Assembly (NCBI RefSeq): GCF_001267405.1
Contig: NZ_CP012369.1
Span: 2,398,402-2,462,401, forward strand
Source: Moorella thermoacetica
Lineage (GTDB): Bacteria; Bacillota; DSM-521; Neomoorellales; Neomoorellaceae
Direction: 5' to 3'
DNA length: 64,000 bases
Position 1 is the stretch's first letter. The number at the start of each line of letters is the position of its first letter. Shown in pieces: positions 1 through 64,000 of the stretch. The notes beneath the pieces are model-generated. The model saw nothing but the letters and a program-made list of their open reading frames with translations. It was not told where the DNA came from and ran no database searches. The position numbers and the translations under genes were made by a program.

Positions 1-288
1 TTCTTCGATTTTTTTCAAGGTGTAGGTGCGGGCGGCAATGGCCTGGGCCTTCAGGGCCTCAGGCTCGAAGTTGGCCGGCATCTCCCCGGCGACCACCCCG
101 GCTATATATTCCTCCAGGGGCATGATTTTAGTGATACCTGCCTGGTGAAAGTAGACCCTTACCAGTTGTTTGCCGGTCTGGACCTGGACGGGCGGCTGAA
201 ACAGGCGGATGCCTTCGATAATTACAACCGGCGTAATTATGACCGCGGCAAATACCAGGATAATGAAAATCCCCATGAGCTTGCGCAT
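1..288 (-). CDS. spoIID: Stage II sporulation protein D (SpoIID), N-terminal part; continues beyond the window
   Basis: This is the first 96 codons of a peptidoglycan lytic transglycosylase that works with SpoIIP and SpoIIM in septal wall remodelling during engulfment. Residues 5-27 form one membrane anchor after a short basic N-terminus. The segment with [18 protein letters not shown] followed by [15 protein letters not shown] is the SpoIID/LytB family signature. The ATG is preceded by a GGGGGGAG ribosome binding site. It lies directly downstream of murA, the same order as in Bacillus subtilis (ywmB-murAA-spoIID), and is separated from murA by a terminator. The C-terminus lies outside the window. 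I found no convincing sigma-E promoter in the gap. Confidence 0.93.
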
Positions 289-356
289 CTTTCTCCCCCC
301 CGGCTGGCCGGTAGTTTTCACCAACTGTCATGTCCATATATATATGAAGGCTTGGC

Positions 357-386
357 CAAAAAAAGACCGCCCCGGGCGAGGCGGTA
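357..386 (-). terminator. Rho-independent terminator after murA
   Basis: On the minus strand the 6-bp stem ACCGCC/GGCGGT (366-385) with an 8-nt loop is followed by C and seven U. It sits 40 nt past the murA stop codon and just upstream of spoIID, so spoIID needs its own promoter or read-through. Confidence 0.8.
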
Positions 387-424
387 GAATACGAAAACTG
401 ACAGGCTGACCCATGAGAGGCTCT

Positions 425-1684
425 CTAAATTTCTGTTCTGATAACTTCAGCGCCCAGGGCCTGGAGCTTGCCGACCAGGTTTTCGTAGCCGCGGTCAATA
501 TGGTGGACGCAGGAGATGGTTGTTTCTCCCTCAGCCATGAGGCCGGCAATGACCAGGGCCGCCCCGGCCCGCAGGTCGGTAGCCTTGACGGGCGCCCCGA
601 TGAGCTTGCTCTTGCCTTTAATCACGGCGCAATGGCCTTCTATGACTATATCGGCCCCCATGCGTTTCAGCTCGTTGACGTGCATAAAGCGGTTTTCAAA
701 GACGGTCTCTGTGACCATGCTGCTCCCCCGGGCGGTGGTCAGGAGGGCCATGAACTGGGCCTGCATGTCCGTCGGGAAGCCGGGATAGGGCATGGTCTTG
801 ATGTCAACTGCCTTTAAGGGTAGATCGGCCCGCACCCGAATGCCGCCCTCTTCCTCTTCCAGCCGGGCGCCGGTTTCGGCCAGTTTGGCCATGACCGCCT
901 TCAGGTGGGTGGGGATTACATTTTCCACCAAAACATCCCCGCCGGTGGCGGCGGCGGCAATCATAAAGGTGCCGGCTTCAACCCGGTCGGGGATAACGGC
1001 ATGACGGCTGCCGTGGAGTTCCTTTACCCCCTCGATTTTGATAACCCTGGTCCCGGCGCCTGTGACCCGGCCGCCCATGGCGTTGATGAAGTTGGCCAGG
1101 TCAACGATCTCCGGTTCGCCGGCGGCGTTTTCGATGGTGGTAGTCCCCTCGGCCAGGGCGGCGGCCATCATGATATTCTCCGTCGCTCCGACACTGGGGA
1201 AATCCAGGTATACCTGGGCTCCCTTCAGGCGGCTGCCAGCCTCGGCCTCAACGTTACCTTTATTAACAGTAATCTTGGCCCCCAGGGCGGCCATACCCTT
1301 CAGGTGCAGGTCAATGGGTCGGGCACCGATGGCGCACCCTCCCGGCAGAGAAACCTTTACCCGCCCAAAACGGGCCAAGAGGGGGCCCATGACCAGAAAG
1401 GAGGCCCGCATGCGGCGGACGTATTCGTAGGGGGGTTCCACCTTTTCTAAAAAGCCGGAACTGATGCGCAGGCCATTTATCCCCTCAGGATAAACCCTGG
1501 CGCCCAGTTCACCGATGACTCCGCACATGGTATCAACATCAGCCAGCCGGGGGATATCTTCCAGATAGCACTCGTCACCAGTCAGCAGGCAGGCCGCAAT
1601 AATCGGCAGGACGGCATTCTTGGAGCCGCTGATGGCCACTCGGCCACGCAACCGCGCCCGGCCCTGAATAGCTATAGCCTCCAA
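425..1684 (-). CDS. murA: UDP-N-acetylglucosamine 1-carboxyvinyltransferase (MurA)
   Basis: Catalyses the first committed step of peptidoglycan synthesis, transfer of enolpyruvate from PEP to UDP-GlcNAc, in the cytoplasm. The 419 residues match the usual length of about 420. [10 protein letters not shown] near residue 20 carries the conserved Lys22/Asn23 pair. [15 protein letters not shown] holds the catalytic Cys117 that fosfomycin alkylates, so the enzyme is predicted to be of the fosfomycin-sensitive type. The start is TTG with a GGGG element about 9 nt upstream. Neighbours ywmB and spoIID fit the Bacillus murAA copy. A second murA paralogue, common in Firmicutes, is not in this window. 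Confidence 0.97.
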
Positions 1685-1728
1685 TTTCCCTAGCCCCTTT
1701 TAATTTTTCGTCTCTATAGTCAAGGTTT

Positions 1729-1737
1729 ATTATAACA
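1729..1737 (-). promoter_or_regulatory. Possible extended -10 promoter for murA
   Basis: In the 61-bp ywmB-murA gap the minus strand reads TGTTATAAT, a perfect TATAAT with the TGn extension. There is no good -35 hexamer 17 bp upstream, so activity would rest on the extended -10. Transcription would start about 40 nt before the murA TTG codon. Confidence 0.4.
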
Positions 1738-1745
1738 TGGTTTTT

Positions 1746-2615
1746 TTAGTACTCGCCACCTAAAAGGGGTGAGCCGAGGTGTAAATATGTGTTCCCATCG
1801 GTAGCATGAAAGCGCAGGGCAACATTGACGTTTACTTCGAGGCCGCCGGCAACAGCCAGGGAACGGGGCAGGCGGGCCGAGTAGGCGCTGATGCTCAGGA
1901 GTTCCTCATCCTCGACTCCTTCTACTTTTTTAGCTTCCAGGGCCGCCAGGACGGCCCCGGCCCGCTGCTCCCGCTCTGTTCTGGTAAGCTTGCCGGGAAT
2001 TACACCAGTGAGGCCATAGGTCAGGTGAGGGTCAACCTGCCAGGGCCGGAAGGCCGCCCGCACCTTCTCCTGCCAGGCGACCGTCTCCCCTTCCCCGTGC
2101 CGGGGTTCACCATCCAGTTCGATTAAAAGGTAGGTCTCACCGTCGTCGCCGGCCCCGGCCAGGCTCTGAACGGAGAGGTAGAGCTTTACCCCCGGCTGCA
2201 GTTCCCCTTCCCAGGAGGCGCCATGAAATTTCTCCGTATCCTGGCGATGCAAACCGGCCTCCGGATCAAGACCCAGGCTGCCCGCTGCCTGCCGGGCCAG
2301 GCCAGCGACTGTTCCCGCGTCGCTAAAGCTGGTGTTTAAACGTCCCCAGGCTTCCAGATGCATGCTTTCCAGGCGGGCGCCGCTGGCGTTGAAAGCAGCA
2401 AATAACAGGCGCGGGGTTGTATCATCTCCGGAGGCGGCCGGAACCGGCGGGTCCTTCTTAGCCGCGGAAACCGCTGCAGCTGTCAGGGGCTTCCGGGCCG
2501 CCCGCGGCAGGAAGTTGTGGCCGACGGCCAGACCCGTCACCAGACTGAGGAGCAATAAGGTCAGGAGGAGGGTTTTAAAAGTAACTTTATTGCTATAAAA
2601 ACGTGACCGGAACAA
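1746..2615 (-). CDS. ywmB: YwmB-like protein (DUF1779), exported or membrane-anchored
   Basis: A 289-residue protein of unknown function. Residues 14-32 are a hydrophobic stretch fitting a signal peptide or N-terminal anchor. A low-complexity Ala/Lys/Pro linker follows, then a mixed alpha/beta domain. The assignment to the YwmB (TATA-box-binding-like) family rests on overall character and on its position between the ATP synthase operon and murA, as in B. subtilis. The start is TTG with AAGGGGG about 9 nt upstream. That ribosome binding site lies inside the 3' arm of the terminator following atpC, so translation may depend on where transcription began. Confidence 0.72.
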   Translation of the reverse strand: MFRSRFYSNKVTFKTLLLTLLLLSLVTGLAVGHNFLPRAARKPLTAAAVSAAKKDPPVPAASGDDTTPRLLFAAFNASGARLESMHLEAWGRLNTSFSDAGTVAGLARQAAGSLGLDPEAGLHRQDTEKFHGASWEGELQPGVKLYLSVQSLAGAGDDGETYLLIELDGEPRHGEGETVAWQEKVRAAFRPWQVDPHLTYGLTGVIPGKLTRTEREQRAGAVLAALEAKKVEGVEDEELLSISAYSARLPRSLAVAGGLEVNVNVALRFHATDGNTYLHLGSPLLGGEY

Positions 2616-2616
2616 A

Positions 2617-2664
2617 TGAAAAGCCCCCTTGCAGGAATAGTGTTATTCCTATTCTTGCCAGGGG
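2617..2664 (-). terminator. Terminator-like hairpin after atpC
   Basis: A 16-bp imperfect stem (2625-2640 with 2649-2664) with an 8-nt loop ends in CUUUU on the minus strand. It closes the ATP synthase operon 19 nt after atpC. The U tract is short, so some read-through into ywmB is likely. The 3' arm contains the ywmB ribosome binding site. Confidence 0.65.
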
Positions 2665-2682
2665 ACTGGAAAAATAGACTAC

Positions 2683-3087
2683 TTAAATAGCTCCGGCGGC
2701 CTTCAAGCGGGCTACGGCTCGCCGCAGGGCGGCCTCGGCCCTGGCGACGTCCAGGCCCGGGGGGCGCTCCCGCAAGCGCCGCTCGGCCCGCTCCCGCGCC
2801 TGCCGGGCCCGTTCGACGTCGATCTCTTCCAACCGTTCGGCTGTATCGGCCAGGATAATTACCCGGTCCGGGCCGGCTTCCAGGAAACCGCCGGAAACAG
2901 CCACACGTTCCTCCGCTCTCTCCCGCCGGCGGCAGGTGACGACCCCGGCCTGGAGGGGAGTGATCAAAGGGGCGTGCTCCGGTAGGACACCCAGGTAGCC
3001 CTGGATACCTGGAGCTATGACGCTGGCGGCTTCCGCCTGCAGGACCACCCGCTCGGGAGTTATGATCTCCAGGTTGAGGGAGGCCAT
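2683..3087 (-). CDS. atpC: ATP synthase F1 epsilon subunit
   Basis: A central-stalk subunit of F1 that couples rotation and can inhibit ATP hydrolysis. The 134 residues fit the two-domain epsilon: an N-terminal beta-sandwich (LNLEIITPERVVLQAEAASV, GYLGVLPEHAPLITPL) and a C-terminal helical hairpin rich in Arg/Glu (residues 85-132). The ATG lies immediately after the atpD stop codon, which suggests translational coupling. It is the last gene of the operon and is followed by a hairpin. Confidence 0.97.
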   Translation of the reverse strand: MASLNLEIITPERVVLQAEAASVIAPGIQGYLGVLPEHAPLITPLQAGVVTCRRRERAEERVAVSGGFLEAGPDRVIILADTAERLEEIDVERARQARERAERRLRERPPGLDVARAEAALRRAVARLKAAGAI

Positions 3088-5339
<2,252 letters not shown>

Positions 5340-5353
5340 GCCGGCTCACCACC

Positions 5354-6877
5354 TTATGATTCTCCGGCAGCGGTAAAGCTGCCTTTGAAGTCTTCAATGC
5401 TCTTTTTCAGTTGTTCCTGGAGGTTATCGTCCAGCTGGCGTTTTTCGCGGATGCCGGCCAGGACCTCAGGCCTCTCGTTGCGGAGGAAGCGCAGGAAGTC
5501 CTTTTCAAAGGCGCGCACCCGGGCTACAGGCAGGTCGTCCAGGAAGCCATTGACGGCAGCATAGAGGACGACCACCTGTTCTTCGACGGGCATGGGTTGG
5601 TACTGGTCTTGTTTCAAAATCTCCATCATGCGCTCGCCCCGGGCCAATCTCGCCTGGGTGGCTTTATCCAGGTCGGAACCGAACTGGGCGAAGGCCGCCA
5701 GCTCGCGGTACTGGGCCAGGTCCAGGCGCAGGCGGCCGGCCACCTGTTTCATGGCCTTGATCTGGGCGGCGCCGCCCACCCGGGATACCGAGAGGCCGAC
5801 GTTAATGGCCGGACGCTGGCCGGCATAGAAGAGATCAGACTCCAGGAAGATCTGGCCGTCGGTGATGGAGATAACATTGGTCGGAATGTAAGCGGAGACA
5901 TCGCCAGCCTGGGTCTCAATGACCGGCAGGGCAGTGAGGGAACCGCCACCCAGGGAGTCGTTCAGGCGGGCGGCCCGCTCCAGCAACCGGGAGTGGAGAT
6001 AGAAGACATCCCCGGGGTAAGCCTCACGGCCCGGCGGCCGCCGCAGAAGCAGGGAGAGTTCCCGGTAGGCTGCTGCGTGCTTGGAAAGGTCGTCATAAAC
6101 GCAGAGAACGTCCCGGTGCTGCTCATACATAAAGTATTCGCCCATGGTGCAGCCGGCGTAGGGGGCAATGTAGAGCATGGGCGCCGGTTCGCTGGCTGTA
6201 GCCATAACGACGATGGTATATTCCATAGCTCCGGCCTCTTCCAGACGCTGGACTACGCCCGCCACTGTAGAAGCCTTCTGGCCGATGGCCACATAGATGC
6301 AGATAACGTTCTGCCCCTTTTGGTTGATGATGGTGTCCACGGCAATGGCCGTCTTCCCCGTCTGGCGGTCACCGATAATCAGCTCCCGCTGACCGCGGCC
6401 GATGGGGACCATGGAGTCAATGGCCTTGAGGCCCGTTTGTAAGGGAGTATTGACCGGCTGGCGGTAGACCACGCCCGGCGCCGGGGATTCCACCGGGCGG
6501 AATTTATCCGTCTGGATAGGCCCCTTGCCGTCTATGGGCTGGCCCATGGCGTTGACCACCCGGCCGATGAGGGCTTCGCCCACCGGCACCTCGACAATAC
6601 GCCCGGTACGTTTGACCTGGTCGCCCTCTTTGATATGGGTATAGGGACCGAGGATAACGGCGCCGACGTTATCTTCTTCCAGGTTCAGGACCATGCCATA
6701 GATATCGCCGGGGAACTCCAGCAGCTCGCCGGCCATGGCCCGGTCCAGGCCGTAGATGCGGGCGATACCGTCACCGACCTGGGTAACGGTTCCCACCTCG
6801 GCCATTTCTACTTCCAGCTGGTATTGTTCAATCTGGTTCTTTAAAATACTGGTTATCTCGTCGGGTCGAATGCTCAA
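5354..6877 (-). CDS. atpA: ATP synthase F1 alpha subunit
   Basis: Non-catalytic nucleotide-binding subunit of F1. The 507 residues include Walker [10 protein letters not shown] near residue 170 and the alpha-specific Gln (Q-T-G-K) in the P-loop. [17 protein letters not shown] (near residue 365) carries the arginine finger. The start is TTG (TTG AGC ATT CGA) preceded by GGTGAAAGG. It lies between atpH and atpG. Confidence 0.99.
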
Positions 6878-6923
6878 ATCTACCTTTCACCCCTTCGCCC
6901 TGTCCGATTTTTCTGTCGTTCTC

Positions 6924-7460
6924 TCAAGCCCGTTTCAGGTGTTCACCCAGGAGTTCCAGCTTTTTCTTGACGCTGACATCCAGGACGCGGTCCCCCAGGC
7001 GGATGACCACCCCGCCGATTAACTCCGGGTTGACCCGGCTGGAGAGTCGGATATTCCTCCTGGTAATTCCGGCCAGGCGTTCCTTCAGGCCAGCCAGGAT
7101 ATCCTCCCGCAGGGTAATGGCCGAGGTGACCTCCACGGGCAGGATGTTTTCGGCCTGGTCCACCAGGCGGCGGAACTGGGCGGCCATCTCCGGCAGCGCC
7201 CGCTCCCGGCCCTTGGCCAGGACCAGGTGGAGGAAGTTCTTTAAGAGCGGGTTAATGTCGGGAAAGATGGTATCGATGAGTTTCTGTTTCTCCCGCACGG
7301 GGATCAACTGGTGGTAGAGTACCCGGCGGAAGTCACTGTTTTCAGCCAGGGTACGGCTGACCTCCTCCAGGCCGTTGGCAAATTCGCCGGCTGTACCCTG
7401 CTCCCGGGCAATATTAAAAAGGGCGCGGGCATAGCGCCTGGCTACGTTCTGCTCACTCAT
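6924..7460 (-). CDS. atpH: ATP synthase F1 delta subunit (OSCP)
   Basis: Peripheral-stalk subunit that joins F1 to the b subunits. The 178 residues consist of an N-terminal six-helix domain (starting VARRYARALFNIAREQG) and a C-terminal segment with the family signature GGVVIRLGDRVLDVSVKKKLELL. Its ATG overlaps the end of atpF by 4 nt, so the two are translationally coupled. Confidence 0.97.
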   Translation of the reverse strand: MSEQNVARRYARALFNIAREQGTAGEFANGLEEVSRTLAENSDFRRVLYHQLIPVREKQKLIDTIFPDINPLLKNFLHLVLAKGRERALPEMAAQFRRLVDQAENILPVEVTSAITLREDILAGLKERLAGITRRNIRLSSRVNPELIGGVVIRLGDRVLDVSVKKKLELLGEHLKRA

Positions 7461-7963
7461 TGCAGTCGCTCCACCTCGGCAATGGCTTCCCGGGCCAGCC
7501 GTTCCTGGTCATCGGGAGTCAGGGAACGCTCCAGGACCTTGCCGGCTGCCAGGATCGCCAAGCTGGCGGCTTCGCTGCGAATGGCTGCCAGGGCCTTGCT
7601 CTTCTCACCCTCAATCTCCCTCCGGGCCTGTGCCAGGGTCCGTTCGGCTTCTTCCCGGGCCCGGTTAATAATCTCCGCCCGGGTTTCTTCGGCCATCTTC
7701 GTAGCCCTGTCCAGGATGGCCTGGGCTTCCTGGCGGGCGCCCTGGAGCTGTTGCCGGTATTCGGCGAGGATGTTTTCCGCCTTTTCCCTGGCTGCCGCCG
7801 CGTCGTTCAGGTTGCCCTCAATCCTGGCCTCGCGGTCGGCCAGGACCTTGCCCAGGGGCTTATACAGGAATACATACAGTAACCCCATAACCACAAGCAA
7901 ATTTAAGGTCTGAAATAAAAAGGTCCAGGGATTAAAATTCAGGGCCTGGAAAATCGCCTGCAA
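7457..7963 (-). CDS. atpF: ATP synthase Fo b subunit
   Basis: Peripheral stalk. A single N-terminal membrane helix (about residues 12-34, FLFQTLNLLVVMGLLYVFLY) is followed by a long charged coiled coil rich in Ala, Glu and Arg (residues 40-165) that dimerises. The 168 residues are standard. The start is TTG behind AGGAGGGTGAAGCT. Only one b-type gene is present, so the stalk should be a homodimer. An inverted repeat lies between this gene and atpE. Confidence 0.97.
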   Translation of the reverse strand: MQAIFQALNFNPWTFLFQTLNLLVVMGLLYVFLYKPLGKVLADREARIEGNLNDAAAAREKAENILAEYRQQLQGARQEAQAILDRATKMAEETRAEIINRAREEAERTLAQARREIEGEKSKALAAIRSEAASLAILAAGKVLERSLTPDDQERLAREAIAEVERLQ

Positions 7964-7999
7964 AGCTTCACCCTCCTTTCGCTCTTCCCCATAGGACAG

Positions 8000-8036
8000 G
8001 GGCGAATAAGACCGCCTGCCGCCGTCCTATTCGCCC
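8000..8036 (-). other. Hairpin between atpE and atpF
   Basis: The arms 8000-8012 and 8024-8036 form a 13-bp stem with one mismatch and an 11-nt loop. On the minus-strand transcript it follows atpE by 12 nt and precedes the atpF ribosome binding site. There is no U tract, so it is not a classical terminator. An mRNA processing or stabilising element that raises atpE over atpF is the likely role (inference). Confidence 0.6.
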
Positions 8037-8048
8037 GCAACCTGAACC

Positions 8049-8273
8049 TTAGAGTTTGGTCCACATGAGGATTGCAATAACGAAAGAGAAGAGCGTTAAG
8101 GCTTCCATAAAGGCCAGGGCCAGGAGCAGGGTCGTCCGGATGTCACCGCTGGCCTCCGGCTGGCGGGCCATACCCTCCAGCGCTCCCCGGGAAGCAATAC
8201 CCTGGCCAAGGCCCGAACCCAAAGCTGCCAGGCCTATAGCCAGGCCGACACCGATAAAACCTATTGTTGCCAT
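8049..8273 (-). CDS. atpE: ATP synthase Fo c subunit
   Basis: Proteolipid of the rotor ring, 74 residues with two membrane helices joined by the polar loop RQPE (residues 37-40). The ion-binding carboxylate is Glu57 in [10 protein letters not shown]. Gln24 of helix 1 (GLGQGIA) is kept, as in Na+ rings. However, the Ser and Thr that follow the Glu in Na+-binding c subunits (AEST) are replaced by Ala-Leu, which points to proton coupling. ATG preceded by GGAGGAGACAT. Neighbours are atpB and atpF. Confidence 0.98.
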
Positions 8274-8366
8274 ATGTCTCCTCCTTTGAAAATATAAAAC
8301 TCAGTTTAAGAAAAAGCCCTTTGGGCTATACAACCTGTTTTTACCCATGCTAACGTTTACAGCCAC

Positions 8367-9050
8367 TCAGTGCCCGTGGACAAAGTTGGCGATATAGGTA
8401 ATAGTCAACAGGGTAAATACAAAAGCCTGGATGGTACCCATCAGAACCCCCAGAAGCATAATGGGGGTCGGCAACAGGAAGGGTATCATCAGAAATAAAA
8501 TGGTAACCACCATCTCTTCGCCAAACAAATTGCCGAAAAGACGGAGGGAAAGGGATACCGGTTTGACCAGTTCTTCGATAACGTTTAAAGGAAAAAGAAA
8601 TGGCGCCGGCTGGAAAAAATGGCAGATGTACCCCCGCAGCCCCAGTTTGCGGATGCCGAAAATCTGGACCAGGATAATGGTCGTCACCGCAAAGGCCGCC
8701 GTGGTGGAGAGGTCCATGGTAGGCGGTTTCATCCCCGGGATAAACCATGATAGATTCAGGCTTAAAATAAAGATAAAGAGGGTAGCAACCAGAGGGAGAT
8801 AACGCCGCCCTTCTTTGCCTATGATTTCTTCCAGGAGCCCGTAGAAGAACTCCAGGAACATCTCCAGGACATGCTGGGCCCCCCGCGGGATAAAACTGAG
8901 TTTCCTGGTCGCCAGGAAGATCCCGGCCAGCAGCAGGATCATAATAATCCAGGTGTTGACCACCGTAGAATAGATGGGGATAGGTCCCAGGTGAAAGATT
9001 TCAACCGGGCGGACATGGGTCATGATCTCGCCCAGAGCCCGAAGTCCCAA
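8367..9050 (-). CDS. atpB: ATP synthase Fo a subunit
   Basis: Stator subunit forming the ion half-channels beside the c ring. The 227 residues have five or six hydrophobic segments. The essential arginine lies in KPVSLSLRLFGNLFGEEMV near residue 165, and the C-terminal helix is IQAFVFTLLTITYIANFV. The start is TTG at 9050, about 9 nt after AAAGGAGG, and overlaps the end of atpI by 50 nt. A later ATG (MTHVRPVEIF) is possible but lacks a good ribosome binding site. Confidence 0.97.
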   Translation of the reverse strand: MGLRALGEIMTHVRPVEIFHLGPIPIYSTVVNTWIIMILLLAGIFLATRKLSFIPRGAQHVLEMFLEFFYGLLEEIIGKEGRRYLPLVATLFIFILSLNLSWFIPGMKPPTMDLSTTAAFAVTTIILVQIFGIRKLGLRGYICHFFQPAPFLFPLNVIEELVKPVSLSLRLFGNLFGEEMVVTILFLMIPFLLPTPIMLLGVLMGTIQAFVFTLLTITYIANFVHGH

Positions 9051-9423
9051 CTTTCTTCCCCTCCTTTCTCAGGATAATCAGGGCTGCCTGGCCCATGTAA
9101 GCGGCGACCTGGAGGAACAGGCCCGCCAGCACACCAAAGAGTAACTCGATGCCCTTTAGAACGGCCAGGGTCAACAGGGTTAAAGCCACGCCGGTTCTGA
9201 TTAGCGAACGAAACATCAGCCGGTTATGGGCGTCGATGGGGTGCAGGTTGTCTTCGTTCCTCGCGGCCGCCAGTTGCCACCGCAGTAACAGGAGCGAAGC
9301 CATCAAGCCGACCACCAGGCCGGCAACAAAAAGGTAATAGCCCGCAACCCCACCGGACATTACGCCCACGGCGGCCAATGCCAGCATCCATCTTTCAATG
9401 GGGCTTACCTTTATCCTGAGCAT
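9001..9423 (-). CDS. atpI: ATP synthase subunit I (AtpI-like)
   Basis: A small hydrophobic protein of 140 residues encoded near the start of the atp operon. AtpI proteins are not part of the finished enzyme but assist c-ring assembly and may carry Mg2+ or Ca2+. Four hydrophobic segments lie at about residues 12-30, 32-48, 72-92 and 94-114. A charged stretch (RNEDNLHPIDAHNR) lies between the second and third. The family is weakly conserved, so the call rests on size, topology and position. It overlaps atpZ and atpB. Confidence 0.8.
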   Translation of the reverse strand: MLRIKVSPIERWMLALAAVGVMSGGVAGYYLFVAGLVVGLMASLLLLRWQLAAARNEDNLHPIDAHNRLMFRSLIRTGVALTLLTLAVLKGIELLFGVLAGLFLQVAAYMGQAALIILRKEGKKVGTSGSGRDHDPCPPG

Positions 9424-9667
9424 CGGTCTCCCTGTTTTTTAAATCTTTCTCCAGGGCCCGCAGTTCACTAAAGATACTGTGGAAGCCAGTACCGATGCCC
9501 AGCAGGACGCCGGCCAGCATCAGCCAGGGAGAAGTGCCCAGGCGCCGGTCCAACCAGCTCCCCCCGTAAAAACCGAGGAGAACCCCTGCCGTCAGGGTTA
9601 TGCCGAAGGAAAAAGCCATATTGGTATACCTGGCATAATCCCAGTAATTGCGTTTTTTTGCAGCCAT
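9395..9667 (-). CDS. atpZ: AtpZ-like ATP synthase accessory membrane protein
   Basis: First gene of the atp operon, 90 residues with two membrane helices (about 18-34 and 46-64). The sequence GVLLGFYGGSWLDRRLGTSPW is typical of the AtpZ/ATPase gene 1 family (PF09527), proposed to form a cation channel or assembly factor with AtpI. The ATG has no clear ribosome binding site (the preceding bases are CAACTTAACATCA), so initiation may be weak or the true start may differ. No convincing promoter was seen in the 100 bp upstream. Confidence 0.82.
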   Translation of the reverse strand: MAAKKRNYWDYARYTNMAFSFGITLTAGVLLGFYGGSWLDRRLGTSPWLMLAGVLLGIGTGFHSIFSELRALEKDLKNRETDAQDKGKPH

Positions 9668-9767
9668 TGATGTTAAGTTGCTGCCCGGAGGAAAATTTTA
9701 TACCTTTTTCCTGTTACCTGTCTTTATTTATTCTCCTTTGATGTCGATAATCCTGCTTGTGAAAAAT

Positions 9768-10943
9768 TTATTTTTGTCCGGTTGCCCCCAAGGGTTGAAA
9801 TTCCTGGGGCCGGGCAACAGTCATTCCGAAGTAATGGCGGAGGGCGCTGCGAATGCGCCGGGAGGCCTGGCCGTCACCATAAGGGTTGACGGCGTGGGCC
9901 ATTTGCAGGTAAGCCTGCCTGTCAGTCAGGAGTTCCTCCGCCGCCGCCAGGATGTCACGGTAGGCGGTGCCCACCAGGCGGACGGTGCCGGCGGCTACGG
10001 CTTCCGGCCGTTCCGTAACCTCCCGCAGGACCAGCACGGGCTTGCCCAGGGCCGGGGCTTCTTCCTGCAGGCCGCCGGAATCCGTCAGGACCAGATAGGC
10101 TCGGTTCATGAGGTTGACAAAGGGCTCGTAATCAAGGGGTTCGATTAAATAAACCCGCTCCTGGCCGCCGAGGACCTCCCGGGCCAGTTGCCGGACCCGC
10201 GGGTTATAGTGAACGGGAAAAATCAGGGCTGTGTCGGGATGGCGCCGGATTAAATCCCGCAGAGCCGTAAAGATCTCCTTAAGGGGTTCGCCCCAGTTCT
10301 CCCGCCGGTGGGCCGTCACCAGGATGACCCGCTTTTCCCGTAAGTCCAGCCCCGCCAGGCCGTGGTCTCCAAACTGGTATTCTTCCCGGATGGTGGCTTT
10401 TAAGGCGTCGATGACCGTGTTACCGGTGACATAGATATGCTCCGGAGCTATGCCTTCGCGGAGGAGATTGTCCCGGGCCTTGGCTGTGGGCGCGAAGTGG
10501 ATGTCGGTCAGTACCCCGGCCAGGCGGCGATTCATTTCCTCGGGAAAGGGGGCATAGCGGTCGCCGGTCCTTAGGCCCGCCTCGACATGGCCGACGGGTA
10601 TCTGCTGGTAAAAGGCCGCCAGGGCGGCGACAAAGGTGGTGGTGGTGTCGCCGTGGACCAGGACCAGGTCCGGGCGGGCCTCTTTGAGAACCCCGGCCAG
10701 GCCGGTCAGGGCCCTGGTGGTAATCTCCTCCAGGGTCTGGCGTGGCCGCATAATATCCAGGTCGTAATCGGGTTTGATATGGAAGAGGCGCAGGACCTGG
10801 TCGAGCATCTCTCGATGCTGGGCCGTGACTGCCACCAGACAGGTAAACTCCTCGGGGTGGAGATTGAGTTCTTTGACCACCGGGGCCATCTTAATAGCCT
10901 CGGGCCTGGTGCCGAAGACGGTGAGTATCTTATAAGGCGGCAT
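9768..10943 (-). CDS. wecB: UDP-N-acetylglucosamine 2-epimerase (non-hydrolysing)
   Basis: Interconverts UDP-GlcNAc and UDP-ManNAc for wall teichoic acid, capsule or S-layer glycan synthesis. The 391 residues show the family start [44 protein letters not shown], and the C-terminal active-site segment [19 protein letters not shown]. Start ATG. The gene is equivalent to B. subtilis mnaA, which also lies next to the atp operon on the glyA side. Confidence 0.96.
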
Positions 10944-10974
10944 GGGTTACCTCCAGTGCTGGGTCTTAAGCTTT

Positions 10975-11283
10975 TTATTTTATATAACCCTTGGCCCGAA
11001 GTTTGGCGATATGCTCCTCCAGGGCCTGCTGGATGTCGACGCCGTACTGTTCCTCCAGGACGAACATCAGGGAAACGGCCGTCTGGGCTACATCCAGAAG
11101 TTCACGGGTGATGGCTGTCCGGACTGCTGCGGCATCTACATGGACCTGCTCGCCGCTCAGGCCCCGCAGCTTGCCGATGGCCTGGGCCAGCTCGCCGGCT
11201 TCTTCCATGAGCTTCAGGGCTGTAGATTCCATGGTGGGCGTCAGGTTGTCCAATCTGGGCAGGGCGATGATCTTCTGCTCCAA
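10975..11283 (-). CDS. MazG-like nucleotide pyrophosphohydrolase-related protein
   Basis: A 102-residue all-helical protein of the MazG-like family, probably acting on (deoxy)nucleoside triphosphates. KLMEEAGELAQAIGK and ITRELLDVAQTAV carry the EExxE and ExxD-type acidic residues that bind Mg2+. A TTG at 11283 is preferred as start because AAGGGGGAAGGA precedes it; an ATG 24 codons upstream has no such site and adds an unrelated leader. It lies next to dCMP deaminase, consistent with nucleotide-pool sanitation. The exact substrate cannot be told. Confidence 0.8.
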   Translation of the reverse strand: MEQKIIALPRLDNLTPTMESTALKLMEEAGELAQAIGKLRGLSGEQVHVDAAAVRTAITRELLDVAQTAVSLMFVLEEQYGVDIQQALEEHIAKLRAKGYIK

Positions 11284-11403
11284 AGTTCCTTCCCCCTTGG
11301 ACTGCCCTTTATTATACCATAACAAAGCATAACAACGGAGGAGGGATGCGAACATTCTTCAGCCAGGGTTGGCACTATTTTTTATAGTCAGGACAACTAC
11401 CCT

Positions 11404-11811
11404 TTACCGGGGCAGATGGACGATTTCGATCCCTGCTTCCAGGAGCCAGTCGTGGTTGACATGATAGGGCCGGGCATAGACGAGTCTTTTGATGCCGGAC
11501 TGGACGATGACCAGGGCACACCTCTCGCAGGGGTAGTCGGTGACATACATGGTCGCCCCCTGCCGTTCCTCCGGCGAGCACTCCAGGAGGGCGTTGATCT
11601 CGGCGTGGATGGTACGCAGGCAGTGCTCGCCCTCCATGAGGCAGCCGACCTCCAGGCAGTGGGGCAGGCCGTGGGGGGCGCCATTATAGCCGGTGCCTTT
11701 GATGCGCTTGTCTTTTACCACCACGGCACCTACAGCCAGCCGGTTGCAGGTACTCCGGCTGGCTACCTGGAAGGCAATGTCCAGAAAGTATTCGTCCCAC
11801 TCTTTACGCAT
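11404..11811 (-). CDS. comEB: dCMP deaminase (ComEB family)
   Basis: Zinc enzyme that deaminates dCMP to dUMP, feeding thymidylate synthesis. The 135 residues include the catalytic HAEINALL motif (His-Ala-Glu near residue 69) and the zinc pair in DYPCERC (near residue 95). An additional C-rich segment (LEVGCLMEGEHCLRTIHAE) is typical of the family. The family also includes competence protein ComEB, hence the symbol; enzymatic dCMP deamination is the safer functional call. It lies between glyA and the MazG-like gene. Confidence 0.93.
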   Translation of the reverse strand: MRKEWDEYFLDIAFQVASRSTCNRLAVGAVVVKDKRIKGTGYNGAPHGLPHCLEVGCLMEGEHCLRTIHAEINALLECSPEERQGATMYVTDYPCERCALVIVQSGIKRLVYARPYHVNHDWLLEAGIEIVHLPR

Positions 11812-11967
11812 AAACTAATCCCTCGCGTACAGGCTTCCGATCCCACGGCGCCCGGAGTAGACCCGATACATGATTGAGACCGGCCCCGGTCGGTGAGACC
11901 TGTCCCGTTTGCGCGTTTCCTGATTTAATTTAGCATAAATTATCGTTTCCGGCCAGTGTTTTTTATT

Positions 11968-12006
11968 GAAAAGCCCTCCCGCAATTGTCCTTCCGGGAGG
12001 GCTTTT
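11968..12006 (-). terminator. Rho-independent terminator after glyA
   Basis: The 10-bp stem AGCCCTCCCG (11972-11981) pairs with 11994-12003. On the minus strand it is followed by UUUUCAAUAAAA. The plus strand also has five T after the stem, so it could work in both directions. It begins within a few nt of the glyA stop codon. Confidence 0.85.
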
Positions 12007-12009
12007 TGT

Positions 12010-13260
12010 TTAGTCGAGCTCCTGGTAGAGGGGGAAGGCCCGGCAGAGTTCGGCGACGATACCCCTGGCTTCCTCCAGTTTCTTCTCATCCGGACCGTAG
12101 GAGAGGGCCAGGTCGATGGCCCGGGCCACCTGGACCATGGCGTCGGCGTCCATGCCCCGGGAGGTCAGAGCGGCCGTTCCCAGGCGGATGCCGCTGGTTA
12201 CGCTGGGCTTCTGCGGGTCGAAGGGGATGGTGTTCTTGTTGACGGTAATCTGGACCGAGGCCAGGATATCTTCGGCCTCCCGGCCGGTTATATTCTTATT
12301 GCGTAGGTCGACGAGCATTAGGTGGTTGTCGGTACCGCCGGAAACCAGGTTAAATCCGTAGCCCATGAGGGCGTCGGCCAGGGTACGGGCATTGGTAACT
12401 ATTTGCTCCTGGTAACGTTTGAACTCCGGCAGCATGGCCTCCTTTAAGGCCACAGCCTTGGCGGCGATGACGTGCATCAGGGGACCGCCCTGGACACCGG
12501 GGAAGACGGCCTTATCGATATCCCGGGCGTATTCCCTGGTGGTCAGGATAATCCCACCCCGCGGACCGCGCATGGTCTTATGGGTGGTGGTGGTCACGAA
12601 GTGGGCGTAGGGTACCGGGTTGGGATGGATACCGGCGGCCACCAGTCCGGCGATATGGGCCATATCCACCATCAGCAGGGCGCCGACCTCGTCGGCAATC
12701 TCGCGGAAACGGGCAAAGTCGATTACCCGCGGGTAGGCGCTGGCCCCGGCGACGATCAGTCTGGGCCGCTCCTCACGGGCGATGCGGGCTACGGCGTCAT
12801 AGTCAATACGGCCGGTTTTGGCATCGACGCCGTAGAAACAGAAGTTATAGTATTTGCCGGAAAGGCTTACCGGGCTACCGTGGGTCAAATGGCCGCCGTG
12901 GGCCAGGTTCATGCCCAGGGCCTTATCGCCCGGGTTCAGAACGGCCAGGTAGACGGCGGTGTTGGCCTGGCTGCCGGAATGGGGCTGGACATTGGCGTGC
13001 TCGGCCCCGAAGAGGGCTTTGGCCCTTTCCCGGGCCAAGTTTTCGACTACGTCGGCCCATTCACAACCGCCATAATAGCGTTTGCCGGGATACCCTTCGG
13101 CGTATTTATTGGTCAGGACGCAGCTATAGGCCTCCATGACGGCCTGGCTGACGAAGTTCTCTGAGGCGATTAGTTCCAGGTGGGTCCGCTGGCGTTGAAG
13201 CTCGCCCCTGACGGCGGCTACTATTTCGGGATCAACCTTGGCTACTGTTTCCAGGTTCAT
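12010..13260 (-). CDS. glyA: Serine hydroxymethyltransferase
   Basis: PLP enzyme that converts serine and tetrahydrofolate to glycine and methylene-THF, a link to the C1 pool that is central in acetogens. The 416 residues are standard length. The PLP lysine lies in [15 protein letters not shown] near residue 225. [13 protein letters not shown] (near residue 96) and the segment from [13 protein letters not shown] are conserved active-site parts. ATG. It follows ywlG by 23 nt and probably shares the rpiB promoter. Confidence 0.98.
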
Positions 13261-13283
13261 TTGGTAAAGGCCTCCTTCGAAAA

Positions 13284-13835
13284 TTACTTATATACTGCCC
13301 GCTGGCCGCCGATTAAGGGGGGCCGCGTCCGGGCTGCAGTTACCGGCGCTGCGCCGATGGTCTTGATGGCCAGGCGGACGGGCACGGCCACCGGCCGCAG
13401 GTGCATGCCAATAAGGGTGGAACCGATATCCAGGCCGGCATGGGCCTGGGCCAGGAGGGAGGCCACTACTACCGGCCGGTGCAGGGAGGCATAGGCGGCC
13501 GTAGCCAGGGATCCTCCGGCCTTTGGAGCCGGTACGACCGTAACTACGGGCAGGTTATAAAGGCTGGCGGCACCGGCCTCGATGACCAGGGCCCGATTCA
13601 GGTGCTCGCAACACTGGGCGGCCAGATAGACCTGGGCCCGGTTGGTTGCTGCCAGGAGGCCTGCTACTACAGCCTGTCCTATTTCCAGGGAGGAGGCGGT
13701 GCCGATGGACCGGCCCGTTATCTCGCTGGTGCTGCAGCCCACTACCAGGATCTGCCCCGGTTGCAGGCCGGCTACATTAAGCAATTCTTCCGCCGCAGCT
13801 TGAACGGTTGCCGTCACATCCTGCCATTCAGCCAT
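13284..13835 (-). CDS. ywlG: TIGR01440/DUF436 family protein (YwlG-like)
   Basis: A 183-residue conserved cytoplasmic protein of unknown function. The N-terminal part resembles a thiolase-like fold ([19 protein letters not shown] near residues 27-45) and a central [13 protein letters not shown] carries two adjacent Cys and a His. The ATG at 13835 is chosen because GGGGGGAAAAATT precedes it; the upstream in-frame extension overlaps rpiB and is not family-like. The order rpiB-ywlG-glyA is the same as in B. subtilis. Confidence 0.88.
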
Positions 13836-13851
13836 AATTTTTCCCCCCTGT

Positions 13852-14349
13852 CTACTTCCCGTCATGGCAACAGGGTACAACAACCCGGTCTTCCCGGCCC
13901 CGGTACTGGTCTTCAATGGCGCTGATCTTCTGAACCCGGCGGGCATGACGGCCGCCGCTGAATTCGGCCTTTAACCAGGTATCAACAATCTCCAGGGCCA
14001 AACCGGGACCGATAACCCGTTCCCCCAGGGTCAGGATGTTGGCGTCATTATGCTCCCGCGCCGCCCGGGCAGAAAAGGTATCATGGCACAGGGCGGCCCG
14101 GATACCCGGTACCTTATTGGCGGCGATACAGACGCCGATGCCCGTGCCGCAGCACAAGATGCCGCGATCATACTCGCCGCTGGCGACGGCAGCCGCTACT
14201 TTATGGGCATAATCTGGATAATCGACGGATTCGGCATTGTAGGTGCCGAAGTCGTGATTGGCAATCCCCTGCCGGTTCAGGTAGTCTTTAATCGCCATCT
14301 TCAGGTGAAAACCGCCATGATCGCTACCCAGAGCTACGCGCAATTTCAC
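13852..14349 (-). CDS. rpiB: Ribose-5-phosphate isomerase B
   Basis: Interconverts ribose 5-phosphate and ribulose 5-phosphate in the pentose phosphate pathway. The 165 residues contain the family start VALGSDHGGFHLK, the catalytic Cys in GILCCGTGIGVCIAANK (near residue 66) and LCHDTFSARAAREHNDAN. A GTG start at 14349 is chosen, preceded by GGGGGAGAGA; an upstream ATG gives an unlikely extension. The C-terminus is some 15 residues longer than usual, ending in Cys-Cys-His. It heads an rpiB-ywlG-glyA unit with a strong promoter. Confidence 0.95.
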   Translation of the reverse strand: MKLRVALGSDHGGFHLKMAIKDYLNRQGIANHDFGTYNAESVDYPDYAHKVAAAVASGEYDRGILCCGTGIGVCIAANKVPGIRAALCHDTFSARAAREHNDANILTLGERVIGPGLALEIVDTWLKAEFSGGRHARRVQKISAIEDQYRGREDRVVVPCCHDGK

Positions 14350-14395
14350 TTCATCTCTCCCCCATAATATTAAACCATACTTAAATGTTCGCCAC

Positions 14396-14424
14396 AATTA
14401 ACCGGAATCCTGCTCTGCTGTCAA
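14396..14424 (-). promoter_or_regulatory. Sigma-A promoter for rpiB-ywlG-glyA
   Basis: The minus strand has a perfect TTGACA (14419-14424), 17-bp spacer and TTAATT (14396-14401). It begins directly after the stop codon of the upstream phosphatase gene. A transcript would start about 40 nt before the rpiB GTG. Confidence 0.7.
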
Positions 14425-14426
14425 AC

Positions 14427-15113
14427 TTATTTTTTCTCTTGTGAAAATTTCCTCAGCGCCTGTCTAATAAGCCGCTCCAGTTCCCTGGCTGTTGCCCGGT
14501 AAACCTCCAGGGGCTGGCCGAAGGGATCGGCTATATCCCGGCTGGCTCCTGCCTGGATGCGAGCCAATTCCTCCAGCAGGGGTTTTAGGCTGGCCGTCAG
14601 CTCTGCCTCCAGCTGCTGCCACCTGGTTTTCTTCTCCTGGCTCAAAGCTCCGTCGCCGGCTTCCCGGTATAGCTCCTCCAGTTCCTGGCGGTGAGCAGCG
14701 GCAAACTCCTGTTCCCTGGCAGCTATCTCCCCCGCCAGTTTCAGGCGCCGCCGCGCCATGGCCGGGTCTTCAGGACCCTGCACGTATTCCTTGAGGGTAT
14801 AAGTTTTACCCCTGGCCTCAGGGTAGTCCCGGAGTATCCTTTCCCTGTGCTCCGCTGTCATGGTCAGGATAAGATCGGCGTCCCTGACTGTGGCCGCCGT
14901 CAACTGCCGGGCGCGATGGCTGCTAAGGTCCAGGCCCATCTCAGCCAGGGCCTGGACGGCTTCCGGTGTGGCCGGGTCTCCTTCCCTGGCTGCCAGGCCA
15001 GCTGAACTGATGGTTACGTCCAGGCCGCGCTCCTTAGCCAGTTTTGCGGCTATGGCTGCCGCCATACTGCTCCGGCAGGTATTTCCAGTGCAGACAAAAA
15101 GAATCCCAGGCAT
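14427..15113 (-). CDS. ywlE: Low-molecular-weight phosphatase, YwlE (protein arginine phosphatase)-like, with a helical insert
   Basis: The N-terminal LFVCTGNTCRSSMAAAIA is the LMW phosphatase P-loop. Cys8 is the nucleophile and Thr12 corresponds to the Thr that gives YwlE its phospho-arginine specificity. The catalytic Asp is in DIADPFGQPLEVYR near residue 197. Family members have about 150 residues; this one has 228 because an Arg/Glu/Leu-rich, probably coiled-coil segment of about 85 residues (about 108-192) separates the two halves. It lies between mntP and rpiB, as in B. subtilis. Arginine phosphatase activity is inferred; the insert may change partners or oligomeric state. Confidence 0.88.
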   Translation of the reverse strand: MPGILFVCTGNTCRSSMAAAIAAKLAKERGLDVTISSAGLAAREGDPATPEAVQALAEMGLDLSSHRARQLTAATVRDADLILTMTAEHRERILRDYPEARGKTYTLKEYVQGPEDPAMARRRLKLAGEIAAREQEFAAAHRQELEELYREAGDGALSQEKKTRWQQLEAELTASLKPLLEELARIQAGASRDIADPFGQPLEVYRATARELERLIRQALRKFSQEKK

Positions 15114-15117
15114 CAGG

Positions 15118-15701
15118 TTAGACCCCCACTAGCATCTTCAGGCCAATGGCCACCAGGATCAGGCCACCGGCAAGCTCGGCCCGGTTTCCGAAGAAGGAAC
15201 CCAGGCGCCGGCCTGCCAGAAGCCCCAAGGCCGTCATGGTAGCGGCAATAAAGCCCATGGTCAGAACCGTCAGGGGGACGTTAACGCTAATGGCCCCCAG
15301 GCCAAAGCCAACGCTTAAGGCATCCAGGCTGACGCTGCCGGCCATGAAGAGGATGGCCATGACCCCGCCGAGGACGCCCCCCCGACCCGGAATGACCCGG
15401 AGCACCTGCCCCACCATGCTTCCGCCCTGCCGCCGGTTGTTATAGGCCTCCCAGAGCATCAGGGTACCCATGGTTGCCAGGACCAGGGCACCGATGATGG
15501 CTGCCACCTTACCCAGGAGCCGGCCCAGGAGCAACCCCAGGTACAGGCCCGCCAGGGGCATGAAGATGTGAAAAAGGCCGACGGTACCGGCAAAAAGCCA
15601 AGCCTGCCGGCCCCGGAACCCCCCAGGGCCAGGCCGGTAGCCAGGGAAAAGGCATCCGTCCCCAGGGCGACGGCTACCAGGATAAGACCCAACGGCTCCA
15701 T
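15118..15701 (-). pseudogene. mntP: Manganese efflux pump MntP, interrupted by a single-base frameshift
   Basis: Two overlapping frames together encode one MntP (DUF204) protein of about 194 residues. The first (from the ATG at 15701) gives the N-terminal helix with DAFSLATGLALGG. The rest, from AWLFAGTVGLFHIFMPLAG to the end at 15118, is in another frame and includes the second Asp motif SVSLDALSVGFGLG. The frames join at a run of six G (minus strand, 15619-15624); seven G would restore one reading frame. This may be a real mutation, a slippage site or a sequencing error. An intact product would export Mn2+ through six membrane helices. It lies between sua5 and ywlE, the same place as B. subtilis mntP (ywlD). 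Confidence 0.85.
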
Positions 15702-15717
15702 ATAAGTATTTTCCTCC

Positions 15718-16788
15718 TTACGCCCGGATAATGCGGTTGGCCGCCGATTTACGCAACCGGTTCATGATGGCCAGGCCGATGCCTTCCTCCTTAACGGTTT
15801 CCGCCAGGATGATGTCGGCATGGTGACGGTCACAGTTTCTTAAAGCGCCAAAAAGGTTGGCGGCGATGGTTTCCGGCTGGCGGCGACTGCCCAGGACCTC
15901 CAGGTAATCGGGCCGGGGTTCGTCCTGGTAGAATGGCGCTGTCTCGCTGGTCGCCAGGACGGCCACCCGCCGGCCGCGGCGCTGCCAGGCCGCCACCAGA
16001 GCCCGTACCCTGGCCACCACCCGCTCCAGATCGCCGGTAACCAGGAAGACCTCCCCCGCCGGGGCGTAGTGCTTGTATTTCATCCCCGGTGCTTTAGGGT
16101 GTTCCACCTGCTGGCCTTTGACGGCCGGGTCAATGGCTACTTTCCCCAGCACCGCCTGCAGTTCTTCATAGGTGATGCCACCCGGCCGCAGGATAGTTGG
16201 CACCGGGGAGGTCAGATCGAGGACGGTGGATTCTACCCCCACGGTGGACGGACCGCCGTCTATTACAGCGTCTATTTTACCCCGCAAATCGCGCAGGACG
16301 TGCTGGCCGGTGGTGGGGCTGGGGCGTCCCGAGGTATTGGCGCTGGGAGCGGCGATGGGGAGGCGGGTCGCCCGGATGAGGGCCTGGGCCACCGGGTGGG
16401 AAGGCATGCGGAGGCCTACAGTATCCAGGCCGGCGGTAACCTCGTCAGGGATCAGGTCGCTGCGCGGCATGATCAGGGTGAGGGGACCGGGCCAGAAGCG
16501 CTGCATGAGGAGGGTAGCCCGGGGCGGCAGGTAGGCCACCAGGTCCTGGACATCCTGGAAACTGGCTATATGAACGATCAGGGGGTTGTCAGCCGGGCGC
16601 CCCTTGGCCCGGAAGATGCGGCGCACCGCCCGCCCGTCCAGGGCGTTGGCTCCCAGGCCGTAGACGGTCTCCGTGGGGAAGGCCACCACCCCGCCCCGGG
16701 CCAGGATTTTGGCTGCCAGGCGGATCTTGTGCAGTTCCGGTACCAGGGGATTGATTTTTAAGTATTTGGTCCGCATACCTACAGACAC
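15718..16788 (-). CDS. sua5: L-threonylcarbamoyladenylate synthase (Sua5/YwlC)
   Basis: Makes threonylcarbamoyl-AMP from Thr, bicarbonate and ATP for the t6A37 tRNA modification. The YrdC domain (about residues 18-205) shows GGVVAFPTETVYGLGANA, the KGRPADNPLIVHI motif and APSANTSGRPSPT. The C-terminal Sua5 domain starts around MKYKHYAPAGEVFLV, so this is the long Sua5 form, not the short TsaC. GTG at 16788 is chosen because GAGGTG lies 6 nt upstream; an ATG four codons later is the alternative. It overlaps no other gene and follows prmC by 31 nt. Confidence 0.95.
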   Translation of the reverse strand: MSVGMRTKYLKINPLVPELHKIRLAAKILARGGVVAFPTETVYGLGANALDGRAVRRIFRAKGRPADNPLIVHIASFQDVQDLVAYLPPRATLLMQRFWPGPLTLIMPRSDLIPDEVTAGLDTVGLRMPSHPVAQALIRATRLPIAAPSANTSGRPSPTTGQHVLRDLRGKIDAVIDGGPSTVGVESTVLDLTSPVPTILRPGGITYEELQAVLGKVAIDPAVKGQQVEHPKAPGMKYKHYAPAGEVFLVTGDLERVVARVRALVAAWQRRGRRVAVLATSETAPFYQDEPRPDYLEVLGSRRQPETIAANLFGALRNCDRHHADIILAETVKEEGIGLAIMNRLRKSAANRIIRA

Positions 16789-16819
16789 CCATTTCACCTC
16801 TATGTTTCCCGCTCTGACT

Positions 16820-17671
16820 TTATTCTTCCCGGCGATAAGCCAGGAAACAACGATCGCGGCCGGCATAATCTGGTAAAACCTGTTCGTTGCGATAGGCTCC
16901 CACGGCCCGGGCCAGGTCCTTTACGGCCTGTCCCTGGTCGGAGCCGATTTCCAGGGCCAGGAGACCGCCGGGCCGCAAAAGTCCTGCCGCCCCCGGCAGG
17001 AGGAACCGGTAGGCATCCAGGCCGTCGGGCCCGCCGTCCAGGGCCAGGCGCGGTTCAGAGCGGACATCCGCGGGCAGCCCTGGCAGGGCGGCAGTGGGTA
17101 TGTAGGGGGGGTTGGCCACAAGGGCGTCGAGCTTTAAACCCCGCAGGGGCGCCAAAAAATCACCCTGGAGAAGGGTTACCCTGGCCGCCAGCCCCAGTTT
17201 CCTGGCGTTTTCCTGGGCCACCGTCAGGGCCGCCGGGCTGATGTCCGTGGCGTAAACCCGGGCCCGGGGCAGGTAATGGGCCAGGCTCAGGGCAATGGCC
17301 CCGCTGCCCGTACCGCAGTCGGCGATGGTATAGCTCTCGCAGGGGTCCAGACGCTCAAGGACAGCCTCCACCACCACTTCGGTATCCTGGCGGGGGATTA
17401 AAACCGCCGGAGTGACTTTAAAGTCCAGGGACATAAATTCCTGGTGTCCGGTGAGGTACTGGAGGGGGTAACCGGCTGCCCGGCGGTCAATTGCCTGCCA
17501 GAACCGTCCTGCGGCTGCCGGTGCCAGTTCCTCCTCCAGGCGGGCCAGGAGGCGGGGCCGGGTTAAACTACAGGCCCACCCGAGAAGGACTTCCGCCTCC
17601 AGCCGCGGGCGTTCAACCCCCCCGGCCGCCAGGCGCCGGACGGCCTCCCCCAGGGCTTGCCGCAGGGTCAT
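16820..17671 (-). CDS. prmC: Release factor glutamine N5-methyltransferase
   Basis: Methylates the Gln of the GGQ motif of release factors using SAM. The 283 residues have an N-terminal helical substrate-binding domain (1-80) and a Rossmann methyltransferase domain with IADCGTGSGAIALSLA (near residue 118) and the catalytic NPPY motif in LVANPPYIPTAALPG (near residue 188). It starts one nt after the prfA stop, so it is co-translated with its substrate gene. Confidence 0.96.
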   Translation of the reverse strand: MTLRQALGEAVRRLAAGGVERPRLEAEVLLGWACSLTRPRLLARLEEELAPAAAGRFWQAIDRRAAGYPLQYLTGHQEFMSLDFKVTPAVLIPRQDTEVVVEAVLERLDPCESYTIADCGTGSGAIALSLAHYLPRARVYATDISPAALTVAQENARKLGLAARVTLLQGDFLAPLRGLKLDALVANPPYIPTAALPGLPADVRSEPRLALDGGPDGLDAYRFLLPGAAGLLRPGGLLALEIGSDQGQAVKDLARAVGAYRNEQVLPDYAGRDRCFLAYRREE

Positions 17672-17672
17672 C

Positions 17673-18743
17673 TCAGGCCTCCATGTTTTTCAGGCGTTCT
17701 GCCTGGTCGGTGGTGACCAGGGCGTCGATAATCTCGTCCAGTTCTCCTGCCAGGACCTGGTCCAGGTGGTGGAGGGTCAGGCCGATACGGTGGTCCGTCA
17801 CCCGGTTCTGGGGGAAGTTATAGGTGCGTATCCGCTCGCTGCGGTCGCCGCTGCCTACCTGGGAGCGCCGCTCTTCAGCCAGCTCCCCTTCCCGCTCAGC
17901 CCGGGCCATATCCAGGAGCCGGGCGCGCAACACCCTCATGGCCTTTTCTTTATTCTTTAACTGAGACTTCTCGTCCTGGCAGGAGACCACCAGGCCCGTC
18001 GGCAGGTGGGTAATGCGGACGGCGGAGTAGGTGGTGTTGACCGACTGGCCGCCGGGACCGCTGGAACAGAAGATGTCCACCCGCAGGTCTTCGGGCTTGA
18101 TCTCCACGTCTACCTCTTCCGCCTCGGGCAACACGGCCACGGTAGCCGTTGACGTGTGAATGCGCCCGCCGGATTCCGTGGTCGGGATGCGCTGCACCCG
18201 GTGTACCCCGCTCTCAAACTTCAGGCGGCTGTAAACCCCCTGCCCCTCGACCTGGAAGATGATCTCCTTGAAACCGCCCAGTTCGGTGGGGTGGGAGCTG
18301 ATAATCTCCGTCCGCCAGCGTTTCTTTTCGGCATAGCGCTGGTACATGCGGAAGAGATCGCCGGCAAAGAGGGCCGCCTCTTCGCCCCCGGCACCGGCGC
18401 GGATCTCCATGATGATGTCCTTTTCATCATTGGGGTCTTTGGGCAGGAGGAGGATCTTCAACTCCTGTTCCAGGCGTTCCTGCTCCCCGGTCAGGCGTTC
18501 AATCTCGGCCTTGAGGAGTTCCTGGAATTCCCGGTCTTTTTCTTCCTCCAGCATGGCTTTATCTTCTGCCAGCTCATTGCTGACCTGGCGGTACCGGCGG
18601 AAGGTGGTGACTATATCTTCCAGGGCTGCGTGGGCCCGGGCGTGTTTCTGTAATTGCTCGGGGTCGGCTATTACTTCCGGGTCACCCATCAGCCGGCCCA
18701 GTTCTTCGTATCTGGCTTCGATCTGTTCCAGTTTTTCCAGCAT
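17673..18743 (-). CDS. prfA: Peptide chain release factor 1
   Basis: Recognises UAA and UAG and triggers peptide release. The 356 residues include the GGQ catalytic motif in [18 protein letters not shown] near residue 228 and the anticodon-mimicking PxT-type region before it ([18 protein letters not shown]). The N-terminal coiled-coil domain is rich in Glu. Start ATG. prfA-prmC-sua5 is a conserved Firmicute cluster. Confidence 0.98.
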
Positions 18744-18866
18744 CGGACATCACCTCGATTCTAATGCGAAAAAAGTTGCCTGCCACATGATAACTTCCGG
18801 CACTGCCGGTGAATTTGCCCCTGAGCCCCTCAGGAGTTACGCTCCGGACACTGCTCAGATAGTTAC

Positions 18867-19856
18867 TCAGCGGCTCCCAGTATCCCCGGCCCCGGGGTCA
18901 TTTTTTTCGCCGTCGTCCCGGGCGGCGGCCAGGGCGGCCAGGGCTACCTCCAGCATACCGTCGTCGGGCTCCCTGGTGGTTAACTTCTGTAACCACAGGC
19001 CCGGGGCCGCAATAACCCGCACCCAGAAGACATCCAGATGGCGGCCGGTAAACTTGAGGAGTTCATAGGCCAGGCCGGCCACCACCGGCAAGAGCACCAG
19101 CCTGGAGGCCAGCCGCCAGGCGACACCGCCCCTGCCCACCAGGGAAAAGAAAACGATGGTCAAAACCAGAACCAGTAACAGGAAGCTGGTACCGCAGCGG
19201 GGGTGCAAGGTCGGGTAAGGGCGTACTGTTTCTACCCGCAACTCTTCCCCCGCTTCCAGAGCGTTAATAACTTTGTGTTCGGCCCCGTGATACTGGAAAA
19301 CCCGCTGGATATCCTTTACCCGGCCGATGGCAGCGACGTAGCCTAAAAAAAGGAGCATCCGCAAAAACCCCTCGACCACGTTCTGCCAGAAGATGGATAA
19401 ATGATTGCGAAGTACCAGGGCTGCCCCCGCCGGGAGGAGAACAAAGAAACCGACAGCCACCGCCAGGGCGAAGGCTACGGTCAGGACCAGGTCCCTGGTG
19501 CTCAACTCCTCCTCTTCTTCCTCCATGGCCTGGTTGGCCGAAAAGGTCAGGTAACGGATACCGAGGATTAAGGATTCAAATAAGGCCACTACCCCCCTTA
19601 GGAGGGGGAGTTTCAAAAAGGGATAACGGGCGGTAACGGAAGCGTTGGGTTCGGATTCTACCAGGACTTCGCCGCTGGGCCGACGGATGGCCACGGCAGT
19701 TTTCCGTGGTCCCCGCATCATGACGCCCTCTATAACCGCCTGGCCGCCGTACTGGGCTTCCCGTCCCCCGCCCCATAGGAAAAAGCAGAGCCCGCGGCTC
19801 CGCTTTTTTGCCCTAGCGTCCATACTTTTGCCGGAATCGCTCAATGCGACCGCCAC
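18867..19856 (-). CDS. DUF1385 family integral membrane protein (YqhQ-like)
   Basis: A 329-residue membrane protein of unknown function. The family start is [17 protein letters not shown] (near residue 35), and [20 protein letters not shown] (near residue 195) and [14 protein letters not shown] are the diagnostic conserved segments with His and Cys that could bind metal. Four or five membrane helices follow residue 80. The start is uncertain. The GTG at 19856 has GAGGG 9 nt upstream but overlaps rpmE by 44 nt, while the ATG at 19823 lacks a ribosome binding site. A hairpin with U tracts lies within the first codons. Confidence 0.85.
19780..19808 (-). terminator. Terminator-like hairpin after rpmE, inside the start of the DUF1385 gene
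   Basis: Arms 19785-19792 and 19796-19803 form an 8-bp stem with one mismatch, followed by UUUUU on the minus strand and by six T on the plus strand. It begins a few nt after the rpmE stop codon but lies within codons of the downstream membrane protein gene. Confidence 0.6.
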
Positions 19857-20013
19857 GCTCGACTACCCTCTGCCGGCTGCCGGTGTAAAAGGGGTGGCAC
19901 TGGGAACATATCTCCACCCGGATATCCTTTTTAGTCGAACGGGTTTCAATTACGTTGCCACAGGCGCAAATAATCCTGGCCGGGCCATAATCAGGATGGA
20001 TATTGGGTTTCAC
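19813..20013 (-). CDS. rpmE: Ribosomal protein L31, zinc-binding form
   Basis: A large-subunit bridge protein of 66 residues. [12 protein letters not shown] and [13 protein letters not shown] provide a CxC and a CxxC pair, the four-Cys zinc site of the C+ form; zinc-independent L31B lacks these. GTG start with GGAGGTGA upstream. It has its own promoter. In B. subtilis rpmE follows rho; here a LysM/M23 gene and a DUF2889 gene separate the two. Confidence 0.97.
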
Positions 20014-20049
20014 GGCCCTTCACCTCCGCGAGAAAATCAAACTCATAAT

Positions 20050-20078
20050 AGTATAACATGAAAGCAAGGACGGTGCAA
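20050..20078 (-). promoter_or_regulatory. Sigma-A promoter for rpmE
   Basis: TTGCAC (20073-20078), a 17-bp spacer and TATACT (20050-20055) with a TGT extended -10 on the minus strand. The transcript would begin about 30 nt before the rpmE GTG, leaving little room for a structured L31 leader. Confidence 0.75.
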
Positions 20079-20087
20079 AGAAAAACA

Positions 20088-20549
20088 TTACTCCTCCAGC
20101 AAGAATCTGGCTTTGACTTCGGGATGGCTGTAGATATAGCACTCGCCCGCCAGGGCCCGGCGCAAGAAGGGGAGCCGTTCCTCCTGCGGCAATCTCTCCC
20201 ATTCGTACCGGTAAAAGCCCTGCATGGCAACTCGCAGGGCTTCCATGGTCAATTCATAGAGATGGGTACAACCATCTTTTCCCCCTACTTCCCTGGCTAC
20301 AGTCCGCCATACCCCGGGGGCGATGGTCACCCCTACCAGGTTATCCAGGCGGGCCATTGTGTCGCGACAGCGGTCATAGGGGAAACAGATAAACTCCGCC
20401 CTGGCTCCAGTGATGGTGCGGTCGCTGGGCCGTACCTCCAGGGTCAGGGCGATTTCGTGAAAGGAGTCGTTGAGTTTTACTGCTACCCGGATGGCATCCG
20501 GTCCCGCCTCGACAACGCGGGCCCGGATTTCCCGTTGAAACAGGTCCAT
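20088..20549 (-). CDS. DUF2889 domain protein
   Basis: A 153-residue cytoplasmic protein of unknown function. The C-terminal half has GCTHLYELTMEALRVAMQGF, the DUF2889 hallmark Cys-His-Leu-x-Glu motif; the N-terminal half is beta-rich. The ATG is preceded by GGAGAAGG. In the 168 bp upstream (to the lytM terminator) the minus strand contains several GC-rich inverted repeats that I could not assign to a known RNA. Nothing in the sequence shows its substrate or partner. Confidence 0.75.
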   Translation of the reverse strand: MDLFQREIRARVVEAGPDAIRVAVKLNDSFHEIALTLEVRPSDRTITGARAEFICFPYDRCRDTMARLDNLVGVTIAPGVWRTVAREVGGKDGCTHLYELTMEALRVAMQGFYRYEWERLPQEERLPFLRRALAGECYIYSHPEVKARFLLEE

Positions 20550-20717
20550 AGAGCCTTCTCCGTCCTTCTCCGAAAATAACCTCCACCGGCTGTCTTTGTT
20601 TTCACCTCCTGCCGGCAGAGGCCAGCCCGGTTAATTTCATATGCTCGCCGGTAACGGCCAGTCGCCATGAGCGCCTTCTTTTTATTCTTGATTACGGGGG
20701 CCGGTTCCTCCCGGTCA

Positions 20718-20747
20718 TCAAAAAAAGGCCGGGGGGCCGGCCTTTTT
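20718..20747 (-). terminator. Terminator after the LysM/M23 gene
   Basis: Perfect GC stem GGCCGG/CCGGCC (20727-20742) flanked by A7 and T5. It follows the stop codon at once and on the minus strand ends in UUUUUUU. It may also work in the plus direction. Confidence 0.88.
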
Positions 20748-21648
20748 ACCTGGCTAAGAAACGTTCGGGGTTTACGGCTTTACCCTTTTCCCGGACTTCA
20801 AAGTGGACGTGGGGGCCGCTGGCATTGCCTGTAGCTCCTACTTCGGCGATGGCTTCGCCGGCCTGGACATACTCGCCTTCCTTCACCAGGTTGCGGGAGG
20901 TATGGGCATAAACTGTCTCCAGGCCGTTACCGTGGTCGATCTTCACCATGCGGCCATAGACACTGTTGCCCCATCCGGATAAGACTACCGTACCCGCCAG
21001 GGCCGCCCGGATTTTATCGCCCATATTCCCGGCGATATCCAGTCCGTGGTGAAACTCCCCGCCGCGCCAGCCAAAACCGGAGGTAAGGGCTCCAATGAGG
21101 GGCCATATCATGGAGACTGGTTTCAGACTCCGGGAAGCCAGGCCCGTAACCGGCCTGGCGGCCTTCGGGGCAGGCGAACCGGGTACAGTCAGGACGGTAC
21201 CTACGCGAAGGTTGTGGGTATCAACTATGCCGTTAGCGGCTGCCAATTGATCGAAGTCTACGCCAAAACGCCGGGCGATACTCCAGAGGGTATCGCCGCT
21301 GGCTACAGTATAGGTCTGAGCCTCCTCATGGGGCAGGACCAGGAACTGCCCCGGCGTCAAGGTGGCACCGGAGTCAAGGTAATTCATGACCGCTATGAGC
21401 TCCGGGTCGGCCTGAAAACGCCGGCCCAGGCTGGCCAGGGTATCGCCTTCTTCCACCCGGTAAATACGGGTATAACTATTGACCCGGCTCGCCAGTTCCT
21501 GGTATTCCGCCGGAGCTATGACAGCTGCTACCTGCTGTAAGTCATCGATGACGGCCGCCCGGGCCGGCAGGATGCCCGGACCGGTAATGAGCACGGTTAA
21601 CCCCAGGGCCAGGGTTACCGCCATCTTTTGTGGCAGCATGGGTTTCAC
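20746..21648 (-). CDS. Secreted peptidoglycan DD-endopeptidase: signal peptide, two LysM, M23
   Basis: A 300-residue exported cell-wall hydrolase. The N-terminus (1-31) is a signal peptide with AAxA-type cleavage region near PARAAV. Two LysM repeats follow (IYRVEEGDTLASLGRRF and TYTVASGDTLWSIARRF, about residues 63-106 and 111-155). The M23 domain has zinc ligands in FHHGLDIAGN (near residue 203) and the catalytic HVHFEV (near residue 278). It is not clear whether it acts in vegetative growth or sporulation (SpoIIQ-like domains are similar). Transcribed after rho. Confidence 0.92.
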   Translation of the reverse strand: MKPMLPQKMAVTLALGLTVLITGPGILPARAAVIDDLQQVAAVIAPAEYQELASRVNSYTRIYRVEEGDTLASLGRRFQADPELIAVMNYLDSGATLTPGQFLVLPHEEAQTYTVASGDTLWSIARRFGVDFDQLAAANGIVDTHNLRVGTVLTVPGSPAPKAARPVTGLASRSLKPVSMIWPLIGALTSGFGWRGGEFHHGLDIAGNMGDKIRAALAGTVVLSGWGNSVYGRMVKIDHGNGLETVYAHTSRNLVKEGEYVQAGEAIAEVGATGNASGPHVHFEVREKGKAVNPERFLAR

Positions 21649-21811
21649 TCCTGTCTGTTGACTTTTTTGTTAAATAATGGCCCGACTGCCATTTAGCCAT
21701 TATTTTATCCATACCTTAGCAAAAATATACCCGCCCACTGCCGGGGCTGCACAACAGGGGCAGCCCGGAGTGGCCGGGATTTCTTGCAGAGTTGCTTCCA
21801 GGAGGTCTTTA

Positions 21812-23101
21812 TTAATGTTCCCGGGGGAAAAGGGCGGGGAGGGCGCGCAGGAGGTCCTGGTTACTCTTGGTTTTCTTCATGGCGTCGATGAGGGTCTCGG
21901 TGACCTCTACCGGGCCCATTCCGCTGCTCACCCGCCGGAAGTTCCAGACCAGTTCCAGCTCCTCCCGGCTGAGGAGCAATTCCTCCCGCCGCGTGCCGGA
22001 ACGTTTAACATCGATGGCCGGGAAAATCCGCCGCTCGGCCAACCTCCGGTCCAGGATGAGTTCCATATTACCGGTGCCTTTAAATTCTTCGAAAATAACC
22101 TCGTCCATGCGGCTGCCGGTCTCAATCAGGGCGGTGGCCACAATGGTCAGGCTGCCACCCTCTTCGATGTTCCGGGCGGCACCGAAGAAGCGCTTGGGTT
22201 TATAAAGAGCCGTGGGATCGACGCCACCGGAGAGGGTGCGGCCGCTGGGGGGAACAACCAGGTTGTGGGCCCGGGCCAGGCGAGTGATGCTGTCCAGGAG
22301 AACTACGACATCCTTTTTATGCTCCACCAAGCGTTTAGCCCGTTCCAGGACCATGTCAGCTACTTTGACGTGGTTTTCAGGGAATTCGTCAAAGGTGGAA
22401 CTGATGACCTCGCCCCGGACCGAACGCTCGATGTCGGTGACCTCTTCCGGGCGTTCGTCGATTAGCAGGATCATCAATTCGACTTCAGGGTAGTTGGTCT
22501 TGATGGCGTTGGCTATTTTCTTGAGCAGAACCGTCTTGCCGGCTTTGGGCGGGGAGACAATGAGGGCCCGCTGGCCTTTGCCTATAGGGGCTATCAGGTC
22601 GATAATCCGGGCCGATGGGTCGCCGTTGGCCGTCTCCAGGGTATAGCGCTCTGAGGGATAGATGGGGGTCAGGGCATCAAAGTGAAGGCGTTCTGCTGCT
22701 GTTTCCGGGTTTTCCCCGTTGACCTTCTCCACCCGCAGGAGGGCAAAAAAGCGTTCATTGTCCTTGGGTGGCCGGACCAGGCCGGCCACCTTATCCCCGG
22801 TCCGCAGGTCGAAGCGACGGATTTGAGAGGCGGAGATGTAGATATCGTCGCCGCTGGCCAGGTAGCCGAAGGGCCGTAAAAATCCGTAACCATCCGGGAG
22901 TATCTCCAGGATGCCCTGGGCCTGGAGTTGTTCTTCCCTGGCCTCCTCCTGGTGTTCTTGCTGCTCTTTCTGGGCCAGGGCCTTGGCAATCTCAAATACC
23001 AGCTCTTTTTTCCGCATCCGGGAATAGCCGCTCAAGTTTAACTCGCGGGCTATCCGGTAGAGCTCTACCATGGTCTTGCTTTCTAGTTCGGCCGTATTCA
23101 A
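21812..23101 (-). CDS. rho: Transcription termination factor Rho
   Basis: Hexameric RNA helicase that terminates transcription. The 429 residues include an N-terminal Rho-N domain ([25 protein letters not shown]), the cold-shock-like RNA-binding domain ([12 protein letters not shown], residues 66-115), Walker [13 protein letters not shown] near residue 182 and the Q/R-loop regions of the ATPase domain. The gap to the preceding fsa is 46 nt, so they are likely co-transcribed. In B. subtilis the equivalent order is spo0F-fbaA-tal-murAB-rho-rpmE. Confidence 0.98.
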
Positions 23102-23147
23102 ATAGCTTAAACCTCCGTAATCGCGGCCGGCGGCAGGGGAGAAGGGG

Positions 23148-23795
23148 TTACTTATTCTTTACCTTTTCCCAGTCTGCCAGGAAGCGTGCCAGGCCGGTGT
23201 CTGTCAGGGGATGTTTGAGCATCTGCATGAGGACCTTAAAGGGGACGGTGGCGATATCGGCGCCCAGGCGGGCTGCCTCCAGGACGTGGAGGGGATGGCG
23301 GATGCTGGCGGCGATTATCTGGGTTTTAAAGCCGTACTGGGCAAAGATGGGAACAATGTCGGCAATAACCTGCAGGCCGTCATGGCTGATGTCATCCAGG
23401 CGCCCGACAAAGGGACTGACGTAGGTCGCTCCTGCCAGGGCCGCCAGCAGGGCCTGGTTGGCGGAAAACACCAGGGTCACATTGGTTTTAATGCCACGGG
23501 CGGACAACTCCTTGACCGCTTTTAGCCCCTCGGCGATCATGGGGATCTTGATGACAATATTGGGATGGATGGCCGCCAGTTCGACCCCTTCGGCCACCAT
23601 CTCCGGGGCTGTGGTGCTCACTACTTCGGCGCTGATTGGTCCATCCACAATAGCTGCGATTTCTTCCACTATTTCGCGGAAATTGCGTCCTTCCCGGGCG
23701 ATAAGGGAAGGATTAGTGGTTACACCTGCAATTATACCCAGATCATTGGCTGCTTTAATCTCTTCGACGTTGGCCGTATCAATAAAAATCCGCAC
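23148..23795 (-). CDS. fsa: Fructose-6-phosphate aldolase / transaldolase-like protein
   Basis: A 215-residue class I aldolase of the small transaldolase (TalC/FSA) subfamily. [21 protein letters not shown] and [13 protein letters not shown] are diagnostic. The Schiff-base Lys is in [16 protein letters not shown] near residue 86. Transaldolase and F6P aldolase activities cannot be told apart by eye. GTG at 23795 is selected because GGAGG lies 9 nt upstream; the longer ORF start is unlikely. The gene order follows the spo0F-fba-tal-rho cluster. Confidence 0.93.
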
Positions 23796-23892
23796 AACAG
23801 GGCACCTCCAGAAACAGGTTATTAAAACATTCACCACGGGCGGGGCAAAATCCTGCTCATAGTGGAAAAAGTATCCGGGCTATATTGCAAGA

Positions 23893-23928
23893 AGAGAGCC
23901 CGACGGCGGATGGGCCGCAGGGCTCTCT
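23893..23928 (-). terminator. Terminator after the DUF1540 gene
   Basis: The perfect 9-bp stem AGAGAGCCC/GGGCTCTCT with an 18-nt GC-rich loop is followed by UCUUCUUG on the minus strand. It lies 16 nt past the DUF1540 stop and upstream of fsa. Confidence 0.7.
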
Positions 23929-23943
23929 TATAATCCGTGAGGG

Positions 23944-24096
23944 TTACTTCATTTTCGGACGGAAGGTATGGCATGCTGTACCGTCAGAGGTAGTCACCTT
24001 GCGGTCCCCGCTGGACCTGACCTCGATGGAGTCGGCGGTGCAGGCCATGTTGTCCCAGTAGTGGCATTCCTCCACGCCGCATTTGATTCCTGCCAT
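23944..24096 (-). CDS. DUF1540 small Cys-rich protein
   Basis: A 50-residue protein with the DUF1540 pattern: IKCGVEECHYWDNMAC provides three Cys and a His, and GTACHTF provides a fourth Cys, together suggesting a metal-binding mini-domain. The ATG at 24096 is chosen because GGAGGTGGGGG lies just upstream. These proteins are frequent in spore-formers and their role is not established. It lies between fba and fsa and has its own terminator. Confidence 0.9.
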   Translation of the reverse strand: MAGIKCGVEECHYWDNMACTADSIEVRSSGDRKVTTSDGTACHTFRPKMK

Positions 24097-24161
24097 ATTC
24101 CCCCACCTCCTTTTGGCGTTCACCATTAGGTTTTCACGCCGGTGAAGAAATATGCAACTGC

Positions 24162-25022
24162 CTATTTTTTTACCCTGCCGGCGCAGCCGAAGACCTGCAT
24201 CTTATGGCTGATGACCTTGCTGGCGGCATCCCTCGCCGGTCCCAGGACCTTCCGCGGGTCGATCTCGTCGGGATTGGCGTCCAGGGCGGTGCGGGTGGCC
24301 TCGATAAAGGCGATGCGGATATCGGTGTCGATGTTGATTTTACGGACGCCCAGTTCGACGGCGCGGCGGATATCGTCATCAGGCACCCCGGAAGAACCGT
24401 GGAGGACTATAGGCGTCGGTACCAGGCGGTCGATGGTCGCCAGGCGCTCAAAATCCAGTCTGGGAGTGCCGTGGTAGCGGCCGTGGGCCGTGCCGATGGC
24501 AACAGCCAGGGCATCAACCCCGGTCTCCCGAGCGAACCGCTGGGCCTCCTCCGGGTCGGTCATGGTGGCTTCCCTCTCCGAGACCTTGATTTGTTCCTCG
24601 GTACCGCCGATGCGTCCCAGCTCCCCCTCCACCGAGGCACCCATGGCGTGGGCAATCTCTACTACCTTCCTGGTGAGGGCGATGTTTTCTTCCAGGGGGT
24701 ATTTGGAGCCGTCGATCATCACCGAGGTAAAGCCGGCCCGCAGACAACGCAAGACCTGCTCAAAGTCCGTGCCGTGGTCCAGGTGGAGGACCACCGGTAC
24801 TGGCGCTTGACTGGCCGCCGTCCGTACCAGGGAGGTTATGTACTCCAGCCCCGCGTACTTGATGGCCCCCTGGCTGGCCTGGATGATGACCGGGGCTTGC
24901 GCGGTAACAGCAGCGTTGATAATGGCCTGGACGATTTCCATGTTGTTGCAGTTGAAGGCACCTACGGCGTAGCCGCCGGTATCGGCTTCCCGCAGAACTT
25001 CGGCCAAGGTAACTAACGGCAT
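24162..25022 (-). CDS. fba: Fructose-1,6-bisphosphate aldolase, class II
   Basis: Zinc-dependent aldolase of glycolysis and gluconeogenesis; an acetogen growing on C1 compounds uses it in the gluconeogenic direction. The 286 residues contain VVLHLDHGTDFE (zinc His and catalytic Asp near residue 82), the second zinc ligand in IGTAHGRYHGTPRLD (near residue 178) and LHGSSGVPDDDIRRAV (third His). KINIDTDIRIAF binds phosphate. It lies next to the Cys-rich protein gene and spo0F. Confidence 0.97.
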   Translation of the reverse strand: MPLVTLAEVLREADTGGYAVGAFNCNNMEIVQAIINAAVTAQAPVIIQASQGAIKYAGLEYITSLVRTAASQAPVPVVLHLDHGTDFEQVLRCLRAGFTSVMIDGSKYPLEENIALTRKVVEIAHAMGASVEGELGRIGGTEEQIKVSEREATMTDPEEAQRFARETGVDALAVAIGTAHGRYHGTPRLDFERLATIDRLVPTPIVLHGSSGVPDDDIRRAVELGVRKINIDTDIRIAFIEATRTALDANPDEIDPRKVLGPARDAASKVISHKMQVFGCAGRVKK

Positions 25023-25067
25023 GGCTTCATCTCCTTTATCCTGTATTTTCCCTGGGTTTATGATGAA

Positions 25068-25745
25068 TCATACCGGGGATTTCTGGCGGCGGCGCCGGCC
25101 CTTGCCGGGACCTGCCTCGTCGCTGCCGGCCAGATGCCCGGGCAGGATTATTTCCTCCAGGTCCTCCGGCTTTTCCAGGTTGGTTATGGTACTTGCCGGC
25201 AGGATCTTCTCAGCCCCGCAGGCATCGCAACGCAGCTGCAGGTGGCCGGGGAAAATCTCGACTTCTATATTATCATTGCCACAACAGCAACGTACGTGCC
25301 CGCCCTCGGCGAGCTGAAAAACGAGGGCCAGGAGCTGGTACATGGCATCGGGTTCCTCGAAATAACCGCCGAAGCCAAGGTCCTCGGCCATTTCCGCCAG
25401 GGAACGGTCATGATGCTGGACCGCCTGTTGTACCTTGTCCCGGGGCCCGATAAACCCGACCTCCAGGTCGGTTTCATTGCAGGTAAGGGTCAAAAGCTCC
25501 TGGGACCAGAGTTCCCGGCGGTGTTGATGGATGACATGGATATTATCGCACATGCCGCAGTGATACTGCAGCCAGAAGTTTCTACCTTTCCTGGTACCCA
25601 TGGTCATGAGAACCATGCCGCAGCTACATTCCATCTGCCATGTGTGATCACCGGAGAAATTAAAAAGGGAGAGACCGTGGAACTCCAGCCGCCCGCAGGA
25701 TGGGCAGCGCAGGGCTACAACGGTCGTGGTGGGGATAAGCATCAC
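25068..25745 (-). CDS. Cys-rich, zinc-ribbon-like protein of unknown function
   Basis: I do not recognise this family with certainty. The 225 residues carry several Cys pairs: RCPSCGRLEFHG (near 14), MECSCGMVL (near 39), YHCGMCDNIHVIH (near 62), RCCCGND (near 153) and RCDACGAEKILP (near 173), which suggest two or three zinc-binding ribbons. The tail is basic (GKGRRRRQKSPV), which could contact nucleic acid. No membrane helix is seen. It lies between spo0F and fba in place of genes found there in other Firmicutes, possibly in one transcript with fba. Confidence 0.7.
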   Translation of the reverse strand: MMLIPTTTVVALRCPSCGRLEFHGLSLFNFSGDHTWQMECSCGMVLMTMGTRKGRNFWLQYHCGMCDNIHVIHQHRRELWSQELLTLTCNETDLEVGFIGPRDKVQQAVQHHDRSLAEMAEDLGFGGYFEEPDAMYQLLALVFQLAEGGHVRCCCGNDNIEVEIFPGHLQLRCDACGAEKILPASTITNLEKPEDLEEIILPGHLAGSDEAGPGKGRRRRQKSPV

Positions 25746-25804
25746 TTTGTCCTCCTCACCCCTCCATATTCGCCGTTATGACCCGGATTCCTGCTCCAAA
25801 CCAA

Positions 25805-25833
25805 ATTTAAAAAGGGCTGCAACTCACAGCCCT
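25805..25833 (-). terminator. Terminator after spo0F
   Basis: Stem AGGGCTG/CAGCCCT (25813-25819 with 25827-25833), 7-nt loop, followed by UUUUUAAAUUU on the minus strand. It closes a monocistronic spo0F unit. Confidence 0.85.
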
Positions 25834-25859
25834 CAACAATTCTCCTCACAGCCATAACG

Positions 25860-26234
25860 TTACCCTACTGCCTGGTGGCTGATATATCGCGGTTGTAATG
25901 CTTGCCGGACCAGGTGGTAGAGGTCCTCAAGGTCAAAGGGTTTTTGTAAGTAATAACTGGCCCCCAGTTTGCTGGCCTGCTCCACCAGGTCCAGCTCATT
26001 ATAAGCTGTAATTACAATCACAGGCAGCGCCAGAAACCGCCGCCGTAACTCCTGGAGAAACTCCACGCCATTCATACCCGGCATCTTCATGTCCAGGATG
26101 ACCAGAGAGGGTTCTTCCAGGGCTATTTCCCCCAGTGCCTCCTGGCCATCGGTTGCTACCGTAACATTAAAACCTGCCTGTTTCAGGGCTTCGGCAATTA
26201 AACGGCGTACACCGGGCTGGTCGTCGATTACCAT
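25860..26234 (-). CDS. spo0F: Sporulation response regulator Spo0F (single receiver domain)
   Basis: Phosphorelay intermediate that takes phosphate from sensor kinases and passes it to Spo0B. It is a lone receiver domain of 124 residues from the first ATG. VIDDQPGVRRL supplies the Mg2+-binding Asp pair, VILDMKMPGMNG the phosphorylated Asp, VITAYNE the switch Thr, and YYLQKPFD the conserved Lys. From this ATG the first beta strand is cut short. Upstream there is no ATG, GTG or TTG, but a CTG six codons upstream has GGAGGTGA at good spacing and would restore KKVMVIDD. Synteny with fba and rho supports Spo0F. Confidence 0.9.
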   Translation of the reverse strand: MVIDDQPGVRRLIAEALKQAGFNVTVATDGQEALGEIALEEPSLVILDMKMPGMNGVEFLQELRRRFLALPVIVITAYNELDLVEQASKLGASYYLQKPFDLEDLYHLVRQALQPRYISHQAVG

Positions 26235-26331
26235 TACCTTTTTATCCGTCAGACCAGCTCACCTCCGGTTTCTGTGGCCTGAATACCCCCTTTACCCGCT
26301 CCGCTTTTTCGCTACCACTTCGCTAATAAAA

Positions 26332-26360
26332 GTATTCGGTGATTGTTGCCAGATTCCTGC
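26332..26360 (-). promoter_or_regulatory. Sigma-H-type promoter for spo0F
   Basis: The minus strand reads GCAGGAATC (26352-26360), 11-nt spacer, ACCGAATAC (26332-26340). This matches the sigma-H pattern RnAGGAwww-N11/12-RnnGAATww closely. B. subtilis spo0F is known to have a sigma-H promoter. Transcription would start about 75-80 nt before the spo0F start region. Confidence 0.7.
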
Positions 26361-26382
26361 TTAATCAATTAAATTTTTGTAT

Positions 26383-27612
26383 TTAACTATTAACTCCCGG
26401 GGAAAGGTGCGGTGCGTCCACCGGCAGGAGTTCTCCGGTGGTAGTCCGCACCAGGTAGGGGTGTCCCTCCCGGCAGTAGACCCGGGGTAGACGGCTGCTG
26501 GCTGTCGGGCGGCGTATATCCAGAGTTACTATTTGGCCCACCTCTACCTCAGGCAGGTGGCCGACATCGACCATGGAGAGTTGCATCCCCACCCGGCCTA
26601 CCACAGGTGCCGTCCGGCCGCCTATGATCACGGTGGTCCCTTCGCCCCCGCCCCGACCCAGGTAGGCGAGGAATGTCTTGACCAGGTAGCGGGCCAGGTC
26701 GTTCAGGTTTTTCGGCCGGGCAACGGCCGTCAGGGCAAAACCGTCGGCATAACCCACCGGGATGACGGCCAGGCGGGTGGCTTTTTTCACAACGTAGTCA
26801 CCGCCGTAACCCACCGGGGTACCGGCGGCTACGTCGTGAATAAAGAGGATACGGGCTTTAAACTGCCAGGGGTCTTTTAATGCCAGTCCCCGGCGGGGGG
26901 CCTGGTAGGGGAACTGGCCGTAGAGGAGGGTGCCTGTTCTGACCATGTCCAGATGCATCTCCGGGTGGGTAAGGAGACCGGTGCTGTTGCAGATATGCCT
27001 CAAGGGGATAGCTATATGCTCCTCCTCCAGTTCGGCGAGGACCTGCTGAAAACAGGCCATCTGCCGCCGGGCTGCCGCCGGCCGGGCGGCCTCGGCCAGA
27101 TGGCTGTAGACGCCCTCCAGTTCTACGCCGGGCCAGGTGAGGATCTCCCGCGCCAGGGGCGCTACTGCTGCCGCTTCCAGGCCTGTCCGCTGCAACCCGG
27201 TCTCTACTTTCAGGTGTACCCGGGCCCGGTGCCCGGTCGCTGCCGCCGCGGCAGCAATCGCCTCGGCGCCGGAACGGCTGCTCACAGTTAGGGTGAGCCC
27301 GGCAGCTATGGCTGCCGGTAGCTCTTCCGGCAGGAGGGGACTCATGAGGAGAACGGGGGCTGCAATGCCGGCCCGGCGCAACTCCAGCCCCTCGGCCAGG
27401 GTGGTTACCCCCAGGTAATCCGCCCCTGCGTCCAGGAAGATGCGCGCCACCTCTACGGCGCCGGCGCCGTAGGCGTCGGCCTTGATAACGGCCAGGAGGC
27501 GGGTCGAGGGAGCGAGTAAAGCTTTAACGGCTTTGAGGTTGTGGGCCAGGGCTGTCGCTTCAATGGTGATCCAGCGGGGTCCGGCCAGTTCCGTCAGCTT
27601 TGCCAGGTCCAT
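26383..27612 (-). CDS. alr: Alanine racemase
   Basis: PLP enzyme that makes D-alanine for peptidoglycan. The 409 residues include the PLP Lys in LLAVIKADAYGAGAVEVA (near residue 44), the phosphate-binding and racemase signature region GTLLYGQFP, and the second catalytic Tyr in GVPVGYGGDYVV-type sequence (TPVGYGGDY near residue 268). GRVGMQLSMVDVG is also conserved. ATG. It follows the FemAB gene by 48 nt, a wall-precursor pair. Confidence 0.97.
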   Translation of the reverse strand: MDLAKLTELAGPRWITIEATALAHNLKAVKALLAPSTRLLAVIKADAYGAGAVEVARIFLDAGADYLGVTTLAEGLELRRAGIAAPVLLMSPLLPEELPAAIAAGLTLTVSSRSGAEAIAAAAAATGHRARVHLKVETGLQRTGLEAAAVAPLAREILTWPGVELEGVYSHLAEAARPAAARRQMACFQQVLAELEEEHIAIPLRHICNSTGLLTHPEMHLDMVRTGTLLYGQFPYQAPRRGLALKDPWQFKARILFIHDVAAGTPVGYGGDYVVKKATRLAVIPVGYADGFALTAVARPKNLNDLARYLVKTFLAYLGRGGGEGTTVIIGGRTAPVVGRVGMQLSMVDVGHLPEVEVGQIVTLDIRRPTASSRLPRVYCREGHPYLVRTTTGELLPVDAPHLSPGVNS

Positions 27613-27660
27613 ACTAAAAAAGATACCACCTTGCCTTGCCTGTTAAAAAAATATTCGGGA

Positions 27661-28751
27661 TCACTCCTCTGCTGCCCTGGCTTTTTTCCTCCAGAAGAGG
27701 AGGCGACGAAAGCCATGGGAGTAGAGGGGAAAGGCTGTCTGCCAGAGCCAGTAGAATAAGGGGGAATAAACCAGATCGTACTCGCCGACAAACTCGGTAA
27801 AGACACCGTTAAAACCCTTTTTAAAGCGATAGAGGCCGTAGAGGGGGTTGTTTTCGTCCAGATCCCCGGGCACGCCCCGGAAATCGTACATGGTACAGCC
27901 CTGTTCCTTGGCCCAGCGGATCATGGTCCACTGGAGCAGGTAGTTGGGCATGACGTTACGGTGGCGGTTGCTGGAGGCACCGTAGAGATACCAGGCTTTA
28001 TCCCCCATAATAAAGGCCAGGGTCCCGGCGATGGCTTCCCCCTGGTAGAGGGCCAGGAAGAGTTTGGCATAACCCCGTTCCACCATTTCCCGCCACATGG
28101 TTTCAAAATAATTATAAGAGCGAACGAGGAAGTGATCCCGGAGGGTGGTTTCCTTTAAAATTTCATAGAAAACCGGTAGGTCCTCCAGGGTGCAGTCTTC
28201 TTTAATGACTACCCCCTTCTTCTCGGCCAGGCGGATGTTGTACCTGGTCTTACTGTGCATATTGGCCAGGAGTTCTTCCAGGGGCGGGGTGATATCCAAT
28301 CGGAAGACATGCCGGGGCTGGACGCCGTCAAAGCCGGTGCCTCTGGCAGCCAGGCGAAAACCCTTTTCCTGCAGTAATTCCTTAACAGCCCGGTCGCTCT
28401 CCGGGATATCGGGGTCGATCTTTAAGAGGATGGCTCCTTCCTGCCGCGCCACCCGGCTGATGGCCGCTAGGATTTCACTAAAAAGGTCCGGGTCGTGAAA
28501 GTCCACCACCGGACCCCGGGGGGCGTAAAGGATTGCTTTATTGATATAGGGTAGCCGCCGCTTCAACAGGCTGGCGGCGGCAATAATCCGCCCTTCTTCC
28601 TCCAGGACCAGGCGCAGGGGTTGCCACCCGGTAGATGCCTTGACCTCGCCCCAGCCATAGGACTGCAGGAAGTGCCCCTTGGGGTGGCCGGCTACAAAGG
28701 CATCGAAGCGCTTTTCTTCCTCGGGCCCGATAAGTCTGGCCTCCCTGGCCA

Positions 28752-28752
<1 letters not shown>
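27661..28752 (-). CDS. FemAB/FemX-family peptidoglycan interpeptide-bridge aminoacyltransferase
   Basis: Transfers an amino acid from aminoacyl-tRNA to the stem peptide of lipid II. The 363 residues show the family features GHFLQSYGWGEVKASTGWQPLRL near the N-terminus and the acyltransferase half with LEELLANMHSKTRYNIRLAEKKGV (near residue 180) and KAWYLYGASSNRHRNVMPNYLLQWTMI region (near 250). The two GNAT domains are present without the long coiled-coil insert being obvious. Its ATG overlaps the pyrG stop codon. Which amino acid is added cannot be told; many clostridia have direct cross-links. Confidence 0.88.
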
Positions 28753-32121
<3,369 letters not shown>

Positions 32122-32216
32122 GACCTACCTGTACTCCTTTTTCTCCCCGGCTTCACTGCCTCTTTTTATACCCCGCCTTTCCAGGCCACCGGAAATGTCC
32201 GGATTGGCAGGGATTT

Positions 32217-32660
32217 CTAGACAGGGTTCTCCAGATGCTGGATGGTTATTTCCAACTGGTTGTTACTGATTTTTTCCTGGCCGACTTGCAATTCATACTC
32301 TAGATTAATACTTCCGCCCCGCTCTGTCAAGTCAACTTCTACCTTTGATGGCAGGACGCTAATCCTCATGGTTCCATAGGGTGTGACGTAGAAGCTGTAG
32401 TTCAAAATGCCTGTTTCAAAGGTTGTTTTTTGTTCAGCTGTGCCCATCCGGTTCAGGGTTACCCGCCGGGGCTCAACCTTCAAGGATGTAGTGGTACCCT
32501 CCATTCCCGATAGACAAGTTTCATTATAAAGGATGTAGTAGTGTTGATCCCGGATGAAGAAGCGACCTTCGGTAATCAGCTCGATGGAATCTTGCTCTCC
32601 CAAATCGTTGGTCTGGGTGCCCCTAACCTTTACCAGTACGTCCTTCTTCAAACCATGCAC
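32217..32660 (-). CDS. ywiB: DUF1934 (YwiB-like) beta-barrel protein
   Basis: A 147-residue protein of the DUF1934 family, predicted to be an all-beta lipocalin-like barrel; function unknown. VLVKVRGTQTNDLGEQDSIE, YYILYNETCLSGMEGTTT and VTPYGTMRISVLPSKVEVDL are typical. The start is ATG. It lies upstream of argS (95 nt) as in B. subtilis, where ywiB and argS form a unit. Confidence 0.9.
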   Translation of the reverse strand: MHGLKKDVLVKVRGTQTNDLGEQDSIELITEGRFFIRDQHYYILYNETCLSGMEGTTTSLKVEPRRVTLNRMGTAEQKTTFETGILNYSFYVTPYGTMRISVLPSKVEVDLTERGGSINLEYELQVGQEKISNNQLEITIQHLENPV

Positions 32661-32794
32661 ATCCTTTCGGGAAGTATTGGGGTCCTTATAAGTATATTCT
32701 CCGGAAAAGACTGATTTCCTTTTTATTTTTAACGATAATTTAACAATTCTTATTGATATTTATGCCTTTTGTGGTTACAATCACCCCAAAACTA

Positions 32795-32826
32795 GTTTTA
32801 AAAAAGAAAGCCCCCCGTGGGGAGCG
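32795..32826 (-). terminator. Terminator after aroF
   Basis: On the minus strand, stem GCTCCCC/GGGGGGC (32810-32825) with a very short loop, followed by UUUCUUUUUU. It starts 8 nt past the aroF stop codon. Confidence 0.85.
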
Positions 32827-32833
32827 AGAATGT

Positions 32834-33898
32834 TTACTTGCCTGCTGCCAGGGTGCCGGCCTGTTCCGGGAAAAGACCATTAAGGGCCAGGCCGCGACCG
32901 ACAGCCAGGGCCACCGGTGCAAGTTCGCCCATCAGGCGGTCAAAGGTCTCAGGGTGCAGAGACTGGGGGCCGTCGCAGAGGGCCCGGGCCGGGTCGGGAT
33001 GGACTTCGATAATGAGGCCGTCGGCGCCGGCGGCCACGGCCGCCCTGGCCATAGGCAGGACCAGGCGCCAGCTGCCCGTGCCGTGGCTGGGATCGACGAT
33101 TACGGGCAGGTGGGAGTTTTCTTTGACCACGGCGATGGCCGCCAGGTCCAAGGTAAAGCGGGTGGAGGTTTCAAAGGTGCGGATCCCCCGCTCGCACAGG
33201 ATGACGTTGGGATTACCGCTATCGAGGATATACTCGGCCGCCATGAGCCATTCCTCGATGGTGGCCGCCAGGCCCCGTTTCAACAGGATGGGTTTACCCG
33301 TGGCCCCGGCTTCCTGGAGGAGGCGAAAGTTCTGCATGTTACGAGCGCCGATTTGGATGGCGTCGGCGTATTCCGCCACCAGAGGGACATCCCTGGTATC
33401 CACGGCTTCCGTAATGAAGGGCAGGCCGACCTCCTCCCGGACCCGGGCTAGCATTTTAAGCCCCTTTTCCTCCAAACCCTGGAAGGCATAGGGGGAGGTA
33501 CGCGGTTTAAAGGCCCCGCCGCGCAAGACCTGGGCCCCGGCGGCTTTGACGGCCCGGGCAGCTTCCAGGAGTTGCTCTTCGCCCTCGACGGCGCAGGGGC
33601 CGGCCATGACCACCAGGCCCCGCCCTCCTACCGGGACACCGCCGATGCGGACGATGGTCGGCGTGTCCTTGAGTTCGCGGCTCACCAGTTTGTAGGGCTT
33701 CATTATGGGAACGATCTTTTCGACGCCGGGCAGGTTGATGATGGCCTCGGAACTCAGGGCTTTTTTGTCGCCGATGGCGCCGATGACGGTCTTTTCCTGA
33801 CCGTAGATGGGGTGGGTCTTAAAGCCCAGCTCTACCAGGCGCTCACTCACGGCGTTAATCTGTTCCCGGCTGGCCCCCGGCTTCATGACGATGATCAT
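32834..33898 (-). CDS. aroF: 3-deoxy-7-phosphoheptulonate (DAHP) synthase, type I-beta with regulatory N-domain
   Basis: First enzyme of the shikimate pathway, condensing PEP and erythrose 4-phosphate. The 354 residues have an N-terminal ferredoxin-like domain (1-68, [17 protein letters not shown]) that in related enzymes binds Phe/Tyr for feedback, then a KDOPS-like TIM barrel with [45 protein letters not shown] and [10 protein letters not shown] metal and PEP motifs. The ATG follows GGAGGAGG. It is transcribed alone behind a T-box leader, so control combines attenuation by uncharged tRNA with probable allostery. Confidence 0.96.
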
Positions 33899-33917
33899 GG
33901 ATCAAACCTCCTCCACA

Positions 33918-34236
33918 AAAATAAAACTCCCCGTCCCGCTAGGGACGAGGAGTTATACCCGTGGTACCACCCTGCTTGGCTGTCTTTAGAAAACAGCCCG
34001 CTCGTTACAAGGTACGGGAAAAGCGTCGATGACCTCTTCCGATACCCCCTCCCATATAACGGCGGGAGCTCCGGCACGGCCTACCCAGCCGGTTGCTTAC
34101 CGGCCTTCAGCCTGCTCCTCCGGGGAGAACTTCAACTCCAGCCTCCTGACCGGTCTCCCACCGCCACCGGCTCGCTGGGCATTCCGCCGAAGCCTACTTT
34201 TCCCCTTCACTGGATTTCACCTGTAAATTTTAGGTG
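33918..34236 (-). promoter_or_regulatory. T-box riboswitch leader of aroF
   Basis: The leader has a Stem I with AGTA (34199-34206 region), the AG-bulge-like CCAGCGAGCCGGTGG and a 3' side TTGAAGTTCTCCCC. It ends with the T-box AGGGTGGTACCACG (about 33960-33973) and a terminator AACTCC...GGAGTT (33926-33954) followed by TTATTTTT. The codon after the conserved GAA is most simply read as UUC (Phe), which fits the pathway, but the register is uncertain. Low charging of the cognate tRNA should favour the antiterminator and aroF expression. Confidence 0.93.
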
Positions 34237-34241
34237 TTTTT

Positions 34242-34270
34242 AGTTTAGCATGCAACCGGGCGGGCGTCAA
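34242..34270 (-). promoter_or_regulatory. Sigma-A promoter for aroF
   Basis: TTGACG (34265-34270), 17-bp spacer, TAAACT (34242-34247) on the minus strand. The predicted start near 34236 gives a leader of about 340 nt that holds the complete T-box. Confidence 0.8.
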
Positions 34271-34293
34271 GGGTGGATAGGCCTGCAAACCGG

Positions 34294-35637
34294 TTAGCGT
34301 ATCCCGGCCAGTTCCTCCAGGGTCTTGCCCTTTGTTTCAATACCCAGGGCCAGCATGCCCAGGGCGGTGATCACAAAAACGGCGGTGAAGAGGACAAAGA
34401 TCAACGGGTAGGCTTTTGCCTGGCCCATAACCACGATCATCTGGCCGACAATCACCGGTGCCAGGATGGCGCCTATGCGGCCGCAGAAGGAGGCCCAGCC
34501 GGAACCAGTTGCCCGGATGGCCGTCGGGTACATTTCCGGGGTATAGGCGTACAGGACGCCCCACGCACCCAGATTAAAGAAGTAGACCGCCAGGCCCCAC
34601 CAGATTATCTGGCTGGTGGTAGTGCTTAAGGAGAACATGTAGGCCGCCACGCCGCTTAAGATAAGATAAGAAACCAGGGTGGCTTTGCGGCCGATCTTCT
34701 CTACCAGGTAGGCGGCGCTGAAATAGCCCGGCACCTGTCCCAGGGTCATGATCAGCACGTACTCAAAGCTCTTGATAATGGCAAAACCTTTCCCCACCAT
34801 CAGGGAGGGCAGCCAGGTGACAATGCCGTAATAGGAAAAATTAATGCCGAACCACAGGATCCACAGGCAGAGGGTGCGCCGGGCATACCGTGAGGACCAG
34901 AGGTCGGCAAAGGTTGCTTTGACGGACGTTTCGGCTGTTGCCGCCGCCGGGCTGGTTGCCACTTTGCCGGGGTCGACGCCGCAGCTTCTTTCTATGCTTT
35001 CCACTATTGCCCGGGCTTCGCTTTCTTTGCCGATCTTCTCTAGATAGCGCGGGGACTCTGGTAAAGCCCGCCGCAGGACGGCGGCGTAGAGGGCCGGCAG
35101 GGCGCCGATAAAGAAGGCCAGACGCCAGCCCCAGTGGGGTACGGCCAGGTAACCGATAAGGGCCGCGGCAATCCAGCCGAAGGCCCAGAAGCTTTCCAGC
35201 AGCACCGCCATCCTCCCCCGGTACTGGACGGGCGAAAACTCGCTGGCCAGGGTGAAGGCCACCGGTACTTCCGCGCCCAAACCCAGGCCCACCAGAAAGC
35301 GCAGGACCATGAGCATGGCGTAATTGGTGGATAAACCGGCCAGGAAAGTGGCGAGGCCGTAGAAGATCAGGGTGTAGTTGAAAACCCGCTTCCGCCCCCA
35401 GAGGTCGCTCAGGCTGCCGCCGAAGACGGCTCCCAGGCCCATGCCCAGGAGGCCGATGCTGCCCAGGGCGCCCATTTGGGTGGCTGTCAAGTGCCATTCT
35501 TTACCCACCGCCGGCAGGACAAAGGATACCAGGCCCACGTCCATGGCGTCAAAAAGCCAGCCGATGCCGCAGATAAATAACATCTTGTAGTGAAAGGCGC
35601 TTAAGGGCAACCGTTCCAGACGCTCGGCAATGCTCAT
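34294..35637 (-). CDS. niaP: MFS transporter of the NiaP (nicotinate) type
   Basis: A 447-residue 12-helix transporter. It shares distinctive stretches with B. subtilis NiaP as I recall it: GWLFDAMDVG, VLLESFWAFGWIAAALI, FSYYGIVTWLPS, SFEYVLIMTLGQVPGYFSA and FNLGAWGVLYAYTPEMYPTAIRATGSG. The MFS loop 2-3 signature is GGSLSDLWGRKR. Niacin uptake is inferred from this likeness; related carriers move aromatic acids. ATG at 35637 with GGAGGG upstream is preferred over a GTG one codon earlier. A LacI-type operator overlaps the transcription start. Confidence 0.85.
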   Translation of the reverse strand: MSIAERLERLPLSAFHYKMLFICGIGWLFDAMDVGLVSFVLPAVGKEWHLTATQMGALGSIGLLGMGLGAVFGGSLSDLWGRKRVFNYTLIFYGLATFLAGLSTNYAMLMVLRFLVGLGLGAEVPVAFTLASEFSPVQYRGRMAVLLESFWAFGWIAAALIGYLAVPHWGWRLAFFIGALPALYAAVLRRALPESPRYLEKIGKESEARAIVESIERSCGVDPGKVATSPAAATAETSVKATFADLWSSRYARRTLCLWILWFGINFSYYGIVTWLPSLMVGKGFAIIKSFEYVLIMTLGQVPGYFSAAYLVEKIGRKATLVSYLILSGVAAYMFSLSTTTSQIIWWGLAVYFFNLGAWGVLYAYTPEMYPTAIRATGSGWASFCGRIGAILAPVIVGQMIVVMGQAKAYPLIFVLFTAVFVITALGMLALGIETKGKTLEELAGIR

Positions 35638-35948
35638 CACACTTACCCTCCCCAGGAAATGCTTGACCTGCCTGGCAAGCGAGCCTGGTCCCTTCGGGAG
35701 CCGGCTGCGCTTCTTCCCTTTGTCCGAGTTGCGAGGCGGCCCGACCCGGCATCCCGGTCCCCATTGAGTCGCTCTTTTCCCCGGCCTCTCCCGCCCTGGC
35801 TACTAAAAGGCGCAGCGACGCCTGCCGGTAACCGCCCGCCCTGCCTTAATCCTCCATCTCCCTGCTCGCTGCCGCTCCTGTCCTCCCTCGCCCGGACCAG
35901 GTAGCCCGTTGCCGATGAAGGCGGTCGGAGTGCCATGAGGGATTATTT
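35638..35948 (-). other. Long GC-rich leader of niaP without recognised gene
   Basis: About 310 nt between the predicted transcription start and niaP. The minus-strand RNA is rich in purine runs and GC hairpins (for example GGCG/CGCC near 35811-35824, followed by UUUU). It contains a frame of 97 codons of low-complexity Gly/Arg/Ser composition that does not look like a protein. I cannot match it to a known riboswitch; no T-box sequence is present. Confidence 0.4.
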
Positions 35949-35960
35949 GGAAGCGCTTCC
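35949..35960. promoter_or_regulatory. LacI/CcpA-type operator at the niaP start site
   Basis: Perfect 12-bp palindrome GGAAGCGCTTCC. With its flanks it matches 13 of the 14 cre consensus positions (TTGGAAGCGCTTCC). It lies immediately downstream of the -10 box, over the predicted transcription start, a position suited to repression. Confidence 0.65.
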
Positions 35961-35969
35961 CTTAAACTT

Positions 35970-35998
35970 ATTTTACCTCAAGTCAAGATAGATGACAA
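35970..35998 (-). promoter_or_regulatory. Sigma-A promoter for niaP
   Basis: TTGTCA (35993-35998), 17-bp spacer, TAAAAT (35970-35975) on the minus strand. The -35 lies in a direct repeat ATGACAA (plus strand) spaced by 5 nt. Confidence 0.72.
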
Positions 35999-36007
35999 GA
36001 CACATGA

Positions 36008-36042
36008 CAATAAAATTTTACCCGGGAAGGCGGTTTCCCGGG
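36008..36042 (-). terminator. Terminator after the pyrophosphatase gene
   Basis: Stem CCCGGGAA/TTCCCGGG (36021-36028 with 36035-36042) followed by UAAAAUUUUAUUG on the minus strand, 17 nt after the stop codon. Confidence 0.8.
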
Positions 36043-36058
36043 CAAGGTTAAAACCACA

Positions 36059-37369
36059 TTATCCCTGCAGCAACCGCCGCAGGGGAGGTACGACCTGTTT
36101 TTTACGGGACATGACCCCGGGCAGGAAGACACTTTTCTCCCCCGGGGTGACGTTAAAGGCCAGTTCTACCGCCCGGCCCTGGGGCCCGGCAAAAAGTAAT
36201 TCCGTACCGTTGCGCATTAAATCGGTTACCATAAGGACGACCAGGTCGTACTGCTTCTCGGCCTGAAGTTTTTCCAATTCGGCCTGGAGTTCGTCCCGGC
36301 CCACGGGCAGGGTGTCGGGGTCAATAATCTCAATCTGACCGATGCCGACCCGGTTGCTGCCAAAATTGAAGCTCTTGAAGTCCTCCAGAATTATTTCCCG
36401 GCCCGAGCGGCCCCTCAAGGAAGACCCGGCCCGGAACATTTCGCGGCCAAAATTGGCGACGTCTAACCCGGCAATATCAGCAAGCCAGGCCGCCAGTTCT
36501 TTATCAACTTGGGTAGTTGTCGGCGATTTAAACAACAGGGTATCCGAGAGAATAGCAGCGCATAAAACCCCGGCTATGGCTGCATCTGGATCCAGGCCCC
36601 GCTCTTTATACATCCTGGCGATGATGGTTGCCGTACTACCGACGGGCTCGTTACGCACCATGATGGGTTCGGCCGTCTCAATATCAGCCACCCGGTGGTG
36701 GTCGATTATCTCCACAGTTTCGGCTTCTTCTATCCCGGGTACCGCCTGGCTTTTTTCATTGTGATCGACCAGGATTACCCTTTTTCCTCGCATGGCCAGC
36801 AGGTGATAACGGGCAATCAGGCCGACCAGACAGTGATTGTCGTCTACTACCGGGTAGTTGCGGTAGCGAGTTTCCAGCATGGTGCGGCGGACCTCGGTAA
36901 TTAAATCGTCCTGGTTAAAGATTACCAGGTTATCGCTCTGCATAACCTTATAAACGGGTTCATCCATGGGCACATTACCGGTATCCCAGGCCTCCAGGAG
37001 GAGCCGGGCCAGGTCACCGACGGTAAACAGGCCCAGAAGATGCCGGTTTTCATCGACCACCGCCAGGGTCTTGACGCCGTGCTGGCGCATAAAAATCCCG
37101 GCCTGGCGCACTGTAGCCCCCGGCTGGATGAAGAGCAGTCCCCCGTCCAGGACATCCTTCACCCGGGCGCGAACGTCGTTTACCAGGGGAGGTACGGGTA
37201 CATCAAAATATGACAGCACGAATTCCGTCTCCCCGTTTAGCTTGCCGCAACGCGCCGCTTGAAAACCGCCCCCATCCGTTTTGTTCCGCAGGGCAGCGTA
37301 ACCGATGGCTGCGGCGATGGAATCTGTGTCCGGTCGCTGGTGTCCGATAACCAGAATCTCTTTACCCAT
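36059..37369 (-). CDS. ppaC: Manganese-dependent family II inorganic pyrophosphatase with CBS domains
   Basis: Hydrolyses PPi; 436 residues. The DHH domain has GHQRPDTDSIAAAIGYA (metal ligands near residues 9-15), VDHNEKSQAVPG, IIDHHRVAD and SDTLLFKSPTTT. The DHHA2 domain ends in SRKKQVVP, the substrate-binding SRKK. Two CBS motifs are inserted after about residue 65 (VKDVLDGGLLFIQPGATVRQ to VVDDNHCLVGLIARY), without a DRTGG domain. The Moorella thermoacetica CBS-PPase is known to be inhibited by AMP and ADP and activated by ATP; this gene fits it. Monocistronic, with its own promoter and terminator. Confidence 0.97.
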   Translation of the reverse strand: MGKEILVIGHQRPDTDSIAAAIGYAALRNKTDGGGFQAARCGKLNGETEFVLSYFDVPVPPLVNDVRARVKDVLDGGLLFIQPGATVRQAGIFMRQHGVKTLAVVDENRHLLGLFTVGDLARLLLEAWDTGNVPMDEPVYKVMQSDNLVIFNQDDLITEVRRTMLETRYRNYPVVDDNHCLVGLIARYHLLAMRGKRVILVDHNEKSQAVPGIEEAETVEIIDHHRVADIETAEPIMVRNEPVGSTATIIARMYKERGLDPDAAIAGVLCAAILSDTLLFKSPTTTQVDKELAAWLADIAGLDVANFGREMFRAGSSLRGRSGREIILEDFKSFNFGSNRVGIGQIEIIDPDTLPVGRDELQAELEKLQAEKQYDLVVLMVTDLMRNGTELLFAGPQGRAVELAFNVTPGEKSVFLPGVMSRKKQVVPPLRRLLQG

Positions 37370-37401
37370 AACTACAGCCTCCCCAATGCATCACCTCTAT
37401 A

Positions 37402-37430
37402 ATTCTATTGTGACTGACGGCAAAAGGCAA
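37402..37430 (-). promoter_or_regulatory. Likely sigma-A promoter for ppaC
   Basis: TTGCCT (37425-37430), 17-bp spacer, TAGAAT (37402-37407) on the minus strand, about 35 nt before the ATG. Confidence 0.55.
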
Positions 37431-37474
37431 GGGGGTGGTACCCCTGTTCAACCTCCAGGAAAAGGACATGGGGG

Positions 37475-39139
37475 CTATTCCTTCTGTCCTACCTTGAGGA
37501 GCAGAGCCCAGAGACAACCCAGGATAAGGGCGCCGCCCAGCACTCCCAGACCGAGGAGGGAAAGGCCACCGGTTTTAGGACCGGCACCCGCGTGGAGGAT
37601 TAGGGCCCCGGCGCCGATGAGGGCAGCCACGATGAGAGCGGCAGAAAGCCGGGCGGAAACCATATCCAGTCTGTGGTAAAGGGTTTCCAGGCCCCGGTGG
37701 ACAAAAATGGTAGTTAACTGCCCCCGGGCAAGTTTATCCAGGCTGCGGGAGATATCCCGCGGCAGTTCCAGCAAATCCTGCAGGGTTGAGGCCGCCCGGT
37801 GGTAGGTTCGCCCGGGCGTGGGGTTGGGACGCAGGCGGCTGCGCAGGTAACTGGCAGCCAGGGGCCCGCTTACCTGCACCAGATCCAGGGAAGGATCCAG
37901 GCGGCGGGCCAGGCTCTCCCCTTCCATAATCGTCCGCCCCAGGACGAAGAAGGTACCGGGCATACGGATGCTATGGCGGCGGGCCAGTTCCACCATTCCC
38001 AGCAGGAGACCGGCCAGATTGACATCCCCTTTGCCCATGCCGGTCACCCGGTCAACCAGTTCTGCCGTGTCTTCATAGAGGGCCTGGTAATCTACTGCGG
38101 CCATGGGCTTACCCAGTTTCAGGGTTACTTCCATTACGGCCTGTAAATCGCGTTCCTGGAGGCCTAGAATCAGCCTGGCAGCCTGGTAACGATAATCCTC
38201 ATCCAGGCGACCGACGATGCCAAAATCAATTAAGCCCAGGCGACCGCCGGGAAGAAAGAGAATGTTTCCCGGATGGGGGTCGCCGTGGAAGATGCCTTCC
38301 TGGAAAAAAGGCGCCAGGAGCGCCTTGATAAGCAGGGCTGCCCGCTGACAGTCCGTACCCTTCCCGTACCAGTCGCTGAGCCTTTTCCCGGCCAGGTAAT
38401 CCATGGTCAGGAGGCCCCTGGTCGTATAATCCCAGTAAACCCTGGGGACCACTATCTGCGGAAACTCACGGTACAGGCGGCGAAAATTCTCCATGGCCAG
38501 GGCTTCCACGGTAAAATCGAGTTCCCGTTCAATCTGGCGGCGAAAGGTGGCCAGGATCTCCTCCAAGGCACAAATACGGCCGACGACGGTGCCCTTGAAT
38601 CTCCGGCCGAGATTCTCCAGGACGGCCAGGTCGGTAACGACCACCCCATCGAGCTGGGGGCGCTGCACCTTGACGGCCACCTCCTGGCCACCAGGTAACC
38701 GGGCTTTATGGACCTGGGCGATGGATGCCGCCGCGAGGGGCTGGTAATCAAAGTAACTGAAGGCCTTTTCCGGAGCAGTCCCCAGTTCCCGGAAGACCTG
38801 CTGCCGGATGACGTCCGGGGCCAGGGGCCGTACCCGGTCCTGGAGGTAGCTGAATTCCGCAGCCATCTCCGTCGGTATCAGGTCGGGCCTGGTACTCAGG
38901 AGCTGGCCCAGCTTGATAAAAACCGGTCCCAGTTCCTCAAAGGCCAGGCGCAGGTGCCGGTAAACCGGATCGCCTGGCTCCCGACCTGTAACCAGGGGGC
39001 ACCGGGCCGGAGCGCGGCGGGGGCGGGTTTCGCAGTAAGCCTGCCAGCCGTGGCGGAGAAGTACGGTAGCCACTTCAGTATAGCGCTGCAGGTAACGGTA
39101 GTGCCTCGTCAAGAGTATTCTGGCCTCCCTGGTAAACAT
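37475..39139 (-). CDS. ABC1/UbiB-family atypical kinase, membrane-anchored
   Basis: A 554-residue member of the AarF/UbiB/ADCK family. [16 protein letters not shown] carries the KxGQ motif, [12 protein letters not shown] the Ala-rich nucleotide loop, VAVKVQRP the Lys, [10 protein letters not shown] the catalytic loop and LIDFGIVG the metal Asp. Two C-terminal membrane helices lie at about 495-515 and 522-543. UbiB proteins aid ubiquinone or menaquinone handling in other bacteria; the quinone link in this organism is only inference. It overlaps no neighbour. Confidence 0.93.
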
Positions 39140-39184
39140 ATCCAGGAAGTATTATGACCAAAAAAATCACCGTCATGTACGGTT

Positions 39185-39667
39185 TTAACGGTGGTAAGTT
39201 TCACCCCGCTGGATTTTGAAGGCCCGGTACAATTGCTCCAGGAGTATCAGGCGCATAAGCTGGTGGGGGAAGGTAAAGCGGGAAAAAGAGAGGCGTAGAT
39301 CAGCTTGTTGAAGGATAAATGTTGCCAGACCCAGGGTACCGCCGATAATCAGGGCTACTTCGTTTTTTCCAGCCAGGGCCAGATCCGCCAGCCTGCCGGC
39401 CAGTTCTTCCGAGGATAGCATTACCCCCTCCCGGTCCAGGGCTACGGTAAAACTGCCGGGAGGTATCAGCCTTCCTATACCCCGGCCTTCGCTGGCCAAG
39501 ATTTGCTCGACCCCAGCGGGTGAGGGTTTATCGGGCACCTTCTCCTCGGGAGCCTCCAGGATACGCACGCGGGCATAGGGCCGCAGACGCTTCAGATATT
39601 CTTCAATCCCGGCGACCAGGTATTTCTCCCGCACCCGGCCGACGGCGACGATGGTAAGGTGTAACAT
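39185..39667 (-). CDS. rlmH: 23S rRNA pseudouridine-1915 N3-methyltransferase RlmH
   Basis: SPOUT methyltransferase of 160 residues acting on helix 69 of assembled ribosomes. ALIIGGTLGLATFILQQADLRLSFSRFTFPHQLMRLILLEQLYRAF is the knot region (in part: IIGGTLGLA), and the C-terminus RGETYHR is the family's invariant end. It corresponds to OrfX, whose 3' end serves as SCC insertion site in staphylococci; no insertion is seen here. ATG with CGGAGG 5 nt upstream. Confidence 0.97.
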   Translation of the reverse strand: MLHLTIVAVGRVREKYLVAGIEEYLKRLRPYARVRILEAPEEKVPDKPSPAGVEQILASEGRGIGRLIPPGSFTVALDREGVMLSSEELAGRLADLALAGKNEVALIIGGTLGLATFILQQADLRLSFSRFTFPHQLMRLILLEQLYRAFKIQRGETYHR

Positions 39668-40032
39668 TGGTACCTCCGGGGTTTCTCCGGTATAATTGGT
39701 TCTTCTTTATAGACGGGGTATGTCCCCCCGCCGTTCCTTGCCAATAGGATTTTGCCAAAAATTTGGGAAGGGCCGTGTTATGTACAGGGGTACGGGTTCC
39801 GGCCTCCGATGGTTTCCATCCGGTAAACCCGGCCCACAGCTTGCCCGGCGGAGGGTTTTTTTACCGGTGCTTTTGCCTCCCTGTCGAGGGAACCTATCCA
39901 TGGTCCATGCCATTGTCTACAGGTAAAGGGCATCACCATGGGCGCCCCGGCGAAGGGAGCATGGTACCCCAAAAATAGCTTCGCTCCAGGCGGCTCTGCT
40001 TTGTGATGGCCTGCCCAATCAGGCCGCCCGTC
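39668..40032. other. 365-bp intergenic region with extended inverted repeats
   Basis: No credible gene. It contains: GGTTCC at 39795-39800 facing GGAACC at 39889-39894; CCTCCG (39803-39808) facing CGGAGG (39849-39854) followed on the plus strand by T7; and near-palindromic CCATGG arms around 39898 and 39936. Close to rlmH it holds the ribosome binding site. I could not match it to a known RNA family on either strand. Confidence 0.5.
39752..39862 (+). ncRNA. Candidate plus-strand small RNA (speculative)
   Basis: The plus strand has TTGCCA (39752-39757), 18-bp spacer and TGTTAT (39776-39781), a possible promoter. The RNA would start near 39788 and fold into a three-way junction: outer stem CCTCCG/CGGAGG, hairpin GATGG-TTT-CCATC, and a CCGG-TAAAC-CCGG hairpin. 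Seven U follow (39856-39862). If real it would be the only plus-strand transcript in the window. Based on inspection only. Confidence 0.22.
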
Positions 40033-41169
40033 CTATTTAGGTAATTCCCCCAGGGTTATAGTGTAGTTGACCGGGTTTGGCGACTTGAGGCGCCGGATAG
40101 TCACCGTCACCTGATCCCCCGGGGATTTCTTATTGATCAGGCGCTGGATGTCATCATAGGTGGCGACTTTCTGGTTCTCTACGGCGGTGATGACATCTCC
40201 TACCTGCAGGCCGGCCTTGGCTGCCGGGCCATCCTTGAAGACACCCCCGACATAGACGCCTACAGGTATATTATACCACTGGGCCATCTCCGGGGTAATC
40301 TCCTGGAGGTTATAAACTCCCAGGAAGGGGTGGGTGACATAGCCGCGGGTGATTATCTGGTCAATAATGGGCCGGACGTCGTTTATGGGAATGGCGAAAC
40401 CCATTCCCTCGACACCACTGGCGGCAATCTTGACGCTGTTGATGCCGATAATCTCACCTCGCAGGTTAACCAGGGCGCCGCCGCTGTTGCCAGGGTTAAT
40501 TGGGGCATCGGTCTGGAGGACACGGAGGGTTATCTCCACACCCCGGGACCCGGGAACTGTTACCTCCCGGTTCAAAGCGCTGATTACCCCTACGGTTACC
40601 GACCGGGCAAACTCCCGTCCCAGGGGGTTACCAATGGCTACTACAGTTTCCCCTACCTGCAGGGTGCTGGAATCCCCCAGGCGCGCCTGGGGGAGATTGG
40701 GCCCCTGGACCTTTAATACCGCCAGATCGCTACGCTCATCGGCACCTACCAGGGTCGCCGGATAGGTTTGCTCCCGGTCCAGGCTGACTGTTATCCGACC
40801 GGCGCCAGCAATAACGTGGTTATTGGTAACAATATAGCCGTTAGTGGTATCAAAGATTACTCCCGAACCCTGCTTTACCACGCCGTCGCCAGTATAATTG
40901 GTACCGGTCATGGCCTGAACCCCCACGACGGAAGGGCCCACCTGCCGGGCAATAGTGACTACCGGTGAATCGGCGGTATACTGGGCCGGCAAGCCTACGG
41001 GTTGGTTAATCAAGCCTTGGGGTGGGGACGCTGGTGGCAGGGGGCGGAACATCAATCGCGGTGCGAAATAGAGGGCGGCTCCCGCCCCCAGGATAGAACT
41101 CAAAAAAACTAATGAGACCAGAAGGAGTATCCGGTAGCGCCTCAAACCGCCGGGAAAAAAGCGCTTCAA
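40033..41169 (-). CDS. htrA: HtrA/DegP-type serine protease (S1C) with PDZ domain
   Basis: Envelope quality-control protease. The first 45 residues hold a basic start and a membrane anchor (ILLLVSLVFLSSILGAGAAL). The trypsin-like domain has His in TNNHVIAGAG, Asp in RSDLAVLKV and Ser in INPGNSGGALVN. One PDZ domain follows (about residues 285-370, GVYVGGVFKDGPAAKAGLQVGDVI). TTG at 41169 is preferred, with AAGGGGG 8 nt upstream; an ATG 14 codons earlier has only a weak site. The 251 bp upstream hold no gene and no clear promoter. Confidence 0.95.
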   Translation of the reverse strand: MKRFFPGGLRRYRILLLVSLVFLSSILGAGAALYFAPRLMFRPLPPASPPQGLINQPVGLPAQYTADSPVVTIARQVGPSVVGVQAMTGTNYTGDGVVKQGSGVIFDTTNGYIVTNNHVIAGAGRITVSLDREQTYPATLVGADERSDLAVLKVQGPNLPQARLGDSSTLQVGETVVAIGNPLGREFARSVTVGVISALNREVTVPGSRGVEITLRVLQTDAPINPGNSGGALVNLRGEIIGINSVKIAASGVEGMGFAIPINDVRPIIDQIITRGYVTHPFLGVYNLQEITPEMAQWYNIPVGVYVGGVFKDGPAAKAGLQVGDVITAVENQKVATYDDIQRLINKKSPGDQVTVTIRRLKSPNPVNYTITLGELPK

Positions 41170-41462
41170 GAAGGCAACCCCCTTGTTTCCTCGGGGAGCG
41201 ACAGCCGCCATAAAAGGCCCCGCCCCGCCGGATGATTTCCTGGTTATCAGTTTTAATATTGCCTGGCGCTACCTTCTTTATAACTCCTTTTCCCGGGCCA
41301 TTCCCCGAAAACCTCCTGAATATCGGATTTATTGCTTTCAACCTCCACCTATACCTTTATTTACTACAAGGCCAAAGGCTTGAGCGATAACACGAATGGC
41401 TCTGGGACATTGGTCTACGGATAGCAAAAAAGTACTTTTCGCGGCACAGAATTACTTAGTGA

Positions 41463-42344
41463 TTAACCTGCCGGCAGAGAGACCCTGGCCCGCTCCACTG
41501 GAACACTCTTTTTAAAATTCCTTTCAAAATCGTCCAGGCTTAACCCCAGCACTTGCCGAAAGGCCTGGTCCAAGGTGTCTCCCTCCCCGAGACTGGCCAG
41601 CAGCTGGCGGAGGGTTGTTATACCTCGCTCCCGGACCAGGAAATCTACTATCAACCAAGACTGGCGATAAGCCAGAGACTGGTCGGGCAAGCTGTCAAAG
41701 CCCCTGTCCATATCCTTCAGGGGGTACCAGGCCTGCGCCCGGTCTGACCCAGGCATGGTAAAGCCAGTGAGCCGCCGTTCCACCTCCTGGGCAACGCCCT
41801 CCGTCAACCAGCGCGGATAATTCCCCCGGGCCTTCATATCCACCAGGAGGTGGGTAAATTCATGGGCCACAGGTCCGGCGGTTTTAAAGATGGCGGCAAC
41901 CTCACTCGGATCCTGGCTCTCAACCCAATCATGAGGTGAAAGCACCCGGACGACCCCACCCCAGTAAACACCCATGGCACCCTCGCTGGCAGGCCAGCCA
42001 AACTGGCGTGCCAGGCTGGCCCGGTCTGGGTACAGGAGAATCAGGAGCTTCCCTCCCGGGCGGTATCCCAGGAGCCGGGAAGCAGGTTCATAAGCCGCTT
42101 CGGCGGTCTCCAGAACGAGGGGAGCTACATCGGCGTCTCCGGGTTGGTAACGCAGGATAAAATGGGTACTGGTGAGGCTCGCCCATCCCCTGGTCTGCCA
42201 GGCGGTATACCCCGCTATTAACTGGCGCATCAATCCATAAGTCACAGTCCGTGGCAACTCTGTCTGAGAAAAAAAGAGGCCTCCGGTCAAAACCAAAAAA
42301 ATAAGGCAAAAAATAAGAAAAACCTGCCACCAGGCTTGGAACAT
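41463..42344 (-). CDS. Membrane-anchored zinc metallopeptidase (peptidase MA-like, gluzincin)
   Basis: A 293-residue protein with one N-terminal membrane helix (about 6-25) and an extracytoplasmic peptidase domain. VAHEFTHLLVDMKARG carries the HExxH zinc motif (near residue 172) and WLTEGVAQEVERRL, 20 residues on, provides the downstream Glu ligand, as in the peptidase_MA family. The ATG at 42344 has GGGGAGGGGAG upstream. A perfect TATAAT lies about 35 nt before it, without a clear -35. The natural substrate is unknown. Confidence 0.86.
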   Translation of the reverse strand: MFQAWWQVFLIFCLIFLVLTGGLFFSQTELPRTVTYGLMRQLIAGYTAWQTRGWASLTSTHFILRYQPGDADVAPLVLETAEAAYEPASRLLGYRPGGKLLILLYPDRASLARQFGWPASEGAMGVYWGGVVRVLSPHDWVESQDPSEVAAIFKTAGPVAHEFTHLLVDMKARGNYPRWLTEGVAQEVERRLTGFTMPGSDRAQAWYPLKDMDRGFDSLPDQSLAYRQSWLIVDFLVRERGITTLRQLLASLGEGDTLDQAFRQVLGLSLDDFERNFKKSVPVERARVSLPAG

Positions 42345-42421
42345 GGTTCTCCCCTCCCCAGGAAAACTCCCGGTTTCGATTATACTACAGCTTGGTGACA
42401 GTATCACTGGTAATGAGTGGC

Positions 42422-42451
42422 ATAAAAAATCCGGAGCGCTACGCTCCGGAT
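42422..42451 (-). terminator. Terminator after copZ
   Basis: Perfect 10-bp stem ATCCGGAGCG/CGCTCCGGAT with a 3-nt loop (42429-42451) and U7 on the minus strand. Confidence 0.92.
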
Positions 42452-42455
42452 ATCC

Positions 42456-42671
42456 TCACTTTACTTCATAGCCGGCATCGCTAATGGCCTTTTTCATGGC
42501 CTCGATATCGACCCGGCTGGAATCATAAGTAACATGGGCCGTCCGGGCCCCCAGGTCAACTGTCGCGGCGGTAACGCCGTCCAGATTCTTAAGGGCCCTT
42601 TCAACACTCATTTTGCAATGGTTGCAGGACATACCCTCCACCTGCAAGGTTACTTCTGCCACCTTTTTCAC
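42456..42671 (-). CDS. copZ: Copper chaperone CopZ-like (heavy-metal-associated domain)
   Basis: A 71-residue ferredoxin-like HMA domain. The metal site is GMSCNHCKMSVERAL (CxxC near residues 16-19). It probably binds Cu(I) and passes it to a P-type ATPase, which is not encoded nearby. ATG with GGGGGTG upstream. A strong promoter with a CsoR-like palindrome over the start site supports copper-responsive control. Confidence 0.93.
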   Translation of the reverse strand: MKKVAEVTLQVEGMSCNHCKMSVERALKNLDGVTAATVDLGARTAHVTYDSSRVDIEAMKKAISDAGYEVK

Positions 42672-42675
42672 CCCC

Positions 42676-42694
42676 TATACCCCTAATAGGTATA
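42676..42694. promoter_or_regulatory. CsoR-like operator upstream of copZ
   Basis: The inverted repeat TATACC-N7-GGTATA, with an inner CCCC run, resembles the GC-tract palindromes bound by CsoR copper repressors. It covers the predicted transcription start and ends 4 nt before the copZ ATG region. Confidence 0.65.
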
Positions 42695-42699
42695 TTTTT

Positions 42700-42728
42700 A
42701 TTATACGCCTGCAACTGGTCAGCGTCAA
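42700..42728 (-). promoter_or_regulatory. Sigma-A promoter for copZ
   Basis: TTGACG (42723-42728), 17-bp spacer, perfect TATAAT (42700-42705) on the minus strand. Confidence 0.85.
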
Positions 42729-42771
42729 GTTTAACCTTTCCCCTGTTCCCTACCGGGTGCCGGTTTTAAGG

Positions 42772-43686
42772 TTAAAGGTTGGCCAGGTAACGTTCCGCCG
42801 CCATGGCGGCTACCGCACCGTCGCCTACCGCCGTGCTCACCTGGCGAAAATTCTTAGCGCGAACATCACCGGCGGCAAAGACACCGGGAATGGATGTGGC
42901 CAGGTCTTCCCTGGTAACAATATAGCCGTCGGGGTCCAGGGTTAAGGCCCCGCCGAGGAAGTCAGTGTTGGGCTCCAGGCCGATGAAAATAAACACCCCG
43001 TCAAAGGGCTCTTCCCGGAGGGCCCCGGTACGCACATCCTTCAACTGCAGGCTGCTAACCTTATCCTTACCCTGGATGGCGTTGACTACCGTATTCCATT
43101 GGAAGGAGATCTTCGGGTTATCCCGGGCGCGATCCTGAATGACCCTGGTGGCGCGCAGAGCGTCACGGCGGTGAATAATGGTGACCTGGCTGGCAAAGCG
43201 AGTTAAAAACAGGGCTTCTTCTACCGCCGAGTCACCGCCGCCAACTACAGCCACCTTCTTGTCTCGGAAGAAGGCCCCGTCGCAGGTAGCGCAATAAGAA
43301 ACACCGCGCCCGCGCAATTCGGCTTCCCCGGGCACCCCCAGGGGACGGGGATGGGCGCCGCTGGCGATAATCACAGCCCGGGCCTCATATTCGCCGTTGC
43401 TGGTAATAACCTTTTTATTGGCCCCGGAAAAGTCAACCTCCCTGACGGTGGTCATTTCCAACCTGGCGCCGAATCGCTGGGCCTGTTCGGCAAACTTCAT
43501 GGCCAGGTCAATACCGGTGATCCCATCGGGAAAGCCCGGGTAATTCTCGATCCTGTCGGTCTGGCCGGCCTGCCCACCGGGGGCGCCCATCTCCAGCAGA
43601 ATGGTATTCAAACCCCCCCGGGCGCCGTACAAGGCTGCCGTCAGCCCTGCCGGCCCGCCGCCGATAATCATTAAGTCGTAGACCAT
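42772..43686 (-). CDS. trxB: Thioredoxin-disulfide reductase
   Basis: FAD flavoenzyme of 304 residues. The FAD motif is [19 protein letters not shown] near residue 7, the redox-active CATCDG site is in [17 protein letters not shown] (near residue 133), the NADPH-binding motif is [16 protein letters not shown], and [16 protein letters not shown] is the C-terminal FAD segment. Whether NADPH or ferredoxin is the donor cannot be told. ATG with AGGAGG upstream. Confidence 0.96.
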
Positions 43687-43821
43687 GGGGCAGCCTCCTT
43701 CTTAAAAATAACTCTGTCAGGAGCTGGCTTGTTATCCCTTGTTTTAGGCTAATACCAGCCCGCATCCTTCTGGACTGTTAGAAACGAGTCACCACCAAAG
43801 GGCACATGGTCCTTCCCGTTG

Positions 43822-44217
43822 TTACAGAGGATTACTGGAACGCAGGTGCTCCTTCTTGATACAGCGGTCCATAATGACTTCCAGTCCTGCGGCCCGGGCC
43901 CGGGCTGCGGCTTCCTCATGAACAACTCCCTCCTGGAGCCAGATTACCGGTACACCCCGCTTAATGGCCGCGTCGACAATCGGGGGTACGGCTTCGGCCC
44001 GGCGAAAGACGTCCACAATATCTATGGGTATATCTGCCGGGATGGCCTCCAGGTCAGGGTATGCTTTCTCCCCCAGGATGGTCTCAACAGCCGGGTTCAC
44101 GGGGATGATCCTGAAGCCGTGATCCTGGAGGTACCTGGCCACCTGGTAGGAGGGCCGGTCTTCTTTATCAGATAAGCCGACTATGGCTATATTATGCACC
44201 TTGCTGAAATCCATCAT
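43822..44217 (-). CDS. CoA-binding domain protein (YccU-like)
   Basis: A 131-residue Rossmann-fold protein. NIAIVGLSDKEDRPSYQVARYL is the nucleotide-binding loop and IDIVDVFRRAEAVPPIVDAAIKRG continues the succinyl-CoA-synthetase-like CoA-binding fold. VIWLQEGVVHEEAAARARAAGLEVIMDRCIKKEH is the conserved end, with Cys near the C-terminus. The role is unknown. ATG with AGGAGG upstream; own promoter. Confidence 0.9.
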   Translation of the reverse strand: MMDFSKVHNIAIVGLSDKEDRPSYQVARYLQDHGFRIIPVNPAVETILGEKAYPDLEAIPADIPIDIVDVFRRAEAVPPIVDAAIKRGVPVIWLQEGVVHEEAAARARAAGLEVIMDRCIKKEHLRSSNPL

Positions 44218-44245
44218 GCAACCTCCTTTCGTTAAAACTATAGTT

Positions 44246-44274
44246 AGTATACGCCACTACTTTAGTCATTGCAA
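44246..44274 (-). promoter_or_regulatory. Sigma-A promoter for the CoA-binding protein gene
   Basis: TTGCAA (44269-44274), 17-bp spacer, TATACT (44246-44251) on the minus strand. A 10-bp palindrome AACTATAGTT (44235-44244) lies just downstream near the start site and could be an operator. Confidence 0.75.
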
Positions 44275-44276
44275 GA

Positions 44277-44306
44277 GAAAAAATCCTTACGGCTTGTCCG
44301 TAAGGA
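44277..44306 (-). terminator. Terminator after the G5/LysM/M23 gene
   Basis: Perfect 9-bp stem TCCTTACGG/CCGTAAGGA (44284-44306), 5-nt loop, then U6 on the minus strand; it lies 73 nt past the stop codon. Confidence 0.88.
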
Positions 44307-44379
44307 TGATTATGGCTATCTTATTCACTGATGGTTTTCCGCCAAAGCGTTATAGATATCTTGGGGGCTATGACAACTT

Positions 44380-45807
44380 TCACCTCAGATAACTGGCCGG
44401 GTTGCGGAAGCTGCCTCCGACCAGGACCTCAAAGTGCAGGTGGGGGCCTGTGGTACGGCCGCTAACCCCTACATAACCGATGATCTGGCCTTGAGATACC
44501 CGCTGGCCCGGCCTTACATTGTAACCAGATAAATGGGCATACCTGGTAACCAGGCCACCATGGTCGATTACTACCATCCGACCGTAGCCACCGTCGTAAC
44601 CGGTGCTAACAACTACTCCGCCTGCAGCCGCTCCCACCGGTTCGCCGATACTGCCCGCAATATCCAGGCCTGAGTGAAACTCGCTACCCCGGTAGCCATA
44701 GGGGGAAGTGATATACCCGCGGATGGGCCAGGCCAGGAGCCCGGAACCGCCGCTCCGGGAAGCCAGGGCTGTTACCCCCGTACCCTGCTGTACCACCCGG
44801 GCAACCGGTTCCGTAAGGACCTGCTGCCGAAGTATCTTTTTGTCTACGACCACACCATTTCTGGTCACTACTTGGTAAGTAACCAGTTGTTCGCCCTCTG
44901 TGCCCTCCTGAATTATCTTTTCCTGGCCTCGTAAAAGGTCAGCCGTTTTTTCTACCCGGGTTTCAAAGGGTACCGGTTCCTTGATATCCTGATTATAAAC
45001 AACCATCACCTGAAGCAATGGTTGTACTGTTGTCAGTTTCAATTGCTGCCCGATATCCAGGCGTTCTCCCTGGATCTCGGGGTTGGCCCTTTTAATGTCG
45101 TCAACCAGCAGGTTATGTTCCCTGGCAATGGACCAGAGGGAATCCCCTTCTTTAACAGTATAGGTGCTACTGCTGGCTGCTGTTCCCTTCAACTTGGCAA
45201 GGGCCGCTTCCGGGCTTAAAATCTCTTCCGGACTGGCCTGGCGGTGCTCGTAAGCCACTTGTTCCAAAAATTTGACCTCCTGGACCTGCCCTATAGCCGC
45301 CGGTGGTTCAAAGGCCTGTTTAAACGCGGCCAGAACAGCGTCAGCGGTAGCATCGTCTTTCAAAACCAGCCGCGGCTGCCCGTCAATGGTAATGACCGTT
45401 GCCGCCGCCACCAGGTGCAATCTTTCGGCCAGGAGGCTTTTTAATTGTTCCTCCGCTATAACTTCCTGCGGATTGGCCCGGACTGCTTTAAAATCTACCT
45501 GATCGGTATAGCGCACACCCTGGTAACTGCCAGCCCCTCGTTCTTTTAGGATCTCCTGTAAGGCCCGGTTGAACTGTTCCCGGGTGGCTACTATTGCCAC
45601 CTGCTGGCCGTTGATGAAAACAGCCAGGGCATTCGGGGTTGTAAGCTGGTGCCAGGCTGCTAAGAGCAGGCCGCCGGCTAAAATACCAGTTATTACTAAT
45701 ACTCTTTTTCCTTTATTATCCCTTATTCCTGCCCACCGTAAGGGCAGCTTTTTTAGGAAGCGCCCTACGCTGGCCGCTAGCTGCGGTAGCTTATCTGGCG
45801 GCGGCAT
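44380..45807 (-). CDS. Membrane-anchored peptidoglycan endopeptidase: LysM, G5, M23
   Basis: A 475-residue cell-wall hydrolase. A membrane helix lies near residues 37-54 (VLVITGILAGGLLLAAW). A long alpha/beta region follows, then LysM (TYTVKEGDSLWSIAREHN, near residue 215), a G5 domain (VVYNQDIKEPVPFETRVEKT to VVDKKILRQQVL, about 270-345) and the M23 domain with FHSGLDIAGS and HLHFEV zinc motifs. ATG at 45807 is chosen for GAGGAGGAA upstream. This architecture is common in sporulating clostridia. Transcribed after the SCIFF genes, separated by 76 nt. Confidence 0.93.
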   Translation of the reverse strand: MPPPDKLPQLAASVGRFLKKLPLRWAGIRDNKGKRVLVITGILAGGLLLAAWHQLTTPNALAVFINGQQVAIVATREQFNRALQEILKERGAGSYQGVRYTDQVDFKAVRANPQEVIAEEQLKSLLAERLHLVAAATVITIDGQPRLVLKDDATADAVLAAFKQAFEPPAAIGQVQEVKFLEQVAYEHRQASPEEILSPEAALAKLKGTAASSSTYTVKEGDSLWSIAREHNLLVDDIKRANPEIQGERLDIGQQLKLTTVQPLLQVMVVYNQDIKEPVPFETRVEKTADLLRGQEKIIQEGTEGEQLVTYQVVTRNGVVVDKKILRQQVLTEPVARVVQQGTGVTALASRSGGSGLLAWPIRGYITSPYGYRGSEFHSGLDIAGSIGEPVGAAAGGVVVSTGYDGGYGRMVVIDHGGLVTRYAHLSGYNVRPGQRVSQGQIIGYVGVSGRTTGPHLHFEVLVGGSFRNPASYLR

Positions 45808-45883
45808 GGCATTCCTCCTCGTCTCCAAAAAAATAACCCGTAAATAAAAATATTCTACCTCACTTGCCAGGAATCCTGCCCCC

Positions 45884-47305
45884 TCAACAAAATTTTCCCG
45901 CCATTTTTACCTGAACGTAAAGGGCGGCTTCCAGGCGCATTTTTTGGATGGCGCAAGCGATTGGTGCCGGCTGGCGCAGGTCGCCGGTAGCAGCCAGGTT
46001 GGCCGCGTGGCAGCCGCCACTGCAATAAAAGCGTGCCCAGCAACGACTGCAGGCCGGCTGGTTATAGACATAAGCCTGGCGGAAGGCTTCCCGCAGCTCG
46101 GGACGCCGGATTCCCTCCCGGACATTACCCAGGCAGTAATCCTTACGCCCGACGAGCTGGTGACAGGGATAGAGGTCCCCTGCCGGGGTTACAGCCAGGT
46201 AACTGGTACCGGCACCACAACCGGTAAGTCTTTTTGTCAGGCACGGCTCGGCAGCGGCATCGATATTGAAATGAAAAAAGGAAAAACCTTTTCCTGCCCT
46301 CGCCCTCTCCAGGTAAATCCGGGCCAGGCGCCGGTACTCCCCTGCCAGCCGGGGTAAATCTTCCTCTTTAATAGCATATTCGGCCTCAGGGGCCGCTACC
46401 ACCGGCTCCATGGACAGGTAACGAAACCCTAACTCTACCATATGCAGGATATCACTGGTAAAATCAAGATTCTGGCGAGTGTAGGTTCCCCGGACCCAGT
46501 AGTCCCGGTGCCCCTGGCTAGCGACAAAATGCTGCTCCCTGGGGACAACTCGTTCATAAGTGCCCCGGCCGGCGGCGTCAGGCCGGTTGAAATCATGGAC
46601 CTCCCGGCGACCATCCAGGCTCAGGATGACGCTCACGCCCTCAGTGATCAAGTAGTTTTCAATTTCCGGGCTTAAGGCCAGGCCATTGGTTGTCAGAGTG
46701 AAGCTGATTCCCTTACCGGCTGCGGCTGCCTTTTCCCGGCCGTAAGCCACCAGTTCCCGGACCACACCGAAGTTCAAAAGGGGTTCCCCACCGAAAAAGT
46801 CTACCTCTACCCGCGGGCGGTTGCCTGCTTCCCGGAAGAGGAGATCGAGGGCCGCATAACCGGTATCCCGGTTCATGAGACCGCGCTCGCTACCGAAGGG
46901 ACCTCCGTCGGCAAAGCAGTAACGGCAGCGCATGTTACAATCGTGGGCAACATGCAGGCAGAGGGCCTGGAGGGAAGGCTGCGGCGGCCGGTAATTCCTG
47001 CCGACTTCATCGACGCTAAAAAGGGTACCGGCGGCCTGTCTGGCTGCCAGTTCCCGGCATACCTCCAGGACGGTAGCCGTTCCCCAGGTCCGGACGGCCC
47101 GGGGCAGGACGGTGATCAAGTCCTCCGCCGTCAGTACGCCCTGTTCCTGACGGTCCCTTAACTCCTCCAGGACATCCCGGGCCGCGGCGTCAATGAGGTG
47201 TACGGCACCGCTGTTGACATCCAGGAGTAGGGTCAGGTCTTCAAAGTCGAACCAGTGCAGGTCACCCTGCCAGTCGACCATTTGCAGGTTTAAGGTTGCG
47301 GTCAA
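45884..47305 (-). CDS. scfB: SCIFF peptide maturase, radical SAM/SPASM thioether-forming enzyme
   Basis: Installs a Cys sulfur-to-carbon thioether in the SCIFF ranthipeptide encoded just upstream. The N-terminal about 90 residues are the RRE-like peptide-binding domain. The radical SAM motif CxxxCxxC is in AHDCNMRCRYCFADGG (near residue 125). The SPASM region has GCGAGTSYLAVTPAGDLYPC, KDYCLGN and CSRCWARFYCSGGCHAAN, supplying ligands for two auxiliary Fe-S clusters. TTG at 47305 is preferred (AAAGGA 8 nt upstream); a GTG six codons earlier is possible. A hairpin separates it from the precursor gene. Confidence 0.94.
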   Translation of the reverse strand: MTATLNLQMVDWQGDLHWFDFEDLTLLLDVNSGAVHLIDAAARDVLEELRDRQEQGVLTAEDLITVLPRAVRTWGTATVLEVCRELAARQAAGTLFSVDEVGRNYRPPQPSLQALCLHVAHDCNMRCRYCFADGGPFGSERGLMNRDTGYAALDLLFREAGNRPRVEVDFFGGEPLLNFGVVRELVAYGREKAAAAGKGISFTLTTNGLALSPEIENYLITEGVSVILSLDGRREVHDFNRPDAAGRGTYERVVPREQHFVASQGHRDYWVRGTYTRQNLDFTSDILHMVELGFRYLSMEPVVAAPEAEYAIKEEDLPRLAGEYRRLARIYLERARAGKGFSFFHFNIDAAAEPCLTKRLTGCGAGTSYLAVTPAGDLYPCHQLVGRKDYCLGNVREGIRRPELREAFRQAYVYNQPACSRCWARFYCSGGCHAANLAATGDLRQPAPIACAIQKMRLEAALYVQVKMAGKFC

Positions 47306-47332
47306 TTTTCTCTTCCTTTCCACATATACAAC

Positions 47333-47358
47333 AAAGGCCCGACAGGTGGTGTCGGGCC
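47333..47358 (-). terminator. Attenuator-like hairpin between scfA and scfB
   Basis: Perfect 9-bp stem GGCCCGACA/TGTCGGGCC (47336-47358), 5-nt loop, then UUUGUUGU on the minus strand. It starts 7 nt after the scfA stop codon, so most transcripts would end after the precursor gene and fewer continue into the maturase gene. Confidence 0.72.
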
Positions 47359-47364
47359 CGGAGG

Positions 47365-47511
47365 TTAGTTCCTGACTTTACGTTCGCAGGGCTGGTTGCT
47401 CACGGTAATGGAGGTCTTACAGGCCGACTGACAAGATACGTGGCAGTTGCCACAGCCGCCTGTCTTAACGCTGGCCTGCAGGCGCGGGGTAAAAACCGTC
47501 TGGATGTGCAT
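47365..47511 (-). CDS. scfA: SCIFF ranthipeptide precursor, variant with five Cys
   Basis: A 48-residue precursor too short for many gene callers. The core GGCGNCHVSCQSACKTSITV followed by SNQPCE matches the SCIFF consensus, except that the Cys normally in KTSCT is Ile35. Cys are at 20, 23, 27, 31 and 42. The residues matching the thioether donor and acceptor in the C. thermocellum peptide (Cys, then Thr five residues on) are kept as Cys31 and Thr36. The ATG follows AAAGGGAGG. The product's role is unknown across the family. Confidence 0.95.
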   Translation of the reverse strand: MHIQTVFTPRLQASVKTGGCGNCHVSCQSACKTSITVSNQPCERKVRN

Positions 47512-47526
47512 ATACGAGGCCTCCCT

Positions 47527-47919
47527 TTAGCGCTTGGAGAATTGTGGCGCCTTGCGCGCTTTCTTTAAGCCGTATTTTCTTCTTTCTTTCATCCGCGGGT
47601 CTCGGGTGAGAAAACCGTTCCGTTTTAATACCGGCCGTAAATCCCCGTCAGCTTGTAAAAGGGCCCGGGCAATGCCCAACCGGATAGCGCCGGCCTGACC
47701 GGTGGTACCGCCGCCTTCCACCCGCGCCAGGACGTCGAAACGCCCGGCCATATCGGTTACCTCCAAGGGCTGGCGGACCAGCATTTCAAGGATCTTCTGG
47801 CCGAAATATTCATTCAGAGGCCGGTTATTAACGATAATACGCCCCTCCCCGGGAACCAGGCGCACCCTGGCGATAGCGTTCTTCCGCCGCCCGGTGCCGT
47901 AAAACTGTACTTGGGCCAT
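47527..47919 (-). CDS. rpsI: Ribosomal protein S9
   Basis: Small-subunit protein of 130 residues whose C-terminal tail reaches the P-site t[21 protein letters not shown] at the start and [24 protein letters not shown] region at the end, with the invariant Lys-Arg terminus, are diagnostic. ATG behind GGAGGCGACCGTT. It follows rplM by 18 nt in the usual L13-S9 operon and is followed, after 15 nt, by the SCIFF precursor gene. Confidence 0.98.
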
Positions 47920-47937
47920 AACGGTCGCCTCCTTCCG

Positions 47938-48372
47938 TCAGTCCTTAATTTCCCATACCTGCGGTTGTTGGGCGGCATGGGGATGGCTATCGCCCCGGTA
48001 GACCTTCAACTTTTTAACCATTTTTCGGCCCAGGCTATTATGGGGAATCATTCCCTTCACGGCCTTCTCAACGGCCCTTTCGGGGAAGGTCCGCAGCAGG
48101 GTAGCGTAGTTCATAACCCTTAAACCGCCGGGGTAACCGGTATGGCGGATATACTGCTTCTTCTGAAGTTTATTACCTGTAAGGCGGACTTTCGCGGCGT
48201 TGATGATAATCACGTAGTCGCCGGTATCCACATGGGGGGTAAAGATGGGTTTATGTTTACCCCTGAGGAGGCGGGCAGCTTCGGTGGCCACACGGCCCAG
48301 GGTCTTCCCGGCCGCATCGATTACATACCACTTACGCTCAACCTCATGGGGTTTGGCCATAAAAGTGGACAT
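47938..48372 (-). CDS. rplM: Ribosomal protein L13
   Basis: Early-assembly large-subunit protein of 144 residues. [30 protein letters not shown] (start) and [25 protein letters not shown] (end) are the family landmarks. The ATG at 48372 has AGGAGGGAAAAA upstream; the upstream in-frame ATG belongs to the promoter region. It is the first gene of the rplM-rpsI unit. Confidence 0.98.
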
Positions 48373-48402
48373 TTTTTCCCTCCTGTTCCTGTCAACAGTC
48401 AT

Positions 48403-48431
48403 ATTTTAAGCAATAACACCTTGCAAGTCAA
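48403..48431 (-). promoter_or_regulatory. Sigma-A promoter for rplM-rpsI
   Basis: TTGACT (48426-48431), 17-bp spacer, TAAAAT (48403-48408) on the minus strand, a few nt past the truA stop codon. The leader is only about 25 nt, so no L13 autoregulatory structure fits. Confidence 0.82.
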
Positions 48432-48435
48432 GGAA

Positions 48436-49176
48436 TTAGTATTCCACGCGCTCCAGGCAGAGTCCACGGGCCGGGGCCGTCGGTCCTGCCTTTTCCCGGG
48501 AACGGGCCGCCAGGATGGCCGGGATAGCTTCCGGCACCAGGCGACGGCGGCCGATCTCCACCAGTGTGCCGACCATAATCCGGACCATATGGTAGAGGAA
48601 ACCATCGGCTATGACGTCAAAATAGATAAAGGGGCCGTTCTGACTGACGCTGGCCTGCTGCACCTGCCGCTCAAAGTGGCGCACCGGGCTACCGGCGGCG
48701 CAAAAGGAGCGGAAATCGTGGCAACCCTGGAGGTAAGCCGCCGCCCGGGCCATGGCTATTACATCGAGGGGCTGCCGCAAGTGCCAGCTATAACGGCGGC
48801 AGAAAACATCGGGAACGCGATTGTTATAGATGGTATAACGATACCATTTTCGTTTGGCGCAATAGCGAGCATGGAAATCCGGCGCTACCTCCACCGCCTC
48901 CAGGGCGGCAATGTCTGCCGGCAAGACGCTGTTCAGGGCCAGGGGCCAGCGTTCCACGGGTATCCGGGCCCGGGTACTAAAGCTGATTACCTGCCCCCGG
49001 GCATGGACCCCGGCGTCGGTTCGCCCGGCAGCTACCGGAGTTATTTCCTCCCCGGTCAACCGTTTTAGAGCGGCGGCTACCTCACCTTGAACAGTAGGAC
49101 CGTGGGCCTCCGGCTGGACCTGCCAGCCGGCATAATTGCTGCCGTCATAGGCCAGGGTAATCTTCAGGCAGGGCAT
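48436..49176 (-). CDS. truA: tRNA pseudouridine(38-40) synthase TruA
   Basis: Isomerises uridines 38-40 in the anticodon arm. The 246 residues have the catalytic Asp in VAAGRTDAGVHARGQVISF near residue 53 and the conserved YDGSNYAGWQVQPE at the start. FHARYCAKRKWYRYTIYN is also typical. It lies downstream of the ECF module, as in many Firmicutes. Confidence 0.97.
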   Translation of the reverse strand: MPCLKITLAYDGSNYAGWQVQPEAHGPTVQGEVAAALKRLTGEEITPVAAGRTDAGVHARGQVISFSTRARIPVERWPLALNSVLPADIAALEAVEVAPDFHARYCAKRKWYRYTIYNNRVPDVFCRRYSWHLRQPLDVIAMARAAAYLQGCHDFRSFCAAGSPVRHFERQVQQASVSQNGPFIYFDVIADGFLYHMVRIMVGTLVEIGRRRLVPEAIPAILAARSREKAGPTAPARGLCLERVEY

Positions 49177-49244
49177 CGCCAGTAATCCTCCGCGTGCTGA
49201 AAGGGAAAATACCAGGGGCCTGGGGAAAACGCCGGCCCGGCCGG

Positions 49245-50039
49245 CTAGTTGCCGGACTTCAGCCGGTAAAATAACGTTCCAGCTGCCAGGGCGCCAGCCA
49301 GCAGAAGAAAGAGAAAATCGGTTGCTGTGAAGTTTAACTCCCGCATCCTGGTGCGGCCTTTGCCCCCCTGGTACGCCCGCGCTTCCATGGCTTCCGCCAG
49401 GTCTTCCGCCCGGCGAAAGGCGCTGACAAAGAGGGGGATGACCAGGGGCAAAAGGTTTTTTACCTGCAGGCCCCGGAAGGAGGCCCCGCGGGCCATCTGA
49501 GCGCGCATAATCCTCTCGGCCTCTTCCAGGAGGGTGGGGACAAAACGCAAAGCCAGGGTCAGCATCAGGGCCAGTTCCTGGGACGGCAAGCCGATCCTCT
49601 GGCCCGGCGCCAGGAGGCGCTCCAACCCGTCGGCCAGAGCCAGGGGGTCAGTAGTGGCCGTAAGCAGAACGGCAGCCAAAATCAGGAAAAATACCCGGGC
49701 CAGGGCCAGGAGGCCCAGGTTGAATCCCTCACGGGTTACCGGCACGGGCCCTAGATACACCAGGATCGTCCCCGGCGTAGTGGCAAGCTGGAGGAAAAAA
49801 ATAAGAGCCAGAAAGAAGGCCAGCGGCCGCAGCTGCTTCCAGATAAAGGATGGTGATAAGCCGGCCGCCAGGACCGCGGGTAGGGCTACGGCCCCTGCGA
49901 GGAAAGCCGATTCACCGGTGGGAGCCACTAGAAGGGCCAGGCCGTAAAGGAACAGGCCCAGCAACTTCGACCGTGGATCCAGGCGGTGGATGGCGCTGTT
50001 CCCTGGTACATATTGGCCCAATTCAAAGGCCACCACCAT
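49245..50039 (-). CDS. ecfT: ECF transporter transmembrane subunit EcfT
   Basis: Membrane coupling subunit of the energy-coupling-factor vitamin and metal transporters. The 264 residues have about five or six hydrophobic segments. Two Ala-Arg coupling motifs that dock to the ATPases are seen in AQMARGASFRGLQ (near residue 188) and AEAMEARAYQGGKGRT (near residue 222). Start as ATG/GTG region at 50039 behind AAAGGAGGG. It serves substrate-binding S components encoded elsewhere. Confidence 0.96.
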   Translation of the reverse strand: MVVAFELGQYVPGNSAIHRLDPRSKLLGLFLYGLALLVAPTGESAFLAGAVALPAVLAAGLSPSFIWKQLRPLAFFLALIFFLQLATTPGTILVYLGPVPVTREGFNLGLLALARVFFLILAAVLLTATTDPLALADGLERLLAPGQRIGLPSQELALMLTLALRFVPTLLEEAERIMRAQMARGASFRGLQVKNLLPLVIPLFVSAFRRAEDLAEAMEARAYQGGKGRTRMRELNFTATDFLFLLLAGALAAGTLFYRLKSGN

Positions 50040-50106
50040 CCCTCCTTTAACCCAGACTATGGCATCCCTGTAAAACCACCAGCTGCCACACCATTAAATT
50101 TCCTGC

Positions 50107-50958
50107 TCACCCCTTTAGCCAGTGCAGGATGGCTTCTTGCGCCTCTTCCAGGGTCAGGACATCCGTCGGCACCGGGGCTCCCCTTTGCTTAAGGGAGTGC
50201 ATTAATTGCGTCAGTGGTGGTGGTAGCAGCCCATAGGCCCGCAGGGCTTCTTCCTGGCGGAAGATATCCCGCGGTGTTCCCCGCAGGGCTATCCGGCCCT
50301 GGTGCAGGACCAGGACCTGATTGGCTATTGCGGCCACCTCGGCCATATTATGGGAAACTACAACTACTGCCCTGTCCCGTAGGCGAGCGAAGTCCCGGAT
50401 CAGGTCCAGGACCAGTTCCTGCCCGGCCGGGTCCAGGCCGGCGGTAGGTTCGTCCAGAATCAAAACCTCCGGTTCCATGGCCAGGATACCGGCTAGGGCT
50501 ACCCGCCGTCGCTGGCCGCCACTTAGGGTAAAAGGTGAGCGGTCACCTATGGTTTCCGGATCCAAACCTACGGCCTCCAGGGCCTTATATGCCCTGGCCT
50601 TGACCCTGTCAGGGCTGAGACCCATATTCCTGGGCCCGAAGGAGACATCCTCCATTACTGTCTCGGCAAAGAGCTGTTGCTCCGGCATCTGGAAGGCCAT
50701 CCCTATCCGGGACCAGGGAGACGGGCCCCGGAACTTGCCACGACCCGGCAGTACCCGGCCATCCAGGCTGACCTTGCCGGCCGTCGGTTCCAATAAACCG
50801 GCTATAATCTGGGCCAGGGTTGACTTCCCCGATCCCCCGGCGCCGGTAAAGGCGAGGAAATCCCCCGCCGAAATTTTCAAGTTGATATTATAGAGAACAG
50901 GTAACTGTCGGCCAGCTACCTGGTAGGCAAAATCTATTCCCTGGAGGCTAATTTCCAT
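50107..50958 (-). CDS. ecfA2: ECF transporter ATP-binding subunit EcfA2
   Basis: ABC ATPase of 283 residues. Walker [13 protein letters not shown] is near residue 40, the Q loop is [11 protein letters not shown], the signature [13 protein letters not shown], Walker [14 protein letters not shown] and the switch His in [11 protein letters not shown]. The ATG at 50958 overlaps the end of ecfA1 by 25 nt. Together with EcfA1 it forms the heterodimer that drives EcfT. Confidence 0.96.
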
Positions 50959-51764
50959 AAAGCCCGGGCCAGCTCCTCCACACACACCGGATTTGTCGCC
51001 AGTTTAATTCCCCCCTGGCGTAAAGATTTAGCCAGGGCAATCACCGCAGGTAACCGGAGCCCGGCTGCAGCCAGGATGCGTTCCTGGTAGGAGAGCTCCC
51101 GGGGGCTACCCTGCCAGAATATCCGGCCGGATTTCATAATCAGCATCCGGTCGGCCCGGACGGCCTCTTCCATTAAATGGGTAATAAGGATAATGGCTAT
51201 CCCTTGCTCCTGCCGCAGCCTTAGGACCTGCTCCAGGATCTCCTCCCTGGCCACCGGGTCCAGCATGGCCGTAGCTTCATCCAGGACCAGATAGCGAGGT
51301 TCCATAGCCAGGACTCCTGCCAGGGCCAGGCGCTGCTTCTGTCCACCGGAAAGAAGGTGGGGTGGCCTGGCAGCCAGGTCCTCCAGGCCGACTGACCTCA
51401 GGGCCAGATCAACCCGCTTTTCTATTTCTGCCGGCGGCAAACCCAGGTTCTCCAGCCCGAAGGCTACATCCTCAGCAACCGTTGCCGCTACCAGCTGATT
51501 GTCAGGATCCTGGAAGACCATGCCTACCCGGCGCCGGATGGTTATCAGGGCGGTGTCATCACCGGTGTCCATCCCGTCCACCAGTACCCGGCCCTGCCGG
51601 GGCCGGAGAAGGCCGTTTAATAGCCGTGCCAGCGTCGATTTACCGGAACCGTTGGGCCCGGTGATGGCCAGAAATTCCCCTGGTTCGATGGCCAGGTCGA
51701 TTTTTTCCAGGGCCGGCACGGTTGAACCAGGATAGATATAGGTTGCGCCCTGGATGGCAATCAT
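50934..51764 (-). CDS. ecfA1: ECF transporter ATP-binding subunit EcfA1
   Basis: ABC ATPase of 276 residues. Walker [13 protein letters not shown] (near residue 38), Q loop [16 protein letters not shown], signature [13 protein letters not shown], Walker [14 protein letters not shown], switch His in [10 protein letters not shown]. The ATG lies 3 nt after the rplQ stop, so the ECF genes are the tail of the ribosomal alpha operon, a typical Firmicute arrangement. Confidence 0.96.
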
Positions 51765-51767
51765 TTT

Positions 51768-52106
51768 CTACACCAGTTCAATTAGGACCATGGGGGCGCC
51801 GTCGCCCTGGCGAAAACCGGTCTTCACTATGCGGGTATACCCGCCGTTCTTATCAGCGTAGCGGGGGCCAATCTCCTTAAAGAGTTTGGTGACGACGTCT
51901 TCATCAAGGAGATAGGCCAGGGCCTGGCGGCGGGAATGGAGATCGCCCCTTTTGCCCAGGGTGATCATCTTCTCAGCCAGGCTCTTGAGTTCTTTGGCCC
52001 GTAGTTCTGTTGTCTCAATCTTACCGTGCTTAAGAAGTGAAGTGACGATATTCCGGAGCATCATTTTACGATGGCCGGCCAGGCGGCCCAGCTTACGGTA
52101 AGCCAT
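51768..52106 (-). CDS. rplQ: Ribosomal protein L17
   Basis: Large-subunit protein of 112 residues near the exit tunnel. [30 protein letters not shown] is the signature region, and [22 protein letters not shown] closes the protein. ATG behind GGGGGGAAT. It follows rpoA by 20 nt. Confidence 0.98.
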
Positions 52107-52126
52107 AACCTTGCAAATTCCCCCCT

Positions 52127-53068
52127 TTACTCTTCACTTGAACGCAGGCTCAGGCCCAGTTCACTCAGCTTCTGGGTAACCTCTTCCAGGGACTTCTTGC
52201 CCAGGTTACGGACCTTCATCATATCCTCTTCAGAACGCTGCAACAGCTCGGCTACGGTGTTAATGCCGGCCCGCTTCAAGCAGTTGTAGGAGCGTACTGA
52301 CAGGTCGAGTTCCTCGATGGACATATCCATGAGTCGATCCCTGGTCTCTTCTTCCTTTTCCACCATGGTGACTTCATCACTAACCCGCTCCGTCAACCCT
52401 AAAAAAAGGCGCATGTGCTCTATGAGTATTTTGGCAGCCGAGCTCACTGCTTCATCGGGGGCAATACTGCCATCGGTCCAGACTTCCAGGGTGAGCTTAT
52501 CGTAATCAGTAATCTGGCCTACCCGGGTGTTTTCCACTGTGTAATTCACCTTGTGAATCGGTGAAAACAGGGAATCTACGGGTATAATCCCGATTGGCTG
52601 GTCTTCTTTCTTATTCTTATCGGCGCTGACGTAACCCCGCCCCTTCTCCACCGTCATTTCCATGTAAAGGCGGCCTCCCTTTTCGACGGTGGCGATAACC
52701 TGTTCGGGGTTTAAGATCTCAACGTCGGCGCCGGTAATAATATCACCGGCAGTGACTACCCCTTCATCGTCTGCTTCAATACGGATTACCCTAGGTTCAT
52801 CGCTGTGGAGTTTCAAGGCCAGGGACTTGATGTTCAGGATAATATCAGTCGTATCCTCAACGACCCCCGGGATTGTTGAAAACTCATGGAGAACCCCTTC
52901 GATCTTCACCGATGTAACGGCCGCTCCCGGCAGGGATGACAGGAGCATCCGTCGCAGGGAGTTGCCCAGGGTAATCCCATAGCCACGTTCCAAGGGCTCC
53001 ACAACAAAGCGCCCGTATTTGTCGTCCAGATGCTGGCACTCTATCTTAGGCTTTTCAATTTCCAGCAT
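52127..53068 (-). CDS. rpoA: RNA polymerase alpha subunit
   Basis: 313 residues. The N-terminal domain (1-230; [21 protein letters not shown]) nucleates polymerase assembly. A linker rich in Glu (VEKEEETRD) leads to the C-terminal domain (250-313; [38 protein letters not shown]) that contacts UP elements and activators. ATG behind GGAGGGGAACA. Confidence 0.99.
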
Positions 53069-53106
53069 TGTTCCCCTCCTTCTCGTGAGCTCAACCGGTT
53101 TGAATT

Positions 53107-53733
53107 TTACCTGGAGTACAGCTCAACGATGAGGTGTTCCTGGGCCGGCGTGTCAATCTGTTCCCGCGTAGGGAGGGCCAGGACATGCCCTTCCAGGGTG
53201 CTGCTATCGGCCTTCAGCCAGGCCGGTACGTTCCTGTGGGCTGCTGCCTCGGCAATCTCCTTAAACTTGGGGCTGGCTTTACTTTTTTCCCGGACGCTGA
53301 TGGTATCGCCAGGCCGGACCAAATAAGAGGGAATATTGACCTTGCGACCATTTACCAGGAAATGGCCATGGCGGACCAGGGTCCTGGCTTCGGCTCGGGA
53401 ATCGGCAAATCCCAGGCGATAAACAACATTGTCCAGGCGCCTTTCTAGAAGAATCAACAGGTTCTCACCGGTAACGCCCTTCTGGCGTTCAGCCTTCTCG
53501 AAGTAGTTGCGGAACTGGCGCTCCAGGATGCCATAGATACGGCGTACCTTCTGCTTCTCCCGCAATTGCAAGCCGTATTCCGAGACCTTCTTCCGTCCCT
53601 GCCCGTGCTGGCCGGGGGGATAGGAGCGCCTGGCAACGGCGCATTTATCGGAATAGCAGCGGTCACCCTTCAGGAAAAGTTTGGTCCCTTCTCGTCGGCA
53701 GAGACGGCAGGTGGAATCTTTATACCTTGCCAA
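53107..53733 (-). CDS. rpsD: Ribosomal protein S4
   Basis: Primary 16S-binding protein of 208 residues. The N-terminal [23 protein letters not shown] forms a four-Cys zinc site (the C+ form). The S4 RNA-binding domain is [32 protein letters not shown] in two parts near residues 92-125. In many Firmicutes rpsD stands alone; here it is within the alpha operon between rpsK and rpoA. Confidence 0.98.
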
Positions 53734-53748
53734 AATATCTCCTCCTCT

Positions 53749-54141
53749 CTAAACCCGGCGCCGTTTAGGAGGACGGCAACCGTTATGGGGAATAGGTGTG
53801 ACGTCTTTAATAACGCTGACCTCCAGCCCGGCGGCCTGAAGGGAACGAATGGCCGCTTCCCGGCCGGCCCCCGGTCCCTTGACGTAACACTCGACCTCCC
53901 GCAGGCCATGTTCCATGGCCTGCTTGGCGGCAGCTTCAGCCGCCATTTGGGCCGCAAAGGGTGTACTCTTCCGGGAACCCTTGAACCCCACGGTGCCGGC
54001 GCTGGCCCAGGAAATAGCATTTCCGTTTTTATCGGTAATGGTCACCAGGGTATTATTGAAGGTTGATTTAATATGGGCAATACCGCTTTCAATATGCTTG
54101 CGATCCCGCCGGCGCGGCCGGGCGGTTTTACGTGGTGGCAT
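53749..54141 (-). CDS. rpsK: Ribosomal protein S11
   Basis: Platform protein of 130 residues. [22 protein letters not shown] and [21 protein letters not shown] are family signatures, ending in the basic [20 protein letters not shown] with GGGGGAGAATA upstream. It lies between rpsM and rpsD. Confidence 0.98.
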
Positions 54142-54153
54142 ATTCTCTCCCCC

Positions 54154-54525
54154 TTATTTTTTACGCCGTACGCCTACAGTCCGGCGCGGGCCTTTGCGCG
54201 TGCGGGCGTTGGTCTTGGTACGCTGGCCGCGGACCGGTAGCCCCCGCCGGTGGCGCAGTCCCCGATAACAACCGATTTCCATGAGGCGCTTGATATTTAA
54301 TGAAACTTCCCGGCGTAAATCGCCTTCGACAACAACATTTTTATCGATATAATCCCGCAACCGGTTGACTTCGTCTTCTGTCAGGTCCCGGACCCTGGTA
54401 TCAGGGTTGACTCCAGTCGCTGCCAGGATCATGTTGGACTTGGGCCGGCCGATGCCATAGATATAAGTCAGGGCTACCTCCACCCGTTTATCGCGGGGCA
54501 GGTCCACCCCGGCAATCCTCGCCAT
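54154..54525 (-). CDS. rpsM: Ribosomal protein S13
   Basis: Head protein of 123 residues contacting the P-site tRNA and intersubunit bridges. [26 protein letters not shown] and the C-terminal [20 protein letters not shown] are diagnostic. ATG with GGAGGTAAAAGCGGAA upstream. Follows rpmJ. Confidence 0.98.
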
Positions 54526-54544
54526 TTCCGCTTTTACCTCCCGT

Positions 54545-54658
<114 letters not shown>

Positions 54659-54674
54659 CTATAACCCTCCCAGT

Positions 54675-54893
54675 TCATTTATAGCGGTAAACAATCCGGC
54701 CCCGGTTCAAGTCATAAGGTGACAATTCCACCGTCACCCGATCTCCGGGCAAAATGCGGATGAAATTCATCCGGATTTTACCCGAAACGTGGGCCAGGAC
54801 CCGGTGCCCATTGGCCAGCTCCACCCGGAACATGGCGTTGGGCAGGGGTTCAATTACCTTGCCTTCGACTTCAATGACATCCTCTTTGGCCAA
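54675..54893 (-). CDS. infA: Translation initiation factor IF-1
   Basis: 72-residue OB-fold protein that binds the ribosomal A site during initiation. [39 protein letters not shown] covers most of the barrel (in part: [14 protein letters not shown]), and [17 protein letters not shown] is the conserved end. ATG behind GGAGGGGTTT. Follows the KOW protein. Confidence 0.98.
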
Positions 54894-54908
54894 ATAAACC
54901 CCTCCTTC

Positions 54909-55193
54909 TTAAGCCCTTTCTGTCCCTAAGAGCTGGGCAATAGCCTGGCGTACTTCAGCGTCGGTAACCATTTCCTTCCGGTTCAAACGCTCCACAATAC
55001 CCCTGGCAATCTGGTTGACCGGCTGCACGTGGAGAACGTTCTTTAATTTTGGTTTACCGGTGCGCCGTAGTTTCCCGTCAACCAGGTAGACCCGGCCGGG
55101 TCCGGCTATTCCCCAAACCAGGAAGGGATGACCGCGATCCCTGCCGGCCCGCGAAAAAACCAGTTGCCCAACTTGCAGTTGTCCTGCTGGCAT
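54909..55193 (-). CDS. KOW-domain RNA-binding protein (L14e-like)
   Basis: 94 residues with an N-terminal KOW-like motif (LQVGQLVFSRAGRDRGHPFLVWGI) and a basic middle (LRRTGKPKLKNVLHVQ). Such proteins occur between map and infA in many Firmicutes and are proposed to bind rRNA; the role is not established. ATG at 55193 is chosen because GGAGG lies 8 nt upstream; an ATG five codons earlier is the alternative. Confidence 0.85.
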   Translation of the reverse strand: MPAGQLQVGQLVFSRAGRDRGHPFLVWGIAGPGRVYLVDGKLRRTGKPKLKNVLHVQPVNQIARGIVERLNRKEMVTDAEVRQAIAQLLGTERA

Positions 55194-55216
55194 AACCTCC
55201 GCCTCCATCCAGCAAG

Positions 55217-57896
<2,680 letters not shown>

Positions 57897-58340
57897 CTAC
57901 ATCACCTCGACTTTGCCGCCGGCAGCCTCAATCTTTTCAATGGCTTTACGGCTAGCCGCCTGAACCTTGACAGTCAACTTTTTGGTCAGTTCGCCGTCAC
58001 CGAGGATCTTCACCCCATCCCGGGCCTGCTTCACCAGGCCGGCGTCATGAAGCAGTTCTGGCGTAACCACGGTCTCAGGCTCAAACCGCTCGAGTTCACC
58101 AACATTAATGGGTACCAGTTTCCGGGCAAAGATATTGGTAAACCCCCGCTTGGGCAGACGCCGGGTCAGGGGCATCTGACCGCCTTCGAAACCCCGGCGA
58201 ACACCGCCGCCGGAACGGGCTTTCTGACCTTTATGCCCGCGTCCGGAGGTCTTGCCCAGGCCGGAGCCTATACCCCGGCCTACCCGGGTGGCGCGGGGAC
58301 GGGAACCGGGAGCTGGATGTAATTCGTGGAGACGCACCAT
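57897..58340 (-). CDS. rplO: Ribosomal protein L15
   Basis: 147 residues. [33 protein letters not shown] is the Gly/Arg/Lys-rich N-terminal extension (in part: [17 protein letters not shown]) and [15 protein letters not shown] follows. ATG at 58340 has AGGAGGTGATT upstream; the ORF could begin two codons earlier at GTG but spacing favours the ATG. Confidence 0.98.
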
Positions 58341-58349
58341 AATCACCTC

Positions 58350-58532
58350 CTATTCGATGGATTCAACCCGGACCAGGTGGGCCAGTTTCTGGACCTGCCC
58401 CCTGGTTACCGGCGTATCCGGGCAAACTACCTGCCGGTGGAGTTTCTTCAATCCCATGGCCCGGGCCGTTTTCCTCTCGGTCTCCGGCCGGCCAATGAGG
58501 CTCTTGACAAGGGTTATCCTTAAATTTGCCAC
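58350..58532 (-). CDS. rpmD: Ribosomal protein L30
   Basis: 60 residues; ITLVKSLIGRPETERKTARAMGLKKLHRQV is the short L30 signature (in part: KSLIGRPETERKTARAMGL). GTG start behind AGGAGGAATAGGCA. It sits between rpsE and rplO as in the spc operon. Confidence 0.96.
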   Translation of the reverse strand: MANLRITLVKSLIGRPETERKTARAMGLKKLHRQVVCPDTPVTRGQVQKLAHLVRVESIE

Positions 58533-58544
58533 TGCCTATTCCTC

Positions 58545-59045
58545 CTAGCCGATAAGCTCGGCAACCGTTTTACCCCGGAGGCGGGCCACTTCTTCCGCTC
58601 GCTTCAGACCCTTCAAACCCTCGATAGTGGCATAAACGGCATTATTGGGGTTGGCCGAGCCAAGGCTCTTCGTTAAAATATCACGGATACCCGCAGCCTC
58701 GAGAACCGCTCGTACAGGGCCTCCGGCGATAACGCCGGTACCAGGAGCCGCGGGTTTTAATAAAACCTTACCTGCCCCAAAATGACCAATGATTTCATGG
58801 GGAATGGTTGTACCTACCATAGGGACTTTAATAAGATTCTTCTTCGCATCTTCGATACCTTTGCGGATAGCTTCCGGGACCTCGCTGGCCTTTCCCAGTC
58901 CGGCGCCGACATGGCCCTTGCCATCACCGACAACTACCAGGGCAGCAAAGCTAAAGCGGCGACCGCCTTTAACCACTTTGGCCACCCGGTTAACGCTAAC
59001 CACCTTTTCCGTCAGGTCGAGTTCCCTGGCTTCGATGCGCGCCAT
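58545..59045 (-). CDS. rpsE: Ribosomal protein S5
   Basis: 166 residues; involved in decoding accuracy. [27 protein letters not shown] and [29 protein letters not shown] are the double-stranded-RNA-like domain and signature (in part). ATG at 59045 behind GGAGGGGAAA; the upstream in-frame ATG lies in the intergenic stretch. Confidence 0.98.
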
Positions 59046-59064
59046 TTTTCCCCTCCTTCCCTCC

Positions 59065-59430
59065 TTAGAAATTAAGTCCCGCTTCCCGGGCACCTTCGGC
59101 TACAGCAGCGATGCGACCATGATAAATATTACCGCCGCGATCAAAAACTACTTTATTGATGCCCTTAGCCAGGGCCTTCCGGGCAATAAGCTCGCCCACT
59201 TTCCTGGCGGCAGTTATATTCCCGGTGGATTCCAGTCCCTTGAGGGCCGGATCAAGGGTCGAAGCGGCTACCAGGGTAACGCCCCTAGTATCGTCAATCA
59301 CCTGGGCATAAATATGGCGGAGGCTGCGATAAACGCTCAAGCGAGGCCGCTCCGGGGTACCCATGAGACGCCGCCGGACCCGCAGGTGTTTCCGCTGCCG
59401 CGCGAGTTTCCGGTCTTTCTTGATGAACAT
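59065..59430 (-). CDS. rplR: Ribosomal protein L18
   Basis: 121 residues, binds 5S rRNA with L5. [31 protein letters not shown] and [28 protein letters not shown] are typical (in part: [20 protein letters not shown]). ATG with GGAGGTAAAGGG upstream. Confidence 0.98.
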
Positions 59431-59441
59431 CCCTTTACCTC

Positions 59442-59993
59442 CTATTTCTTACCGCCCTTGGCGCCAGTTTTACCAACCTTGCGCCTGATGTACTCTCCCT
59501 CATATTTGATTCCTTTACCCTTATAGGGTTCCGGGGGCCGCACGTCGCGAATCTTAGCCGCCAGGGCGCCAACCGCCTCTTTATCAATCCCTTTAACAAT
59601 TACTTTGTTGGGAGCCGGTACTTCAATTTCCAACCCCTCACCGGGTACCATCTCCACCGGATGGGAGTATCCCACCGAAAGAACCAGTTTGTTCCCCTGC
59701 TTGGCGGCCCGGTAACCGACGCCTACCAGCTCAAGCCCTTTTTCAAAACCGCGGGTTACGCCGTCGACCATATTTTGGAGCAGGGCGCGGGAGAGGCCAT
59801 GGAGGGCGCGATGAGGTTTGGCATCCGAGGGACGGCTAACCTGCAGTTCCTCGCCTTCCCGGCTGATGGTTATCTCGGCCGGAAACTGGCGCGTCAGTTT
59901 TCCCTTGGGGCCCTTGACGGTAACTGTATTGCCCTCAATGTTTACCTCTACTCCAGCCGGTATCTTGACCGGTTTCTTACCTATCCGTGACAC
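59442..59993 (-). CDS. rplF: Ribosomal protein L6
   Basis: 183 residues with two similar alpha/beta domains. [17 protein letters not shown] begins the protein and the C-terminal [19 protein letters not shown] is the signature. ATG behind GGAGGTGATCGGGTGTC. Confidence 0.98.
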
Positions 59994-60009
59994 CCGATCA
60001 CCTCCAGTC

Positions 60010-60402
60010 CTACCAGATGTAGCAGATTACCTCGCCGCCGACACCTTGCCGGCGGGCTTCCTTATCCGTCAGGATACCTTTACTGGTGGAAATTACGGCT
60101 ACGCCCAGGCCCCCCAGTACCCTGGGGATCTCTCCCTTCTTGGCATAGACCCTCAGGCCCGGGCGGCTGATACGTTTCAAACCGGTAATCACCTTTTCCT
60201 TGTTGGGACCGTACTTGAGATAAAGCCTTAATATGCCCTGCTTGTTGTCTTCGATATACTCATAGTTCTTAATATAACCCTCGTTCTTTAGAATCTCAGC
60301 CAGGGCCCGCTTTACCCTGGAGGCCGGTACCTCTACCTTTTCCTGATAGACCATGTTCGCATTGCGGATGCGGGTCAGGAAATCTGCAATGGGATCGGTC
60401 AT
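60010..60402 (-). CDS. rpsH: Ribosomal protein S8
   Basis: 130 residues. [18 protein letters not shown] and the C-terminal [29 protein letters not shown] are diagnostic. ATG at 60402 is preferred; the TTG three codons upstream is too close to the GGGGGT ribosome binding site. Confidence 0.98.
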
Positions 60403-60438
60403 CAACTGCAACTACCCCCTTCCTACTAGTCCCCGCAG

Positions 60439-60624
60439 TTACCAGCTGGCTTTAACGATGCCGGGAAGTTCTCCTTTGTATGCTAGTTCCCGGAAACAGA
60501 TCCGGCACAGGCCAAACTTCCGCATATAACCGTGGGGACGCCCGCAGCGCAGGCAGCGGTTATAAGCGCGTACTTTAAATTTCTGGGGTCGAGCTTGTTT
60601 AACGCGCAAAGATTTCTTGGCCAT
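60439..60624 (-). CDS. rpsZ: Ribosomal protein S14, zinc type (S14Z)
   Basis: 61-residue short form. [22 protein letters not shown] supplies a CxxC-CxxC zinc site; the longer Cys-free S14 is absent here. ATG behind AGGAAGTCC. Between rplE and rpsH. Confidence 0.97.
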
Positions 60625-60639
60625 GGACTTCCTCCTTAA

Positions 60640-61182
60640 TCAATGCTCCCGGAAGGGCATACCGAAGCCACGTAAGAGCTCTCGGGCTTCTTCATCACTC
60701 TTTGCCGTCGTTACCATGACTATATCCATGCCCCGGACCTTGTCAATTTTATCGTATTCGATCTCGGGGAAGATCAATTGTTCTCTAATGCCCAGGGTAT
60801 AATTTCCCCGGCCATCAAAGGAATTGGGAGATACACCGTGGAAATCCCTTACCCGGGGCAGAGCCACGTTGATCAAGCGGTCCAGGAACTCATACATGCG
60901 GTCGCCCCGCAAGGTAACCTTGCAGCCAATACTGGTCCCCTGGCGCAGTTTGAAGGCAGCAATGGATTTTTTGGCCTTGGTGACGACAGGCTTCTGGCCG
61001 GTTATGGTCATGAGATCCTGAACGGCATTATCGATAGCCTTGGGGTTCTGCGTGGCCTCGCTTACGCCCATATTGATTACGATCTTCTCCAGTTTGGGTA
61101 TCTCCATTATATTTTTATAGCCAAATTTTGCCTGTAAGGCTTTACGAATCTCTTGAAGGTACTTTTCTTTCAATCTGGCCAC
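60640..61182 (-). CDS. rplE: Ribosomal protein L5
   Basis: 180 residues, 5S rRNA-binding. [43 protein letters not shown] and [25 protein letters not shown] are conserved (each in part). Start as ATG/GTG at 61182 behind GGAGGGCTGATT. Confidence 0.98.
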
Positions 61183-61205
61183 AATCAGCCCTCCTCTACC
61201 TGGGC

Positions 61206-61532
61206 TTAATCAATGACTTCGCCGCACTTTTTACAGACCCGGGTTTTCGTACCGTCAGCCAGGATCTGGTGACCAATCCTGGTGGGACGGTTGCATTTAT
61301 TGCAAAACAGCATGACATTGCTGCTGGCTACCGGGGCCTCTTTTTCTATAATACCCCCCTGGGGCATTTTCTGGGTCGGGCGGGTATGCCGCTTAACGAT
61401 ATTGACTCCCTCCACCACAACCCGCCCCCTGGCGGGCTCGACACTCAGGACTTTACCCTTTTTACCGGCATCTTTGCCGGTGATTACCATGACGGTATCA
61501 CCTTTTTTAACGTGCACCCTGGGTGTGGCCAA
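61206..61532 (-). CDS. rplX: Ribosomal protein L24
   Basis: 108 residues, assembly initiator with a KOW motif ([20 protein letters not shown], residues 7-26). The C-terminal part has a CNKC...CKKC pair ([23 protein letters not shown]) typical of the bacterial zinc-containing form. Behind GGAGGTGGAAATACC. Confidence 0.97.
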
Positions 61533-61553
61533 GGTATTTCCACCTCCCTTTCC

Positions 61554-61922
61554 TTAGAGAACTTCCGGGGCCAGGGAAATGATCTTCATAAAATCTTTTT
61601 CCCGCAGTTCCCGGGCCACAGGTCCAAAAATCCGCGTGCCCCTGGGATTGTTCTGCTCGTTGATAATTACCGCCGCGTTCTCGTTGAATCTAATATAGGA
61701 ACCGTCCGGTCGTTTGACAGCCTTTTTGGTCCGTACTACTACCGCCCGGACGACATCGCCCTTTTTAACCACGCCCCCTGGCGTTGCTTCTTTAACCGAT
61801 GCGATTATCACATCGCCGACGCTGGCATAACGCCGTTTGGACCCGCCTAGAACGCGGATGCACATTAGCTTGCGCGCGCCGGTATTGTCGCCGACTTTGA
61901 GAAGCGTCTGCTGCTGGATCAT
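61554..61922 (-). CDS. rplN: Ribosomal protein L14
   Basis: 122 residues. [31 protein letters not shown] and [20 protein letters not shown] are diagnostic (in part: [18 protein letters not shown]). It bridges the subunits. ATG after GGGGGTAAATT. Confidence 0.98.
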
Positions 61923-61951
61923 AATTTACCCCCTTCCCTGCAAAGATGCGG

Positions 61952-62206
61952 TTACCTGGCTCTTTCCATAATCTCCACCACCCGCCACCTTTTCTCTTTA
62001 CTCAAAGGACGGGTTTCCATAATCCTAACTTTATCGCCGATACGACACTCGTTCTTTTCGTCATGGGCCTTGAATTTCCTGGTGTGCCTAATAATTTTAT
62101 TTAATAACGGGTGGCGTACCCGGTCTTCTACTGCTACCACAACCGTTTTATCCATTTTATCGCTGACTACACTGCCAACCCGGGTCTTACGATAGTTCCG
62201 TTCCAA
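61952..62206 (-). CDS. rpsQ: Ribosomal protein S17
   Basis: 84 residues, OB fold. [25 protein letters not shown] and [24 protein letters not shown] are typical (in part). The start is TTG, 8 nt after GGGGGG. Between rpmC and rplN. Confidence 0.97.
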
Positions 62207-62237
62207 AGAAGCTGCCCCCCTTCCTGGCCGGGCTGGT

Positions 62238-62441
62238 TTAAGCCCGTTGCTGTTTTAATTCCCGTTCCCGCAGGATAGTTTTGGCCCGGGCGATGCTTCG
62301 CCGGACTTCTTTGAGCCGCATGGGATTATCCATCTGGTTGGTTGCCAGCTGAAAACGCAGGTTAAAGAGTTCCTGCTTAAGTTCGTTTACCTTCTGCCGG
62401 AGTTCCTCGGTGGTCAAATCACGAATTTCTTTAGCCTTCAT
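62238..62441 (-). CDS. rpmC: Ribosomal protein L29
   Basis: 67 residues, two long helices. [22 protein letters not shown] and [20 protein letters not shown] are diagnostic (in part). ATG at 62441 overlaps the end of rplP by 11 nt; the longer frame reads into rplP and is rejected. Confidence 0.98.
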
Positions 62442-62865
62442 TGGCGTCACCACCCAGTCCCGTACGTTTGATGAATTTAGTTTTGATGGGTAGCTTATGG
62501 GCCGCCAGGCACATGGCTTCACGGGCTACTTCTTCAGAAACGCCGGCCATTTCAAAGAGTATCCGCCCGGGTTTGACTACTGCCACCCAGTATTCAGGAG
62601 CCCCTTTACCGCTACCCATACGGGTTTCTGCCGGTTTGGCGGTGATAGGGGTATCGGGAAAGATCTTGATCCATACCTTGCCACCACGTTTGATATAACG
62701 TGTCATGGCAATACGGGAAGCCTCAATCTGGCGACTGGTAATCCAAGCCGGTTCAAGGGCCTGCAAGCCATAATCGCCAAAGGTTACTTCGTTGCCCCGG
62801 GTGGCCTTGCCCTGGGTTCCTGGCCGGTGAGGCTTACGATACTTTACTCTTTTGGGCATTAACAT
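62431..62865 (-). CDS. rplP: Ribosomal protein L16
   Basis: 144 residues, close to the A site. [22 protein letters not shown] and [36 protein letters not shown] carry the signature (in part: [19 protein letters not shown]). ATG at 62865 behind GGGGGCAG; a second ATG two codons later is possible. Confidence 0.98.
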
Positions 62866-63524
62866 TATTTACTGCCCCCTTCCCGAACCCGTGCCCGCTC
62901 GGGCAGGACTTCACCTTTATATATCCAAACCTTAACGCCAATTTTACCATAGGTTGTATTGGCCTCGGCAAAGCCGTAGTCAATATCAGCCCGGAGGGTA
63001 TGGAGGGGAACTTTACCCTCACTATACCATTCCGTCCGGGCGATCTCAGCTCCGGCCAGGCGGCCACCGCAGGCAATCTTGATGCCCTGAGCGCCCAGGC
63101 GCATGGCCCGGCCTACGGCCTGTTTCATGGCCCGCCGGAAGGCAATGCGCTTTTCTAATTGGGCAGCGACATTCTCGGCTACCAGCTGGGCATTGAGTTC
63201 CGGTTTTTTGATCTCAGCGATATTTAGATTTACCTGCTTGCCGGTTAACCGTTCCAGGTCTTTGCGGAGAGCTTCAACTTCGGCGCCACCCCGGCCGATA
63301 ACAATCCCCGGTTTTGCAGTATTTACAATTACTTTAATGCGATTGGCCGCCCGTTCAATTTCCACACTGGCAATACCCGCCTGGTAAAGACGCTTTTTAA
63401 TGAACTCGCGAATTTTGAGGTCCTCGTGGAGGAGAGTTTTATATTCTTTGCCAGCGTACCAGCGGGAGTCCCAATCGCGGATTATCCCCAGGCGTAACCC
63501 CTTGGGGTGCACTTTTTGGCCCAC
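62865..63524 (-). CDS. rpsC: Ribosomal protein S3
   Basis: 219 residues, mRNA entry. The KH domain includes [28 protein letters not shown] (in part: [17 protein letters not shown]) and the C-terminal domain [31 protein letters not shown] (in part). GTG start behind AGGAGGACTAATTTC; ends on the rplP start codon. Confidence 0.98.
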
Positions 63525-63528
63525 GAAA

Positions 63529-63867
63529 TTAGTCCTCCTTTTCCCCGACCACTACGGTTATATGGCTGGTGCGTTTACGCCGGATATTTGCCCGGCCCAT
63601 AGCGCGCGGCTGGTAACGTTTCAGGGTCGGACCTTCATCCACATAGGCGCGGCTGACAACCAGGTTACTGGCGTCCAGGTCGTAGTTATGCTCAGCATTA
63701 GCTACGGCTGATTTCAAAACTTTGGCCACAACCCGGCTTCCCCTTTTGGGAGTCACCATTAAAATAGCTTCCGCTTCCCGTACTCCTTTACCACGGATCA
63801 GGTCAATTACCTGGCGTACCCGCCGCGGGGAGATCCGGATATATCTGGCCACTGCTTTAGCTTCCAT
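63529..63867 (-). CDS. rplV: Ribosomal protein L22
   Basis: 112 residues, exit-tunnel lining. [24 protein letters not shown] near the start and [25 protein letters not shown] (tunnel loop) at the end are diagnostic. ATG; precedes rpsC by 4 nt. Confidence 0.98.
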
Positions 63868-63883
63868 CCAGTTATTTACCCCC

Positions 63884-64000
63884 TTACTTCAGCGCCGTAG
63901 AGCGCTCCGTATGGGCGCCATGCCCCCGGAACACACGGGTGGGAGCAAATTCACCCAGCTTGTGGCCGACCATATCTTCGGTGATATAAATCGGTACGTG
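63884..64000 (-). CDS. rpsS: Ribosomal protein S19, C-terminal part; begins outside the window
   Basis: The last 38 codons, [18 protein letters not shown] and [20 protein letters not shown], match the S19 C-terminus, with TAA at 63886-63884. Its place before rplV is standard for the S10 operon. The N-terminal half lies beyond the right edge. Confidence 0.97.

Follow-up and report, generated by a model that had tools for sequence, protein, structure and literature searches.

The question raised by this locus is whether a SCIFF precursor lacking one of the six cysteines in the family name (six Cys in 45 residues) is still an ordinary, functional member of the family, and what its missing cysteine says about the site of the thioether cross-link. 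The window, that is, the whole 64,000-nucleotide stretch of Moorella thermoacetica DNA that was analyzed, carries scfA at 47365..47511 on the minus strand, encoding a 48-residue SCIFF ranthipeptide precursor with the translation MHIQTVFTPRLQASVKTGGCGNCHVSCQSACKTSITVSNQPCERKVRN followed by a stop. The profile search gave matches to TIGR03973 (69.7 bits, E 1.4e-19, cut-off 50) and PF13165 (69.7 bits, cut-off 27), and since these scores lie above the cut-offs, scfA was deduced to be a real SCIFF gene and not a chance reading frame. The translation contains five cysteines (Cys20, Cys23, Cys27, Cys31, and Cys42) and no Asp. The usual fifth-Cys site of SCIFFs, equivalent to Cys36 of CteA, is occupied by Ile35, whose codon ATT (47407..47409, minus strand) is two changes from TGT. 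The sequence-only reading of this DNA had reported five cysteines instead of six and an Ile codon at least two changes from a Cys codon, and both points were borne out by the translation and the family matches. The SCQSACKTS core with its donor Cys and acceptor Thr is present (SCQSACKTSITV, residues 26-37). No second SCIFF was found elsewhere in the same genome, where the sole other match carries stops (E 0.007), and none of the papers in the collection searched names both "SCIFF" and "Moorella."

The adjoining gene, scfB (45884..47323, minus strand), was assigned to the SCIFF maturase, a radical SAM/SPASM enzyme, on the basis of a TIGR03974 match of 531.5 bits (cut-off 425) and alignment to CteB (PDB 5wgg) along its full length (residues 22-472, 442 aligned, 43% identity, E 2.4e-130). 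The radical SAM CxxxCxxC motif reads CNMRCRYC, the SPASM cysteines are present, and all 12 Cys are common to ScfB and CteB, so that the earlier description of this maturase as complete was confirmed. The mechanical start of scfB is the GTG at 47323, 41 bp downstream of scfA; judging from the local sequence, translation may truly begin at the seventh codon, a TTG at 47305 that lies behind AAAGGAAG.

Upstream, the stop codon of rpsI (ribosomal protein S9; 47527..47919, minus strand) lies 15 bp from the scfA start. The rpsI gene directly precedes scfA in the Moorellaceae loci examined, giving the order rplM-rpsI-scfA-scfB, and was not found beside scfA in the other lineages examined, where most loci span ~1.5 to 3 kb on each side. 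Given the 15-bp spacing behind rpsI, scfA may be co-transcribed with the ribosomal protein genes in Moorellaceae. Between scfA and scfB (47335..47359, minus strand) lies a GC-rich, 10-bp hairpin followed by a T-rich tail, resembling a terminator or attenuator, with a terminator-like match and a z of −4.3 (0 of 200 shuffles were equally stable). Most Moorella loci, and also some other lineages, have a comparable hairpin at this position. Such an element would allow more precursor than enzyme to be made and may set the precursor-to-maturase ratio. In three Moorella loci (L007, L060, and L055), the distance from scfA to the start of the maturase match is ~325 to 413 bp versus the usual ~40 bp.

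The absence of the fifth Cys proved to be neither new nor confined to this genome. A class-level search found Ile at this site in 17 of 17 Moorellaceae genomes with a SCIFF, and the precursor was found in all 11 sampled genomes of the genus Moorella, the window's included; named genomes with Ile are M. mulderi, M. stamsii, M. sulfitireducens, and M. thermoacetica DSM 21394. The window's order also holds genomes with Leu (family f3; G020 and G021) and with Cys (f2; G001) at the site. In the phylum draw, TIGR03973 was matched in 318 of 398 genomes, and residue 36 (CteA numbering) was scored in 317, of which 296 were read via the DNA pattern SACKTSxTV and 21 by direct inspection. One genome with a weak family match (G152, 22 bits) was left out of the SCIFF counts, and another with a pattern match without a family match (G135) was excluded as chance. 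Cys36 was missing in 25 of the 317 genomes (8%): 13 with Ile, all Moorellaceae, and 12 with Leu, from three coded families (f3, f23, and f81). Because these members have five cysteines, the six-Cys count was taken to be a label and not a membership rule of TIGR03973. In a separate set of genome contigs, Ile was also found in Desulfotomaculum-type MAGs (L014, L021 to L023, and L020) and Ala in Bacillota MAGs (L046 to L048, L050, and L051). Throughout the genomes surveyed, Cys36 was replaced by Ile, Leu, or Ala and by nothing else. The Ile codon was ATT, ATC, or ATA across the Ile loci, Moorellaceae included, a pattern of varying codon and constant residue that fits selection for Ile. Sequencing error as the source of Ile35 was ruled out by the presence of Ile in all Moorellaceae assemblies. 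The suggestion that this peptide is a special natural variant, with its implied rarity, was thus not upheld; the outcome named at that time as counting against it, an alignment in which many SCIFFs carry Ile here, is largely what was obtained, with Ile and Leu, and Ala elsewhere. The MAGs of two SCIFF loci were filed under Armatimonadetes (L020) and Acetobacteraceae (L039); since L020 clusters with the sequences of Desulfotomaculum type, a binning mistake or a transfer is likely.

The history of the site was deduced from maturase trees. Five changes between Cys and non-Cys were needed on a tree of 183 rows and six on a more careful tree of 58 rows, with at least three forced by strongly supported branches. 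These counts carry no direction, and the changes were taken to be losses of Cys because the Cys form is so widely distributed. A single clade for all five-Cys forms was rejected (p-AU 1.5e-5), as was a single clade for all Ile forms (AU test, p 0.004). On this reading, an aliphatic residue has taken the place of the fifth Cys several times: Ile was gained in the Moorellaceae ancestor and, independently, in bacteria of Desulfotomaculum type, Leu in one lineage at least and probably in two, and Ala in one. The five-Cys state is an old, recurrent substitution in a known family, and ScfA is an ordinary member of that family. The 12 maturase cysteines are invariant in the five-Cys and six-Cys classes alike. 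A compensating maturase change for the lost Cys was also sought, defined as a column that follows the loss of Cys36 across four or more of the five lineages, and no column did so, although with five lineages only the comparison has low power. Because the fifth Cys was repeatedly lost while the maturase kept all of its conserved cysteines, this residue is, on comparative grounds, dispensable for retention of the SCIFF-maturase system. To that extent, the earlier proposal that the lost Cys is not required stands.

The residues that the family keeps were deduced from 188 unique precursors (191 after three were added). Cys21, Cys24, Cys28, and the last Cys, at constant spacing, were present in all of them, and Lys33, Thr34, and Ser35 were invariant, with the qualification that the search expression behind the column counts holds the first three Cys constant and restricts positions 33 to 35; loci failing this pattern were read with looser patterns, and the results agreed. 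At one locus (L118), the first and second Cys lie one residue further apart. Among the 188, position 36 was Cys in 151, Ile in 20, Leu in 12, and Ala in 5, and position 37 was Thr in 180, Gly in 7, and Ser in 1. Beyond the seven precursors with Gly among the 188, three more genomes of the order of G086 have Gly37; the Gly37 peptides form a KTSCG sublineage (L099, L133, L134, L136 to L139, and L234 to L236), and maturases adjoin them. One KTSCG-type pair (L139/L228) lies in a genome of 6.8 Mb (G042), the only f24 member of the draw with a SCIFF match; this pair groups with lineages of smaller genomes, so horizontal transfer is possible. Cys32 was replaced only once, at locus L141 (genome G086, C39:3915-4043), which has Ser (AGC) at the donor position and Ser at position 37. 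This precursor adjoins a near full-length, intact maturase, and its order-mates retain Cys32. The Ser32 of L141 is either a mistake in this single MAG or the sign of an altered cross-link; unless it is a mistake, it is at odds with Cys32 being the donor in every SCIFF.

These data bear on a disagreement over the acceptor. According to two reviews (PMC8326336, PMC8172795), Tte1186a and CteA modified in vitro each contained one thioether, between Cys32 (the fourth Cys) and Thr37, while later coexpression of CteA with CteB in Escherichia coli gave a Cys32-Thr34 link via the gamma-carbon. The equivalents of Cys32, Thr34, and Thr37 in the window are Cys31, Thr33, and Thr36. We hypothesize, from homology to CteB and Tte1186, that the RRE of ScfB binds the N-terminal leader of ScfA and that ScfB would join Cys31 to a neighboring Thr at the gamma-carbon of the latter, the acceptor most likely being Thr33 (Thr34 of CteA), with no essential part for the fifth Cys in thioether formation. 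Glycine cannot serve as a gamma-carbon acceptor. Because Thr34 is invariant and Thr37 has given way to Gly in one sublineage whose maturase is retained, the comparison favors Cys32-Thr34 as the shared SCIFF cross-link. The alternative, that Thr36 is the acceptor and Thr33 merely structural, agrees with the two in vitro studies as these reviews summarize them (PMC8326336, PMC8172795) and with the retention of Thr36 in all Moorellaceae. It would be compatible with the rest of the proposed explanation and was considered unlikely, given the invariance of Thr34, the Cys32-Thr34 product described in one of the reviews for coexpression in E. coli (PMC8326336), and the replacement of Thr37, with maturases present, by Gly in seven sampled genomes and three more of the G086 order and by Ser in one. 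The sequence-only reading had named Cys31 and Thr36 as donor and acceptor; its numbering (fourth Cys and +5) was correct, and Thr36 as the single acceptor was not sustained, as Cys32-Thr34 has also been published and conservation favors Thr33.

A five-Cys peptide could be cross-linked otherwise than CteA. A rival view would make the fifth Cys of six-Cys SCIFFs a second donor of a thioether, with Moorella-type maturases specialized for one cross-link fewer, giving a product that differs in kind. Such a role is consistent with a substitution fixed and retained across a whole family, and further Cys donors are left open by one review (PMC8326336). It was judged very unlikely, since CteA and Tte1186a both have six Cys and are described with one thioether each (PMC8326336, PMC8172795), and since the maturase neither varies in its 12 Cys between the classes nor has a column that goes with five cysteines across four or more of the five lineages. 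The earlier argument, that fewer thioethers are possible once this Cys is lost, is a fair one; it is weak because only one thioether was seen in either characterized SCIFF. That the precursor is a decaying or nonfunctional copy is barely conceivable: its Cys count departs from the six of the family name, but it clears the curated cut-off by a wide margin, its Ile stays constant under a changing codon, its maturase is intact, and no sampled Moorella genome lacks the precursor. It was also considered that the invariant CxxCxxxC and last Cys together build a structural element shared by SCIFFs, for example a metal or Fe-S site or a pair of disulfides, when the peptide is mature or bound to the enzyme, so that the Moorella type, with one thioether and exactly four further Cys, would be the minimal form and Cys36 accessory; this was regarded as quite unlikely. 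The preferred reading, that scfA and scfB are a functional precursor-maturase pair of the ordinary SCIFF (ranthipeptide) kind with a Cys31-Thr thioether and a nonessential, repeatedly replaced fifth Cys, is very probably correct as judged from these comparisons.

Among known systems, the closest likeness is to CteA/CteB (thermocellin) of Clostridium thermocellum, with the same precursor and enzyme families, the ScfB identity and 12 shared Cys given above, and the fourth Cys and the Thr residues at +2 and +5 kept in Moorella ScfA; the Moorella pair differs in having five Cys, with Ile at the fifth site, and in lying directly behind rpsI. Tte1186a/Tte1186 of Caldanaerobacter subterraneus, compared by published description only, is likewise a SCIFF pair, in which a radical SAM maturase of the same kind makes a thioether from the fourth Cys, and differs in having six Cys. 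Freyrasin (PapA/PapB of Paenibacillus polymyxa) is a ranthipeptide from a related radical SAM/SPASM enzyme; the PapB model scored 267 bits against ScfB, below its cut-off of 340, and freyrasin contains six Cys-Asp beta-carbon thioethers in a Cys-x3-Asp motif, unlike the Asp-free ScfA.

Small peptides widespread in clostridia, SCIFFs were matched in most of the genomes drawn from the phylum, and two cross-link sites have been published for them. One review (PMC8102284, citing Chen et al. 2020) describes decreased sporulation gene expression and an increase for the agr locus on disruption of the pair in C. beijerinckii. The variation across 317 genomes separates residues that are kept (Cys21, Cys24, Cys28, Cys32, the last Cys, Thr34, and Ser35) from those that can be lost (Cys36, plus Thr37 in one sublineage). 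The KTSCG sublineage bears on the disagreement between Thr34 and Thr37, and the survey gives testable support to Cys32-Thr34 as the shared cross-link. The Moorella ScfA/ScfB pair is a convenient, simplified test substrate, and its five-Cys form offers a real, if modest, hint of which residues the modifying enzyme needs.
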